This document shows positions 1-64,000 of a stretch of 64,000 bases of DNA, one piece after another. How positions within the stretch are numbered: the stretch's first letter is position 1; the number at the start of each line of letters is the position of its first letter. A program made the translations under genes and the position numbers. The stretch is from Saccharopolyspora erythraea NRRL 2338 (GTDB lineage Bacteria > Actinomycetota > Actinomycetes > Mycobacteriales > Pseudonocardiaceae): contig NC_009142.1 in NCBI RefSeq assembly GCF_000062885.1, positions 496,001-560,000 of the forward strand, in the 5' to 3' direction. The notes beneath the pieces were generated by a model, which made no database searches, was not told where the DNA came from, and was given only the letters and a program-made list of their open reading frames with translations.

Positions 1-665
1 CCGGTGACGGCTTCGCCCGCTACTGGATGCACAACGCGTGGGTCACCATGAGCGGCGAGAAGATGTCGAAGTCGCTGGGCAACACCGTGGCGATCCCGGC
101 GATCCTGCAGCGGGCCGCCGCCCCGGAGATCCGCTACTACCTGGTCGCCCCGCACTACCGCTCGACGATCGAATACTCCGAGCCCGCGCTGGCCGAGGCG
201 ATCTCGGCCTACCGGCGCATCGACTCCTTCGTCAACCGGGTGCGGCAGCGCACCGGCGAGGTCGGCCACGGGACGGTGCCCGCCGAGTTCGCCGCGGCGA
301 TGGACGACGACCTGTCGACGCCGCAGGCGATCGCCGTGGTGCACAACGCCATCCGCGAGAGCAACGCCGCGCTCGACCGCGGCGACGACCGGGCCGCCAA
401 CGAAGCGGCGGCCTCGGTCCGGACGATGACCGACATCCTCGGTCTGGACCCGCTGTCCGAGCAGTGGGCCGACACCCGCGGCGCGGACGACGCCGCGCAC
501 CACGCGTTGTCCGAGCTGGTGGGCAGCATGCTCCAGCAGCGCCAGCAGGCCCGCGCGGAGCGCGACTTCGCCACCGCCGACGCGGTGCGGGATCGGCTGC
601 AGGCATGCGGAATCGCCGTCGAGGACACCCCTGACGGTCCGTTGTGGACATTGAAAGACGGGTAA
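1..665 (+). CDS. cysS: Cysteinyl-tRNA synthetase, C-terminal part (5' end outside window)
   Basis: Reading frame open from base 3 to the stop at 663-665, so only the last ~220 residues are present. It charges tRNA-Cys with cysteine in the cytoplasm. The class I signature KMSKS appears at the start ([10 protein letters not shown]), preceded by a WMHNAWVTM segment typical of CysRS just before the KMSKS loop. The remainder is the helical anticodon-binding (DALR-type) domain ending in the short ...[10 protein letters not shown] tail usual for CysS. The next gene, rlmB, begins within a few bases of the stop, which is the standard cysS-rlmB pairing of actinobacteria and implies co-transcription. 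Confidence 0.95.
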
Positions 666-670
666 GCGAG

Positions 671-1636
671 TTGGCAGGCAACGACAGGCGCCGGGGCGCG
701 ATCCGCAAGCCGGGCTCCAAGAAGGGCATGGTGGTCGGTTCCGGCGGTCAGCGGCGCAGGGGACTGGAGGGCAAGGGTCCGACGCCGAAGGCGAAGGACC
801 GGGTCAGCCACCCGGCCAAGCGCAAGGCCGACGCGGCGAAGGCGCGTGCCGAGCAGCAGCGGACGCGGCACCGGCAGAAGGAGAGGTCCGACAACGCCGA
901 GGTGATCGCCGGCCGCAACCCGGTCGCCGAGTGCATCCGCGCCGGAGTGCCCGCGTCGGGTCTCTACGTCGCGCAGGGCATCGACGCCGACGACCGCGTC
1001 ACCGAGGCGGTGCGCGGAGCGGGCTCGCGGGGCATCTCGGTCGTCGAGGTCCAGCGCGCCGAGCTGGACCGGATGACCGGCGGCGCGATGCACCAGGGCC
1101 TGGCGCTGCAGGTGCCCGCCTACGAGTACGCCCACCCCGAGGACGTGCTGACCGAGGCGCACAACTCCGGGCTGCCGCCGCTGATCGTCGCGCTGGACGG
1201 CGTGACCGACCCGCGCAACCTGGGCGCGGTGATCCGCTCCGCGGCGGCCTTCGGCGCGCACGGCGTGATCCTGCCGCAGCGCCGCAGCGCGGGGCTGACC
1301 GCGGTCGCGTGGCGCACCAGCGCGGGCACGGCGGCCAAGCTCCCGGTCGCCAGGGCGGTCAACCTCACCCGCACCCTGAAGGACCTGAAGTCCGAGGGGC
1401 TGATGGTCGTCGGACTGGACGCCGACTCCGACATCACCTCCGACGAGCTGGAGCTCGCGACCGGTCCGCTGGTCGTCGTGGTCGGTTCGGAGGGCCGCGG
1501 GCTGTCGCGGCTGGTCCGCGAGACCTGCGACCAGACGGTGTCCATCCCGATGGCCGGCAGCGTGGAGTCGCTCAACGCCTCCGTCGCGGCCGGCATCGTG
1601 CTCGCCGAGGTCGCGAGGCGCCGCCGCGCCCGCTGA
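671..1636 (+). CDS. rlmB: 23S rRNA (guanosine-2'-O-)-methyltransferase RlmB / TrmH family
   Basis: SpoU/TrmH-family 2'-O-methyltransferase. The basic N-terminal tail ([19 protein letters not shown]) is typical of actinobacterial homologues. A substrate-binding domain begins at [15 protein letters not shown]-like sequence, and the knotted SPOUT core carries [16 protein letters not shown], a [13 protein letters not shown] loop and [20 protein letters not shown]. These are the three SPOUT motifs that form the SAM-binding trefoil knot. The start is uncertain: I chose TTG at 671, 5 bases after the cysS stop; an in-frame ATG at 644 overlapping cysS would add nine residues. Length about 321 aa. Specificity for G2251 of 23S rRNA is assumed from family membership only. 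Confidence 0.9.
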
Positions 1637-1657
1637 GCCGTCCGGGCGCGGCGCGCG

Positions 1658-2710
1658 TCAGCGCTGCGCCTGGCCGAGAACGGTGTCGACAGTCAGCGCG
1701 GAGGCGACGACGAGGCTGTTCAGCGGCTCGGGCAGCGGACGGAAGATCTGCAGGACGTAGTTGTCGGCCGTCGTGAACGCGGCCTTGGCCAGCCCCTGCC
1801 AGGTCTTGCTGATCTGCCCGACCTGCTGCTCGTCGCGGTCGAGCACGCGCAGGTCCCAGGCGCGCAGGTTCTCGGCGTGGATGCCGCCGACGCGCTGCCC
1901 GCCGGCCTCGAAGGCGAACCGGACCTTGCCCCAGACGTTCTCCATCCGGATGTCGCCTACAGGGGAGCCGTCCGGGCGCTGGACGTGCACGGTGGACTTC
2001 CACATCGTGGCCGGGCGGGTCAGCCGCAGCACCGGCTGTCCGGCGACGTCCCGGATCTCCAGCGTGACCGTCATCAGCGAGTCGAGCTTCGTCAGCAGCC
2101 GCAACGCCTTCTGCGCACCGCTCTGCCCGGTCTGCACGACCGACCCGATCTGGCGGCCGGTCTGGTCGTAGACGGCGTACTCGTTGGCCATCTCGATCAG
2201 TTTGGCCTTCTGGTTGACCACCAGGACCGGCTCGGTGAACAGGGTCCCGCCGCCACCGCCGACGTGGCCGCCGACGCCGGCGCGCTGCTGCACCTGCTGC
2301 TGGACGGAAGCCGAGTCGCCGGTGCCGCCGAGCGCCAGCTCGATCGACGAGGAGTCCTCGGCCTGCGGCATCGGTGACTGGTGCGGTCCCTGCTGGAAGG
2401 GCCGGCCCGGCTGCTGGACCGGCTGGCCCGGCGCGGGGGTGCCGGGCGGCATGGGCTGGCCGGGCGCGAGCGGCTGCGCGGCCGGTGCCTGCGGCGGCAT
2501 CGGCTGTGGCGGGCCCGGCTGCTGCGGCTGGGCTGCGGGCCCCGGCTGGGCCATGGGCTGGGGCTGTGCGGCGGGCTGCGGCTGTTGCTGCGCGGCGGGT
2601 TGCGGCTGGGCGGGCTGCGCGTGCGGCGTCCACTGCCTGCCGTCCCACCAGCGCACGTATCGCGGATCTGCCTGGTCCGGGTACCAGCCGGGCGGTGGCG
2701 GAGCGCTCAT
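1658..2710 (-). CDS. DUF2510 / phospholipid-scramblase-like (LURP-one-related) protein
   Basis: 350 aa. The N-terminus (MSAPPPPGWYPDQADPRYVRWWDG) is a DUF2510 motif, a short Trp-rich segment found at the ends of actinobacterial membrane-associated proteins. It is followed by a low-complexity linker (about residues 30-110) rich in Pro, Gln and Ala. The C-terminal ~200 residues, from EPVLVVNQKAKLIEM to the end, look like a scramblase/LURP-one beta-barrel, with YAVYDQTGRQIGSV and VYDQ-type repeats. No clear transmembrane helix is visible except a mildly hydrophobic C-terminal stretch (SLVVASALTVDTVL). Its function in bacteria is unknown. It converges on rlmB with only ~20 bases between the stops. 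Confidence 0.8.
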   Translation of the reverse strand: MSAPPPPGWYPDQADPRYVRWWDGRQWTPHAQPAQPQPAAQQQPQPAAQPQPMAQPGPAAQPQQPGPPQPMPPQAPAAQPLAPGQPMPPGTPAPGQPVQQPGRPFQQGPHQSPMPQAEDSSSIELALGGTGDSASVQQQVQQRAGVGGHVGGGGGTLFTEPVLVVNQKAKLIEMANEYAVYDQTGRQIGSVVQTGQSGAQKALRLLTKLDSLMTVTLEIRDVAGQPVLRLTRPATMWKSTVHVQRPDGSPVGDIRMENVWGKVRFAFEAGGQRVGGIHAENLRAWDLRVLDRDEQQVGQISKTWQGLAKAAFTTADNYVLQIFRPLPEPLNSLVVASALTVDTVLGQAQR

Positions 2711-2891
2711 GGCGGTCAGGCTAAGCGATCGGTGCCGCCCGTGTACGTGGATTCGACCGCCTCGCCGCTGATCCGCCGAGCCGAGTTCGCGCGGCTGTCG
2801 TGAATCGGACTCGGATAGGGTCTGGCGCGGCTAGAGTTCAGTCGCAGTGCAACGAGGGAGGCATGGGCTTCCCGTACCCCGAGGCCCACCG

Positions 2892-4325
2892 ATGTCGTTC
2901 GCAAGTCCGCTGTTCCTCTGGTATTTCCTGCCGTTGGTGCTGGTGGCCGTGCTGGTCGCGCCGCGCCGCGCGCGCAACGCGGTCGTCGCCGCGGCGAGCC
3001 TGCTGTTCTACGCCAGCGGCGCGGGCGGGACGACGTTGCTGCTGCTGGCCTGCATCGTGGTCAACTTCGTCGCGGGCCGCTTCCTGGAGCCGGACCAGTG
3101 GAGTGCTGGGCAGGGCAGGCGCAAGCTGCTGCTGATCGGCACCGTCACCTTCGACCTGCTGATCCTCGCGCTGTGGAAGTACGCCGGGTTCGCCACCGAG
3201 CAGGCCGCGGTGCTGGCGAGCTGGTTCGGCGGCGGGTTCCCCGTTCTGCAACTGGCGCTGCCGATCGGGATCTCCTTCTACACGTTCCACCACATCTCCT
3301 ACGTGGTGGACATCTACCGCGGCGAACGCCCGGCGCTGCGCGACCCGGTTTCCTTCGTCACCTACATCGCGATGTTCCCGCAGCTGGTGGCCGGTCCGAT
3401 CGTGCGGTACCGGGAGATCGCCGACCAGCTCCCGCAGCAGCGCACGCACCGGCTCGACGACATCGCCGCCGGCTTCCCGCGGTTCGCGTGGGGGCTTACC
3501 AAGAAGGTCGTCATCGCCGACACCCTCGCCCCGATGGTCGACACCGCGTTCGCGACCCCGGCCGAGGACATGACCTTCGCGATCGCCTGGCTCGGCGCCA
3601 TCGGCTACGCGATGCAGCTCTACTTCGACTTCTCCGGCTACTCCGACATGGCGATCGGGCTCGGGCGGATGCTCGGTTTCCGGCTGCCGGAGAACTTCGC
3701 GCGCCCGTACTCGTCGGTGACCGTGACCGAGTTCTGGCGGCGCTGGCACATGTCGCTGTCGCGGTGGTTCCGCGACTACGTCTACATCCCGCTCGGCGGC
3801 AACCGGCACGGCGTGGCGAAGACGTACCGGAACCTGGCGATCATCTTCGTGCTGACCGGTTTCTGGCACGGCGCGGCGTGGACCTACCTGGTCTGGGGGC
3901 TGTTCCACGGGCTGATGCTGGTAGTCGAGCGGGCCACCGGCCTCGACCGCGCACCGTCGGCGCCCGCCGCGCGCATCGGCAGGCGTGCGCTGACGATGCT
4001 GCTGGTGGTCGTCGGCTGGGTGTTCTTCCGGGCGCCCGACCTGGGCACCGCGTTCACGATGCTGGGCCACATGCTGGTGCCGGACCTGGGCGGGCTCGGC
4101 GACATCGTGTCGGCGTCGGTGACCAACCAGCGGATGTTCTTCCTGCTGGTCGCCCTGGTCGTGGTGTTCCTGCCGGCGAACTCGGGTACCGGGCCGTTCC
4201 TGGAGTCGGTGCGCTCCCGCCCCGCCAACGTCCTGCGCGTCAGCGTCCTCACGGCCGGCCTGGCCTACTCCGGCCTGCTGGTCGCCACTGGATCCTTCAG
4301 CCCGTTCCTCTACTACCAGTTTTAA
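2892..4325 (+). CDS. MBOAT-family membrane O-acyltransferase (AlgI/DltB-like)
   Basis: 477 aa polytopic membrane protein. Family hallmarks are in order: N-terminal FLWYFLPLVLVAVLV helix, ISFYTFHHISYVVDIYRGE, MFPQLVAGPIVRY, FDFSGYSDMAIGLGRMLGF, the cytosolic loop FWRRWHMSLSRWFRDYVYIPLGGNR (shown here in parts: WRRWHMSLS, YVYIPLGG), and FWHGAAWTYLVWG with the conserved catalytic His. Such proteins pass an acyl (usually acetyl) group across the membrane to extracellular polysaccharide or other glycans. I chose the ATG at 2892 because the residues before it do not match the family. The AlgJ/AlgX-like gene at 5876 is its likely partner, although three small genes lie between. Substrate unknown. 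Confidence 0.92.
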   Translation: MSFASPLFLWYFLPLVLVAVLVAPRRARNAVVAAASLLFYASGAGGTTLLLLACIVVNFVAGRFLEPDQWSAGQGRRKLLLIGTVTFDLLILALWKYAGFATEQAAVLASWFGGGFPVLQLALPIGISFYTFHHISYVVDIYRGERPALRDPVSFVTYIAMFPQLVAGPIVRYREIADQLPQQRTHRLDDIAAGFPRFAWGLTKKVVIADTLAPMVDTAFATPAEDMTFAIAWLGAIGYAMQLYFDFSGYSDMAIGLGRMLGFRLPENFARPYSSVTVTEFWRRWHMSLSRWFRDYVYIPLGGNRHGVAKTYRNLAIIFVLTGFWHGAAWTYLVWGLFHGLMLVVERATGLDRAPSAPAARIGRRALTMLLVVVGWVFFRAPDLGTAFTMLGHMLVPDLGGLGDIVSASVTNQRMFFLLVALVVVFLPANSGTGPFLESVRSRPANVLRVSVLTAGLAYSGLLVATGSFSPFLYYQF

Positions 4326-4353
4326 GGCTGCTCTGCACATTCGCGCTGCCGAA

Positions 4354-4689
4354 GTGGATTCGGGACAGGTCAAGGGGACCCAGGCCGACGAGTACGTCGA
4401 GATCCAGAACCGGGGCCCCGTCGCCGCCGAGATGTCGGGCTGGGTGCTGGGCGCCGACGACTCCGGCCAGGACTTCACCTTCCCGCCCGGCACGGTGTTG
4501 CAGCCGGGACAGCGGATCCGGGTCTACACCAATGAGATGCACCCCGGCTACGGCGGCTTCTCCTACGGCATCAAGCGGCCGATCTGGAACGACAAGGGCG
4601 ACACCGCCAGGCTGAAGGACGCCAACGGGCACGTGGTCTCCAAGCTGCCCTACGGCGAGAAGGCCAAGGTTGGCGCGGGCAAGCCCTGA
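4354..4689 (+). CDS. Lamin-tail-domain (LTD) protein
   Basis: About 111 aa, essentially a single LTD fold: EYVEIQNRGPVAAEMSGWVL, then FTFPPGTVLQPGQRIRVYTN, then a PIWNDKGDTARLKDANG strand typical of bacterial LTD proteins. LTD domains occur in secreted or surface proteins and nucleases; here the domain stands alone. The start is uncertain. GTG at 4354 leaves no signal peptide, yet the frame stays open upstream into the MBOAT gene, so the native start could lie further upstream. It follows the MBOAT gene by 28 bases and is probably co-transcribed with it. Confidence 0.7.
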   Translation: MDSGQVKGTQADEYVEIQNRGPVAAEMSGWVLGADDSGQDFTFPPGTVLQPGQRIRVYTNEMHPGYGGFSYGIKRPIWNDKGDTARLKDANGHVVSKLPYGEKAKVGAGKP

Positions 4690-4868
4690 TCGATCCTGAC
4701 GTGCGCTTCTCCCTCGGCGTGATCAGCCGGGGAAGACGCCGACCAAGCGGGCCGGGCTATCGCATCTCGCGTAGCGCGGCCCGCCCATGTCGTCCGGACC
4801 TGGTCGCCGGCGTGCACGCTCGCTCGAGGCGCCGGGCGGCGAGCTGCCGTGGTCTCGCCGCTAGCCGC

Positions 4869-5162
4869 TCAGTGCTCGTCGTAGTGGTCGCCGTGGGGGG
4901 CGTGGCGGCAACCGTCGTGCAGGTAGTCCACGTGGTCGCCGTGGGGGACGGAGACGTGGCCGCAGCCCTCGCCGTGCACGTGGTCGTGCTGCTCGTGCGT
5001 GGTGTGCTCGCCGTTCTCGCACTCGTCGTAGTGGTCGCCGTGCGCGCGGTGCAGGTGGCCGTCGTGCACGTAGTCGATGTGGTCCTGGTGCGGTATCGCG
5101 ACGTGCCCGCAGCCTTCACCGTGGACGTGGTCGTGGCCGGTGTGCTGGGTGTGCGTTGCCAT
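4869..5162 (-). CDS. Histidine-rich tandem-repeat protein (putative metal binding)
   Basis: 97 aa with about one quarter His. It contains two near-identical ~40-residue repeats. Each has HDHVHGEGCGHV, then PH(Q/G)DH(I/V)DY(V/L)HDG, then HGDHYDE. The HGEGCGH core and paired HxDH motifs look like a Zn(II)/Ni(II) ligand set, and I infer metal storage or buffering. Start ATG at 5160-5162; no signal peptide or membrane segment. Single-repeat relatives are common in actinobacteria as short uncharacterised proteins. It lies 2 kb from the znu-type importer, whose binding protein is also His-rich, and a shared zinc regulon is plausible. The strong base bias of the repeats opens long false frames on the opposite strand. 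Confidence 0.8.
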   Translation of the reverse strand: MATHTQHTGHDHVHGEGCGHVAIPHQDHIDYVHDGHLHRAHGDHYDECENGEHTTHEQHDHVHGEGCGHVSVPHGDHVDYLHDGCRHAPHGDHYDEH

Positions 5163-5451
5163 CGCTGGCCTCCTGCGGTTGGTGCCGGCTGCTCCGCGGC
5201 CGACGGGCTACGGACGCCCCCGATGCTGCGCCTGCCCCCAATGACTCGCATCCGGTGAGCCTGAACCCCGTGGCGGAACTCGAAAGAGCTTCGTCGTCAC
5301 TTGACGTCAGCGATGGTGCGGCCGCGTTTCCCCTTCGGTGGATGCGGTGACCACCGTCGGCGGAGATCGTCGATCTTGGATTGCGGGGCCCGTGGCGGGG
5401 GCAGAGGCTTCCACGTGCCAAGCCTCGCAATCCACTCCCGCAGGAGGAACC

Positions 5452-5718
5452 GTGTCTCGAACCGCACTCCGCTGGACAGTCGCCGCCACCGCCGCGGCCG
5501 CGCTGACCCTCGGTGGTGGCACCGCCGCCTTCGCCCAGGAGCTCACGATCCGGCCGGCGAACTCGAACCAGCCGGGGAGCCTCCTCGTCCTGCTCGACCT
5601 GGGGCGCGAATACCACGTCCACCCCGCGCCGCAGAGCACGCAGGCCAAGCAGGCCACGAACGCGACCGCCACGAGCAACACCACCAAGCCCGGCACCGTC
5701 TCCGGATCCGCCATCTGA
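5452..5718 (+). CDS. Small secreted protein, unknown function
   Basis: 88 aa. GTG start at 5452 follows an AGGAGG ribosome-binding site six bases upstream, which decides the start over the longer open frame. The N-terminus is a clear Sec signal peptide: basic SRTALR, hydrophobic TVAATAAAALTLGGG, cleavage near AAFAQE. The mature part is only ~60 residues (LTIRPANSNQPGSLLVLLDLG, then a Thr/Asn/Gln-rich tail ending SGSAI). I do not recognise a family. No cysteines are present in the mature chain. Confidence 0.7.
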   Translation: MSRTALRWTVAATAAAALTLGGGTAAFAQELTIRPANSNQPGSLLVLLDLGREYHVHPAPQSTQAKQATNATATSNTTKPGTVSGSAI

Positions 5719-5875
5719 GCCCAGGCCCCGATCAGAGCTCAGCCCACGCCCTCCCAGGCCCACGCACGCCCCGGCCGCGCCGCACGCGGACCGGGGCGTC
5801 GCCGTGTTCGCGGGCCCGGTGTGAATTGGGCTGGTTTCGCCGCTGGGCGCCGATCAGGCCCGCTAACGTGAAACC

Positions 5876-7156
5876 GTGCCGGTGAACCACCCGACGGAGC
5901 TGCCCGCGGTCCACGAAGCGTGGTTGCCGCGCGAGCACCCGCTGCACCGGCCGCGCCACGGCCGCCGCCAGCTCACGGCGCTGGTGTGCGCGGTGCTCTT
6001 CTTCTCCGCGCCGGTGCTCTCCTGGCTGTTCGGCGCCCGCGCCGAGCCGCTGGAGAACCGGCCGCTGGCCGCCTTCCCCAGCATCACCGACGGCTGGGGC
6101 ATGCTCACCGGGCTCAACCCGTGGGCGACCGAGAACCTGCCGTTCCGCAAGAACGCCGTCCAGTCGGTCGACGCGCTCAGCCGCGGCGTGTTCGGCGAGC
6201 CCGCGCGGCTGGAGGGCAGCTCGCACACCTCGCCGGTCGGCACCGGGCAGGTCGACGCCAAGCCGACGCTGGACGAGACCGTCTTCCCCAACGTCATCGA
6301 GGGCAAGCACGGCTGGCTCTACCTCGGCCACGACGTGTCCTACCGATGCGTGCCGAAGATGGAGCTGGACCGGGTGATCGCGGGGCTGAAGCGTTGGCGC
6401 TCGGTCGTCGAGGCGTCCGGGCGCAGGTTCCAGCTCGTCATCGCCCCGGACAAGTCCACCGTGTACCCCGAGAACATGCCGGACTCCTATCCCGGGCAGG
6501 ACTGCTCGGCGAAGGCGCAGGCGGAGTTCTGGCGCCGGGTGCCCGCGGCCACCGGCGCCATCGACATGCGCGGTCAGCTGCGCCAGGTCGCCGAGCGCAA
6601 CGGGCGCCCGATCTACCACGACATCGACACGCACTGGACGCACGAGGGCGGCGTCGCGATGACCTACCAGCTCGCCGAGCGCCTCCGGCCGGGCACGACC
6701 GCGACCTGGAAGGTGCTGCCCAGCCGCCAGTACGACCACAGCGCCGACATCCCCGACCTGCTCGGCCAGGACCGGACCGTGCCGATCCAGGCGTACTCGC
6801 TGGCACCCGACGGCGGCGCCGACAACACCCGGTTCCAGGCGAGCAACTTCCACCAGCCGCTGCACCTGTCCTCGCCGCCGAAGCCGGGGATGGTCGACCG
6901 GCCGATGCGCATGGTCGGCGACTCGTTCACCCAGTTCGCCAGCCCCTACCTCGCGGCGGCCTTCACCGACGTCACCATCGCCCATCCCGACAGCGTCGCG
7001 GAGAACCCGCAGGCCATGGGCACGCTGCTGGCCGACGGCGAGATCGTCACCTTTGAGCTGTCCGAGCGGTTCGTGGTCGGCGGCCGCTACCCGATGCTCG
7101 ACCCGGCGGTCGCCGACCAGGTCGGAGCGGTGCTCGCCCAGCACCCCGTCCGCTGA
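5876..7156 (+). CDS. AlgJ/AlgX-like SGNH-type acetyltransferase (polysaccharide O-acetylation partner)
   Basis: 426 aa. One N-terminal membrane anchor (LTALVCAVLFFSAPVLSWLF, about residues 36-55) is followed by ENRPLAAFPS, the sequence that starts the extracytoplasmic domain of AlgJ/AlgX/DHHW-family proteins. Catalytic features: HGWLYLGHD, VIAPDKSTVYPENMP, the Asp-His pair in DIDTHWTHEGG, and the Ser nucleophile in VGDSFTQFASPY. These enzymes take acetyl groups delivered by an MBOAT protein and place them on an exported glycan, so the gene pairs functionally with 2892-4325. GTG start at 5876. Its stop abuts the znuB stop on the opposite strand. Confidence 0.85.
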   Translation: MPVNHPTELPAVHEAWLPREHPLHRPRHGRRQLTALVCAVLFFSAPVLSWLFGARAEPLENRPLAAFPSITDGWGMLTGLNPWATENLPFRKNAVQSVDALSRGVFGEPARLEGSSHTSPVGTGQVDAKPTLDETVFPNVIEGKHGWLYLGHDVSYRCVPKMELDRVIAGLKRWRSVVEASGRRFQLVIAPDKSTVYPENMPDSYPGQDCSAKAQAEFWRRVPAATGAIDMRGQLRQVAERNGRPIYHDIDTHWTHEGGVAMTYQLAERLRPGTTATWKVLPSRQYDHSADIPDLLGQDRTVPIQAYSLAPDGGADNTRFQASNFHQPLHLSSPPKPGMVDRPMRMVGDSFTQFASPYLAAAFTDVTIAHPDSVAENPQAMGTLLADGEIVTFELSERFVVGGRYPMLDPAVADQVGAVLAQHPVR

Positions 7157-8035
7157 TCAGGCGGGCACGGGGGTGCGGGTGAGGCGGCGCAGCCGCAGGT
7201 TGCCGACCACGCGGCACACCAGGTAGATCACGAACGAGATGATCGTGACGAACGCGCTGACCGGGGCACCGGGCGCCAGCGACAGCACGATGCCGCCGAG
7301 CACGGCGACCTCGGCGAACACGACCGCCAGCAGCGTCGCCTTGACCGGGCTCGCGGTCACCCTGGCCGCCGCCGCGCCCGGCGTCACCATGAGCGCGAGC
7401 ACCAGCAGCGCACCCACGGTGTAGACGCCGAGGGCGGTCGCGACACCGACCAGCACGGCGAACAGCGGGGTGAGCACCCGCGCCGGGACACCGCGCGCAG
7501 CCGCCACGTCGGGGTCGACGCTTGCGAACAGCAGCGGCCGGTAGACGAAGGCGAGCACCAGCAGCACCGCGGCGGCGCAGCTGGTCAGCAGCACGACGTC
7601 GGAGGAGTCCACACCCACGATCTGGCCGACCAGCAGGCTGAACTTGTTCGAGGTGCGCTCCGGGTTCATCCACAGCAGCAGCACGCCGAGACCGAGCCCG
7701 AACGACAGGATCGCGCCGATCACCGAGTCGCGCTCGGTCCCGCGCTGCCCGAGCAGGCCCAGCAGCAGCGCTGCCACCACCGCGCCGGCCAGCGCGCCGA
7801 CGCCGACACCGACACCGATCAGCAGCGCCGCCGCGGCACCGGTGAACGCCAGCTCGGCGGTGCCGTGCACGGCGAACGACATCTTGCGCGCCACGACCAG
7901 CGGCGCCAGAACCCCCGAGACCAGGCCGAGGGCGGCGGCGGCCAGCAGCGCCTGCTGCACGAACGGGTAGCCGAGCAGGCTCGACGTGGTCTCGAAGTCG
8001 AACAGCTTGCCCATCGCGTCGATCAGAGTGTTCAC
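7157..8035 (-). CDS. znuB: Zinc/manganese ABC transporter permease
   Basis: 292 aa with seven to eight hydrophobic segments. ABC-3 family motifs: GLVSGVLAPLVVARKMSFAVHGTAELAFTGAA (the conserved S-H-E loop), FSLLVGQIVGV, and AARGVPARVLTPLF. GTG start at 8035 overlaps the stop of the ATPase gene as GTGA, a sign of translational coupling; longer upstream frames run inside znuC. Last gene of the znuA-znuC-znuB operon. Family members import Zn(II) or Mn(II). The His-rich binding protein and nearby Zur-like palindrome favour zinc. Confidence 0.9.
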   Translation of the reverse strand: MNTLIDAMGKLFDFETTSSLLGYPFVQQALLAAAALGLVSGVLAPLVVARKMSFAVHGTAELAFTGAAAALLIGVGVGVGALAGAVVAALLLGLLGQRGTERDSVIGAILSFGLGLGVLLLWMNPERTSNKFSLLVGQIVGVDSSDVVLLTSCAAAVLLVLAFVYRPLLFASVDPDVAAARGVPARVLTPLFAVLVGVATALGVYTVGALLVLALMVTPGAAAARVTASPVKATLLAVVFAEVAVLGGIVLSLAPGAPVSAFVTIISFVIYLVCRVVGNLRLRRLTRTPVPA

Positions 8036-8901
8036 GCCTGTTCCGCCTCGTGCACGTGGCAGCCTTCCTCGTCGACGCCGCTGACGACCAGCCTGCCGCC
8101 GACCCTGGCCACCTCGATCCTGGTTCCGTAGAGCTCGGAGAGCGTCTCGGAGTTCATGACCTCGTCCGGGGTGCCGATCCGGAAACGCCCGCCGACCAGG
8201 TAGAGGACCCGGTCGACCAGCGGCAGCACCGGGTTCAGCTCGTGGGTGACGAACAGGACCGCCGCCCCGGCGTCCCTGGCCTGCTGGGAGATGAGCCTGC
8301 TGACCTTGCGCTGGTGGGCGATGTCGAGCGAGAGCAGCGGCTCGTCGCACAGCAGCACCGCCGGGTCGCTCACCAGGGCCTGCGCCACCCGCAGCCGCTG
8401 CTGCTCCCCGCCGGAGAGCAGGCCGAGCGGCATCTTGGCGTAGGCGGTGGCGTCGACCGCGCGCAGCGCGTCGTCGACCCGCCGCCTACGCTCGCGGCGC
8501 TGCCGGATGCCCATGCCCCAGTGGTGGCCGTCGAGCCCGAAGCCCACCAGGTCCCGGCCGCGGACCGTGAGGGTCGCGTCCACCGCCCGCTGCTGCGGGA
8601 TGTAGCCGATCCTGGCGCTGCCCCGGTGCGCGGGCGCTCCGGCGACCTTCACGGAGCCGGAGCTCAGCGGCTGGAGGCCGAGCAGGACCCGCAGCAGGCT
8701 CGTCTTGCCGGAGCCGTTGGGGCCCAGCACCGCCAGGAACTCGCCCGGCTCGACGTCGAGGTCCAGGCCGTCCCAGAGCACGCGCGTGCCGTAGGAGAGC
8801 TGCGCACCGCGCAACTGGACGGCGGGGGCGCGGCTCGGTGCGCGGTCGGCCACCGCGGTGCTGTCGTGGCCGGAGTGCCCGGCTTCGGGTTTGGCGGTCA
8901 T
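8032..8901 (-). CDS. znuC: Zinc/manganese ABC transporter ATP-binding protein
   Basis: 289 aa. Walker A GPNGSGKTSLLR, Q-loop IGYIPQQRAVD, signature LLSGGEQQRLRVAQAL, Walker B AVLLCDEPLLSLD and H-loop FVTHEL are all intact. The N-terminal ~25 residues (GHSGHDSTAVADRAP) are extra and lightly His-containing. The last residues (VDEEGCHVHEAEQA) contain a further Cys/His group that could bind metal. It sits between znuA (28-base gap) and znuB (overlapping), so all three subunits are made together. Confidence 0.92.
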   Translation of the reverse strand: MTAKPEAGHSGHDSTAVADRAPSRAPAVQLRGAQLSYGTRVLWDGLDLDVEPGEFLAVLGPNGSGKTSLLRVLLGLQPLSSGSVKVAGAPAHRGSARIGYIPQQRAVDATLTVRGRDLVGFGLDGHHWGMGIRQRRERRRRVDDALRAVDATAYAKMPLGLLSGGEQQRLRVAQALVSDPAVLLCDEPLLSLDIAHQRKVSRLISQQARDAGAAVLFVTHELNPVLPLVDRVLYLVGGRFRIGTPDEVMNSETLSELYGTRIEVARVGGRLVVSGVDEEGCHVHEAEQA

Positions 8902-8929
8902 GTCGCAGCCATCTCGGGAGTTCGCGCGG

Positions 8930-10087
8930 TCAGGGTTTGCGGTTCAGGGCGGCGTCCAGCGCGGAGATCTGGGCGTCCATCCACTGCACGTAGGTCTGGC
9001 CCTCGGGCAGCACCTCGGTCATCTCCACGACCGGGATCCGATTCTCCTCCGCGGCCTTGCGGACCGACTCGGTGACCGGCGACTCGGTCTGCGGGTTGTA
9101 GACCAGGGCGCCCGCCTGGCCGCTGCGGACCGCGTTCTGGACCTCGGCGACGGCGGCCGCGGACGGGTCGGACTCGGCCGCGATGGCGTTGACGAAGGCG
9201 GGCGGGGTGATGTCGGTGAGCTTGGCGTCCTCGATGAGGTAGTGCGCGACGGGCTCGGTGACGATCACCTTCTTGCCCTGGTGCGCCGCGGCGATCTGCT
9301 CGACGCGGCCCTCCAGGCCGTGGACGTCCTGGGCGAAGCGGGCGGCGGAGCCGGTGAACGCCTGGGCGTTGGCCGGCTGGAGCTTGCCAAGCTCCTGGGC
9401 GATGCGGTCGGCGACCCCGTGCACGAGGTGCAGGTCGTACCAGACGTGCTCGTTGCCCGAGTGGTCGTGGCCGTGCTCGTGGGCCTCGCCGGGCGCCGCG
9501 TGGCCGTGGTCGTCGGCGGGTGCCGGTGCGGGCTGGTCGTGGCCGTGCTCGTGCTCGTCGGCCGGTGCGGGTGCCGCGTGGCCGTGCTCGTCGGCCGGAG
9601 CGGGCTGCTCGCCGGGCGCGCCGTGGTCGTGCTCGTCGGCAGGGGGCGCCGGCTCACCGGGAGCCGGCGGCTGCTCGCCCTCGCCGGGTTCCCCGTGCGG
9701 TGCCTCCGGCACCGACACCGCCTCGACGGTGGGCTTGGGCTGGCCGGCGAGGATCTGCTCGACGAACTCGTCGTAGCCGCCGCCGTTGAGGATCACCAGG
9801 TCGGCATCGGTGACCTTGGCGGCGTCCTGCGGGGTGCTCTCGTGCGAGTGCGGGTCGGCGTTGGGGTCGCTGATCAGCGGCTCGACCTCGACGTGGTCGC
9901 CGCCGACCGCCTGCGCGACGCTGGCCCACACGCTCGTCGACGCGACCACCTTGACCTTGCCGTCGGCGGCCGAAGATCCCTGCTGGCCCGCGCCGCAGCC
10001 GGTCATCGCCAGCGCTGCCGCGGTGACGCCCACCAGAGCGGTGCACGTGCGGGGGAGGCGTCTGGTCTTGGGGCGGCTGGGGGTCAT
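8930..10087 (-). CDS. znuA: Zinc/manganese-binding lipoprotein with long His-rich loop
   Basis: About 385 aa. ATG at 10087 preceded by GGAGCAG. Lipoprotein signal: RRLPRTCTALVGVTAAALA then lipobox MTGC. Cluster A-I metal-binding fold: VKVVASTSVWASVAQAVGG, DPHSHESTPQDAAKV (His ligand), NEHVWYDL (His ligand), VIVTEPVAHYLIEDA, and LVYNPQTESP. Between the first two ligand regions (about residues 125-220) is an unusually long acidic His/Pro/Ala-rich loop made of repeated PADEH(D/G/E)H(G) units. ZnuA proteins often carry a His loop thought to capture Zn(II); this one is at the long end. Confidence 0.92.
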   Translation of the reverse strand: MTPSRPKTRRLPRTCTALVGVTAAALAMTGCGAGQQGSSAADGKVKVVASTSVWASVAQAVGGDHVEVEPLISDPNADPHSHESTPQDAAKVTDADLVILNGGGYDEFVEQILAGQPKPTVEAVSVPEAPHGEPGEGEQPPAPGEPAPPADEHDHGAPGEQPAPADEHGHAAPAPADEHEHGHDQPAPAPADDHGHAAPGEAHEHGHDHSGNEHVWYDLHLVHGVADRIAQELGKLQPANAQAFTGSAARFAQDVHGLEGRVEQIAAAHQGKKVIVTEPVAHYLIEDAKLTDITPPAFVNAIAAESDPSAAAVAEVQNAVRSGQAGALVYNPQTESPVTESVRKAAEENRIPVVEMTEVLPEGQTYVQWMDAQISALDAALNRKP

Positions 10088-10135
10088 CGGCTGCTCCTCC
10101 AAGGCGGCGTCGCGTCCCGGTGAGGCTCGAAACGC

Positions 10136-10153
10136 TAACGGAAACCGTTGTCA
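10136..10153. promoter_or_regulatory. Putative Zur-type operator upstream of znuA
   Basis: An imperfect palindrome (TAACGGAAACCGTTGTCA) lies about 50 bases before the znuA start. The core AACGG-AAA-CCGTT is perfectly symmetric. On the znuA strand it reads TGACAACGGTTTCCGTTA, loosely like the TGAnAAnnnTTnTCA pattern of actinobacterial Zur/Fur boxes. Assignment rests on position and symmetry only. Confidence 0.4.
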
Positions 10154-10213
10154 TGTGCAGCCTACGCGCAGCGACACGCGTGATTCCACCGACCGGGTGG
10201 TGTTGTGGGAAAG

Positions 10214-10246
10214 ACGACGCCCCCGTCGCAGCGCAACAGGGGCGTT
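10214..10246 (-). terminator. Putative intrinsic terminator after the msiK-like gene
   Basis: On the minus strand a 7-bp GC stem (ACGCCCC / GGGGCGT) with a 14-base loop lies 20-45 bases after the stop of the ABC ATPase and is followed by CGTCTTTCCC, a weak T-rich tail. Confidence 0.45.
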
Positions 10247-10264
10247 CGGCGGAACTCGATCGAG

Positions 10265-11350
<1,086 letters not shown>

Positions 11351-11536
11351 GTGTGACGCACCTTTCACAACGCAGGTCCGGTCAAAGTAGCTTCGAAATC
11401 GGTAAAGGTCAGCCCCCGTGCGGAAAGAACCCCGGAGAGTGACGTTGACGTTTCTCTGCGTACATGGGATGTGACCTTCGTGGAATATGCGTGATCGGTG
11501 CTTCTCCAGGCAGTACTGAACCGTTACGGTTCCTCC

Positions 11537-12637
11537 ATGGCGCGGTCAACGAATGCCCGGCGGCCTGCGACGCTCGCTTCGCTCGCGGCGGAGCTGGGTG
11601 TCTCCAGGACTACGGTGTCGAATGCGTACAACCGTCCCGACCAGCTCTCCCCGGAGCTGCGCAAGCGGGTGCTCGACACTGCCCGGAGGCTGGGCTACCC
11701 GGGCCCGGACCCGGTCGCGCGGTCGCTGCGGACCCGCAAGGCGGGCGCGGTCGGGCTGCTGCTGACCGAGAACCTCTCCTACGCCTTCCGCGACCCGGGC
11801 GCCATCAGCTTCCTCGAGGGTCTGTCACTCGCGTGTGAGGACGCAGGCCACGGGCTGCTGCTGATCCCGGCGAGCCCGGAACGCGAGGACGTCGCCTCCG
11901 TGCACCGCGCGGGCGTGGACGGCTTCGTCGTGTACTCGGTGCCCGAGGACGACCCGCACCTGGCCGCGGTGCTGGAGCGCCCGGTGCCGGTGGTGGTCTG
12001 CGACCAGCCTCGGCTCGACAACCTGGACTGGGTCGGACCCGACGACGCCCGTGCCATCAAGAGCATGGCCGACCACCTGATCAAGCTCGGCCACCGCCGC
12101 ATCGGCGTCTCCTGCATGCGCCTGGCCCGGGGCCGCAACGACGGCCTGGCCTCGGTGCAGCGGCAGGCCAACGCCAGCTTCCACGTGCAGAAGTCCCGGC
12201 TCACCGCGCTCGCCGAGAGCTTCAGCGAGGCGGGCGTGGACTGGACGAAGGTCCCCGTCGTGGAGCGCTTCGACCACACCGCGGCCTCCGGTGCCTCGGC
12301 GGCCCGGCAGCTGCTGGACCTCGACCCGGACATCACCGCGATCGTGTGCACCTCCGACATCCTCGCGCTCGGTGCGCTCAACGAGGCCAGGAGCCGAGGG
12401 CTGCGGGTGCCCGAGGACCTCACCGTCACCGGTTTCGACGGCATCGCCGACGCCGAGCGCGCGGGCCTGACCACCGTGCGCCAGCCGGTGCTGGAGAAGG
12501 GCCGGGCCGCCGGACGGCTGCTGCTGGAGACCAGCGAACCGGGCAGGCCGCGGGAGGTGGTGCTGGAGACCCAGCTCATCACCGGCACGACGGCCGCGCC
12601 GCCGCGTTCGCGCGAGGAGCGCTGGTTCGGCCCGTAA
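11537..12637 (+). CDS. LacI-family transcriptional regulator
   Basis: 366 aa. The N-terminal HTH (ATLASLAAELGVSRTTVSNAYNRPDQLSPELRKRV) has the LacI hinge-helix sequence LGYPGPDPVARSLR. It is followed by a periplasmic-binding-like ligand domain: AGVDGFVVYS, LIKLGHRRIGVS, AIVCTSDILALGALNEARSRGLRVPEDLTVTGFDG (in parts). It therefore responds to a small effector, likely a sugar or nucleoside. The ATG at 11537 was chosen over an upstream start because family proteins begin just before the HTH. It shares a 186-base divergent promoter region with the msiK-like gene. Confidence 0.9.
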   Translation: MARSTNARRPATLASLAAELGVSRTTVSNAYNRPDQLSPELRKRVLDTARRLGYPGPDPVARSLRTRKAGAVGLLLTENLSYAFRDPGAISFLEGLSLACEDAGHGLLLIPASPEREDVASVHRAGVDGFVVYSVPEDDPHLAAVLERPVPVVVCDQPRLDNLDWVGPDDARAIKSMADHLIKLGHRRIGVSCMRLARGRNDGLASVQRQANASFHVQKSRLTALAESFSEAGVDWTKVPVVERFDHTAASGASAARQLLDLDPDITAIVCTSDILALGALNEARSRGLRVPEDLTVTGFDGIADAERAGLTTVRQPVLEKGRAAGRLLLETSEPGRPREVVLETQLITGTTAAPPRSREERWFGP

Positions 12638-12721
12638 GGCGCCGCGGCTCAGCGCTGCGAGCCGGGTCCCACACCGCGAGCGGCTGACGCCGCTCGAGAA
12701 ACAGGCCCCGGTCAGCGCTGA

Positions 12722-14314
12722 TCAGTAGTTCGTCCACTCGCCTTGGGCGTAGCTGAGGATCGTCGGGTGCATCAGCGTCGACGGTTCCATGCCTGGGATG
12801 CGCCTGCGGTCGGGCGGGAACTCCGCGGCCGCCCGCAGCGTCCCGGCGTCCAGCGACCGCAGCGGCGGGGCGCCCGCGGGTAGCTCCAGCGGCGGCGCGG
12901 CGCCGGCTGTGCCGAGGTGGAAGCCCCACTCGCCGAAGCTCGGCACCGACACCTCGTAGGGAACCGTCGAGATCCCCGCCGCGCGCGTGGTCGCCTCGAT
13001 GCACCAGAACGCCTGCGGCGCGAAGTACGGCGACCCGGCCTGCACGTTGACCCGTGCCCCGTCGGCCATGGCGTGCCTGACCAGCGCGTAGAACTCCGTG
13101 GAGTACAGCTTCGCGGTGGCCGTCGAGTCCGGGTCGGGCATGTCGACCAGCACGACGTCGTAGCGCTCGCGGTTGTCGCGCAGCCACGCGAAGGCGTCGG
13201 CGGACACGGTGCGAACGCGCGGATCGTCGAACGCGTGCCGGTTGAGCCCGGCGACCCGCGGGTCCTCGCGCGCCAGGTCCAGCACCGCCGGGTCCATCTC
13301 GACCAGCGTGACCTGCTGGACGTCGGGGTAGCGCAGCACCTCGCGCAGCGCCAGCCCGTCACCGCCGCCGAGGACCAGCACCCGCGAGCGCGGCCCCGCC
13401 ATCGCCGGGTGCACCAGCGCCTCGTGGTAGCGGTACTCGTCGACCGAGCTGAACTGGAGGTCGCCGTTGAGGAAGAGCCGGGTGTCGCCGCGGCCGGACA
13501 GCGAGACCCGCTCGGTCAGCACGACGTCCTGGTAGTCCGTGCGCTCGGCGTGCACGACGGGGTCGGCGTACAGCGCCTGCCGGGCGGTGACCTCGAAGTC
13601 GTCGGCGAAGACGTAGGCGACCAGCAGCACACCCCCGACCAGCGCCGACGCCGCGACCAGCACCAACCGCACGCGCTTGGACAGCTCCCGGCGGAACACC
13701 GTCAGCACCAGGCCGAGCCCGGCCGCGGCGTTGAGCATCCCGACCAGCAGCGCGCCCTGGATCTGGCCGAACAGCGGCAGCAGCAGGAACGGGAAGGCCA
13801 GGCCGCCGACCAGCCCGCCGACGTAGTCGGCGGCGAACAGGTCGGCCACCGCCGAACCCGCGTCCTGCTTGCGGATCCGCTGGAGCAGCACCATCAGCAG
13901 CGGGATCTCCGCGCCGATCAGCGCGCCGAGGACCAGCGCCGTCACGATCAGCGCGGGCAGGTACAGGCCCACCCAGGCGAACGCCGCGTAGAGCAGCAGC
14001 ACGCTCAGCCCGCCCAGCAGCGCCAGGACCAGCTCCACCAGCGCGAACGCCGCCGCCGCCCAGCGCTGGAGCGGCTTGGCGGCCAGCGCGCCGACGCCCA
14101 TGGCGAAGACCATGAGCGACAGCACGATGGAGGCTTGCCCGATCGTGTCGCCGATCAGGTAGCTGCCGAGCGCGACCAGCGCCAGCTCGTAGACGAGCCC
14201 GCACGCCGCGCAGACGAACACCGCCACCAGCACGGCGGTGCGGGCGAGGCGTCCGCGCGGGCGAGGGGCCGCGGCGGGTTCGGTCTCGTCGCGGGGTTCA
14301 GTGCTGACGGACAT
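12722..14314 (-). CDS. Membrane-anchored spermidine-synthase-like protein (polyamine aminopropyltransferase family)
   Basis: 530 aa. The N-terminal half (residues ~25-240) holds about seven hydrophobic helices (VFVCAACGLVYELALVALGSYL, VLSLMVFAMGVGALAAK and others). The C-terminal half is a spermidine-synthase fold: DEYRYHEALVHPAM, RVLVLGGGDGLALREVLR (nucleotide-binding GGGDG), VTLVEMDP, DVVLVDMPDPDSTATAKLYS (D-D-P-x-G-like site here DMPDPD) and FYALVRHAMADGA. Proteins with this layout are common in actinobacteria; polyamine synthesis has not been shown for most. Last gene of a conserved operon with DUF350, DUF4247 and DUF4178 proteins. Confidence 0.85.
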   Translation of the reverse strand: MSVSTEPRDETEPAAAPRPRGRLARTAVLVAVFVCAACGLVYELALVALGSYLIGDTIGQASIVLSLMVFAMGVGALAAKPLQRWAAAAFALVELVLALLGGLSVLLLYAAFAWVGLYLPALIVTALVLGALIGAEIPLLMVLLQRIRKQDAGSAVADLFAADYVGGLVGGLAFPFLLLPLFGQIQGALLVGMLNAAAGLGLVLTVFRRELSKRVRLVLVAASALVGGVLLVAYVFADDFEVTARQALYADPVVHAERTDYQDVVLTERVSLSGRGDTRLFLNGDLQFSSVDEYRYHEALVHPAMAGPRSRVLVLGGGDGLALREVLRYPDVQQVTLVEMDPAVLDLAREDPRVAGLNRHAFDDPRVRTVSADAFAWLRDNRERYDVVLVDMPDPDSTATAKLYSTEFYALVRHAMADGARVNVQAGSPYFAPQAFWCIEATTRAAGISTVPYEVSVPSFGEWGFHLGTAGAAPPLELPAGAPPLRSLDAGTLRAAAEFPPDRRRIPGMEPSTLMHPTILSYAQGEWTNY

Positions 14315-14410
14315 GGCGAGCAGTCTTCACATCCGGGGCGCCGGGCCGGGAGCCGGGCGCGGAACGCCTGCGGAGACCGGGCTCGGCCCAGGTGCGGGGA
14401 CCGGGCGTCC

Positions 14411-14836
14411 TCACCAGATCGCGGCGGCGATCAGCACGCTGATCACGACGTGCGCGACCGCCGACACCCAGGTTCCCGGGTGCATGTTCGGCGACGCCAG
14501 CTCGTCGCCCAGCTTGCCCGGCGTCAGGGCGTCGATGAGCAGGAACGACAGGCTCATCAGCACCAGGCCGAGCAGGCCGTAGGCCAGCGTCCCGACCAGG
14601 CCCGCGATCAGGTCGTCGGCGCTGGCGGCGATCGCGGTGGTCAGGATGACCCCGACGCCGGTCAGGCCGGAGACCAGCAGCAGCGCGGCGTTGGGGTTGC
14701 GCTGGACCCAGATCAGGTCGCGCAGCCTGCCCGGCGTGGCCAGGTCCACCAGGACGTAGCCGAGCGCCATCATCAGCACGCCGATCACGCCGTAGGCGAC
14801 CGCCGCGAGCAGGCCGGAGAGCAGTTCCTGGAGCAA
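14411..14836 (-). CDS. DUF350-family membrane protein
   Basis: About 141 aa with four hydrophobic helices in two repeats. Each repeat has a helix, then a LVD/LID-A-TPG(R/K)L loop (LVDLATPGRLRDL and LIDALTPGKLGDEL). This duplicated pattern is typical of DUF350 (YjfL-like) proteins. The TTG start at 14836 is preceded by GAAGGG at good spacing; the frame upstream lacks family similarity. Function unknown. Sits 46 bases from the DUF4247-linked membrane protein upstream in the operon. Confidence 0.82.
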   Translation of the reverse strand: MLQELLSGLLAAVAYGVIGVLMMALGYVLVDLATPGRLRDLIWVQRNPNAALLLVSGLTGVGVILTTAIAASADDLIAGLVGTLAYGLLGLVLMSLSFLLIDALTPGKLGDELASPNMHPGTWVSAVAHVVISVLIAAAIW

Positions 14837-14882
14837 GGTGTCGGGCCCTTCTCGTGTCGTCAGCTTGGGATGGGCGGAGGGG

Positions 14883-15884
14883 TCAGTGGCGCGGACCGCC
14901 GGGCGGTGGCGCCTGCGGCGGCCACGGCGGCTGCTGCGGACCGCCGTGCGGGGGCGGTGCGCCGTGCGGGGGCGGTGCCTGCGGTCGGGGGCCTGGCTGC
15001 TGAGGTGGGAATCCCTGCGCCGGCGGTTGCTGCTGCGGCTGCTGCCCGCCCGGGTGCGGTCCGGCGTGCTGCTGCGGGAAGCCTTGTGCCGGCGGATGCG
15101 GGCCTGGTCCACCGGGCGGCGGGCCCTGTTCGCCCTTCTTCCGCCCACTGGCACGCACACCCACGAGCACGCACACCAGCGCCACGAGGCCGAGCCCTCC
15201 GATCCACAGCCATATCGACCACGCGCCGTCGGAGCTTCGCGCGGCGGGCAGCGGTTTCGCCGGCCGCGCGCCGGGTTCGCCGTCGGCGACCGGTGGCGCG
15301 CGCAGCTCCCCGCGTTCGGCCAGCAGCAGCGGCAGCACCAGCGCCGCGTGTCCGGTCGTGGCCACCGGGTTCTCCACCAGCGCCTCGGCGTCGACGCCGA
15401 CGAGCGGGTACTCCGACGTCCCGGGCAGCGCGCCGCGGTCGAAGTCCGGCGACGCCGCCACCTCCACGCCGGCCGCGCCCAGGTCTCCGGCGGGGTTCGC
15501 CACGAACGTCCGCACCTCCGCCCACCGGGGGCAGGTGTCGGCCGGGACGCCCGGTCCGCGGCTGGAACCCTGGTCGAACCGGCCGTCGCGGCCGTCGGTC
15601 AGCTTCCAGCCGAAGCAGACGCCGTGCTGCTTCTCCGCGACGGCCAGCTGCTGCGCGAGCTGCTGCGAGTCGGCCGGGGTGAACCGCCGGATCGGCGGGC
15701 CGGAATAGCTGGTGCTCTGGCTGTAGGTGGTTGTGTCCTCGTCGGTGAACGCGGGGGAGTCGTCGTCCCCGGCCCACGAGCTGATCGCGCCGATCGCGAG
15801 CAGCAGTGCCAGCGCTGCCAGCAGGATCCAGGTCCCGGCCTTGGTCTTCTTCTTCCCGGCGCTCTGGTTCGGGCCCGCGCTCAT
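14883..15884 (-). CDS. Membrane protein with extracytoplasmic domain and Pro/Gln-rich cytoplasmic tail
   Basis: 333 aa. One N-terminal helix (TWILLAALALLLAIGAISSWA, residues ~18-38), an exported domain to ~residue 215 with two Cys (HGVCFGW, DTCPRW) that may form a disulphide, and a second helix (IWLWIGGLGLVALVCVLVGV). The tail is PPPGGPGPHPPAQG-type low complexity. The tail resembles those of actinobacterial proteins that recruit partners by disordered Pro-rich segments. I do not recognise the exported domain. The start (MSAGPNQSAG) overlaps the upstream gene stop by four bases, so it is translationally coupled. Confidence 0.7.
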   Translation of the reverse strand: MSAGPNQSAGKKKTKAGTWILLAALALLLAIGAISSWAGDDDSPAFTDEDTTTYSQSTSYSGPPIRRFTPADSQQLAQQLAVAEKQHGVCFGWKLTDGRDGRFDQGSSRGPGVPADTCPRWAEVRTFVANPAGDLGAAGVEVAASPDFDRGALPGTSEYPLVGVDAEALVENPVATTGHAALVLPLLLAERGELRAPPVADGEPGARPAKPLPAARSSDGAWSIWLWIGGLGLVALVCVLVGVRASGRKKGEQGPPPGGPGPHPPAQGFPQQHAGPHPGGQQPQQQPPAQGFPPQQPGPRPQAPPPHGAPPPHGGPQQPPWPPQAPPPGGPRH

Positions 15885-16318
15885 TTGCCCGCCCCGGGAC
15901 CGCGTCCGCGGAACGACTCGCCGTGGGTACCGATCCAGCCCCACGTCCCGCCGACGTGGCTGTGGTAGCGGTGGTAGGCGTGGTCGACGTCCATCACGTG
16001 GATCACCGAACCGCGGTCGCGCGGCTGGACGATCACCGCGTCGTCCTTGTAGCGCAGGTAGATGCCGGAGGTGTCGGCGGCCTGCGCGACCGGCTGCCAG
16101 CGGCTGGTGATTTCCCGCGAGACCACGCTCGGGGTCAGCGGGCTGGTGTAGGCGCGGTTGTCGTCGTCACCGCGGAGGTCGAGGTGCGCCGCGCGCTGGT
16201 AGTGGTTGGCCACGTAGCCGCGCGGGCCGGTGCCCGTGGAGAAGATCATCACCAGCGCGATGACCAGGGCGAGCACCGCGCAGATCCCGCCGAGCAGGAA
16301 CCATAACCGGGGTTTCAT
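15881..16318 (-). CDS. DUF4247-family membrane protein
   Basis: 145 aa. N-terminal anchor FLLGGICAVLALVIALVMIF; then a small exported domain with YVANHYQRAAHLDL, REITSRWQPVAQAAD, IYLRYKDDAVIVQPRDRGSVIHVMD and a His-rich end (HAYHRYHSHVGGTWGW). This matches what I know of DUF4247. The start overlaps the DUF4178 stop by four bases (ATGA). Function unknown; the family neighbourhood suggests an envelope or membrane stress role. Confidence 0.78.
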   Translation of the reverse strand: MKPRLWFLLGGICAVLALVIALVMIFSTGTGPRGYVANHYQRAAHLDLRGDDDNRAYTSPLTPSVVSREITSRWQPVAQAADTSGIYLRYKDDAVIVQPRDRGSVIHVMDVDHAYHRYHSHVGGTWGWIGTHGESFRGRGPGAGK

Positions 16319-16944
16319 CGACCGCCTTCCTGACCGGTTCCGCCAGCGGTGGGGTAGATCAGCACGTCGTAGCGGCTCAGCTGCTCGCCGGTGCTGGCCT
16401 CCCAGCCGGCGTCGCCGTAGCGCTCGAAGCTCAGCAGCGAGCCGTCGGACGCCTCGTAGTCGTGGTATCCGACGGTGCCCTGCTCGTCCAGCCCGGTGGT
16501 GGCCTCGCTGCGGAAGCTCGCCGACCCGGACTCGTCGGAGCGGTAGGTGCGCCCGCCGAACTCGATCGTGCTCGCGCCCGGCTCACCCGCGTCGGCGGCG
16601 GGCAGCCACTGGGCGAGGACCAGGTCGGGGTCCTCCTCGACGGACAGCCAGACCTGGCCGCCCTTGGCGTCGTCGAGCAGGTGCTCCGACCACTTCCAGC
16701 CGCCCTCGGACAGCCGCAGGCTGCCGCGGACGGTATAGGAGTGGCCGCGGATCTCGACGATGTCGCCGGCCTTCAGCGCCCGCGGGTCACCGCGCAGCGA
16801 GTCCTCGTCGCCGGTGTGGAACGGGTCCCGCGGGGCGGCCGCCCGCTGGTCGCCACCGCCTCGGCGCGTGTAGACGAGGTAGACGACGGCGGCCACCGCC
16901 ATGATCGCCAGGATCACGACGACGATCGCCAGCACAACCTTCAT
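16315..16944 (-). CDS. DUF4178-family membrane-anchored protein
   Basis: 209 aa. One N-terminal helix (KVVLAIVVVILAIMAVAAVVYLVYT shown in part: VVVILAIMAVAAVVYLVY), then a cytoplasmic beta-rich domain. The domain has LKAGDIVEIRGHSYTVRGSL, WSEHLLDD, VWLSVEEDPDLVLAQW and FERYGDAGWEASTGEQLSRYDVLIYP (partly quoted), the DUF4178 signature. First gene of the five-gene minus-strand operon ending at 12722. ATG at 16944 preceded by GGGCGGG. Confidence 0.8.
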   Translation of the reverse strand: MKVVLAIVVVILAIMAVAAVVYLVYTRRGGGDQRAAAPRDPFHTGDEDSLRGDPRALKAGDIVEIRGHSYTVRGSLRLSEGGWKWSEHLLDDAKGGQVWLSVEEDPDLVLAQWLPAADAGEPGASTIEFGGRTYRSDESGSASFRSEATTGLDEQGTVGYHDYEASDGSLLSFERYGDAGWEASTGEQLSRYDVLIYPTAGGTGQEGGR

Positions 16945-17075
16945 CCCGCCCCGCCCTTCCCGTGTCGAGCCGATCTGCGCAGAGGGTATTAGCCCATCTC
17001 GACGCATCGGGCGGAGTTCGGCAAATCGTGACCCTTGTCCTGTTCCGGGTCCCGAAGCCCCATCCGGAAAGCAGA

Positions 17076-17108
17076 GCGTCTCCTGGCCCCGGGGGGACCA
17101 GGAGACGC
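17076..17108. terminator. Intrinsic terminator-like hairpin after the otsB-GH15 gene
   Basis: Perfect 11-bp inverted repeat GCGTCTCCTGG / CCAGGAGACGC with an 11-base GC loop, 16 bases past the stop of the 17124-19676 gene. Confidence 0.7.
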
Positions 17109-17123
17109 GATGCGATCAGGCCG

Positions 17124-19676
17124 TCAGGCGGACAGCAGCTGGGCGCAGCGGATCAGGCCGAGGTGGGAGTACGCCTGCGGGTGGTTGCCGAGCGAGCGCT
17201 CGGCGATCGGGTCGTACTCCTCGGCCAGCAGGCCGGTCGGGCCCGCCGTGTCGACGATCTGCTGGAACAGCTCCTCCGCCTCGGTGCGCTTGCCGATGAG
17301 CAGGTACGCCTCGATCAGCCAGGCGGCGCAGAGGTGGAAGCCGCCCTCGTCGCCGGGCAGGCCGTCGTCGCGCCGGTAGCGGTAGACGGTCGACCCGCTG
17401 CGCAGCTCCGCCTCGATCGCGGTGACGGTGGCGGTGAAGCGCTCGTCGGACGGGTCGATCAGCCCGGACAGCCCCACGTGCAGCGAGGCCGCGTCGAGGT
17501 CGGAGCCCTCGTAGGCGGTGGTGAACGCCTGGACGTCGGGGTGCCAGCCGTTCTTGATGACGTCCTGGGCGATCTGCTCGCGCAGCGGCTCCCAGGACGG
17601 CTCCGGGGCGCGCTCGTAGGTCTTGGCGAGCTTGAGCGCGCGGTCCAGCGTGACCCAGCACATGACCTTGGAGTACACGTGGTGGCGCGGGACGTCGCGC
17701 TCTTCCCAGATGCCGTGGTCGGGCTCGAACCAGCGGTGCGAGACGGCCTCGGCCATCGCCTTGACCAGGTCCCAGTCGGCGTCGCGGATGCGGCCGGTGG
17801 CCTCGGCCAGGTGCGCCACCAGCTCCACCACCGGCCCGAACACGTCGAGCTGCACCTGCTGGTCGGCGAGGTTGCCGACGCGGACCGGGCGGGACCCGGC
17901 GTAGCCGGGCAGGCTGTCGATGACGGCCTCCGGGCCGAGGCCGGTGCCGGCCAGCGTGTAGAGCGGGTGCAGCCGCTCGGGACCGGGGAGGGTCTCCAGC
18001 ACCCGGTGCAGCCAGTCCAGGAAGGCCTCGGCCTCCTTGGTGGAGCCGACGGTGACCAGCGCCTGGGCGGTCATCGCGCCGTCGCGCAGCCAGCAGTAGC
18101 GGTAGTCCCAGTTGCGCACGCCGCCGATCTCCTCCGGCAGCGACGTGGTGGCCGCGGCCATGATCCCGCCGGTGTCGGAGTTGCAGAGCCCGCGCAGGGT
18201 CAGCGCGGAGCGCTGCACCAGGTCGCGCTCCAGCTCGGGCAGCCGCAGCTTGCCCGCCCATTCCGCCCAGTAGGCGTCGGCGGCGGCCCTGCGCTGGGAC
18301 TCGCTCATCGGCGAGGGCGCGAGGTCCTCGGTGCCGCAGCGCAGCTCCAGCACGACCGGACGGGTGTCGGTGGGCTCGACGACCGCGTGCGCCGACTCGT
18401 GCATGCCGTCGGAGGTGATCTCCCACTGCACGCCCGGCGAGTGCAGCACCATCGGCTCGGCGGTGCCCTGCACCCGCAGGCCGCCCGCCTCGGCGGTCAG
18501 CCGCACCGGGACCTGGCCGAACTCCGGGCGCGGCGCGAACTCGATCGCGGCCTGGGTGCTGCCGCTGATGACCCGGATCAGGTCGGTGCGGTGGCTGTCC
18601 ACGCCGTGTTCGAGGTAGTCGGTCACCAGCAGCCGCGACCAGCGGGTCTCCACGGTCATGGTGCCCGGCACGTAGCGCTGGCCCAGCGGCAGCGGGTTGC
18701 GCGGGGCGCCGTTGCCGGTGCTCGGCCGGATCGAGAAGTGCCCGGCGCCGGGCCCGCCGAGCAGGTCGGCGAACACCGCGGCCGAGTCCGGCCCGGGGTG
18801 GCACATCCAGGTCAGCCGCGCGTCCGGGGTCAGCAGCGCGACGGTGCGCTCGTTGGACAGCATGGTCAGCCGCTCGATCGGCGGGGCCTGCTCGCCGTAG
18901 AGCCAGGTGCGCCGCTCCTCCATCAGGAATGCCAGCACCGTGGCGACCTCGGTGGTGTCCTCGACCCGGTAGTCGGCCAGGCTCTCGCCGGGACCGACCT
19001 TCAGGCCGACGTCGGGACCGTGCAGCCGGGCGAAGGCCTTCTCGTCGGTCACGTCGTCGCCGATGAAGATCGCGGCGGTGGCGCCGACCTGGTGGCGCAG
19101 CGTGTCGAGCGCGTTGCCCTTGTCGGTCTGCACCACGGCCAGCTCGATGACCTCCTTGCCCTCGGTCACCTCCACCCCGTCCCAGGTGGCCGGTCCGCTG
19201 CGGACGGCGTCGAGGACGATCTGGGCGGTGTCGGGCTCGGCTCGGCGCACGTGCACGGCCACGCTGGCCGGCTTGTTCTCCAGGCTCACGCCGCCGTGAC
19301 CGCTGACGGTCTCCTGGAGCGCACGTTGCAGGTCGGTGCGCAGCTGGGTCGCCTCGGGGGCCAGCTCGTGCACGAAACCCACGTCGAACTCGGAGCCGTG
19401 GCTGCCGACCAGGTGCACCTCGGCGGGCAGCCTGGAGAGAGTGGCCAGGTCGCGCAGGGCGCGCCCGGAGATCACCGCCGTGGTGGTCGCGGGCAGCGCC
19501 GCGAGCGAGCGCAGCGCGTGCACGGACTCGGGCAGCGGTTTGGCCATGTTCGGGTCCGCCACGATGGGGGCGAGGGTGCCGTCGTAGTCGCAGGCGACCA
19601 GAAGTCGAGGTGTCCGCGCGAGCTGCACGATCACACGGCGCAACTCGGCAGGCAGGGCTTCGGCGGTCAACGCCAT
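17124..19676 (-). CDS. Fusion of trehalose-6-phosphate phosphatase (OtsB) and GH15 glucoamylase/trehalase-type hydrolase
   Basis: About 850 aa. Residues ~25-255 are an HAD phosphatase of the OtsB type: nucleophile motif CDYDGTLAPIV, VISGRALRDL, QTDKGNAL (motif III Lys) and GDDVTDEKAF (motif IV). From ~residue 270 to the end is a GH15 domain: LYGEQAPPIERLTMLSNERTVALL, then NWDYRYCWLRDGAMT (substrate site), GIWEERD with the probable catalytic acid, GGFHLCAAWLIEAYLL with the probable base, and LLAEEYDP..LGNHPQAYSHLGLI. All key motifs appear intact. Predicted to dephosphorylate T6P and hydrolyse a glucoside, possibly trehalose. The start is uncertain: ATG 19676 is only one base from AGGAG, and TTG 19670 has better spacing. 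Downstream of otsA. Confidence 0.88.
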   Translation of the reverse strand: MALTAEALPAELRRVIVQLARTPRLLVACDYDGTLAPIVADPNMAKPLPESVHALRSLAALPATTTAVISGRALRDLATLSRLPAEVHLVGSHGSEFDVGFVHELAPEATQLRTDLQRALQETVSGHGGVSLENKPASVAVHVRRAEPDTAQIVLDAVRSGPATWDGVEVTEGKEVIELAVVQTDKGNALDTLRHQVGATAAIFIGDDVTDEKAFARLHGPDVGLKVGPGESLADYRVEDTTEVATVLAFLMEERRTWLYGEQAPPIERLTMLSNERTVALLTPDARLTWMCHPGPDSAAVFADLLGGPGAGHFSIRPSTGNGAPRNPLPLGQRYVPGTMTVETRWSRLLVTDYLEHGVDSHRTDLIRVISGSTQAAIEFAPRPEFGQVPVRLTAEAGGLRVQGTAEPMVLHSPGVQWEITSDGMHESAHAVVEPTDTRPVVLELRCGTEDLAPSPMSESQRRAAADAYWAEWAGKLRLPELERDLVQRSALTLRGLCNSDTGGIMAAATTSLPEEIGGVRNWDYRYCWLRDGAMTAQALVTVGSTKEAEAFLDWLHRVLETLPGPERLHPLYTLAGTGLGPEAVIDSLPGYAGSRPVRVGNLADQQVQLDVFGPVVELVAHLAEATGRIRDADWDLVKAMAEAVSHRWFEPDHGIWEERDVPRHHVYSKVMCWVTLDRALKLAKTYERAPEPSWEPLREQIAQDVIKNGWHPDVQAFTTAYEGSDLDAASLHVGLSGLIDPSDERFTATVTAIEAELRSGSTVYRYRRDDGLPGDEGGFHLCAAWLIEAYLLIGKRTEAEELFQQIVDTAGPTGLLAEEYDPIAERSLGNHPQAYSHLGLIRCAQLLSA

Positions 19677-19827
19677 ACTCCTCAATGACGTGGTCGGGAC
19701 ATTCGGGATCGATCCGGCTCACGCGCCTAGTCGGGTCCGCGGTGGACGGTTGCCGCTGACGCCGTCCGGTGGTCGACGGTGTCGCTAGCCGCGTTTCCCG
19801 CTGTGTGGGATAGACGGCGTTGCTTGC

Positions 19828-21267
19828 CTACTCCGCGTGGGGTGTGCCCAGTGCTTCGAGGAACGATCGCGCCCAGCGATCGACGTCGTGCGTGAGCACT
19901 TGCCTACGCAATGCGCGCATCCTACGTCTCCCTTCGGCCTCGTCGATGTCGAGGGCGGCGAGTAGGGCGTCCTTAACACCGTCCAGATTATGCGGGTTGA
20001 CCAGGAAGGCACTGGTGAGCTCGGCCGCGGCGCCGGCGAACTCGCTGAGCACGAGCGCGCCGCCGAGATCGTGGCGGCACGCCACGTATTCCTTGCACAC
20101 CAGGTTCATCCCGTCCCGGACCGGTGTGACGACCATGACGTCGGCGGCGCAGTAGAACGCCACCAGGTCCTTACGGTCCACGGAAGTGTGCAGGTAGTGC
20201 ACCGCCGGATGGCCGACCCGGCCGAACTCGCCGTTGATGCGGCCGACCTCGCGCTCGATGTCCTCGCGCATCTGCTTGTAGTGCTCGACGCGTTCGCGGC
20301 TCGGGGTGGCGATCTGGATCATCGCCACGTCCTCGGCCTTGATGTGGCCGTCGGCGAGCAGCTCGTGCATCGCGTGCAGGCGCACGTCGATGCCCTTGGT
20401 GTAGTCGAGGCGGTCGACGCCGAGCATGATGCGGCGCGGCTCGCCGAGCTCGCGGCGGATCTCCCTGGCCCGCTGCTGGACCTCCTTGCTGCGGGCCAGC
20501 CGGTCCAGCTCGGCGGAGGCGATCGAGATCGGGAACGCCCCGACCCGCACGGTCCGGTCGCCGACCTGCACCACGCCCGGCCGCGAGCGGACCCCGACCT
20601 GGCCGCGGCTGGGCTCGAAGCCGGCGAGCCTGCGGGCCAGCCACAGGAAGTTCTGCGCGCCGCCGGGGCGGTGGAAGCCGACCAGGTCGGCGCCCAGCAG
20701 CCCGCGCACGATCTCGGTCCGCCACGGCAGCTGCATGAACAGCTCGACCGGCGGGAACGGGATGTGCAGGAAGAACCCGATCCGCAGGTCCGGGCGCAGC
20801 TCCCGCAGCATCGCGGGCACCAGCTGGAGCTGGTAGTCCTGCACCCACACCGTCGCGCCCTCGGCGCTGACGCGCGCGGCGGCCTCGGCGAAGCGCCGGT
20901 TGACCCGCTGGTAGGCGTCCCACCATGAGCGGTCGAAGACCGGCGGCACGACCACGTCGTGGTACAGCGGCCACAACGTGGCGTTGGAGAAGCCCTCGTA
21001 GTAGTCGCGGAACTCCGCGGAGCTCAGCGGCACCGGGTGCAGGTGCATGTCCTCGTCGGTGAACGGCTCGACCTCGGTGTCGGCCACGCCCGGCCAGCCG
21101 ACCCAGGCGCCGCGCCTGGCCCGCAGGAACGGCTCCAGCGCGGTGACCAGACCACCCGGGCTGTGCTTCCAGCGCTCGGTCCCGTCCTCCAGCCGCTCCA
21201 GGTCCACCGGCAGTCGGTTGGCGACGACGACGAAGTCCGCTCTCTGGGGCGTGCTGCCCTTGCTCAC
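19828..21267 (-). CDS. otsA: Trehalose-6-phosphate synthase (GT20)
   Basis: 479 aa. Joins UDP- or other NDP-glucose with glucose-6-phosphate to give T6P. GT20 motifs: [63 protein letters not shown] (parts), [46 protein letters not shown] and [14 protein letters not shown]. The GTG start at 21267 follows GAGGAGG, which fixes it against the much longer open frame upstream. The phosphatase fusion lies 151 bases downstream, so the two steps of the OtsAB pathway are encoded together. Confidence 0.95.
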
Positions 21268-21593
21268 CGGTGTTTCCTCCTCAGTGGTGCCGGGCGGCGC
21301 CCGGTCGAGAGGTCTGCGTTGTCTCGGATGCTGGGATACCGGCCTGGGGCGCCCCTCGCCGTCGCGTGTGCCGGCCCGCCCGGAGGTCCGCCCGCGGTGC
21401 GCCGCCCGGCTCTGCCGGGGCGGCCGCATGACCGGGAGAACGCCTGGCCGTCGCCCGGCGAGAAGGGTCCGTGCCGAAGACCCGACCCTAGCCAATTCCA
21501 CGCGGGCGCGCGTGGTTCGTGTGGTTCGACACGGTGGCGCAACCCCGGTAGTGGGCCGCGGTGTCCCGGCGCTCCGTGCGAGGGGCCGCCGGC
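21268..21593. other. Intergenic region between thrE-like gene and otsA
   Basis: 326 bases without a credible gene. It must hold the otsA promoter and ribosome-binding site (GAGGAGG at its left edge). I see no strong hairpin or repeat. Confidence 0.5.
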
Positions 21594-23045
21594 TCACTCC
21601 AGGCGGCGGCGCGTGGGCCGCAGCGGCCCGGACATCCGCGGCCCGGCGAAGCGCCGCTCCAGGCGGCCCAGCCGGGTGCGCACCGGCTGCGCGAGGTACT
21701 CGCCCAGCACCACGCCCGAGCCGAGCGCCAGCCCGATCGCGACCGCCAGCATCAGCGTCGACACCCCGGTCGGGCTGCCCAGCACCGACAGCTCGTACAG
21801 GCCCCGGTAGGTCGCCAGGCCCGGCAGCAGCGGCGCCACGCCCGACACCGCGATGACCAGCGCCGGGATGCGCAGCCGGCGCGCGATGATGCCGCCGATG
21901 AAACCGACGATCGTGGTCGCCACCGCCCCGGCGAGCACGGTGTGCACGTCGGCGAGGGTGAGCACGGCGTGCACGAACGCCGCGACCGCGCCGCCGACCC
22001 CGGCCACCACCAGCGGCCGCGGCGGCGCGTAGCTGGCGAGGGCGAAGCAGGCGGAGGTCGAGGCGCCCGCCGCGAGCTGGACCAGCGGCAACAGCACGGG
22101 GGAGGTCACCTGCGCGCGGCCGAAGTTCTGCAGCATCGCCTCGTCGAAGTTCGCGCCGCCCAGCGCGTCGGAGCCGAAGATCCGCAGCCCCGCGTACAGG
22201 GCGACGACCACGCCCGCGATCAGCCCTGCCGACATCAGCGCGAGCTCGGTGATCCGTCCCGCGGCGGTCACGTTGTATCCGGTGATGGCGTCCTGCATCG
22301 AACCGACGACGGTCATCCCGGACAGCAGAACGATGATCGACGCGGCGACCGCGAGAGCGGGGTTGGGCAGCAGTCCGGTGGCGAAGCAGCCCATCGCGAT
22401 GGTGGTCGCGACCGCGCCGCCGACCGCTTGCTGGAAGAAGAACGGCAGCGCGCGCCGGTTCAGCACCCGGCCGACGCGGTCGATCAGCGCCGCGGTCGCG
22501 GCCGCGATCAGCGGCAGCCTCCAGTCGGCGCCGCCGCCGAGCAGGACCGCCAGCGAGGCGGCCATGCCCGCCCACGCCAGCGTCGCCACCCACCGCGGGA
22601 ACGGGTGCGGCGCGGTGCTGATGCGGTTGAGCTCGGCGTAGGCGTCGGCGGCGCTGAGCTCGTTGGCGGTGATCCGGCGGACCAGGGCCTCGGTCTCGGA
22701 GAGCCGGGTGTAGTCGAGCGAGCGGTTGCGGACCACGCGCAGCGAGGTGATCGGCAGCGACTCGGTACCGCGGTAGCACGAGACGGTGATCGACGTGTAG
22801 ATCACGTCGACCTCGCAGTGGGGCAGACCGTAGGCGTTGGCGACCGCGATGATCGTCGCGGTCACGTCCGAGGCGCCCGCGCCGCTGGACATCTGGATCT
22901 CGCCGATGCGCAGGCCCAGGTCCAGGACCAGGTGTACGGCTGACTCGTCGGGCAGTGCCGGCCCGTAGACGACGTTGCGATTCCCGGCGCTGACGGCCGG
23001 TTCGCGCCGCCGCAGCACACCACGGGCGCGCTGCGTGATTCCCAC
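21594..23045 (-). CDS. ThrE-type threonine/serine exporter family protein
   Basis: 483 aa. The N-terminal cytoplasmic domain has [30 protein letters not shown] and [19 protein letters not shown], the ThrE_1 (DUF1212) pattern. It is followed by about ten hydrophobic helices, including ThrE_2 ([40 protein letters not shown] in parts). A GTG start at 23045 after GGGAGGGG is preferred over the longer frame. In Corynebacterium ThrE exports threonine and serine by the proton motive force; substrate here is inferred. Confidence 0.85.
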
Positions 23046-23359
23046 TGCTGTGTTCCCCTCCCGAGTAGCACCGCCGCGCGGGCGGTCGGATCTTCCCCTC
23101 GGCCATCGGCCGCCGGCGGCGGACCGTTGCACCGATCTTCTGTGGAGTCCATCACGAAGCCGGGTCACTCCGACACCGCCGGTCCGGCGCCGGTCCAGCC
23201 TCGCCCATGGCGCGTCCCGGCCGCATCTCCTGCGGCGTCCGCGGCGCGTCTCCGGTCGCGTCTTCCGCAGGGTCGGCGCGCCGGGCGGCGGGCCGGGTCC
23301 GGGCGCCTTCCTCGTGCCGGCGGTGGACGCTTACGATGTTCGCGCGCGACGTAGCGCAC

Positions 23360-23432
23360 GCCGCTGTAGCTCAGTTGGTAGAGCGCCCGCCTTGTAAGCG
23401 GACGGTCAGGGGTTCGAGTCCCCTCAGCGGCT
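23360..23432 (+). tRNA. tRNA-Thr (anticodon TGT)
   Basis: 73 bases fold as a cloverleaf: acceptor GCCGCTG/CAGCGGC, D arm GCTC/GAGC, anticodon loop CTTGTAA (TGT), T arm AGGGG-TTCGAGT-CCCCT, discriminator T. CCA is not encoded (CCG follows). One C-A mismatch falls at the top of the anticodon stem as I fold it. The 3' half from 23391 is part of the 46-bp attachment-site repeat, so the gene stays intact after integration of the element to its right. Confidence 0.95.
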
Positions 23433-23436
23433 CCGA
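23391..23436 (+). repeat. attL: 46-bp attachment-site repeat within tRNA-Thr
   Basis: Begins CTTGTAAGCGG at the anticodon loop and ends CAGCGGCTCCGA just past the tRNA. Identical to 34248-34293; flanking bases differ on both sides. Confidence 0.95.
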
Positions 23437-23499
23437 AACTACCAGCGGAAACGCCGTCGACAGGTCCCTGACCAGGCGCTTTTCGTCTCACTTTCCGTC

Positions 23500-24846
23500 T
23501 CAGTTGACGTCCCAGAAGTACCCGTTGAGCTGATCGGCGATCTCTCGTCGCAGTTCCTCGGTGACGTGCATGTAGCGCTCCTTCATCCGGATCGAGGACC
23601 AGCCCATGTGATCCTGGACGGCCCGGTCTGGAACGCGGAGCAGCATGAGGACCGTCGCCGCAGTGTGGCGCGCGTCGTGCAGCCGAGCATCCCGAACACC
23701 TGCCTCCCCCAAGATGTCCTTCCACTCACCCCAGTCGCGCCGCGGATCGATCGGCCGGCCGTTGGGCTGGGTGAAGACCCAGCCCCCCTCCTGCCACTCG
23801 CTACCGGCGTGCTTGCGCTCCCGCTGCTGCGCCTGCTCGTGGCGCATCAGCAGATCGAAGACCTCATCTGGCAGAACGAAGCTCCGGCGACCAGCCTTCG
23901 ACTTCACGTCGACCTCGACGAGCCCACCACCGTGCCGCTGCGGGCAACTGCTCGCGTGCCTGGTGCAGTTCGGCGGGCACGGACGGTGGTGGCCCTTCTC
24001 GTCGCGAATGCAGCTCTTGCGGTTGCGATGCTGGGTGCAGTTGTCCGGGCACGCCACCCGATGAAGTCGTGCTCCGCAGGCGTGCGGGTCGTCGCATCCG
24101 TGTTGCCAAGCCTGCCGCTGCAATGCCTGCCGTACGCGGTAAAGCCGGTTCCCGCGGTCGAGGCGGTCCCACTTGAACCCCAGGGCTTCGCCTTGGCGAC
24201 AACCGAGAGCCAAGGCGACGACGTATCGCACGCCGTTGCGCCGCTTGAGCGCGGCCGTGATGATGCTCTTGGCTTCCTGCGGCGTGAACGGCTCCACTTC
24301 CTTTTCCTCGACGCGCGGCGCTTTCACGAAGGCGATGGGGTTCCCGGTGATGCGCTGCCGCCGGAAGTATTCGTTGAATGCCGTTTTGGCAGTCCGGTGC
24401 ACCTGATGTGCGGTCCCTGCACTGGCGCCGGCGGCCTGCATCCTGGCGTAGAACCGCTCGAAGTGCTCCGGCTCGATGCGGTCCATCCGGTGCGCGCCGA
24501 TACCGGGGATCAGGTGCTTGTAGACCGCCGTTCGGTAGCCCTGAAGCGTCTTGTACCGAACGGAGTGCACCGCGATGTTCTCGACCCAGTGAGTCAGCCA
24601 CTTCTCGACTGTCCACGCGCGACCAGGCTTCCGCGCGTTGCCGCTATCCCGGTCACGTTCGAGCTTGCGGACCTTATCGATGACCTCGGTCTCGGTCTTG
24701 GCTTGGACGTGGCGACGGTCGGGCTTGCCGTCGTCGCGGACGCCCATCGTGACGCGCCCGTGCCAGTAGCCGTCCGTCTCGCTGTAGTAGATGCTGCTGG
24801 CGCCGTTGGGGGCTCGGGTGCCTTCTGGGCGGCGTTTGCGGGGCAT
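23500..24846 (-). CDS. int: Tyrosine recombinase/integrase with Cys-rich insertion
   Basis: 448 aa. SAM-like core-binding domain ~78-170. Catalytic residues: R217 (LGCRQGEALG), Lys near 315 (DVKSKAGRR), H390/R393 (LHDARHTAAT), H413 (QDHMGWSS) and Tyr425 (MKERYMHV). Between the first Arg and the Lys (residues ~250-305) is an insert with eight cysteines and several His (HGCDDPHACG, RVACPDNCTQH, RPCPPNCTRH, SSCPQRHGGG), which looks like one or two metal-binding clusters. The gene ends 64 bases from attL, the usual arrangement for tRNA-integrating elements. It catalyses site-specific integration and excision between the 46-bp att sites. Confidence 0.93.
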   Translation of the reverse strand: MPRKRRPEGTRAPNGASSIYYSETDGYWHGRVTMGVRDDGKPDRRHVQAKTETEVIDKVRKLERDRDSGNARKPGRAWTVEKWLTHWVENIAVHSVRYKTLQGYRTAVYKHLIPGIGAHRMDRIEPEHFERFYARMQAAGASAGTAHQVHRTAKTAFNEYFRRQRITGNPIAFVKAPRVEEKEVEPFTPQEAKSIITAALKRRNGVRYVVALALGCRQGEALGFKWDRLDRGNRLYRVRQALQRQAWQHGCDDPHACGARLHRVACPDNCTQHRNRKSCIRDEKGHHRPCPPNCTRHASSCPQRHGGGLVEVDVKSKAGRRSFVLPDEVFDLLMRHEQAQQRERKHAGSEWQEGGWVFTQPNGRPIDPRRDWGEWKDILGEAGVRDARLHDARHTAATVLMLLRVPDRAVQDHMGWSSIRMKERYMHVTEELRREIADQLNGYFWDVN

Positions 24847-24950
24847 GGATGGTTCCTCTCGGTGGTCGGTTTCGTGGCTGGTTGTGGGCGCGCGGGGTCG
24901 CCGCGCGAGAGCGCGGTGGGGGGTTAGATCCGGAGTTAGATCGGCGGAGG

Positions 24951-24970
24951 CGAGTTAGATATCTAACTCG
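24951..24970. repeat. Perfect 20-bp palindrome
   Basis: Half site CGAGTTAGAT followed by its exact complement ATCTAACTCG. Flanked by further GTTAGAT copies at about 24923, 24935 and 24974, so it sits inside a small direct-repeat array ~105 bases before the int start. Confidence 0.9.
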
Positions 24971-25047
24971 GGGGTTAGATCGTTCTGCTGCTGGGCTGAC
25001 CTGCGGAAAGTTAGGCAAGTTAGCCGAGTTACGGGGTTAGCGCCCAG

Positions 25048-25075
25048 GTTGGGAGCAGCCTGGGAGGCTCCCAAC
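25048..25075. repeat. Inverted repeat GTTGGGAGC (copy 1)
   Basis: Arms GTTGGGAGC (25048-25056) and GCTCCCAAC (25067-25075), 10-base spacer. The same 9-mer forms a second inverted repeat 3.7 kb away at 28789-28815 in the opposite arm order. Confidence 0.85.
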
Positions 25076-25234
25076 TCGGGGTGAGCGAGGGTGCCAGGTG
25101 GCTAACTCGTCTAACTCGTCTAGCGCTTCGCCCGGGTCGCCGAGCGGGCCGCGTTCGGTGGCGTGGTGGGACGCTGGCCCCTGTCCCGCTAGGCGCTAGC
25201 TCGCTGGTCGGTGCCGGTCCGGGCCGCTAGCGCT

Positions 25235-25272
25235 CCCGCTAGGTCTAGCGGGTGTGGGCGCTAGGTCTAGCG
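25235..25272. repeat. Two adjacent CGCTAG-GT-CTAGCG palindromes
   Basis: CCCGCTAG-GT-CTAGCGGG (25235-25252) and CGCTAG-GT-CTAGCG (25259-25272), with a further GCGCTAGC/CGCTAGCG nearby. They overlap the stop of the small membrane protein gene. Confidence 0.8.
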
Positions 25273-25523
25273 GTGCGGAGCCGGGGTGTGGGTACGGCGG
25301 TGCCGGCGCGGTCGAGGGCGAGCATGAGGCCGCGGAGTGCGGCCAGTGCGGCGAAGCCACCGAGGGCGAGGGTGCGCACCATCCCGAGGGTCACCGCGAG
25401 CGCAGCGATGAGGATCACGGGCAGCACCGCCCGCCACAGCAGGACGGCTACCGCGGCGGCGGTGAGCAGGGCGAGGGCGGCGAGCACGGCCAGCACGCGG
25501 CCGGTGATGTCCAGCGGGGTCAT
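25245..25523 (-). CDS. Small hydrophobic membrane protein of the element
   Basis: 92 aa. ATG at 25523 preceded by CGGGAG at seven-base spacing. Two long hydrophobic stretches: VLAVLAALALLTAAAVAVLLW and AVLPVILIAALAVTLGMV; then GGFAALAALRGLMLAL and a basic Pro-rich tail (TPRLRTARPSAHTR). No recognised family. Small membrane proteins of this kind occur in integrative elements of actinobacteria (spread or maintenance functions), but nothing in the sequence proves that here. Lies between int and the HTH gene in the same orientation, surrounded by repeats. Confidence 0.6.
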   Translation of the reverse strand: MTPLDITGRVLAVLAALALLTAAAVAVLLWRAVLPVILIAALAVTLGMVRTLALGGFAALAALRGLMLALDRAGTAVPTPRLRTARPSAHTR

Positions 25524-25811
25524 CGTGGGTCTCCCGGGTGTGGTTGTGGGCGGTCGGTTCGAACGGGGTGGGTGGACGGTGCGGACTGCCCGGCACCGCC
25601 GCGCAGAGGTGTTTCCGGGCGGGGTGTTCACCCGGTCCACCTGTCCACCTGGGCGGGGTTGGGCCTGGTGGCGGGTGGTGGAGTGAGTGGGTGGGCGCGT
25701 GGGTGGGAATCCACCCGGAATCGCGGCCTCCACCCCTGATCCACCGGGCATCCACTTGCCCACTTGTGGGGCGTTCTCGCAGGCCGTGCCCAGTGGGCCG
25801 GGCCAGTGGAT

Positions 25812-25833
25812 GGCCAGTGGATATCCACTGGCC
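25812..25833. repeat. Perfect 22-bp palindrome
   Basis: Half site GGCCAGTGGAT followed by its exact complement. Further CCAGTGG or CACTGGCC copies lie at about 25788, 25802, 25845 and 25856. Confidence 0.9.
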
Positions 25834-25897
25834 CCTGCCGGGCTCACTGGCCCGTTCACTGGCCTCGCGCGGCCCGGCGGTACGGGGTGAGGGGGTA

Positions 25898-26080
25898 GCC
25901 GTCCCAGCCGTCCCAAGCGTCCCAGTGCTGGTCAGGCTGGGACGGCTTGCAGGCGTGGGACGGCTCGTGCCGTCCCAGCAGTGCGCGCCGCTGGGGTCGG
26001 TGGGACGGCTCGTGCCGTCCCAGGGCGTGTTGCCGTCCCGCGCTGACCTGCGGTGGGACGGCTGGGACGGCTGGGACGGC
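25898..26080. repeat. Iteron-like array of the 9-mer TGGGACGGC in both orientations
   Basis: About a dozen copies in 183 bases. There are inverted copies near 25898 and 25907, direct copies at 25938 and 25956, and two identical stem-loops (TGGGACGGC-TCGT-GCCGTCCCA) at 25956-25977 and 26001-26022. A variant sits at 26032, and three perfect head-to-tail copies at 26054, 26063 and 26072. Confidence 0.9.
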
Positions 26081-26130
26081 ACCCCCTCCCACCCCGATAT
26101 TGGGCCGACTGGGCGACGTGACGGCGGTGG

Positions 26131-26547
26131 TCATGCCGCGCCCCGGGCCAGGCGGTCGATGTAGGCGGTGAGCGCTTCGACGGGGACGCGGCGGGCGTGG
26201 CCGATGCGTACCGAGTCGACGTCGCCGGACTTGATGAGCTTGAACATCGTGGTGCGGCCGACCGACAACCGGCGGGCGGCCTGCTCGACGGTCAGCAGCA
26301 GCCGCGTTGCGTCCCCGGACTCCCGGGGCCGGGGGAGGGAAGCGGGGGCCGGTGTCGACAACCCCGGATTCCGGGGGTGTCGGGCGGTGTGCGCGGGGCG
26401 TTCCCTCGTTCCCTGTTGTGGGGTTTGCGCAGGTCGAGCCGAGGGAGTGGCGGAGGGAACGGGGTAGGGAGAATTCCCTGCCTCCCCGGCGGTTCCCTGC
26501 CGGGTTCCCTGTGCCGTGACGGCGGTCGGGCGGTGGGCGGTGTGCAT
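26131..26547 (-). CDS. HTH (excisionase/MerR-like) DNA-binding protein
   Basis: About 138 aa. ATG at 26547 with CAGGAG at good spacing; a longer frame upstream has no support. The N-terminal ~75 residues are low-complexity (Pro/Thr/Ala). The C-terminal domain LLLTVEQAARRLSVGRTTMF..IKSGDVDSVRIGHARRVPVEAL is the classic excisionase-family winged HTH (HTH_17). Probably the recombination directionality factor or a regulator of the element. Its upstream region holds a 26-bp palindrome likely to be its operator. Confidence 0.8.
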   Translation of the reverse strand: MHTAHRPTAVTAQGTRQGTAGEAGNSPYPVPSATPSARPAQTPQQGTRERPAHTARHPRNPGLSTPAPASLPRPRESGDATRLLLTVEQAARRLSVGRTTMFKLIKSGDVDSVRIGHARRVPVEALTAYIDRLARGAA

Positions 26548-26615
26548 GGCGGCTCCTGTGGGGACGAAGTTGACGAAATTACGAACTTTGGCGCTGACCT
26601 GGGGTTTCGTGGGGA

Positions 26616-26641
26616 GCAAAGTTCGTAGCTACGAACTTTGC
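26616..26641. repeat. Perfect 26-bp palindrome before the HTH gene
   Basis: Half site GCAAAGTTCGTAG followed by its exact complement. Extra half-copies ACGAACTTTG at 26581 and GTTCGTA near 26670 and 26690. Located ~70 bases before the start of the HTH gene and abutting the stop of the ATPase gene, as expected for an operator. Confidence 0.9.
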
Positions 26642-26643
26642 TT

Positions 26644-28110
26644 TCAGGGTTTGCCCTGGTCAGGGGCATTGTTCGTAAGTTCGTGGTGTTCGTAGGCAAT
26701 GAAGATCTCGGTGGCGCGGCCTCCCTTCCGGCCCTCCGGGCGGCGCTGGGTCTTGGCGATGGTGTGGTCGGCGATGAGCTGGTCCAGCAGCGCTTCGATG
26801 CGGGTCTTCCTGGCGTTGCCCTGGAAGAAGCCTGCGGTGATCTCGGTGCGGGTGCGTCCCTGTGGCCCGGCCTCGCGGATGTAGGCGGCGAGCTGGGCCA
26901 GCGCCGGGTCGGCTTGGCGGAACACCGCGCGGGCGGAGTCGACGGCGTAGCGGATGAACGCCGCCGCGGCGACCAGGTGCGCGGGCTGGATGGTGGGGGT
27001 GCCGTCGAGGGCGGCGTGGATGCCGGCCACCCGGAGGCAGTTGGGTGCGGCGCGGGAGAGGAACTGCTCGATCGGTCCATCTTCGGTGCTGAAGCCGCCG
27101 AACTCGACGTAGAGCCGCCGCCACAGGTAGGCGGCCTCGTCGCTGAAGCCGAGCTGTCCGAGCGTGGCGCCCTGGTCCAGGCGTGCCCGCAGGTCGACCG
27201 CCAGGCGCTCGATCAGCGCCGGATCGGCCCCCGTGCCTGCCGGGAGGAACTGGGTCTGGGCGACGAAGACCGGGAGAAACCGGTTGTAGGTGCCTCCGGC
27301 CATGTCGGAGTGGCTGACCTTGGCGTGGAACTCGCCGGGGGTGATGTGGGTCAGGATGCCGACGTGGGCGTCGCGCACGATGCGGGCGGTGACGCCGAGG
27401 GTGGACAGGTTGCCGCCCTCCCACGCCGCGCGCAGCGTCGCCGAGAGGGTGTTGCCCTCGCGGCGCATCCGCGCCATCACCGAGGCCCACTCCGGTTCGA
27501 AGGCCAGCAGTCGCCGATCCCCGGAAGGCAGCAGTGCGCGGGGGCGCGGCTTGCCTTTGCCGGGCTCGGTCCCGTCCCCCTCGTCTTCGTCGGCGAACGC
27601 CTGGGTCAGGCCCTCGCCGGAGGTCAGGCCGCTGTGGATGTTGGAGGCCACGAACCCGGAATCGGCGGCCGTCAGGAGGCGTTTGGCGGCCGACCAGCCC
27701 GCGCCCTTGCGGCCGATGCCGGTCCGGCCGATGACCATCGGCCACACCAGCAGCGGGTGCCGGTCGTCGCCGACCCGAATGTGTGGGCGTCCACCGAGGT
27801 GGACCCCGGTTCCGGCCAGCAGGGAGGCCAGGATGTTGGTGGGGTCGGCCTCGCTGGTCGGCTGCACCTGGCGGACCAGGTCGCCGAGGAAGGTCTCGAA
27901 CATCGCCTCATCGCGGGCGGGGAGTTCGGCGCGGGCGCTGGCGATCTGAGCGAGCGCTTGGCGTTCGGTTTCCGGGTCCGGCGGCAACATCGGTCCCGTC
28001 CCTGTGCCGGGAGCCTCCGGGCTCGCTGTGGGCTGGTCGGAGTCGGAGACCAGGCGCAGCCGCCGAGGCTGTTCCGCTGGGGTGGCTGCGGGGTGTTCGG
28101 GCTTGCTCAT
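26644..28110 (-). CDS. DUF3987-like replication-associated ATPase
   Basis: 488 aa. Recognisable pieces of the DUF3987/YfjI group are NILASLLAGTGVHLGGRPHIRVG, VWPMVIGRTGIGRKGAGWSAAKRLL (both in part), SGLTSGEGL, RLLAFEPEWASVMARMRREGNTLSATLRAAWEGG (part), HVGILTHITPGEFHAKV and NRFLPVFVAQTQFLP. The P-loop-like segment GRTGIGRKG lacks the usual GK[ST]. The C-terminus (TEITAGFFQGNARKTRIEALLDQLIADHTI, in parts) resembles a winged helix. In phages and mobile elements this family is linked to replication as a helicase/primase-like protein; I infer the same here. It is the only replication candidate in the element. Confidence 0.75.
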   Translation of the reverse strand: MSKPEHPAATPAEQPRRLRLVSDSDQPTASPEAPGTGTGPMLPPDPETERQALAQIASARAELPARDEAMFETFLGDLVRQVQPTSEADPTNILASLLAGTGVHLGGRPHIRVGDDRHPLLVWPMVIGRTGIGRKGAGWSAAKRLLTAADSGFVASNIHSGLTSGEGLTQAFADEDEGDGTEPGKGKPRPRALLPSGDRRLLAFEPEWASVMARMRREGNTLSATLRAAWEGGNLSTLGVTARIVRDAHVGILTHITPGEFHAKVSHSDMAGGTYNRFLPVFVAQTQFLPAGTGADPALIERLAVDLRARLDQGATLGQLGFSDEAAYLWRRLYVEFGGFSTEDGPIEQFLSRAAPNCLRVAGIHAALDGTPTIQPAHLVAAAAFIRYAVDSARAVFRQADPALAQLAAYIREAGPQGRTRTEITAGFFQGNARKTRIEALLDQLIADHTIAKTQRRPEGRKGGRATEIFIAYEHHELTNNAPDQGKP

Positions 28111-28468
28111 GGGCTACCGCTCCGATGGGTCGTGAGTGCTGTTCAGAGGGGTTGGGAACCCGGGTCCGCACCCGGGTTCACGGCTTCTGCGCCGCCTTCT
28201 CCGGCGGGTTCTCGCTGCCGTTCTCGGTGATCTTGGTGAGGTTCTTCCCATGCAGGTGAGAAGCGGTGAGAACCCGGAGGAATCGACCTCGATTCGTGCA
28301 GGCCAACCAGGTGGATCGAGGCCGATCGAGTCCCGGTCGATCGACCCCCGATCCCCGCTCGGCTGGGTCGTTGCCGGGTCTCCGGGCGACTACTGGCGGT
28401 GACGCTGCGGCGGTGCTCGGGTCGGGTTCACTGAGGCTGGAACAGTGGGGGGCGGGAATCCGGGTCTT

Positions 28469-28667
28469 AAACCCGCAAACCCGCAAAAGGGGGTGTGACC
28501 TGGTGTTTTGTGGTGCGGGTTTGGTGCGGGTTTGCGGGTTTGGTGGGCTGGGTTTGGCGGGTTTGCGGGTTTGGTGACGGCTGTGGCGGGTTTGGCTCCC
28601 CCTCCTGTCCCGGCTTCTTTTTCCTGGTCATTGGGGTTGGTTGCGGGGTTTGCGGGTTTGCGGGTTT
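28469..28667. repeat. Iteron array of GCGGGTTT
   Basis: At least eight exact copies on the plus strand (28515, 28526, 28534, 28557, 28565, 28586, 28652, 28660) and two inverted copies (28469, 28477), often head to tail at 8-base period, plus variants such as GCGGGGTTT. Telomere-like G/T strand bias. Confidence 0.9.
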
Positions 28668-28788
28668 GCTACGGCGCTTGGCGATGTGCCGGGCGGCGTG
28701 CCCGTGGTGACGGGCAGGGCGCCGGTCACGCCGCGTAGTGCGAACGGTCTGCCTCGGGTCCGCAGCCCGCGTTCGCTGGTGGTTTCGG

Positions 28789-28815
28789 GCTCCCAACCCG
28801 CGCGGAGTTGGGAGC
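28789..28815. repeat. Inverted repeat GTTGGGAGC (copy 2)
   Basis: GCTCCCAAC (28789-28797), nine-base spacer, GTTGGGAGC (28807-28815). Same 9-mer as at 25048-25075. Confidence 0.85.
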
Positions 28816-29080
28816 ACCCCCGTCGAACGCGGCGGGTCCCGGGGCGGCTGGTCTGGAGGGGTGGGAGACCCGGCCCGGTGGCGGCGGTTCAAGGCCCACA
28901 CGGGGTGGGTGGCGGGATGGCGCCACCGGGCCGGGGTGGTCGGGATCGGCGGGGAGGACCGGCGCCGGTAGTGGCTTCTGGCCCCACACGGGGTGGGGTG
29001 GCGGTTGCGCTACCGGGCCGGGGTTTGAGCTGTTCGCGAACCTGTCGGGACGCTTCCGACAGGGCAAAACACGCCCTGTG

Positions 29081-29193
29081 GCTGCGACCAGCAGGAACAG
29101 CCGTTTCCGCTGTTCCCGGCGGGTGTGCCTGCGACCAGCGGAAACAGTGTGTTTGCGCTGTTCCCTGGGGGTGTGGCCGCGACCAGCGGGAAC
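29081..29193. repeat. Three ~47-bp direct repeats with core GCGACCAGCGGGAAC
   Basis: Units begin at 29081, 29128 and 29176 with GSCTGCGACCAGC-GGAAC variants, each followed in the first two by a CGCTGTTCCC block and GGGTGTG. The core GCGAC..GGAAC/GTTCC is itself partly palindromic. The array ends seven bases before the stop codon of the 29201 gene. Confidence 0.85.
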
Positions 29194-29200
29194 GCCCGGG

Positions 29201-29536
29201 CTAGTTCGGCCAGATCGCGTCCGGCTCGAGCTCCACCGGGTGCACCGCCGGGGTGTCCCGTCCCGGTGCCGGCGGGCGGGTGACCGCCCGGACCGCGTCG
29301 GCCCGGGCCTGAGCCAGGGCGTAGCGGCGCCGGTCGAACGTCGGCCCACCGGAGGCGGCCAGCACCGCCAGCCCGTTCTCCAGCCGCTCGATCGCCTTGC
29401 GGGGCGTCTTGCGGTGGACCAGGGCCACGAACCGAGCCAGGTCGTAGACCTCGGCGTCGCGCAGCTGCGCGTCGGTCAGCGGGCAGGCGTAGAGCACGGT
29501 CACCACGCCATGCACGGTCACCTTGGGCACGGTCAT
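29201..29536 (-). CDS. Element protein of unknown function
   Basis: 111 aa (MTVPKVTVHGVVTVLYACPL...). Its ATG shares one base with the stop of the upstream HTH gene (TGATG), so it is translationally coupled. Composition is ordinary and helical (AQLRDAEVYDLARFVALVHRK, AIERLENGLAVLA, RRYALAQARADAVRAV), ending DAIWPN. No motif recognised. Fourth gene of the minus-strand set 30589-29201. Confidence 0.65.
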   Translation of the reverse strand: MTVPKVTVHGVVTVLYACPLTDAQLRDAEVYDLARFVALVHRKTPRKAIERLENGLAVLAASGGPTFDRRRYALAQARADAVRAVTRPPAPGRDTPAVHPVELEPDAIWPN

Positions 29537-29913
29537 CACGCGGCCACCCCTTCCAGCTCGATGCGCTCGGCGCCGGACAGGCCGCCGATGAGCGGGTCCT
29601 TCGGGCTGGAGACCACCTGTGGCGTCGGGGCGCCGCGCTCGATGTCGGCGCGGGTGACCACCGGGTGGTTGCGGGACCAAGCGCCCGCGATGCCCAGCAT
29701 GCCCGGGGTGGTGCCGTAGACCTCGGCCCAGAGCTGCTGGTAGGTCGACGAGACCACCCGCACGCCGCGTTCCCACTCGCCGAGCAGCCCGAGCAGGGTG
29801 CCCGGCGAGTGCGCCCGGATGCCCCGGGACCGGGCCGCTTCGGCCAGGTGCTGGCAGGCGGTCTTCTGCGACCAGCCCCGGGCTGTGCGGTACTGCCGCA
29901 GTCGCACGCTCAT
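29536..29913 (-). CDS. XRE-like helix-turn-helix protein
   Basis: 125 aa. N-terminal region RLRQYRTARGWSQKTACQHLAEAARSRG..SPGTLLGLLGEWERGVRVVS.YQQLWAEVYGTTPGMLGI reads as a lambda-repressor-type HTH with the WERG recognition-helix neighbourhood. Extended form similar to the XRE domain of the 31488 protein (YTEWEQGRVLP). The C-terminal part (PTPQVVSSPKDPLIGGLSGAERIELEG) is short and linker-like. Likely an element regulator. Starts five bases after the stop of the next gene upstream. Confidence 0.7.
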   Translation of the reverse strand: MSVRLRQYRTARGWSQKTACQHLAEAARSRGIRAHSPGTLLGLLGEWERGVRVVSSTYQQLWAEVYGTTPGMLGIAGAWSRNHPVVTRADIERGAPTPQVVSSPKDPLIGGLSGAERIELEGVAA

Positions 29914-29918
29914 GTGCC

Positions 29919-30326
29919 TCACGCCCTCGTCAGTGCGCGGCGCGGTGCGGGCACCCCGGGGCGGCCGTAGAGCTCGGCGACCCGGCGGCGGATCATCATC
30001 AGCAGCGCGTAGTCCCCGCTGCCCGGCTTGATGTCCTCGATCTCTTCGCGGGCGAGGCAGATGCGGTTCGAGCCCTCGTGCAGGAAGGTCTCCAGCACCA
30101 TCTCGTGTGCGTACTGGTCGTTGCCGAGTTCGCGCTCGTCCAGCAACATCCCGCCGTTGACGGCGATCCAGAACACGGCCTCGATGTCTTCCAGCGACAC
30201 CGGCACGCTCATGCTCACCTGCATCACGATCGGGGTGTCGTTGTCCTCGCGGTGGGTGGGGATGAACGTCGCGTGGTGGTCGCCGACCATGCCCTGTGCC
30301 CGCTCGGTGTGCAGTCGCATCGTCAC
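29919..30326 (-). CDS. Element protein of unknown function (acidic, ~135 aa)
   Basis: GTG start at 30326 overlaps the stop of the upstream HTH gene as GTGA. Sequence features: VMQVSMSVPVSLEDIEAVFWIAVNGGM, then MVLETFLHEGSNRICLAREEIEDIKPGSGDYALLMMIRRRVAEL (parts). No family recognised; no membrane segment or metal motif. Its tight packing between two HTH genes suggests a shared regulatory or replication-control operon. Confidence 0.65.
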   Translation of the reverse strand: MTMRLHTERAQGMVGDHHATFIPTHREDNDTPIVMQVSMSVPVSLEDIEAVFWIAVNGGMLLDERELGNDQYAHEMVLETFLHEGSNRICLAREEIEDIKPGSGDYALLMMIRRRVAELYGRPGVPAPRRALTRA

Positions 30327-30589
30327 GCCACCTCCCCCGCGGTCTCGTCACGGTCGTCGGCGGCGGCCGACTCGGTGCCGGTCACGAACGCCTCGTAGGC
30401 GGCCTGGCCGCACTGCTCCAAGTAGATGTTCAGGGCGGAGCCCTCGATTCGGAGGGTGCCCTTGCCGGTACCGAGCTTGAGGGCGTCGAGCTTCCCGGAC
30501 TCGATCGCCCGGTAGATGGTGGCCTTGGAGATGTTCAGCAGGTCGGCGACTGCCTTGACCTTGAACACCTGGTTATCCTCGAAGCGCAT
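30323..30589 (-). CDS. Small HTH (excisionase/BldC-like) protein
   Basis: 88 aa. MRFEDNQVFKVKAVADLLNISKATIYRAIESGKLDALKLG is a HTH_17/excisionase-type winged helix; GTLRIEGSALNIYL completes the wing. ATG at 30589 with GGAGAAACG upstream. First gene of the leftward operon, divergent from the GntR gene at 30779. Either the second excisionase-like factor of the element or its transcription regulator. Confidence 0.75.
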   Translation of the reverse strand: MRFEDNQVFKVKAVADLLNISKATIYRAIESGKLDALKLGTGKGTLRIEGSALNIYLEQCGQAAYEAFVTGTESAAADDRDETAGEVA

Positions 30590-30778
30590 CGTTTCTCCAT
30601 CGGTTTCGATGTGCGCCCTGGTCGGTGTTGCAGCACTGACCAGGGCTTTTTCTTGTCCGGCTGAGGCGGTTGAGGCATCTGCAACAACCGGAACGAGAGC
30701 AACAGTAGCGACGAGAGTTAAGTGAGTCAAGTCTCTGTCGTGACTTCCTTGAGTTGACGATCGCGTACCCTTGCTGAC
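30590..30778. promoter_or_regulatory. Divergent promoter region of the element
   Basis: 189 bases between the leftward HTH operon and the rightward GntR gene. Contains AAGTGAGTCAAGTCTC and CCTTGAGTTGACGATC with repeated (T)GAGTTGAC/TGAGTCAA elements, a likely GntR/KorA-type operator. The GntR gene starts within ~20 bases of the last repeat and may be leaderless. Confidence 0.45.
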
Positions 30779-31141
30779 GTGGCAAAACGCGAGGTAGAGA
30801 ACTCTCAGGCGCCCTACCGTCAGGTCGCCGACGCCATCCGCGCGAGCATCACGAACGGGACGTACGGGCCGGGGGAGAAGCTCCCTACCGGTAAGGACTT
30901 GGCTGACGAGTACGGCGTGGCTATCAACACCGCCCGCAGCGCGCTGGAAATCCTGCGGCAGGAGGGGCTGATCGCTGTCCGCCATGGCCAGGGGTCGTAC
31001 GTCCTCAGCCAGCCGGAGTCCGGCGGAGCCGATGCCGAGAACGCTGACGTGCCCAGCGTCGCGGCGGTGCATCAACAGCTTGCGGAGATCAACCGGCGAC
31101 TCGCGGCGATCGAGGAACGCCTGAACGAACTTGCCCGCTGA
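30779..31141 (+). CDS. GntR-family winged-helix regulator (short, with C-terminal coiled coil)
   Basis: 120 aa. APYRQVADAIRASITNGTYGPGEKLPTGKDLADEYGV..NTARSALEILRQEGLIAVRHGQGSYVL is a complete GntR winged helix. There is no ligand-binding domain; the end (VHQQLAEINRRLAAIEERLNELAR) is a heptad coiled coil for dimerisation. This form is common in actinobacterial integrative elements as the KorSA-type repressor of transfer/replication genes. GTG start at 30779. Divergent from the HTH operon, which it probably represses. Confidence 0.82.
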   Translation: MAKREVENSQAPYRQVADAIRASITNGTYGPGEKLPTGKDLADEYGVAINTARSALEILRQEGLIAVRHGQGSYVLSQPESGGADAENADVPSVAAVHQQLAEINRRLAAIEERLNELAR

Positions 31142-31152
31142 CCTGCCAGCAG

Positions 31153-31332
31153 CTACCCGGCAACTGCACCGAAGAACGTCTTGAGCGCGCCGAACGTGGT
31201 CTTCACGAACTCCGCGGATTCGGTCGGCTGCTGCACGACCATAACCACGACCACGATCAGCACAGCCCAACCGAACAGCTTCGGGAGCACCCCGCCGCCG
31301 GTCTTCATCATCGGAAACGACTGCTTGGCCAT
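31153..31332 (-). CDS. 59-aa single-pass membrane protein
   Basis: Too short for most gene finders. ATG at 31332 follows GAGGGAGAAGGTC, an excellent ribosome-binding site. Sequence: MAKQSFPMMKTGGGVLPKLF, then a hydrophobic helix WAVLIVVVVMVV, then an amphipathic Phe-rich tail (EFVKTTFGALKTFFGAV). Stop TAG. N-terminal charge pattern suggests N-in topology. No family known to me. It lies between the GntR and XRE genes on the opposite strand, converging on GntR. Confidence 0.65.
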   Translation of the reverse strand: MAKQSFPMMKTGGGVLPKLFGWAVLIVVVVMVVQQPTESAEFVKTTFGALKTFFGAVAG

Positions 31333-31487
31333 GACCTTCTCCCTCGTTCAGAGTGTTGACTGCTTTCGCTGTCATGCCTCAAGAATCGATCGACTTTGCG
31401 ATGATGGGGAGATGAGTCGCGGGTGAGTCGGAGGTGAGTCGTTCGACTCACCTGGCTCTGACCAGGGGGAACGCCAGGGGAGGGACC

Positions 31488-32612
31488 GTGCCCGTAGAGG
31501 AACCCGAAGCAACGCCTTTGAAGCGCGCACGTCTCGCGAGTGGCATGTCGCAGATGGAGACCCGCACCAAGCTCCGCGAAGTCCGACGTCGTCGCGGCAA
31601 GATGCCCCCGAAAGACGTGAGCCTGAAGCGGATGTACACGGAGTGGGAGCAGGGTCGCGTCCTTCCGACCGACTGGCGCGACGAACTATGCGAGGTCTTC
31701 GCGCTCCCGCCAGCGGCTCTAGGCTTCGTGGACACGGCGCCGCCGCCGTCTGCATTGGACATTCCATCGGCGCTGGAGATCACCAGGATCGACGCCGAGA
31801 TCGTCGAAATGTTGGAGCAGCAGACCGACCACTACCGTCTCATGGACCGGAAGGTCGGCGCGGCGATCATCCCGCAGACCGTCGCACATGTTGAGCACAT
31901 GGAGAAGCTGTTACGCACTGCCCTGCCTGGAAAGCACTCCCACCTGGCCGCGGTCGCACTTGCGGAGGGCGCAGCCTTGGCGGGCTGGCAGGCGCTCGAT
32001 GCAGGTGACGTCACGAAGGCGTGGAACCTGCACGACGTCGCGAAAGCTGCTGCCCGGCAAGGTGAAGACCCTGCTGTGTTCGCTCACGTGACGGCTCAGC
32101 AGGCGTACGCGCTTCTCGACGCCGGCCGGGCCACCGAAGCAGTCGAGCTAGTCCAGTACGCACACACCCCCGAAATCGCGCGGCGTGTCCCGGCTCGGCT
32201 TCGTGCCTGGCTTGCAGCTGCGGAGGCGGAGTTTCTCGCTGCCGCTGGCCAGCACCGCCAGGCGCTCACGATGCTCGATCAGGCGGCCGACGCCCTACCC
32301 GAAGGCGACACCGATCCGGAACTGCCTTTCCTGATGCTGAACAGCACGCACCTCGCCCGTTGGCGTGGTCACTGCCTCGCCAGGCTAGGCGCTGACGAGG
32401 CAGTCGATGACCTTACGAGAGCCCTGGAGGGTAGTCAGGTCTTGTCCTCGAAGCGGGCGGAGTCGGGCCTTCGGGTCGATCTCGCCTTAGCGCTGCGGAA
32501 GCGTGGCGACATCGAAGGTTCGAAAACGCATGCGCAGAGAGCCGCGGAACTGGCGGGCAGTACGGGATCAGCACGACAGCGCGCACGGATCGCGAAGCTG
32601 CTCGTGGACTAG
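31488..32612 (+). CDS. XRE regulator with TPR-like C-terminal region
   Basis: About 374 aa. GTG at 31488 after AGGGAGGGA. N-terminal XRE HTH (LKRARLASGMSQMETRTKLREV, then YTEWEQGRVLPTDWRDELCEVFALPPAALGF, in parts). The rest is helical with TPR-like pairs (ALAEGAALAGWQALDAGDVTKAWNLHDVAKAAARQ.., AYALLDAGRATEAVELVQYA, AEFLAAAGQHRQALTMLDQAADALP). Such XRE-TPR proteins act as peptide- or signal-responsive regulators in actinobacteria. It converges with the Nudix gene, one base between the stops. Confidence 0.78.
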   Translation: MPVEEPEATPLKRARLASGMSQMETRTKLREVRRRRGKMPPKDVSLKRMYTEWEQGRVLPTDWRDELCEVFALPPAALGFVDTAPPPSALDIPSALEITRIDAEIVEMLEQQTDHYRLMDRKVGAAIIPQTVAHVEHMEKLLRTALPGKHSHLAAVALAEGAALAGWQALDAGDVTKAWNLHDVAKAAARQGEDPAVFAHVTAQQAYALLDAGRATEAVELVQYAHTPEIARRVPARLRAWLAAAEAEFLAAAGQHRQALTMLDQAADALPEGDTDPELPFLMLNSTHLARWRGHCLARLGADEAVDDLTRALEGSQVLSSKRAESGLRVDLALALRKRGDIEGSKTHAQRAAELAGSTGSARQRARIAKLLVD

Positions 32613-32613
32613 C

Positions 32614-33156
32614 TCACCTGCCGAGAGCCAAGTAGTGGAGAAGGCCGACGAGGGTGCCGGAGTTCTTCACCTTTCCCTCGCGGATCAGGTTGGGCACGTT
32701 GGCCACGGGGACCCACTCGAACTTGCCTTCGTTGACCTCCGTGGCGTCTCCGACCAGCTCAGCGCCCCGGCCGAGAAAGACGTGGTGAGGATTGCGCAGC
32801 ATGCCTACTGCTGGTTCGAATGTGACTAGTGGTTCGATCTTTCGAGGCTTATAGCCGGTTTCCTCGATCAGCTCCCGCAACGCTGTCTCCTGCGGGTCTT
32901 CCCCCTCGTCGATGATCCCTCCGGGGAGCTCCCAGTTCCAGATATCCGGCGCGAACCGGTGCCGCCATGCCATGAGCACATGCTCTTCTGCGTCGTCGAG
33001 AAGCACGGTCATCGCAGGAGGTGGAAACCACACAGTGTGGTGCTCGAAGCGCTCTCCTGAAGGTTGCGAGATATCGGCCAAGCCGACGCGTACCCACGCG
33101 CTCTCGTACACAGGACGCTCACCATGCACGGTCCACGTGCCCTCTTGGTCAGCCAC
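32614..33156 (-). CDS. Nudix hydrolase (ADP-ribose/nucleoside-diphosphate-sugar type)
   Basis: 180 aa. Complete Nudix box at about residues 78-100 (GGIIDEGEDPQ..RELIEETGY), giving the Mg-binding REXXEE helix. N-terminal beta strands with HHTVWFPPPAMTVLLDD and MAWRHRF, and a C-terminal LREGKVKNSGTLVGLLHY-like helix, resemble ADP-ribose pyrophosphatases. Cargo gene of the element, adjacent to the XRE-TPR regulator. Its substrate cannot be told from sequence. Confidence 0.85.
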   Translation of the reverse strand: MADQEGTWTVHGERPVYESAWVRVGLADISQPSGERFEHHTVWFPPPAMTVLLDDAEEHVLMAWRHRFAPDIWNWELPGGIIDEGEDPQETALRELIEETGYKPRKIEPLVTFEPAVGMLRNPHHVFLGRGAELVGDATEVNEGKFEWVPVANVPNLIREGKVKNSGTLVGLLHYLALGR

Positions 33157-33214
33157 TGATCAGCCCTTCTCTCGGACTATCGAAAGTTCGTTCTCTTGGT
33201 GTTCCCCGGTGCAG

Positions 33215-33493
33215 CTAGCGAGAACGGTAGGCGTCTCGCCTATGAGCGACGGTCACCACGGTGACAAGGATCTGCTCGTCGTTGATCGAGTACAGGGCTC
33301 GGTATTCGCCGCGACGGGTGCTGTGCAGTTCCTCGAATGGCGCATCGAGGCGCTTACCCAGACGGTGCGGGTTGTCAGCGACCGGCCCCGTGAGGTGGTC
33401 GTGCATCGCCATGGCCGCAGCCAAGGGGAGGCGGTTCATCTGGCGCCTGGCGGCAGCCGTGTAGCTGATCGTGTAGCTGCCTCGTGGGCTCAT
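33215..33493 (-). CDS. RelE/ParE-family toxin
   Basis: 92 aa. YTISYTAAARRQMNRLP, then DHLTGPVADNPHRLGKRLDAPFEELHSTRRGEYRALYSINDEQILVTVVTVAHRRDAYR (key parts). The R-G-x-Y-R-A-L-Y and I-x-V-x-x-V-x-H-R-x-x-x-Y-R pattern is the RelE fold with its catalytic basic/aromatic residues. RelE toxins cleave mRNA on the ribosome. Its ATG overlaps the antitoxin stop by four bases, the usual order for this type. Confidence 0.88.
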   Translation of the reverse strand: MSPRGSYTISYTAAARRQMNRLPLAAAMAMHDHLTGPVADNPHRLGKRLDAPFEELHSTRRGEYRALYSINDEQILVTVVTVAHRRDAYRSR

Positions 33494-33786
33494 TCGTTGG
33501 CCGCGCGTGCTCGGAGGTCCTCTGCCATCTGATCAGCGGAAACCGTTCGGCCGGCTGCCATGTCGGCGAGTCCTTCGCGGAGGTCCCGTACGAGCTCGGA
33601 GTCGGAGAGCACTTCGATCGTTTCTCGCAGCCGATCGATCTCGCCCGACGGCACGACGTCGGCAACGTGCTCGCCATGCGCGATGACGGGCACGCTCTCG
33701 CCACGTTCGGCACGCTGGACGGCTTCGTTCCATGACGCCAGGCCATCGGCGGACACGCTCACTGGCTGCTCGCTCATGGTGTTCAT
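33490..33786 (-). CDS. Antitoxin, Phd/RelB-like
   Basis: 98 aa. PVSVSADGLASWNEAVQRAERGESVPVIAHGEHVADVVPSGEIDRL (in parts) matches a Phd/YefM-type N-terminal dimer fold (the G-E-x-V-x-V-I-x-x-x-x-x-x-A-x-V element). The helical acidic C-terminus (VRDLREGLADMAAGRTVSADQMAEDLRARA) neutralises the toxin. Likely autorepresses the pair. Start ATG 33786 or, less likely, 33777. Helps keep the element in the chromosome. Confidence 0.85.
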   Translation of the reverse strand: MNTMSEQPVSVSADGLASWNEAVQRAERGESVPVIAHGEHVADVVPSGEIDRLRETIEVLSDSELVRDLREGLADMAAGRTVSADQMAEDLRARAANE

Positions 33787-34247
33787 TGTGCGGCATCCTC
33801 TCTTCGGTCGACCAGCGCCGAAGGCTGGAACAGGGTTTGTCAGGGAGTGCCCTCTAGGAGCTAGACCGCTGGTGAGGCCGTGAACGCCGCTCTAGCGGCC
33901 CCTCTAGATCTAGAGGCCGTCACCTCTAGATCTAGAGGGCTCCGTAGCGGCCCTCAGGCCGCCTCTGACGAACCGCGTGCGTCCTGCCGAGGCCTGGTGG
34001 GGCGAGTAGCGCCACAGCCGGGAGATCGGCGCTCAAGAGGCCCTGAGATCGCCACAGACGCCGCGAAGGCGTCCACCCGGTACCAGGAGGCCGGGCAACC
34101 GGGTTGTGGGCCGCGCCGCGCTCCGCTTCGTCGGCTCAGTTCCCGGCTCAGTTCGCCCCCGTACAACCACCCAACCACTGTTCCAGCAATTGCGCTGACC
34201 AGCAGTTTTGTACGACTTTGTGCTGATGTGAACCACAGACCGGAGAT
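33787..34247. other. Non-coding right end of the element
   Basis: 461 bases without a credible gene. Contains the toxin-antitoxin promoter, the twin CCTCTAGATCTAGAGG palindromes, CCGCTCTAGCGG nearby, and then plain sequence to attR. Probably holds integrase arm sites or the antitoxin operator. Confidence 0.6.
33901..33938. repeat. Twin perfect 16-bp palindromes
   Basis: CCTCTAGATCTAGAGG at 33901-33916 and again at 33923-33938, centres 22 bases apart (two helical turns). Related CTCTAG motifs at 33851 and 33890. Reminiscent of the CTAG palindromes at 25235-25272 near the other end. Confidence 0.9.
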
Positions 34248-34293
34248 CTTGTAAGCGGACGGTCAGGGGTTCGAGTCCCCTCAGCGGCTCCGA
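34248..34293 (+). repeat. attR: 46-bp repeat of the tRNA-Thr 3' end
   Basis: Identical to 23391-23436. It carries only the anticodon loop to 3' end of the tRNA, with no 5' half, so it is not a functional tRNA gene. Confidence 0.95.
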
Positions 34294-34504
34294 CGCCCTC
34301 CACCATTGAAGACAGCCGCCGGCGAACGCGCCAGGTGCGCAGCGGTGGCATGGTGGGTCCAGACCTCTCGGGCTCTGCGGCACACCGGTGCGGCAGCGGG
34401 TCCACACGCGAACGCACCGGACAGGTCATCCGTCCGGTGCGTTCGTCGTCAGGTTGCAGCGCGGTCGCCTACGAACGTGTTGACCAGACCGCTCGACGCA
34501 TGGT

Positions 34505-34738
34505 TCAGGGCTGGCCCGGGCCGCCTCCCGGAGGCCGGCCGGCGCCGCCCTGCTCGGGGCCGCCCTGCTCGCCCTGGCGGTCGACGTACTTGCGCGCTTG
34601 CTCGGCACCGCGGTTGATCTTGTCGCTGTGCTTGCCGCCCGTCTTCTCGTCGGCGGCGGACGCGGCCTTGTCGATTCCCCGGTGGAACTTGTCGGGGCTC
34701 TTGCCGACGAACTCCTTCAGCTTGTCCATGATGCTCAT
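34505..34738 (-). CDS. Small antitoxin-like/MT0933-type protein
   Basis: 77 aa. MSIMDKLKEFVGKSPDKFHRGIDKAASAADEKTGGKHSDKINRGAEQARKYVD (parts) matches the short actinobacterial family often named antitoxin MT0933-like (Rv0909 relatives), amphipathic helices with the DKxTGGKxxDKI motif. Strong GGAGGAGG ribosome-binding site before the ATG at 34738. The tail is Gly/Pro/Gln-rich. No toxin gene is adjacent, so an antitoxin role is doubtful; a general stress protein is as likely. Confidence 0.75.
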   Translation of the reverse strand: MSIMDKLKEFVGKSPDKFHRGIDKAASAADEKTGGKHSDKINRGAEQARKYVDRQGEQGGPEQGGAGRPPGGGPGQP

Positions 34739-35114
34739 GTCCGGACCTCCTCCCGGCCTCGACGGGCCCGCGCATCGCACCCGAGCGGGCCACCCCCGGC
34801 TACCCGGTCGCAAAGACGGCAAACGCGGGAAAACGCGTGCCGGAAGACCAGGCGTCGGAGTCATCCAAAGTGGATGGATGTGTTGCATCGACCGCGATGC
34901 AACCGAAAAGCAACGAATGTCCGCATGATGCGCTTGTGTCGAACGGGAATTCGTACGTCTATGTCGCCGAGTCGGCCGACCGTGTCGCCGGCTCACGGAC
35001 CCGCCGTGGGCTGACGCTCCAGGCCCCGTGTGCGGCCCGCTGCGGGGTGGCGTTGACGCGGGCCGCCTGCGGGTATGCCATGGACGTGCAGGCCCGTCGT
35101 GGGAGGTGAGCGGC
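34739..35114. other. Intergenic region with one hairpin
   Basis: 376 bases, no gene supported. A perfect 9-bp inverted repeat GTTGCATCG-ACCG-CGATGCAAC lies at 34882-34903. The right edge holds the GGGAGGTGA ribosome-binding site of the next gene. Confidence 0.5.
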
Positions 35115-35393
35115 ATGCGGCGCACCCGGCGCGAGGTCGCCCTGATCACCGACGCGGCCCCGTCGCTCACCGAGGAGCAGCGCGGGCGCAAGCGCACGTA
35201 CTCGGTCCTGATGGTGCTGCACCTGGCCGGGCTGACGCTGGCAGCCCTGCTCGTGGACGTGCCGTGGCTGGCGCTGGGAATCCTGGTGCTGACCGGGCCG
35301 CTGCTCTGGGTGGCGACGGTGCTGGCCAACTCCCGGCCGCCGCCGGAGCGGCGCCGCCGCGCGCCGCCACCGTGCCGGGCTCTCGGGGGCTGA
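35115..35393 (+). CDS. DUF3099-family small membrane protein
   Basis: 92 aa. ALITDAAPSLTEEQRGRKRTYSVLM followed by two helices (LHLAGLTLAALLVDVPWLALGILVLTGPLLWVATVLAN, in parts) matches DUF3099: a short N-terminal tail plus a helical hairpin. ATG at 35115 follows GGGAGGTGA. Its C-terminus is basic and Pro-rich. Function unknown; common in actinobacteria as a single gene. Confidence 0.78.
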   Translation: MRRTRREVALITDAAPSLTEEQRGRKRTYSVLMVLHLAGLTLAALLVDVPWLALGILVLTGPLLWVATVLANSRPPPERRRRAPPPCRALGG

Positions 35394-35398
35394 GCGGG

Positions 35399-35994
35399 TC
35401 AGGGCCGCAGCACGGGGTCGAGGAGGACCGGGATCGCGGCGCAGGAGCCGATGTCGGCCGCGAGCTCGAGCCTGCGACCGGCGCCCAGGTCGGCGGTCAG
35501 TTCCACGACCTCGCCGGTGCGCACGGTGCTGCGCTTGCGCACCTCGCCGTCGAGCGGACCTCGAACGTGACCGCGCAGCTCTGCGAATGGTCGTCCAGGG
35601 CGGCCCGTGCGCGCAGCTCGCGCATCCCGTCGGCGTTGTAGGTGGTCACGGACGTGCCCGGGTGGACGAGCGCGCGCTCGGGGTTCCGGCCCGCCACGGT
35701 GGCGCGCCCGACCGCGACGTAGTCGCCGCCCTCGACGGCGTCGGCATCGAGCAGGTTCACCTCGTCCGACTCCGGCTCGGCCACCGGTGTTGTCGGCGCC
35801 GGGGTGTCCGCCGAGGCCGAGGCCGTCGTTCGCGTCGCGGGTGGTGGCTCCTCCTTGCCCCACAAGCGATCCCGCACCGACAAGCCGTCAGCGAGCCAGC
35901 TGATGGAGCTGCCCAGCAACGTGAGCAGTGCCAGCAGGGCGCCGATCGCGGACAGCTTGGTGCCCGTGTTCCAGCTCGACCACCGCTTCGACAC
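35399..35994 (-). pseudogene. NPCBM-like membrane-anchored protein, frameshifted (copy A)
   Basis: Two frames are needed. The first (from GTG 35994) gives a membrane anchor (LSAIGALLALLTLLGSSISWLA), a Thr/Ala/Pro linker, then VNLLDADAVEGGDYVAVG and AALDDHSQSCAVTFEV. Near 35555 the reading moves to the frame giving PLDGEVRKRSTVRTGEVVELTADLG and ELAADIGSCAAIPVLLDPVLRP. Joined, the C-terminus looks like an NPCBM carbohydrate-binding domain. Either a real frameshift mutation or a sequencing error. Paralogous to the next gene (36016-36597) and probably in operon with it. Confidence 0.65.
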
Positions 35995-36015
35995 CTCGAC
36001 GCGCTCCCGAACCGG

Positions 36016-36597
36016 TCAGTCCGCCCGCAGCACGGGGTTGATCACGACCGGGTACACGCCGGTGCACCCGCTGGAGAGTCCTCAGCGGCCACGGTCAGCC
36101 GGAAACCTCCTCCGACGTTGGCGATCAGCTCCACCGTCTGGCCGACCACCACGTTCTCCTTGTGCACTCGTGCCGTCGACCTTCACGTCGAAGGCGACCG
36201 AGCAGCCCGCGGAGCTGTCCTGCAGCCCGACCAGGGCGCAGAAGGTCCGCATGCCCGGGTCGATGTTGTAGGACACCGAGCCCGAGGTGCCGTCGAACAG
36301 CAGCCGGGCGAGGGCGGCGACGTCGTCGGCCGCGTCGTCGCGGTCGTGGTCGGCCGGGCGCGCTGGCTGGTCGAGGCGGTTGTGCTCGGCGCGGTGCTGG
36401 GCGTCGCCGGTGGCGCCGCGACGGTGACGGTGGGCGCTGACGCGGCCTGGGATCCGTGCTGCCGGTCGATGAGGTAGGCGACGAGGACGACCACGCACGC
36501 AAGCGTCAATGCGATGAGGACCACGGTTGTCCTGCGCTTGCCCTTTCCGGGAAGCGTCCGGAGTGCCGCCGTCGTGCGGGCTCGAACTGCCGTTCAA
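36016..36597 (-). pseudogene. NPCBM-like membrane-anchored protein with several frameshifts (copy B)
   Basis: Pieces in order but in different frames: basic start, then VVLIALTLACVVVLVAYLIDRQ (anchor) and a Thr/Ala/Pro linker. Then VAALARLLFDGTSGSVSYNI and CALVGLQDSSAGCSVAFDVK; then VHKENVVVGQTVELIANVGG and FRLTVAAED; then CTGVYPVVINPVLRAD and a TGA at 36016-36018. At least three, perhaps four, frame changes in under 600 bases make a translated product implausible unless the read is poor. It aligns piece by piece with copy A. Confidence 0.6.
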
Positions 36598-36917
36598 CGT
36601 TACGAAGAGAGATTAGTCGAGCACGCACCGTCGCCATGGCGTGTTCACCGAGCTGTAGCCTCTCCGGCGCTTCCGGCCGTCGCGGGCGCGGGCCCCGATC
36701 TCCGGCCCGGAATCGCGATTCTGCGCCGTTCAACGGTAAAAGTGTGAATTGCGTACCGGGTATGTCCGCGGCTCCGCCAAAAGTCGGCGATCTCGTCGCT
36801 ATCAGGCAGAACCTTGGTGGCGAATTGTGACCAAACCATGGACAAACCACACGGACGAGTGAAATCTGAGCGCGTTTCTATCCCTGTTGCACCCCACGGC
36901 AACTGAAGGAGACCAAC
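36598..36917. other. Intergenic region before the trypsin-like protease
   Basis: 320 bases, no gene supported. Slightly AT-richer toward the protease. The right edge holds AAGGAGACC, the ribosome-binding site of the protease gene. No strong hairpin seen. Confidence 0.5.
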
Positions 36918-37646
36918 GTGTCCATCGCTCGTACCCTCGCCGGCGCGGTCGGCGCCGCGCTCGCCATGGCGACCTTCGCCGCGCCCGCCCAGGCCGCCGA
37001 GCCGACGCCCCCGCCGGACATGCGTCCGATGATCATCGACGGCTCCGAGGTGGACAGCGCGCCGTGGGCGGCGCGGTTGTTCGTCAACGGCCAGGAGAAC
37101 TGCTCGGCCACCATCATCGCCCCCGAGTGGGTGCTGACCGCCCAGCACTGCGTCGACGGCGCGGGCGACGGCGTCAGCTTCAACATCGGCAACGTCGACC
37201 AGACCCAGGGCGAGAAGGCGAACGCCAAGCCGGGCGGCGTGCACGTGCACGACACCGCCGACCTGGCGCTGGTCAACATCGACCACGCCGTGCAGACCGA
37301 GTACGCGCCGCTGGGCTCCACCGGCGACGTCAACGTCGGCGACACCGCCCAGACCTACGGCTGGGGTGCGACCTGCACCGACAAGCCCGAGATCCAGTGC
37401 CAGTCGCAGATCCTGAAGGTCGCCAACGTCAACGTGACCGACATCGCCTGCCAGGACTACCGCGGCGGCACCGCGGTCTGCGCGACCCGCGGCGACGGCA
37501 TCCCGGCCGGCGGTGACTCCGGCGGCCCGATGTTCGCCAACAACGTGCAGGTGGGCGTGGCCTCGACCAGCGACCGCGCGGAGAACACCGCCTACACCAA
37601 CATCACCGAGTACCGCGACTGGATCAAGCAGCTCGCCGGGGTCTGA
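36918..37646 (+). CDS. Secreted trypsin-like serine protease (S1A)
   Basis: 242 aa. GTG start with AAGGAG eight bases upstream. Signal peptide MSIARTLAGAVGAALAMATF..AQAAE. Short propeptide (EPTPPPDMRP) precedes MIIDGSEVDSAPWAARLF, the site of trypsin-type activation (usually IIGG; here IIDG). Catalytic triad: His in LTAQHCVDG, Asp in DTADLALVN and Ser in PAGGDSGGPMF. Cysteines pair as expected for S1A. Extracellular protein degradation. A strong hairpin terminator follows. Confidence 0.92.
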   Translation: MSIARTLAGAVGAALAMATFAAPAQAAEPTPPPDMRPMIIDGSEVDSAPWAARLFVNGQENCSATIIAPEWVLTAQHCVDGAGDGVSFNIGNVDQTQGEKANAKPGGVHVHDTADLALVNIDHAVQTEYAPLGSTGDVNVGDTAQTYGWGATCTDKPEIQCQSQILKVANVNVTDIACQDYRGGTAVCATRGDGIPAGGDSGGPMFANNVQVGVASTSDRAENTAYTNITEYRDWIKQLAGV

Positions 37647-37990
37647 TCGCCCCGAGTGTGACGCGTATCGCCCGGACGCCCCGCGCCGCGTCCGGGCGAT
37701 ACCTGTATTTCCCAACGAGTTCACCTGAAGAGAGCACGAAGGCGCACGGCCGCATTTGATCGATTCGGACCGTGTCCGACGATGTCCCCCGGATGGCGGG
37801 TTTGCCCAGGTCAGCAGCGGGGTAGCGCATTGATCCGTATTGGCGCAGCAGACTCTTATCATCAGCGCTGTTTATTTCGCAACAATCCTGTCGGGCTCGT
37901 CACGTGTAAAATCGCGTTGCGCCTGGTAGAGACGCCAGGAAACGCGTGCGAACCTGACGCGTTACGGAGGTTCTGTTAAGTTGGCACAGC
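37647..37990. other. Intergenic region: protease terminator and ectABCD promoter
   Basis: 344 bases. The left part is the hairpin at 37665-37702. The right part is AT-richer and must hold the ect promoter. A strong GGAGG at 37966-37970 does not serve the ectA ATG directly (20 bases away) but precedes a short TTG-started frame. Confidence 0.6.
37665..37702 (+). terminator. Strong hairpin terminator after the protease
   Basis: Perfect 15-bp inverted repeat GTATCGCCCGGACGC / GCGTCCGGGCGATAC with an eight-base loop, followed by CTGTATTTCCC. Confidence 0.85.
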
Positions 37991-38557
37991 ATGACCGGCG
38001 ACAAACCGAGCCATAACAGCGCCGCACGGAATGGCGGAAGCGGTTCAGCCGGGCGGTTGGAGATCGACGCTCCGGTCGTCGCGGACGGCCCCGCACTCTA
38101 CCGGATCACCCGTGATTCGGGAGTGCTCGATGTGAACTCGTCCTACTCGTATTTGTTGTGGTGTAGGGACTTCGCGCAGACCTCAGCGGTGGCGCGTGTC
38201 GACGGCGAGGTCGTGGGTTTCGTGACCGGCTTCATCCGGCCGGACGCCAGCGACACGATCGTGGTCTGGCAGATCGCCGTCGATGCCTCCCAGCGCGGTG
38301 GTGGCGTGGCGGGCAAGCTCCTGTCGCACCTGTTGGACCGGGTCGTGCCGCGAGGTGTCCGCTATCTGGAGACGACCATCACCCCGGACAACACCGCATC
38401 GATCAAGTTGTTCTCCGCCCTGGCCAGGGACCGGGGAGCCGAGCTGGTGAGCAGCGAGCTGTTCACCGCCGAGCTGTTCCCGGACGCCCACCTGGGCGAG
38501 GACCTGTACCGCATCGGTCCCTTCGCGGCGGCTCCGGCCGCGGCCGGAGGGGCGTGA
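37991..38557 (+). CDS. ectA: L-2,4-diaminobutyrate N-gamma-acetyltransferase
   Basis: 188 aa GNAT enzyme, second step of ectoine synthesis: acetyl-CoA plus diaminobutyrate. EctA hallmarks: [65 protein letters not shown] (acetyl-CoA loop) and [22 protein letters not shown] (each in part). The N-terminal ~20 residues are extra and Gly/Ser-rich. The ATG has no Shine-Dalgarno of its own, and the GGAGG upstream serves another frame, so initiation may be leaderless or coupled. First gene of ectABCD. Confidence 0.95.
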
Positions 38558-38690
38558 ACGGCGCCACCCACACCGTGACCCTCATTGGTGGAAGAGATCT
38601 TGTTGCAGCCCGCGACCGCCGCCAGGTGGCAGCACTGGTCCGGAGGTCACACCGCTTCCGGGCGCGGTCGCAGGGCGCGAACGGAGGATC

Positions 38691-39938
38691 GTGAACAACA
38701 TCTTCGAAAGTCTTGAGTCCGAGGTCCGCAGCTACTGCCGCACCTGGCCCGCGGTGTTCGACGTCGCCAAGGGCAGCTACCTCTACGCCGAGGACGGCAC
38801 CGCCTACCTCGACTTCTTCGCGGGGGCCGGTGCGCTCAACTACGGGCACAACAACCCGGTCCTGAAGCGCAAACTGCTCGAATACCTGGAGCGCGACGGC
38901 GTCACCCACGGGCTCGACCAGGCCACCAAGGCCAAACGGGAGTTCCTGGAGACCCTCGACGAGAAACTGCTGAAACCGCGCGGTCTGGACTACAAGGTCC
39001 AGTTCCCCGGGCCGACAGGCACCAACTCGGTGGAGTCGGCGCTGAAACTGGTCCGCAAGATCACCGGGCGCGAGTCGATCATCAGCTTCACCAACGCCTT
39101 CCACGGCATGACGCTGGGTTCGCTGTCGGTGACGGGCAACTCGATGAAGCGCGGCGGTGCGGGCATCCCGCTGGTGCACGCCACCCCGATGCCCTACGAC
39201 GACTACTTCGACGGCCAGGTCCCGGACTTCCTGTACTTCGAGCGGATGCTCGAGGACAGCGGCAGCGGCCTCAACGAGCCCGCCGCGGTGATCGTCGAGA
39301 CGCTGCAGGGCGAGGGCGGCATCAACTCCTCGCGTCCCGAGTGGCTGCGCGGCCTCTACGAGCTGTGCCAGAAGCACGGCATCCTGATGATCGTCGACGA
39401 CGTGCAGATGGGCTGCGGCCGCACCGGCCCGTTCTTCAGCTTCGAGGAAGCCGGCATCCAGCCCGACATCGTCTGCCTGTCGAAGTCGATCGGCGGCTAC
39501 GGCATGCCGCTGGCCCTGACGCTCATCAAGTCCGAGCACGACGTCTGGGACCCGGGCGAGCACAACGGCACCTTCCGCGGCAACAACCCCGCGTTCGTCA
39601 CCGCCACCGAAGCCCTCAAGGAGTACTGGAGCGACGACCGGCTGGAGAAGTCGACGATCGCCAAGGGCGAGCGCGTCGGCGAGGTTCTCGACGAGCTGGT
39701 CGCCAAGTACGACGGTGCGCTGGCCAAGGGCCGCGGCCTGGCCAGGGGCCTGGGCTTCGAGGACCCCGAGATCGCGGGCAAGGTGTCCAAGGCCGCGTTC
39801 GACCGCAAGCTGATCCTGGAGACCTCTGGTCCGGACAGCGAGGTCATCAAGATCATGCCGCCGTTGACCGTCTCGGATGAGGAGCTCGAACAGGGGCTTC
39901 AGATCATCCGCGAATCCGTGCATTCTGTGCTGGCCTGA
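38691..39938 (+). CDS. ectB: Diaminobutyrate-2-oxoglutarate transaminase
   Basis: 415 aa, class III PLP aminotransferase making diaminobutyrate from aspartate semialdehyde and glutamate. [19 protein letters not shown] at the start is specific for EctB. Others: [72 protein letters not shown] (PLP Asp) and [15 protein letters not shown] with the Schiff-base Lys near 265. GTG start after CGGAGGATC. 133 bases after ectA. Confidence 0.96.
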
Positions 39939-39969
39939 TTCAGCACCGCGCTTCTTCGAAGGAGGAGAC

Positions 39970-40377
39970 TTGATCGTCCGTACTCTCGAGGAGATCGAGG
40001 ACACCGACGCCGACATCAAGACCGAGAACTGGCGCAGCAAGCGCATCGTCCTGGCCAGGGAGAAGGTGGGCTTCTCGGTGCACGAGACCACCCTCTACGC
40101 CGGCACGGTGAACGACTTCTGGTACGCCAACCACATCGAAGCGGTGTTCGTGTTCGAGGGCGAGGGCGAGATCACCGACAAGGCGACCGGTGAGACCCAC
40201 CAGCTCAAGCCGGGCTCGCTGTACCTGCTGAACAACCACGACAAGCACCAGGTCCGCCCGAAGACCGACATGCGGACGGTGTGCGTGTTCAACCCGCCCG
40301 TCACCGGGCGTGAGGTGCACGACGAGAACGGGGTGTACCCGGTCATCGTCGAGGACGAAGAGGAAGCCGCGAGCTGA
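39970..40377 (+). CDS. ectC: L-ectoine synthase
   Basis: 135 aa cupin that cyclises N-gamma-acetyldiaminobutyrate to ectoine. [78 protein letters not shown] and [22 protein letters not shown] (parts) are diagnostic, including the Glu/Tyr/His metal ligands. TTG start at 39970, fixed by AAGGAGGAG just upstream. Starts 31 bases after ectB. Confidence 0.96.
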
Positions 40378-40429
40378 CCTCCTGGCCGCCGTTCCCGGTG
40401 CAGTTACCGGCGGCAGGCATATTCGCCGT

Positions 40430-40473
40430 GGGCGGTGGGTAGTCCGGTGTAGACCGGCAATGACCCACCGCCC
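40430..40473 (+). terminator. Attenuator-like hairpin between ectC and ectD
   Basis: 11-bp stem GGGCGGTGGGT / ACCCACCGCCC enclosing an inner hairpin CCGGT-GTAG-ACCGG. Sits mid-way in the 220-base gap, so ectD may be partly separated from ectABC or have its own promoter. Confidence 0.7.
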
Positions 40474-40597
40474 GCGTGCTGCACGGTCTTCCCGCTCGTG
40501 CGCGAGGGGGAACCTCTCTAACGAGGAACCGAGAAATGGCGATCGATGCCGCAGGCATCGTTCGCTCCGGCGGGAATTCGCGAAGGAGGCGCAACTC

Positions 40598-41500
40598 ATG
40601 ACCGTCGCCGATCTGAGTACTCAGGACCGCTACCCGACCCGGGTGTCCTCCGAGCCGGCTCTGATCGAACGCCAGGACCCGACCGTGTGGCCCGGGGTCG
40701 ACTCGGGACCCGCCACGACCGACGAACTGGCCGCTCACGATGCCAAGGGCTTCCACACCGTGGAGGGCCTGCTCTCACCCGCCGAGGTGCAGACCTACTG
40801 GCAGGAGCTGAACCGGCTCACCAACGACCCGAGGGTGCGCGCCGACGAGCGCACGGTCGTCGAGAAGCAGTCCAACGAGGTGCGCTCGATCTTCGAGGTG
40901 CACCGAATCAGCGACCTGATCGCCGAACTGGTCAGCGACCCCAGGGTGCTCGACCGCGCTCGTCAGATCCTGGGCTCGGACGTCTACGTGCACCAGAGCC
41001 GCATCAACTACATGCCCGGTTTCCGGGGCAGCGGCTTCTACTGGCACTCGGACTTCGAAACCTGGCACGCCGAGGACGGCATGCCCGCGATGCGCGCGGT
41101 GAGCATGTCGATCGCGCTGACCGACAACTACCCCTTCAACGGCGGACTGATGATCATGCCGGGCGCCCACCGGACTTTCGTCTCGTGCGTCGGTGAGACG
41201 CCGGACGACAACTACAAGTCGTCGCTGAAGGAGCAGAAGGTCGGCGTGCCCGGCGAGCACGAGATCACCAAGCTCGGCTACGAGCACGGGATCGAGCAGT
41301 TCACCGGCCCCGCCGGGTCGGCGCTGTGGTTCGACTCCAACTGCATGCACGGATCGGGCAACAACATCACCCCGTTCCCGCGCTCGAACATCTTCGTGGT
41401 GTTCAACAGCGTGGAGAACACGCTGGTGGAGCCGTTCGCGGCCGAGTCCCGGCGGCCGGAGTTCGTCGCCGCGCGCGACTTCACTCCGGTCCGCCGCTGA
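40598..41500 (+). CDS. ectD: Ectoine 5-hydroxylase
   Basis: 300 aa Fe(II)/2-oxoglutarate dioxygenase turning ectoine into 5-hydroxyectoine. Fe ligands: His and Asp in FYWHSDFETWH, second His in SNCMHGSGNN. EctD signatures: QSRINYMPGFRGSGFYWHSD, MRAVSMSIALTDNYPFNGGLMIMPGAH and PFPRSNIFVVFNSVEN (parts). ATG after AAGGAGGCG. A perfect terminator hairpin follows the stop. Confidence 0.96.
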   Translation: MTVADLSTQDRYPTRVSSEPALIERQDPTVWPGVDSGPATTDELAAHDAKGFHTVEGLLSPAEVQTYWQELNRLTNDPRVRADERTVVEKQSNEVRSIFEVHRISDLIAELVSDPRVLDRARQILGSDVYVHQSRINYMPGFRGSGFYWHSDFETWHAEDGMPAMRAVSMSIALTDNYPFNGGLMIMPGAHRTFVSCVGETPDDNYKSSLKEQKVGVPGEHEITKLGYEHGIEQFTGPAGSALWFDSNCMHGSGNNITPFPRSNIFVVFNSVENTLVEPFAAESRRPEFVAARDFTPVRR

Positions 41501-41514
41501 GCCTGCCGAGCGAG

Positions 41515-41546
41515 TTGAGGGGCGCCCCGCACGGGGCGCCCCTCAA
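41515..41546. terminator. Strong hairpin terminator after ectD
   Basis: Perfect 14-bp stem TTGAGGGGCGCCCC / GGGGCGCCCCTCAA, loop GCAC. Starts 15 bases past the ectD stop. Confidence 0.85.
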
Positions 41547-41817
41547 GCGCGCCGGGGCGTTCCCGGCGGTCGGCAAGGGCTCGCGGTGGATCGCCGGGCT
41601 CGGCGGCGCCGACCGGGCGAGAGTGCGGCTTGGACCAGCACCAACTCGCCCTGGTGCTCCCGTGTGACCGACACGGCATCGAGCAAGTGGGCGACCCGCA
41701 CGCCCCGGTGAGTCCCTGCGGCACGGTCGTCGCACCGCCGTCGTGCGCTGAAGCCGATCGCAGTTTCCGCGCCCCGAGGCCGCGCGCCCTCCCGCGTCGT
41801 GGGACGCGACGGTCGTG

Positions 41818-51138: not shown

Positions 51139-51822
51139 GTGACCGACGATCGGCAGACCGACACGGCCCCGGCGCCAGAGGCGGACCGGGACTCGTTGAT
51201 GCGGCTTCTCGGCGGGCGGACGACGGCGATCGACGCGAGCCTGCCCCCGGTGGTGTTCGGGCTGGGCTGGTTCGCCTTCGGCGAGTCCATCGCCGCCGGT
51301 GGCGCGGCGGCGGTCGGGGTCGGCGCGTTGATCGCGGCCTGGCGGCTGCGCAAGGGCGACCGCCCGGTCGCGGTGCTGGTCAGCCTGCTCGCGGTCATGT
51401 TCGGCGCGATCATCGCCCTGCACACCGGGCACGCCGCGGACTTCTTCCTGATCCGCCTGGTCACCAACGCGGCCAGCGGCCTGGCGTGGATGGTCAGCAT
51501 CGTGGTGCGCTGGCCGCTGCTGGGCGCCGTCGTGGGCACCGTGCTCGGCCAGGGCCGCAGGTGGCGGCGCGACCCGGCGTTGCTGCGCGCCTACGGCCGG
51601 GCGAGCTGGGTGTGGGTCTGCCAGTACCTGGTGCGGCTGGTGGTGTTCATCCCGCTGTGGACGGCCAACGCCGTCGTGGCGCTCAGCGTCGCGCAGGTGG
51701 TCCTGACCTGGCCGCTGGTGGCCGTGTGCGTGGCGGTGAGCTGGTGGGTCCTGCGCCGCGCGCTACCCGAGGACCACCCCGGGCTGAGGCACCCGCAGGA
51801 CGCACGCGCAACGTCGGCTTGA
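51139..51822 (+). CDS. DUF3159-family membrane protein
   Basis: 227 aa with five to six helices. Motifs: DSLMRLLGGRTTAIDASLPPVVFGLGWF (part), AWRLRKGDRPVAVLVSLLAVMFGAIIAL, RWPLLGAVVGTVLGQGRRWRRDPALLRAYGRASWVW (part) and YLVRLVVFIPLW match DUF3159. GTG start at 51139. Function unknown; widespread in actinobacteria. Confidence 0.82.
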   Translation: MTDDRQTDTAPAPEADRDSLMRLLGGRTTAIDASLPPVVFGLGWFAFGESIAAGGAAAVGVGALIAAWRLRKGDRPVAVLVSLLAVMFGAIIALHTGHAADFFLIRLVTNAASGLAWMVSIVVRWPLLGAVVGTVLGQGRRWRRDPALLRAYGRASWVWVCQYLVRLVVFIPLWTANAVVALSVAQVVLTWPLVAVCVAVSWWVLRRALPEDHPGLRHPQDARATSA

Positions 51823-51998
51823 GCGCCACCTCGGCGCTGTCCTGGTGAGAAGGCTGTGAGAACCAGCTCCCGCTTGCGCGGCACCGATTCGAACGGGCGT
51901 CACCGCTTGGGGTGATCCACGGCGAACGGCTCGTGCGCCGGGGCGAAGATCGGCACGGATCGGATCCCGGTTCCGGCGATCTTCGAAAGGGGCAGCAC

Positions 51999-52394
51999 GT
52001 GGTCAACATCCCGCAGGGTCTCAAGTACACCCAGGACCACGAGTGGGTCGAGGCGCGGTCCGGCGACACAGTCAGGATCGGCATCACCGATCACGCGCAG
52101 CGGGAGCTCGGTGACATCGTCTTCGTGGAGATGCCGGAGGTGGGCCGCCGCGTCAGCGGCGCCGAGGCGCTCGGCAGCGTGGAGTCGGTCAAGGCGGTCG
52201 CGGAGTTCTTCGCACCGCTGGGCGGCGAGGTCGTGGAGGTCAACAGCCAGGTGAGCGACGAGCCGGAGCTGGTGAACACCGATCCCTACGGTGACGGCTG
52301 GATCGTCGCGATCAAGGTCGCCGACCGGTCCGAGCTGGACTCCCTGATGTCCGCGGAGCAGTACGGGGAGTTCGTCGCCGAAGCGAACGAGTAG
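51999..52394 (+). CDS. gcvH: Glycine cleavage system H protein
   Basis: 131 aa. Carries the lipoyl arm that shuttles the aminomethyl group between P, T and L proteins. NIPQGLKYTQDHEWVEA, GITDHAQRELGDIVFVEMPEVG, then LGSVESVKAVAEFFAPLGGEVVEVN (part) with the lipoylated Lys in ESVKAV; NTDPYGDGWIV near the end. GTG at 51999 behind AAAGGGG fixes the start. No gcvP or gcvT gene nearby. Confidence 0.95.
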   Translation: MVNIPQGLKYTQDHEWVEARSGDTVRIGITDHAQRELGDIVFVEMPEVGRRVSGAEALGSVESVKAVAEFFAPLGGEVVEVNSQVSDEPELVNTDPYGDGWIVAIKVADRSELDSLMSAEQYGEFVAEANE

Positions 52395-52416
52395 CCGCGG
52401 CGCGATGCCGCGGTCG

Positions 52417-53406
52417 TCAGCCCTGTGCGCTGAGGAACTGCTTGTGCAGCGTCGGGAGGTCGGCGGGCGCCGCCAGGCCGACCGCGGCGAGCCACGCCGC
52501 ACCCGCCGCACCTGGGCCGGCCGTGCGCGGCTCGGCGCCGAAGCGCTCGGCGAGTTCCGCGCGGAGCGCGTCGCCGACCGGGTTGCCCGCGCCGACGAGA
52601 CCGCCGGCCAGCACGACCGGGCTCGTGTCGCCGGGCGGCCTGGTGATGGACGCGGTGTCGGCGAGCAGCCGCGCCGCGCTCCGGACGATCGCGGTCGCCG
52701 CCTCGTCGCCGCTGCCTGCGGTCCTGGTGACCAGCGGGGCCAGCTCGGCCAGCCGGATCGGCGGCGCGGAGTTCACCGCGGTGATCAGCCGGTTGCGCAC
52801 GGCCGGCGGCTCGTCGCGCGACCGGTCGTCGACCAGCTCGTCCAGCACTGCGGTGACCAGGTCGCCGTCGGTGCGCCCGCGGTCGAGCGCGTGCAGTGTC
52901 GCGCGGACCGCTTCGCGCCCCAGCCAGAAAGCCGAGCCCTCGTCGCCCAGCAGCCAGCCGTGCCCGCCCGCGCTGGCGACCAGCCGGTGGTCCTCGATCC
53001 GCGCGGCGACCGACCCCGTACCCGCGATCACCACCGTGCCGCCCGGCTCGGGCGTGCCCGCGGCGAATGCCACCTCCACGTCGCCGACCACCCGCATCGG
53101 GCAGGTCAGACCGAGCGCGGACCACTCGTTCCGGAAAAGCTCCGCCACCGCGGGGTCGGTCATCTTGCTCGCCCCGGCCATGCCCAGCACGCCGGCCCGC
53201 ACCGATGCCGGGTCGAGGCCGCGGAGCGCGTCGGCGGCAGCGGCGGCGACCTGCGCCGCCGCCCGTTCCGGCGGGTGCGAGTTCGGGTTGCCGCCACCGG
53301 CCGAACCGGTGCCGAGGGCGCGGCCGGACAGGTCGCCGACCAGCGCGCGGCTGGTGGTCCCACCGATGTCCAGGCCGAGGACGAGCACCGGTTCTTGGCT
53401 GCGCAT
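52417..53406 (-). CDS. N-acetylglucosamine kinase-like, BadF/BadG ATPase family
   Basis: 329 aa. Phosphate-1 motif LVLGLDIGGTTSRALVGDL, VLGMAGASKMTDPAVA, VGDVEVAFAAGTPEPGGTVVIAGTGSVAAR (part), GGHGWLLGDEGSAFWLGREAV (part) and VLAGGLVGAGNPVGDALRAEL match the BadF/BcrA family, which includes mammalian-type GlcNAc kinase. Probably phosphorylates GlcNAc or a related amino sugar. With the SIS enzyme and DasR homologue nearby it forms an amino-sugar module. Converges on gcvH. Confidence 0.85.
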   Translation of the reverse strand: MRSQEPVLVLGLDIGGTTSRALVGDLSGRALGTGSAGGGNPNSHPPERAAAQVAAAAADALRGLDPASVRAGVLGMAGASKMTDPAVAELFRNEWSALGLTCPMRVVGDVEVAFAAGTPEPGGTVVIAGTGSVAARIEDHRLVASAGGHGWLLGDEGSAFWLGREAVRATLHALDRGRTDGDLVTAVLDELVDDRSRDEPPAVRNRLITAVNSAPPIRLAELAPLVTRTAGSGDEAATAIVRSAARLLADTASITRPPGDTSPVVLAGGLVGAGNPVGDALRAELAERFGAEPRTAGPGAAGAAWLAAVGLAAPADLPTLHKQFLSAQG

Positions 53407-53585
53407 GCGCTCTTTGTACCCGCTCCGCCACGGATCGTGGCCCCGGATGTCGCAAACCAGCCGGGTCTGGTCATCCCGGCACGGCAGCCGATATACATCG
53501 GGGTGTCCTGTGTTCGGTCGGGGAGGACGCATGAGCAAACGGCATCGCGCGTGCGCGGATTCGCGGCGAGGCAACGGAGAACTCG

Positions 53586-54347
53586 ATGGGTGAGTTCGAC
53601 GGTCTGGTCGCGGCGGTCACCGGGGGAGCGTCGGGGATCGGGCTGGCGACGGCCCGGCTGCTGGCCGAGCGCGGAGCGGCGGTGGCGGTGCTGGACCTGC
53701 GTCCGCACGACGTCGGCGAGTCGCTGCTCGGCGTGCGGTGCGACGTCACCGACGACGGCGAGGTCCGCTCGGCGGTCGAGGCCGTGCGCGAGCGGTTCGG
53801 CGGGCTCGACGTGCTGGTCAACAACGCCGGGATCGGCGCGCAGGGCGACATCTCGGCCAACGACGACGCCGAATGGCACCACGTGCTCGACGTCAACGTC
53901 GTCGGCATCGCCCGGGTCAGCCGGGCCGCTCTGGGGCTCCTGCGGGCGTCCGAGCACGCCGCCATCGTCAACACCTGCTCGATCGCCGGGATCGCCGGAC
54001 TGCCGCAGCGCGCGCTCTACTCGGCCAGCAAGGGCGCGGTGCGCGCGCTCACCCTCGCGATGGCCGCCGACCACGTGCGGGAGGGGATCAGGGTGAACTG
54101 CGTGGCTCCCGGCACGGTCGACACGCCGTGGATCGGCCGGCTGCTCGACAGCGCCGCCGACCCGGGCGCCGAGCGGGCGGCGCTGGAGGCGAGGCAGCCC
54201 ACGGGGCGGCTGGTGTCGGCCGCCGAGGTCGCGCATGCCATCGTGCACCTGGCGAGTCCGGCCGCGGCCGGCACGACCGGGACCGTGCTCAACGTCGACG
54301 GCGGGATGTCCGGACTGCGCGTCCGGCCCGCCGAGGGGGAACGATGA
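53586..54347 (+). CDS. SDR oxidoreductase, possibly L-fucose dehydrogenase-like
   Basis: 253 aa classical SDR. Cofactor motif TGGASGIGLATARLL, LDVLVNNAGIGAQG, catalytic Ser in NTCSIAGIAGL, YxxxK as YSASKGAVRAL, and VNCVAPGTVDTPWI. LDLRPH after the second strand (Asp at the ribose position) suggests NAD(H). Its stop overlaps the start of a lactonase-like amidohydrolase (ATGA), so sugar 1-dehydrogenase activity feeding a lactonase is plausible. Exact sugar inferred from pairing only. Confidence 0.85.
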   Translation: MGEFDGLVAAVTGGASGIGLATARLLAERGAAVAVLDLRPHDVGESLLGVRCDVTDDGEVRSAVEAVRERFGGLDVLVNNAGIGAQGDISANDDAEWHHVLDVNVVGIARVSRAALGLLRASEHAAIVNTCSIAGIAGLPQRALYSASKGAVRALTLAMAADHVREGIRVNCVAPGTVDTPWIGRLLDSAADPGAERAALEARQPTGRLVSAAEVAHAIVHLASPAAAGTTGTVLNVDGGMSGLRVRPAEGER

Positions 54348-55186
54348 CCGTCGACACCCATCACCACCTGTGGGACCTCGACGTCCGGGACCAGCCCTGG
54401 ATGACCGGGCCCGAGATGCAGCCGCTGCGCCGCGACTTCCGCCCGGCCGACCTGGTCGCCGCGCTGCGGGGGACCACTGTGGACTCCACCGTGCTGGTGC
54501 AGACGGTCTCCGACCCGGACGAGACCCCGGAGATGCTGGTGCTGGCAGACTCCTGCGACCGCATCGCAGGGGTCGTCGGCTGGACCGACCTGACCGCCCG
54601 CGACGTGCGGGAGCGGCTCGGGCACCTGCTGTCTAACCCGTCGGGCCGGTGGCTCAAGGGAATCCGCCACCAGGTCGAGGACGAACCCGACCCGGACTGG
54701 CTCACCAGGCCCGAGGTGCTGTCGGGGCTGGCCGCGGTCGAGGACGCCGGACTGCTCTACGAACTGCTGGTCCGGCCGCACCAGCTCCCGGCCGCGATCA
54801 AGGCGGTCGGCCAGTTCCCGCAGCTCACCTTCGTGCTGGACCACTGCGCGAAGCCGCCGGTGGCATCCGGCGAGCTGGAGCCGTGGGAGAGCCGGATCCG
54901 GGCGCTGGCGGCGCATCCGAACGTGGTGTGCAAGCTGTCCGGGCTGGTGACCGAGGACGACTGGTCCGCCCAGCCCGACGCCGGCCGGCTGCGGCCCTAC
55001 GCGGAAGTGGTGCTGGACGCATTCGGGCCGGCGCGGGTGATGTTCGGGTCGGACTGGCCGGTCTGCCTGCTGGCGGCCGAGTACGGGGAGGTCTTCCGCC
55101 TCGCGTGGGAGCTCACCTCGGGACTGGGCGACGCCGCGCGGCAGGCTGTCTTCGACACCACGGCGCGGCAGGTCTACGAACTCTGA
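54344..55186 (+). CDS. Amidohydrolase-2 family hydrolase, probable sugar lactonase
   Basis: 280 aa TIM barrel. N-terminal metal site VDTHHHLWDLD, RLKGIRHQ-type loop (WLKGIRHQVEDEPD), FVLDHCAKPP, NVVCKLSGLVTE and C-terminal FGSDWPVCLLAAEY with the catalytic Asp. This is the layout of L-fuconolactonase/L-rhamnonolactonase relatives. Coupled by four-base overlap to the SDR, giving a dehydrogenase-lactonase pair for an oxidative deoxy-sugar pathway. No dehydratase or aldolase in the window completes it. Confidence 0.85.
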   Translation: MTVDTHHHLWDLDVRDQPWMTGPEMQPLRRDFRPADLVAALRGTTVDSTVLVQTVSDPDETPEMLVLADSCDRIAGVVGWTDLTARDVRERLGHLLSNPSGRWLKGIRHQVEDEPDPDWLTRPEVLSGLAAVEDAGLLYELLVRPHQLPAAIKAVGQFPQLTFVLDHCAKPPVASGELEPWESRIRALAAHPNVVCKLSGLVTEDDWSAQPDAGRLRPYAEVVLDAFGPARVMFGSDWPVCLLAAEYGEVFRLAWELTSGLGDAARQAVFDTTARQVYEL

Positions 55187-55300
55187 GGCGGTACGCGCAA
55201 CCCGCACTGATCCACTCGTCCGAGTGACAAGGGCTTTCTGCCCTGGCGTTCTTGCCCACCCCGCTTTGGCTCGCTGCTCCGTTCGGCGTAGCCTGACCTT

Positions 55301-55334
55301 GCCCGTCTCACCCCGCCCCCTCGGTGAGGCGGGC
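55301..55334. terminator. Bidirectional hairpin between convergent genes
   Basis: 12-base arms GCCCGTCTCACC / GGTGAGGCGGGC (one G-T pair), 10-base loop, lying between the lactonase gene and the SIS gene on the other strand. Confidence 0.7.
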
Positions 55335-55391
55335 TTCTAACGGGCCCGGCGCAGGTTCTTGTCCACAGAGGACTGATCGCTCGCGGTCGGG

Positions 55392-56441
55392 TCAGCGGGT
55401 CCGGGTCACCTTCTTGAGGCCGCGCGGGTTGTCCGGATCGCCGCCCCGTTCCAGCGCCAGACCGAGCGCGAGGCGCTGGACCGGCAGCACCTCCAGCACC
55501 GGCGCGAGCTCCTCCGCGCAGTCCGGGACGCCGATGCGGTGCGCGGCGGGGACGTCGGCGGCGGCCGAGCCGATGGCGCAGATGTCCGCACCTCGTTCGT
55601 GCACCGCCTCCAGGACCTCCCGCGTCGAGGCGCCGCCCTTGCCCGCGCTGCACAGCGCGAGCACCGCGGTCTCGGCGTCCACCGCGGCGACCGGACCGTG
55701 CAGCAGGTCGGCGCCGCTGTAGGCGCGGGCCGACAGGTAGCTGGTCTCGGCCAGCTTCAGGGCCGCCTCGCACGCCGTCGCCAGCGAGTAGCCGCGACCG
55801 GTGGTGACCATGCGGTCGGCGAACCGGTAGCGGTGGACCGCCTCGGCGACCGCCTGCTCGGTGGTGTCCAGGGTCGTCCGGGCCAGCTCGGGCAACGCGC
55901 GGGCGTGCTCGGCGTTCCCGCCGCGCACCGCGTCGACCAGCAGGTAGAGGGCGAGCAGCGTGGCGCTGTAGGTCTTGGTCGCGGCGACCGCCTGCTCCTG
56001 GCCGGCCCGGATGCCGACCGACATCTCGGCGGCCCGATTCAGGGGCGACTCGGCGGTGTTGGTGACCGCGACCGTGGTGGCGCCTGCCTTGCGGCCCGCC
56101 TCGGTGACCTCGAGCAGGTCGGGGGAGCCGCCGCTCTGGCTGACCGACAGCAGCAGCACGTCGGTCAGGTCGGGCCGCGCGCCGTAGAGGGTGGTCGTCG
56201 ACGGCGACACCAGTCCGACGGGCAGTTGCAGCAGCACCTCGATCAGGTACTTCGCGTACAGGGCGGCGTGGTCGCTGGACCCCCGGGCCGCCAGCAGCGC
56301 GAACCGCGGCCTGCGCTCGGCGATCCGGGTGGCGACCTCGGCGATCTCTGCGCGGTGCGCCAGTAGCTCGCCGAACACGTGCGGCTGTTCGGCGATCTCG
56401 GCGGTCATCCGCGCGCCGGGCTGTGCGGTGGCCTCACTCAT
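55392..56441 (-). CDS. SIS-domain aminosugar-phosphate isomerase/deaminase (NagB-II/GlmS-like)
   Basis: 349 aa with two SIS domains: FALLAARGSSDHAALYAKYLIE and VLLLSVSQSGGSPDLLEV in the first; TTGRGYSLATACEAALKLAETSYL and GPVAAVDAETAVLALCSAGKG in the second (parts). It is the isomerase half of GlmS without the glutaminase domain, as in NagB-II glucosamine-6-P deaminases and AgaS. Predicted to act on GlcN-6-P from the NagK/NagA route. ATG at 56441; 19 bases upstream is a dre-like DasR site. Confidence 0.88.
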   Translation of the reverse strand: MSEATAQPGARMTAEIAEQPHVFGELLAHRAEIAEVATRIAERRPRFALLAARGSSDHAALYAKYLIEVLLQLPVGLVSPSTTTLYGARPDLTDVLLLSVSQSGGSPDLLEVTEAGRKAGATTVAVTNTAESPLNRAAEMSVGIRAGQEQAVAATKTYSATLLALYLLVDAVRGGNAEHARALPELARTTLDTTEQAVAEAVHRYRFADRMVTTGRGYSLATACEAALKLAETSYLSARAYSGADLLHGPVAAVDAETAVLALCSAGKGGASTREVLEAVHERGADICAIGSAAADVPAAHRIGVPDCAEELAPVLEVLPVQRLALGLALERGGDPDNPRGLKKVTRTR

Positions 56442-56459
56442 CGGGGCGTCCCTTCGCAT

Positions 56460-56475
56460 CCAGGTCTAGACCAAT
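56460..56475. promoter_or_regulatory. dre-like DasR operator before the SIS gene
   Basis: CCAGGTCTAGACCAAT contains the perfect palindrome GGTCTAGACC and agrees with the known Streptomyces dre consensus (ACTGGTCTAGACCACT) at 13 of 16 positions by hand count. A DasR homologue is encoded 0.8 kb away. Confidence 0.75.
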
Positions 56476-57253
56476 CGTAGAGGAAACCGCGAGGCGTCTG
56501 GCGATCGCCGCTCCCGCTGTGACGCCTCACACCATTCTGCCGTCACGGCCCGGCGGCCATCGCCGTCCGGAGGACGGGCGCGGCGGCCGTTGGCGTCCGA
56601 GGGGAGGGGTGTGGCGGCTGTCGTCGTCCGGATGGGAGGGGCGTGGCGGCTGTCGTCGTCCGGATGGGAGGGGCGTGGCGGCTGTCGTCGTCCGGGGAAG
56701 CTCTCCGCGGCCGTTGGCGTCCGGGGAAGGGCGCTGGTGGCCGTTGGGGTCCGAAGGGAGTGTGGCGGCGGCGTTGTGCGGGGAGAGGGCCCCGGCGGCT
56801 GCCCTCCGGGAAAGGCTCCGGCGGCTGTCGCCCGGGGGAAGGGCGTAGACGGCTGTCGTCGTCCGGGGGAAGGGTCCGGCGGCCGTTGGCGTCCCGAGGA
56901 GGGTGCGGCGGTCGGCGTCGCGCAGCGGGGGAGCCCAACGAGAGGGTGCGCCGGCTGCCGTCGGCGGTGGGGCGGGAGCCCTCAGCAGGGCGGCGGGACC
57001 GGCTGGCTCGGGTGGATCTTCCGCGTCCGGTTCGGCCCGGTCGTTGCGCCTCCGCCCAGGAGAGCGCTCCCACCGCCACCCGAACGGCGCACCTGGCCGC
57101 GCGGGCCTGATCCGGCCCGGCGAAAGTGGGCGGGCGTGGCGATCGCACCGCCGTCTTTCGTGCATGCTGAAGTGCAGAAGTACTCGGCGTGCGGGTGGGC
57201 CCGCGCCGACACCGGGCGCAACCGGCGGGAAGGTTGCGGTGGTAGGAGGAACG
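56476..57253. other. Non-coding region with minisatellite, upstream of dasR
   Basis: 778 bases. Long frames exist on both strands but only because of repeat composition. Roughly 56540-56930 is a degenerate tandem repeat based on GGCGGCTGTCGTCGTCCGG. The dasR ribosome-binding site GTAGGAGGA is at the right edge. Confidence 0.55.
56611..56698. repeat. 32-bp tandem repeat (three near-perfect units)
   Basis: GTGGCGGCTGTCGTCGTCCG begins at 56611, 56643 and 56675; spacer GATGGGAGGGGC. Decayed copies with GCGGC(C/T)GT(T/C)G(G/T)CGTCC continue on both sides to about 56900. Confidence 0.9.
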
Positions 57254-58009
57254 ATGCTCGAAACATCGGTGCCAAGCGGGGCGGAGAACCCGGCGCGTAC
57301 CCAGCGAGAGCCCAAGTACTGGGGCCTGAAGCAGCACCTGCTGGACATGCTCCGCTCGCTGCCCCCAGGCTCCCCGATCCCCACCGAGCGGGCGCTGGCC
57401 GCCGAGTTCGACGTCTCCCGCACGACCGTCCGCCAGGCCCTCGCCGAGCTGACCGTCGAGGGCAGGCTGCTGCGCGTCCAGGGCAAGGGCACCTTCGCCG
57501 CCAAGCCCAAGGTCGCCCAGCGGCTCCAGCTCACCGGCTACACCGAGGACATGCTCGCCCAGGGCAGGCAGCCGACGTCGCGGCTGCTGGAGGTCATCGA
57601 GGAACCGGCCGACCAGGAGCTGGCGTCGCTGCTGGGCACCCGCCCGAGCGCCACCGTGCTGCGGCTGCGCCGCCTGCGCCTGGCCGACGGCGAGCCGATG
57701 GCGATCGAGACGACGCACCTGCCGCTGTCGCGCTTCCGGGGGCTGACCGGCCGGCTGGAGTCCGGCGGCTCGCTCTACCAGGTCCTGCGGGAGAGCTTCG
57801 GCGTCGAGATGGGCTACGCGGAGGAGACGATCGAGACGGCGCTGGCCAGCCCGGAGGAGGCCGAGCTGCTGGGCGCCGACGTCGGCCTGCCGATGCTGCT
57901 GCTCTCGCGGCACTCCTTCGACACCGAGGGCAGGCCGGTGGAGTGGGTCCGCTCGATCTACCGCGGCGACCGCTACAAGTTCGTCGCCCGCCTCAACCCG
58001 CCCGCCTGA
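57254..58009 (+). CDS. dasR: GntR/HutC-family regulator, DasR homologue
   Basis: 251 aa. Winged [47 protein letters not shown] (parts), [17 protein letters not shown] hinge, then UTRA ligand domain. [58 protein letters not shown] and [19 protein letters not shown] match Streptomyces DasR, as I remember it, over most of their length. DasR represses chitin/GlcNAc genes and is released by GlcN-6-P. ATG at 57254 follows AGGAGGA. Confidence 0.92.
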
Positions 58010-58240
58010 GCCCGCTCCCCGCGGCTCCTGCGGGTGGCGGCGGTACGACAGCGCGTAGTGCCGTCGCCCAACGTCCTTCGTTCGTGGCGCAGTCGTAACC
58101 CGATCGCTGTTCGTTACGCCCAACGGCGCATTTCCCGCCCCGAAGTGGCGGTACTCACCCATGGGCAACTGCGGGGAGCACAGCGCCGTGATCCCACGTT
58201 GGCCGTTATAGGACTGATATGCGTCGAGTGCGTGGGAGCC

Positions 58241-59269
58241 ATGGCAGAGGAGAAGGACGAAGACAGCAAGGACAAGCGCAAGGAGCGCAAGCTCGACCTC
58301 TCCGCGGCGAACGTGTGCGGCACCGCACTGGCGTCGGTGACCGCCGCCTACCTGGGTTCCTACCTGGGTGCCGTGGGGACGATGTGGGGCGCCGCGCTGA
58401 CCAGCGTGGTCGTCACGGTGGGCGGCAAGCTCTACCAGCGCTCGCTGGAGCGGACCAAGGAGCAGGCCGCCGCGGCGAAGGAGAAGGCCGCGCTGCTGCG
58501 CGCGAAGAAGACGACGGCGTTCGCGCAGCAGTCGCTGCGGTTCGACGCGGAGGGGGAGGACGGCACCACCAAGCTCCAGCAGCCCGAGGCGCCGAACGGT
58601 GCCGAGCAGCGCACCCGCTTCATCGAGCCGCTCTCGCCGGGGCATTCGGGGATGCACTGGCCGGGCGGCGAGCAGGTGGTGGAGGACCCGAACGCGACTC
58701 GGCAGGTCGGCGCCGCTGAGCAGGCCGACGACGCGACCCGCGACCTGGGCGGCATGCCGGCTCCGAGCCCCGCCGACGAAGCCGCGACGGTGAAGTGGAA
58801 CCCGGCGCCGGACCGCGACGCCGTGCAGCCGAGCCGCGTGCGGTGGCGCAGGTGGGGGCTGGTCGCCGCCAGCAGCGCGATCGCGTTCGCGCTCTGCATG
58901 CTGGTGATCACCGGGTTCGAGGGCATCACCGGCCGTTCGCTGTCCGGCGACGGCGGGACGACCATAGGGCAGGCGCTGCGCCGTCCCGCCCCGCCCGCGC
59001 CGCAGCAGCCGGTGCCGGAGCAGGACGAGCCGGTGGAGTCGTCGTCCGAGCCGGAGCCCTCGTCGCAGGTCGAGCCGAGCGCCGAGCCGTCCCGCGAGCA
59101 GTCCGCGGTTCCCTCCACGCCCGTGCCGGAGCAGCCGACCGGCGGGCAGACCGCGACGCAGGGTCCGACCTCGCTGCCCGAACCCACCCAGGGTGAGTCG
59201 CCCGGCGAAAGCACCGGGGTCGTGCCGCCCACCGCGCAGCCGAGCCTGCGCAACGGCGCGCCCAACTGA
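58241..59269 (+). CDS. Membrane protein of unknown function with acidic Pro/Ser-rich tail
   Basis: 342 aa. N-terminal charged stretch (EEKDEDSKDKRKERK), a hydrophobic region (VTAAYLGSYLGAVGTMWGAALTSVVVTVGG) that may form a hairpin, then a Lys/Ala-rich coiled coil (TKEQAAAAKEKAALLRAKK). A second helix lies near 210 (WGLVAASSAIAFALCMLVITGFEGITG, in part). The exported tail is Pro/Glu/Ser/Gln low complexity. I do not recognise a family. ATG at 58241 after GGGAGCC. Confidence 0.7.
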   Translation: MAEEKDEDSKDKRKERKLDLSAANVCGTALASVTAAYLGSYLGAVGTMWGAALTSVVVTVGGKLYQRSLERTKEQAAAAKEKAALLRAKKTTAFAQQSLRFDAEGEDGTTKLQQPEAPNGAEQRTRFIEPLSPGHSGMHWPGGEQVVEDPNATRQVGAAEQADDATRDLGGMPAPSPADEAATVKWNPAPDRDAVQPSRVRWRRWGLVAASSAIAFALCMLVITGFEGITGRSLSGDGGTTIGQALRRPAPPAPQQPVPEQDEPVESSSEPEPSSQVEPSAEPSREQSAVPSTPVPEQPTGGQTATQGPTSLPEPTQGESPGESTGVVPPTAQPSLRNGAPN

Positions 59270-59356
59270 CTCGATCCGCCGCCGGCGGCATTCGCACGCA
59301 GCGGGCGCACGCGGGTAGGTGTTCAGCGGCCCCGCTCGCCACTGGCGGATTCAAGG

Positions 59357-60809
59357 GGTCGTCGCAACACAGGTGATTAACTGGCTTTGGTCAGGAGCAT
59401 AGCGAGGCGCTCGGCTGGGGAGTCCCAGCCGAGCGTTTTGCGTGGTCGCCCGTTGAGCTGTTGGGCGACGTGCTCGAGGTCCTCGGGTCCGTAAACGCTG
59501 AGGTCGGTGCCCTTGGGGAAGTACTGGCGCAGCAGTCCGTTGGTGTTTTCGTTGGTACCGCGCTGCCAGGGACTGGCCGGGTCGCAGAAGTAGACCGGCA
59601 TGTCGGTGGCCATGGTGAACTGCTTGTGGCGGGCCATCTCGGCTCCCTGGTCCCAGGTCAGCGAGCCACGGAGGTGATTCGGCAGCGTTGTGATAGTCGC
59701 TACGAGACCGTCCCGGACCGTTTCGGCGTCGTGCCCGTTCGGCAGGTGGACCAGCATGGTGTACCGCGTGGTGCGCTCTACCAGGGTGCCGATCGCGGAC
59801 TGGTTACCAGCGCCAATGATGAGATCACCCTCCCAGTGGCCGGGCACGGCCCGGTCGGCGGCCTCGGCGGGGCGGTCGCTGATCATCACCATCGGGTCGA
59901 TGAACCGCGCGGTGCGCTGGTTCGGGTTGCGGCGTGGCTTGCGGCGGGTCCGGCCGGTGCGGATCGCGGCCTGTACTTCGCGTTTGAGACCACCGCGGGC
60001 CTGGAAGTACAGCGCCTGGTAGATCGTCTCCACGCTCACTCGCATCCTCTGGTCGCCGGGATGCTCCTTGCCTAGAGCGTGGCAGATCTGCTCCGGTGAC
60101 CAGCGCTCGCGCAGGCCATCGGCCACGAACTGGCGTAACGGTCCCTGCGCGATCAGCTTGCGTTGCTTCGGGCGTGGCCGACGGGCGGCCGACGCGCGGT
60201 GGGCCGCATATGGCTGGTAGCCGCCGTGGGTGGAGTTCGCGCGGATCTCCCGCAAGATCGTGCTGGCTGAGCGCCCCAACGCGCTCCCGATGTCCCGCAG
60301 TGAGTGGCCCTCGGCCCGCAGGTCCCGGATCCGTTCCCGCTCTGCCAAGGTCAGCAGCCGGGGATGCAACTGCTTGTCCAGTGCGGACAGCTTGGGCGCC
60401 ACGGAGTTCACGTCGACGATCGTGCTGGTGCCCGTCGCGTAATCGACACGAACCCCGTTCGGGTAGGTCCGCGCGTTCCGGCTCTTGCGGACCCCGTAGT
60501 CCCAGTCCTTCGCCGTGCGCTCGTTGATGCCCACCCGCTCGGCCGCCCGTCGCCGGGGCACACCCTCTGCACGCAGCTGCTCGTACTCGTCGCGCCGGGG
60601 ATGCCGCTGCCGCGCTCGAATCGACCGCCGCCCAGCCTGCCGGGCCCAACCAAAGGCCGTGTTCCGGTTCAGGCCCAGCTCACGGGCCGCCACAGTGACG
60701 CTCCCAACCGCATCAAGCCGGTCCAGGAAACGTTGCTTCAGCTCGGCACGGTCACCCTCACATGCCACGGTCCTCGCAACTCCCACAGGTCGCAGGTGTT
60801 GCGAGGACC
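59357..60809. mobile_element. IS30-family insertion sequence
   Basis: Transposase gene flanked by imperfect terminal inverted repeats: GGTCGTCGCAACAC at 59357-59370 and GTGTTGCGAGGACC at 60796-60809 (13 of 14 match when inverted). The exact ends and any target duplication are unclear. A second GGTCCTCGCAAC lies just inside the right end at about 60769. Confidence 0.8.
59377..60786 (-). CDS. IS30-family transposase
   Basis: 469 aa. N-terminal HTH regions (SVTVAARELGLNRNTAFGWA; GHSLRDIGSALGRSASTILREIRANS, in part), RWSPEQICHAL, then a DDE core: PGHWEGDLIIGAGNQSAIGTLVERTTRY (Asp, part), LTWDQGAEMARH (Asp) and SPWQRGTNENTNGLLRQYFPKG (Glu, part). Complete and apparently active. The N-terminus is longer than in IS30 itself, with an added HTH. 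GTG start at 60786. Confidence 0.93.
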   Translation of the reverse strand: MGVARTVACEGDRAELKQRFLDRLDAVGSVTVAARELGLNRNTAFGWARQAGRRSIRARQRHPRRDEYEQLRAEGVPRRRAAERVGINERTAKDWDYGVRKSRNARTYPNGVRVDYATGTSTIVDVNSVAPKLSALDKQLHPRLLTLAERERIRDLRAEGHSLRDIGSALGRSASTILREIRANSTHGGYQPYAAHRASAARRPRPKQRKLIAQGPLRQFVADGLRERWSPEQICHALGKEHPGDQRMRVSVETIYQALYFQARGGLKREVQAAIRTGRTRRKPRRNPNQRTARFIDPMVMISDRPAEAADRAVPGHWEGDLIIGAGNQSAIGTLVERTTRYTMLVHLPNGHDAETVRDGLVATITTLPNHLRGSLTWDQGAEMARHKQFTMATDMPVYFCDPASPWQRGTNENTNGLLRQYFPKGTDLSVYGPEDLEHVAQQLNGRPRKTLGWDSPAERLAMLLTKAS

Positions 60810-61600
60810 GCTAGAACCCCCGACTGGCGAGCGGGGCCGCCTGGCTTCCGGTGGGGAGCGGCGGATCCGCCGTGGAGCGCAGTGGGTGCCTGGCGTGGCT
60901 GCGCCTTCGCCAGGTCCCCGCCGAGCCGGGCGCCCCCACGGGGGCGACGGCTGCGATTCCGCCGCCATCCCGCCACGCCGTCGCCGGGGTTTCCGCCGCG
61001 TCCCGCCGAGCCGCCGGCCGGTTCCGCCTACGCGCCGTCCGGTTCCCGCCAGCCGTCCGTCCTCGATCACCGCCAGCCGTCCGTCGGGCTTCCCGCCATC
61101 GCCCCGCCGGATTTCGCGCCACCACCCGGCTGGGCTTCCCGCCACCGCCTCGCTGGGCGTCCCGCCACTCGCCCGCCGGGCTTCCCGCCGCCCGCCCGCC
61201 GGGCTTCCCGCCGCCGTTCCGCCGAGCCGCTCGCCGCCGTTCCGCCAAGTCGACCGCTGCCGGTCCGCCGGAATCCCACCTCCCGCTCGCGGAGCTTCCC
61301 GCCGCCCACCCGCCGCACTTCCCGCCGAGGCACCTGCCGCGTCCCGCTGGCCGGAAACCAACGCACCATCGCTGAGCTGGGAAAACGCCCAGCGCCGCCC
61401 CGCGTTCGCGGCCGAACGGTCGCGCGCCGGAGCCGCCGGAAAGACCTCCTCTCGCGACCGTTCGCGCTGATCAGCGAAGTACGTTAGGAATTTGCCGGAT
61501 CGGTGAGATATGCGTCAAAAGATGGATGTGCACGACTTGTCCTCGCCGAATACTTGTTCGCCGACGGGGGTCCGGTAACGCGGAACAAGGGAGACAGCAC
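60810..61600. other. Non-coding, repeat-rich region between IS30 and the protease
   Basis: 791 bases. All six frames are poor; open ones are Pro/Arg-rich repeat translations. About 61080-61330 consists of degenerate ~24-bp repeats; the last 120 bases are AT-richer and hold the protease promoter and AAGGGAGAC ribosome-binding site. Confidence 0.55.
61086..61330. repeat. Degenerate ~24-bp tandem repeats (GGGCTTCCCGCC core)
   Basis: GGGCTTCCCGCC recurs at about 61088, 61132, 61179 and 61202, with variants GGGCGTCCCGCC (61155) and GAGCTTCCCGCC (61289). Spacers are CGCC(C/T)CGCC-like. Confidence 0.75.
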
Positions 61601-62734
61601 ATGAAGCGCAGACTTGCGGCCCGGGTGACGGGGTCCGTGATTTTCGCGGCTGGCACGATCGCCGCCCTGACCGTGCCCGCCACGGCGAATCCGACCGCGC
61701 CCGCGCCGGTCGCCGCGGAGGCCGCGACCCTGATGGAGGCGATGCAGCGCGACCTGGGCCTGACCGCCGAGCAGGCCGCTGAGCGCCTCGCCGACGAGGC
61801 CGCTGCCACCCGCGCCGACCAGAGCCTGCGCGGCACCCTCGGCTCCGCGTTCGGCGGCTCCCACTACGACGCCGCGCTCGGCAAGCTCGTCGTCGGCGTG
61901 ACCGACGCCGGCCTCCTCGACGAGGTCCGCGCCGCCGGGGCCGACGGCGAGCTGGTCCAGCACAACGTCCAGCAGCTCGACGGCGTCGCCGACGGCCTCG
62001 ACGCGCAGTCCGCGCGCGCCCCGCAGTCGGTCACCGGCTGGTACGTGGACTCCAGCAGCAACTCCGTGGTCCTGACCACCGCCCCGGGCACAGCCGGGCA
62101 GGCGACCGACTTCGTCCGCGCCAGCGGGGTGGACGCCGGCGCCGTGCGCGTCGTCGAGTCCGCCGAGCAGCCCCGGACCTACGCCGACGTCATCGGCGGC
62201 GACGCCTACTACATCGGCAGCGGTTCCCGCTGCTCGGTCGGCTTCTCCGTGCAGGGCGGCTTCGTGACCGCGGGCCACTGCGGCAACCAGGGCGACAGCA
62301 CCAGCCAGCCGAGCGGCACCTTCGAGGGCTCGTCCTTCCCGGGCAACGACTACGGCTGGGTCCGGACCGCTTCCGGCGAGAACCCGGTTCCGCTGGTCAA
62401 CGACTACCAGGGCGGCACCGTCGGCGTCGCCGGCTCCAGCGAGGCCGCCGAGGGCGCGTCGATCTGCCGTTCCGGCTCCACGACCGGCTGGCACTGCGGC
62501 ACCGTCGAGGCAAAGAACCAGACGGTGCGCTACCCGCAGGGCACCGTCGAGGGCCTGACCCGCACCAACGTGTGCGCCGAGCCCGGTGACTCCGGCGGCT
62601 CGTGGCTGTCCGGCGACCAGGCCCAGGGCGTGACCTCCGGCGGTTCGGGCGACTGCACCTCCGGCGGCACGACCTACTTCCAGCCGGTCAACGAGATCCT
62701 GCAGGCCTACGGTCTGACGCTGCTCACCCAGTGA
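61601..62734 (+). CDS. Secreted S1-family protease with pro-domain (streptogrisin/alpha-lytic type)
   Basis: 377 aa pre-pro-enzyme. Signal peptide MKRRLAARVTGSVIFAAGTI to ~30; alpha-lytic-type pro-region ~40-190 (MEAMQRDLGLTAEQAAERLA, LVVGVTDAGLLDEVRAAGAD); mature chain from about DVIGGDAYYIG. Catalytic His226 (FVTAGHCGNQ), Asp250 (PGNDYGWVRT) and Ser331 (AEPGDSGGSWLSG). Disulphide Cys pairs at 211/227, 289/299 and 325/352 are typical. ATG after AAGGGAGAC. Extracellular protein degradation. Confidence 0.93.
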   Translation: MKRRLAARVTGSVIFAAGTIAALTVPATANPTAPAPVAAEAATLMEAMQRDLGLTAEQAAERLADEAAATRADQSLRGTLGSAFGGSHYDAALGKLVVGVTDAGLLDEVRAAGADGELVQHNVQQLDGVADGLDAQSARAPQSVTGWYVDSSSNSVVLTTAPGTAGQATDFVRASGVDAGAVRVVESAEQPRTYADVIGGDAYYIGSGSRCSVGFSVQGGFVTAGHCGNQGDSTSQPSGTFEGSSFPGNDYGWVRTASGENPVPLVNDYQGGTVGVAGSSEAAEGASICRSGSTTGWHCGTVEAKNQTVRYPQGTVEGLTRTNVCAEPGDSGGSWLSGDQAQGVTSGGSGDCTSGGTTYFQPVNEILQAYGLTLLTQ

Positions 62735-62760
62735 ACCCCGAGTGACCGGTTGACCGACCG

Positions 62761-62795
62761 CGTGGGCCCCGGCGGCACGTCCGCCGGGGCCCACG
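62761..62795. terminator. Strong bidirectional terminator hairpin
   Basis: Perfect 15-bp stem CGTGGGCCCCGGCGG / CCGCCGGGGCCCACG, loop CACGT, between the convergent protease and thiE genes. Confidence 0.88.
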
Positions 62796-62801
62796 CACGT
62801 C

Positions 62802-63473
62802 CTAGCCCAGCTTGGTCCGCAGCGCCGCGGCGGCGGCGCGCGGGTCCTCGGCCTCGGTGATGGCGCGGACGACGACGACACGCCGCGCACCCGCCTGGAC
62901 CACCTCGTCGATGTTGTCCATGCCGATGCCGCCGATGGCGAACCACGGCCTGCCGTGGCCGCGGTGCTCGGCGGTGTGGCGGACCAGTTCGAGCCCGGCG
63001 GCCTCGCGTCCCGGCTTGGTCGGCGTGGTCCACACCGGGCCGGTGCAGAAGTAGTCCACGCCCTGCTCGGTGGCCGCCGAGTCGGCCTGCACGACGTCGT
63101 GCGTGGAGCGCCCGACCACCACCTGGTCGCCGACGATGCGCCGGGCCAGCTCGACGGGCAGGTCGTCCTGGCCGAGGTGCAGCACGTCGGCGTCGGCGGC
63201 CATCGCCACGTCGGCGCGGTCGTTGACCGCCAGCAGCGCGCCGTGCCGGACGCACGCCTCGGCCAGCACCTCCAGCGCGGCGAGCTCGTGGCGGGCCTCC
63301 AGCGGAGCGCCGCCCGCGCTCTTGTCCCGCAACTGGATGATGTCCACCCCGCCGTCCAGCGCCGCGTCGGCGAACTCGGCGAGATCACCTCGTTCGGTGC
63401 GCGCGTCGGTGCAGAGGTAGAGCAGGGCCTCCTCGAGGCGGGCGCGGATACCGAAACCGTCCAGTCCTGGCAT
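62802..63473 (-). CDS. thiE: Thiamine-phosphate synthase
   Basis: 223 aa TIM barrel joining HMP-PP and thiazole phosphate. [33 protein letters not shown] (pyrophosphate/Arg-Lys), [28 protein letters not shown] (parts), [30 protein letters not shown] and [20 protein letters not shown] are all present. ATG at 63473 after GAGGGGC. Divergent from the TPP riboswitch and thiO. Confidence 0.95.
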
Positions 63474-63565
63474 GCCCCTCAGGGTAACTTCTGGCACGCA
63501 CGCCGCCGGGAGATCTCGCCGCCCAGCTGACTGGGAGATCGGCGACGGGTACGGTGGAAGGCGGT

Positions 63566-63656
63566 GAGCACGGGAGTCCGCGGATGCCGGACTGAGAGGG
63601 GGCGCCAAGGCCCCGACCGTCGAACCTGATCCGGGTCATGCCGGCGCAGGGAGCGT
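63566..63656 (+). promoter_or_regulatory. TPP riboswitch (THI element)
   Basis: Shows the conserved parts in order: GGGAGTCC, GGACTGAGAGGG (the CTGAGA core), a GGGGCGCC-AAG-GCCCC helix (approximately), GACCGTCGAACCTGATCCGGGTCATGCCGGCG (core ACCTGATCCGGGT) and the closing AGGGAG. The AGGGAG also acts as the thiO Shine-Dalgarno, so ligand binding would hide it. Confidence 0.92.
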
Positions 63657-63660
63657 GGAG

Positions 63661-64000
63661 TTGTCTGAACTGTCTGGTTTGACGGCCGAGCACGTCGTCG
63701 TTGTCGGCGGCGGGGTCATCGGTCTGTCCGTCGCTTGGTGCGCGGCGCGCGCCGGTCACCGCGTGACGGTGGTCGACCCGGCGCCCGCGTCCGGCGCGTC
63801 GCACGTGGCGGGCGGGATGCTCGCACCGGTCGCCGAGGCGTGGCCCGGCGAGGAGGAGCTGCTCGAGCTGGGGGCCGCGTCGTTGCACCGCTGGCCCGAC
63901 TTCGCGGACCGGCTCGCCCGCGACGCGGGGATGCCGTCCGGTCTGCGGCCGGAGGGCACGCTCGTCGTGGGGGTCGACAGCGCCGACCGCACCGAGCTCG
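63661..64000 (+). CDS. thiO: Glycine oxidase ThiO, N-terminal part (cut by window end)
   Basis: 113 residues visible. FAD-binding Rossmann motif VVVVGGGVIGLSVAWCAARAG (in part) then VTVVDPAPASGASHVAGGMLAPVAEA, the D-amino-acid-oxidase-type signature of ThiO. Oxidises glycine to dehydroglycine for thiazole synthesis. Start probably TTG 63661, seven bases after AGGGAG of the riboswitch; GTG 63655 or TTG 63679 are other options. Confidence 0.92.
   Translation, partial: MSELSGLTAEHVVVVGGGVIGLSVAWCAARAGHRVTVVDPAPASGASHVAGGMLAPVAEAWPGEEELLELGAASLHRWPDFADRLARDAGMPSGLRPEGTLVVGVDSADRTEL

Follow-up and report, generated by a model that had tools for sequence, protein, structure and literature searches.

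Genetic organization of the element

The window (the whole stretch of 64,000 nucleotides analyzed here) contains an integrative element of 10.9 kb, at positions 23391-34293. Its size was deduced from a repeat search, in which an exact 46-bp direct repeat was found both at the 3' end of a tRNA-Thr gene (attL-type end at 23391-23436, tRNA gene at 23360-23434) and at 34248-34293 (attR-type end). The element encodes a tyrosine integrase on the minus strand (23500-24846; PF00589, 2e-17). Pfam scans also assigned to it an HTH_17 excisionase-like ORF (26131-26619, minus strand, domain at about 26152-26298), a DUF3987 protein presumed to be a replication protein (26644-28110, minus strand) and a GntR-family regulator (30779-31141, plus strand), as well as a second HTH_17 protein, a TPR-like protein below the cut-off, a NUDIX protein and ParE. 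A small ORF on the minus strand (25245-25523) is hydrophobic by look and has no Pfam family; its 3' end overlaps a repeat array, hereafter CTAG array 1. At the other end of the element, a ParE-like toxin gene with a probable antitoxin ORF (33215-33786) adjoins CTAG array 2 and attR.

No TraB or Prim-Pol match was found in the element by tblastn with the proteins of one AICE and by Pfam scans of 20 window reading frames. The element also lacks repAM, the only DUF3631 gene of the genome being located at 7.84 Mb, and the array described below therefore has no repAM gene beside it. An AICE carries Int, Rep and FtsK/TraB between its att sites; this element has an Int, a Rep-like DUF3987 protein and no TraB match. 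With its own integration genes, no transfer apparatus found and helper-like cis sites, it has instead the profile of a putative satellite that mimics the sites of presumed helpers.

A dense array of inverted repeats downstream of xis

Between the excisionase-like gene and the small ORF lies a dense array of the 9-mer TGGGACGGC (25898-26080). It comprises 10 exact copies, four on the minus and six on the plus strand, and one with a single mismatch at 26032; the count of about twelve given in an earlier note on this DNA is reached with a further copy near 25916, found by eye, that has two mismatches. In whole-window shuffles, the chance expectation for TGGGACGGC with at most one mismatch is 47 per 64 kb, which corresponds to about 0.13 in a stretch of 183 bp. 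The pair of identical stem-loops with a 4-base loop and the head-to-tail run of three copies reported in that note are both present as described, as 24-nt hairpins at 25955-25978 and 26000-26023 and as a triple at 26054-26080. The halves of the array form an 86-nt inverted repeat (78% complementary), and each half contains a GGTCAG/CTGACC core that the note did not mention and that is kept in relatives.

In 20 resamples from a third-order Markov model, no 8-mer reached five copies per 250 bp. Besides the TGGGACGGC cluster, which has the most copies (11), the actual sequence of the window contains nine clusters of an 8-mer with at least five copies per 250 bp, seven of them confined to one strand and coding-like and two corresponding to further arrays of the same element. 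A coding origin of the array, already dismissed in the earlier note, was rejected, the array being located between xis and the small ORF and its repeats keeping a two-strand DNA layout. Even in RepAM loci, where a reading frame can extend into the array, the repeats hold this layout on both strands. Outside the element, window positions 48001-50000 have a G+C content of 79-83% and 7/8-mer repeats on one strand, and are probably a repetitive coding region.

The array accompanies repAM genes in other elements

A scan for the TGGGACGGC hairpin pair returned at least 118 loci in public genomes and 15 in viral contigs. Of these 133 loci, 114 had the hairpin pair alone and were left out, and 19 with at least three copies in 300 bp were kept; among the matches listed, all 19 come from genomes and none from viral contigs. 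The motif search in related elements that the earlier note had proposed thus placed the array 3' of repAM genes: among the matches listed, 18 of the 19 array loci have its start 21-126 bp beyond the RepAM domain, L020 being the exception.

DUF3631 is encoded in 112 of 297 genomes of the host family. We retained 69 of 70 RepAM loci (L148, cut by a contig end, was left out), 40 of which were hand-picked from the listed matches. At least six copies of one unit are found just 3' of the gene in 60 of the 69 loci, and by that cut the remaining nine have none. The unit is of the GTCCC, GTACC, GCTACC, GCGACC, GTAAC or GCAAC type and follows the RepAM tree, with 14 changes against a shuffled mean of 35.4 and a value as low in none of 200 shuffles.

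Regions located 3' of rep or traB-like genes were gathered in a library of 160 entries (77 TraB, 69 RepAM, 11 DUF3987 and three of a third putative Rep family), later extended to 164 with the Rep and traB-like regions of an AICE at 1.25 Mb in the host genome and two TraB entries. For most entries, gene position was the sole criterion; an array was already known when the three third-Rep entries, TraB L252 and L253 and the 1.25-Mb pair were selected. The 11 DUF3987 entries were drawn from elements with TraB or Prim-Pol. The shuffles used as null preserve non-overlapping dinucleotide blocks only and, as a cut based on 40 shuffles passes seven of 92 control segments, a stricter cut was set at 39. 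The TGGGACGGC array scored 224 to RepAM_L144, the entry of a co-resident AICE, with all other classes at 29 or less and a 40-shuffle maximum of 37. Aligned to a consensus built from 29 RepAM arrays, it matches all 64 conserved unit columns and 31 of 37 aligned conserved non-unit columns; with the array of that AICE it shares 171 of 206 positions (83% identity). The array thus shares its unit, spacing and core with the RepAM module of pMEA300-type AICEs (DUF3631/PF12307; Ghinet et al. 2011, PMC3218068), whereas its element has DUF3987 in place of repAM and carries the array downstream of xis.

In the passages of PMC3218068 that deal with RepAM, the protein is credited with the autonomous replication of pMEA300, and those passages describe no such array. 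By analogy, the position of the array resembles that of iterons at the 3' end of a rep gene; in Streptomyces plasmid pWTY27, according to the section on its replication locus, RepA binds an iteron array of that locus (PMC3583192). Since the array is regularly found with repAM in other elements, at the position expected for Rep iterons, the replication origin is the option of the earlier note that gains support. Binding by a protein of the element itself, as that note supposed, is probably wrong, because RepAM is missing here and the sole DUF3631 gene belongs to another element.

The array could nevertheless be a site for the HTH_17 Xis, GntR or DUF3987 protein of the element, with a role in excision, regulation or replication of the element. 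The array immediately follows xis, and a xis relative is present in the same locus in seven of the 19 scan loci (among the matches listed) and in the RepAM AICE of the same genome. However, xis relatives are also present in elements without the TGGGACGGC unit, the unit follows RepAM in RepAM loci, and DUF3987 has a different array of its own, so that we regard this explanation as very unlikely. The general look of clustered inverted repeats would suit a partition centromere or a clt belonging to the element. The regular neighbor is, however, a Rep gene, and no partition family (ParA/ParB) was among the Pfam matches of the window ORFs scanned, which speaks against a centromere such as parS. As for clt, TGGGACGGC was never the best unit 3' of traB in 69 traB-like loci, where other units are used, and its best TraB-class score was 29; the clt-like identity put forward in the earlier note is therefore wrong. 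Taken together, centromere and clt have almost no probability in our estimate.

Co-resident elements in the host genome

Three TGGGACGGC-type arrays are present in the 8.21-Mb host genome, at 277 kb, at 522 kb (in the window) and at 7.84 Mb. The last follows the single DUF3631 gene and belongs to an AICE-like element located beside a tRNA-Phe gene, with DUF3631 (RepAM), Prim-Pol, a traB-like gene, xis and int. The 277-kb array sits in a sister of the window element that has a 93% identical DUF3987 and its own att repeats at a tRNA-Ser gene. Both small elements carry the TGGGACGGC-type array without RepAM, and they account for the two DUF3987 matches of the genome. Xis and Int of the window element share 51% and 60-62% identity, respectively, with those of the RepAM AICE.

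A second AICE-like element (1245945-1266413, hereafter the 1.25-Mb element) is bounded by a 44-bp repeat. Its traB-like gene belongs to another lineage (28% identity) and is followed by a GAGTTAG array. A divergent TraB-like query against the host genome retrieved the traB-like genes at 7.83 Mb and 1.25 Mb and two weak matches in frames of 1404-1412 aa, which we take to be type VII ATPases. The pump genes of the two AICEs are called TraB-like here on weak family hits only. The 7.83-Mb protein scored 16.9 bits to FtsK/SpoIIIE (cut-off 24) and 32 bits to the NCBIfam plasmid TraB family (cut-off 800), and matched FtsK in the PDB with an E value of 0.0012; the 1.25-Mb protein has no NCBIfam match and 28-30% identity to other TraB-like proteins. 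The TraB-like protein of locus L255 passes the Pfam cut-off.

Candidate transfer sites and other arrays in the element

All 30 of the closest traB-like loci examined have 7-10 CTAG within 500 bp past the gene. Among 39 more divergent loci, hand-picked from the listed matches, 15 have at least six CTAG, and the rest have CTACCC, CGCTACC, CAGGGA or other units, or no clear array. Seven array sites were found in the window element besides the TGGGACGGC array. CTAG array 1 (25186-25273) is similar to the array that follows the traB-like gene in the co-resident 7.83-Mb AICE, and CTAG array 2 (33854-33935), near attR, has CTAG spacings equal to those of array 1; both have the layout seen 3' of traB-like genes. 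This layout occurs at six places in the 8.2 Mb, in four integrative elements: after the traB-like gene of the 7.83-Mb AICE, twice in each small element and once in the 1.25-Mb element, the reversed pattern occurring nowhere. The GAGTTAG array (24933-25117) is similar to the one that follows the traB-like gene in the 1.25-Mb AICE, also co-resident, with a direct alignment score of 108.5 against 66 for the best of 200 shuffles. In the library comparison on the same strand, the CTAG arrays scored 72 and 63 to TraB entries and the GAGTTAG array 50 to the TraB entry of the 1.25-Mb AICE. Judged by sequence, the CTAG and GAGTTAG arrays are clt-like candidate TraB sites.

Of the four other sites, the one where the DUF3987 gene has its 3' end, an ACGAACTT array (26580-26694, score 154), is presumed to be the own origin of the element. 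A GTTCCC/AGGGAAC array (26400-26510) resembles arrays 3' of the traB-like genes L339, L261 and L254 (score 47, 40-shuffle maximum 34), and a GGGTTTG array (28469-28668) resembles the array 3' of genes of the third putative Rep family at L274, L278 and L285 (score 50, 40-shuffle maximum 39). The GGCCAGTG/GGCCAGTGGAT array (25780-25870) resembles the array 3' of the divergent traB-like gene L255 and is borderline, with a score of 39 on the same strand and 55 on the other. Every window array exceeded the maximum of 40 shuffles, and only scores above 39 also exceeded all 92 control segments.

A core resembling GCAGGTCA or TGACCWGC is found between the units in arrays of unrelated Rep and TraB families (window arrays within 24933-28668, L008, L250-L264 and L274). 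The pattern CnGGTCA or TGACCnG occurs in 63 of 69 RepAM, 11 of 11 DUF3987, 41 of 77 TraB and two of three third-Rep entries, these counts having no control set. Two further stretches of the element are repeat-rich. Positions 28990-29200 (CTGTTCC repeats), picked by eye and left out of the counts, scored 41 to a TraB site against a null of 28, and positions 28180-28360 (GGTTCTC/TCGATC) scored 28, equal to the null, and have no class assigned.

The window element thus carries look-alikes of the sites of both co-resident pumps, and of the Rep array of one of the two AICEs; of the 1.25-Mb AICE, the TraB-type site was found in the element and the Rep array was not. In the 1.25-Mb element, a CTAG-type site close to the far end (1263606-1263649, locus L325) is present in addition to the element's own GAGTTAG-type site, so that sites for a foreign pump may occur in AICEs as well. 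The idea of the earlier note that an element without a pump could be mobilized is upheld as a hypothesis by the clt-like arrays, with the difference that the CTAG and GAGTTAG arrays, and not TGGGACGGC, would be the sites involved.

Constraint on the arrays between sister elements

Between the window element and its sister, the TGGGACGGC array shows no substitution in 72 unit positions and two in 156 positions overall, against 112 in 1,198 at the other aligned positions of 25500-26900 (Fisher 1e-4). About 45 bp, corresponding to one hairpin module, is missing from the array of the sister, as in some RepAM loci. Substitutions amount to 5/131 in the own ACGAACTT array, 5/88 in CTAG array 1, 8/91 in the GGCCAGTG array, 14/121 in the GTTCCC array, 24/212 in the GGGTTTG array and 107/1,411 in the DUF3987 gene. 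Constraint is therefore clear only for the RepAM-type TGGGACGGC array, the low divergence of which could instead come from gene conversion. The GTTCCC, GGGTTTG and GGCCAGTG arrays diverge about as much as the DUF3987 gene, and a search of the host genome for a gene of the third Rep family gave no match, a result that proves nothing by itself; these three arrays may be relics.

That all arrays are functionless leftovers of modular recombination with AICEs would be in line with the rate of change of these three and with the kinship of Xis and Int to those of the RepAM AICE (51% and 60-62% identity, as above). This explanation appears quite unlikely to us, however, as the TGGGACGGC array is the most conserved stretch compared between the sisters, and is placed after xis and not between rep and xis, and as eight bounded elements of seven genomes have collections of such arrays. 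Alternatively, the array could be a decoy that titrates (handcuffs) the RepAM of a rival AICE, as in iteron incompatibility, the TraB-type arrays titrating TraB in the same way. The many binding units, their full match to those of the co-resident Rep and the several different arrays per element would suit a decoy. Such a role needs the binding units alone, yet core and spacing are largely kept (the 31 of 37 conserved non-unit columns); when either strand was allowed, the best scores of the TGGGACGGC, GTTCCC and both CTAG arrays were in the AICE-like orientation, GGCCAGTG being reversed. Hitchhiking, moreover, would be an obvious benefit for an element in which no pump was found. Titration is therefore an unlikely explanation.

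Array collections in small DUF3987 elements

Homologs of DUF3987 are present in 61 of 390 family genomes. We examined 22 DUF3987 elements, the two of the host genome and 20 hand-picked by similarity and extent of contig (Prim-Pol regions were also picked). Half of the 22 have a Prim-Pol and/or TraB match and half have neither, two of the latter being cut by contig ends. An att pair was found in eight of the 11 elements without such a match, with lengths of 8.4-12.7 kb, and in none of the 10 elements tested that have such a match (within the fetched stretch; L251 was left out). The three elements without a TraB or Prim-Pol match that remain outside the eight are L248, L249 and L250; contig ends truncate L248 and L249, and the search for an att pair gave no result in L248 and L250. 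Locus L249 (G111:C11) contains degenerate head-to-tail copies of DUF3987, xis and the array with N stretches, an apparent pile-up of elements.

The eight bounded elements, from seven genomes, carry 38 arrays. Eight of these lie at the DUF3987 gene of their element, with two in L263 and no detected one in L246, and the other 30 are extra. Among the extra arrays, 25 pass the shuffles, 23 exceed all 92 controls and 22 do both; two of the 23 are of the DUF3987 class, and the GGGTTTG array of L006 (score 43) ties its own shuffle maximum. The CGCTACC arrays of L262 and L263 were considered as RepAM-type and rejected, with library scores of 112 and 91 to TraB_L338 against 40 and 41 to RepAM. Library scoring assigned no class to the GGGGACA, GCCTCCC, AGTGAGC and CGGGTTA arrays of other elements. 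The presence of a matching helper is clear in the host genome and appears mixed in other hosts; in G175, where L263 has a CTAG array, neither of the two candidates scored is a CTAG-type TraB. Pseudonocardiaceae may harbor a class of small satellites of double-stranded-DNA conjugation with a "key ring" of several clt-like sites and several origin arrays of unrelated AICE lineages, each recognized by the TraB or Rep of a different helper, so that any AICE that is present could replicate and pump the element, a proposal for which we see the chances as evenly balanced.

A satellite model and its relation to known systems

The explanation that we favor, and consider fairly probable from the sequence comparisons, is that the TGGGACGGC array is a RepAM-type origin (Rep-binding iterons) on a satellite element that lacks RepAM and is replicated and transferred by helpers. 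The element has a presumed Rep (DUF3987) with its own array, so that a second origin is not obviously needed. Upon activation of the 7.84-Mb RepAM AICE, its RepAM would act in trans on the TGGGACGGC array, and the excised small element would be replicated through it. The TraB-like pumps of the two co-resident AICEs would recognize the CTAG and GAGTTAG arrays, as borrowed sites, and deliver the element to a new cell, where its own Int would insert it at tRNA-Thr. Binding of RepAM, replication from the array, binding of TraB and transfer in trans are all steps that we infer.

In pWTY27, TraA binds a clt that extends over the 3' end of traA (16 bp) and 159 bp adjacent to it, and pIJ101, pJV1 and pSVH1 are also treated in the same paper (PMC3583192). 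Like the clt at traA in that account, the CTAG and GAGTTAG arrays match repeats located directly 3' of traB-like genes. Unlike the Streptomyces clt loci covered there, they are putative TraB sites in an element where no traB was found, and the TGGGACGGC array is of another class. Another parallel is given by non-conjugative Staphylococcus plasmids, which, in the passages cited from PMC8136818, carry oriT mimics, sometimes two or three and mostly of different subtype. Here too, an element in which no transfer apparatus was found has look-alikes of the cis sites of presumed helpers. The staphylococcal case, as presented in those passages, concerns the relaxase oriT of one plasmid family, whereas the window element is integrative and combines candidate sites of several TraB-like lineages with arrays of unrelated Rep origins.

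Defective AICEs, as outlined in the relevant sections of PMC9513070 and PMC3218068, are likewise AICE-like elements thought to be mobilizable by helpers. The DAICEs described in that part of PMC9513070 have traB, in contrast to the window element, and the sections cited from both papers do not describe cis sites used in trans. The same part of PMC9513070 asks whether AICEs can hijack the TraB of another element, and points out that pSAM2 has no described clt motif. A 2017 review of integrative mobilizable elements covers, in the portion cited, double-stranded-DNA transfer by TraB and no pirating element (PMC5704250). In the parts of the open-licence literature that we covered, no description of satellites with mimics of an AICE origin or clt was found. 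The arrays provide concrete candidate sites for RepAM and several TraB-like lineages, making the question of TraB hijacking directly testable. If the satellite model is true, it would explain the persistence of integrative elements without a pump, and the arrays would serve as a sequence signature by which such elements can be recognized. Mimicry of transfer sites would then no longer be confined to oriT and relaxases, but would include double-stranded-DNA pumps, and origins of replication as well.

NUDIX genes are located in the window element (32614-33156) and beside RepAM AICE genes in locus L008 (618-1094); with a nudix gene listed among exclusion systems in the section cited from PMC9513070, the NUDIX genes of the small element and of the RepAM AICE may by analogy be exclusion genes. 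A TPP riboswitch is located at window positions 63560-63669 (Rfam RF00059, 60.3 bits).
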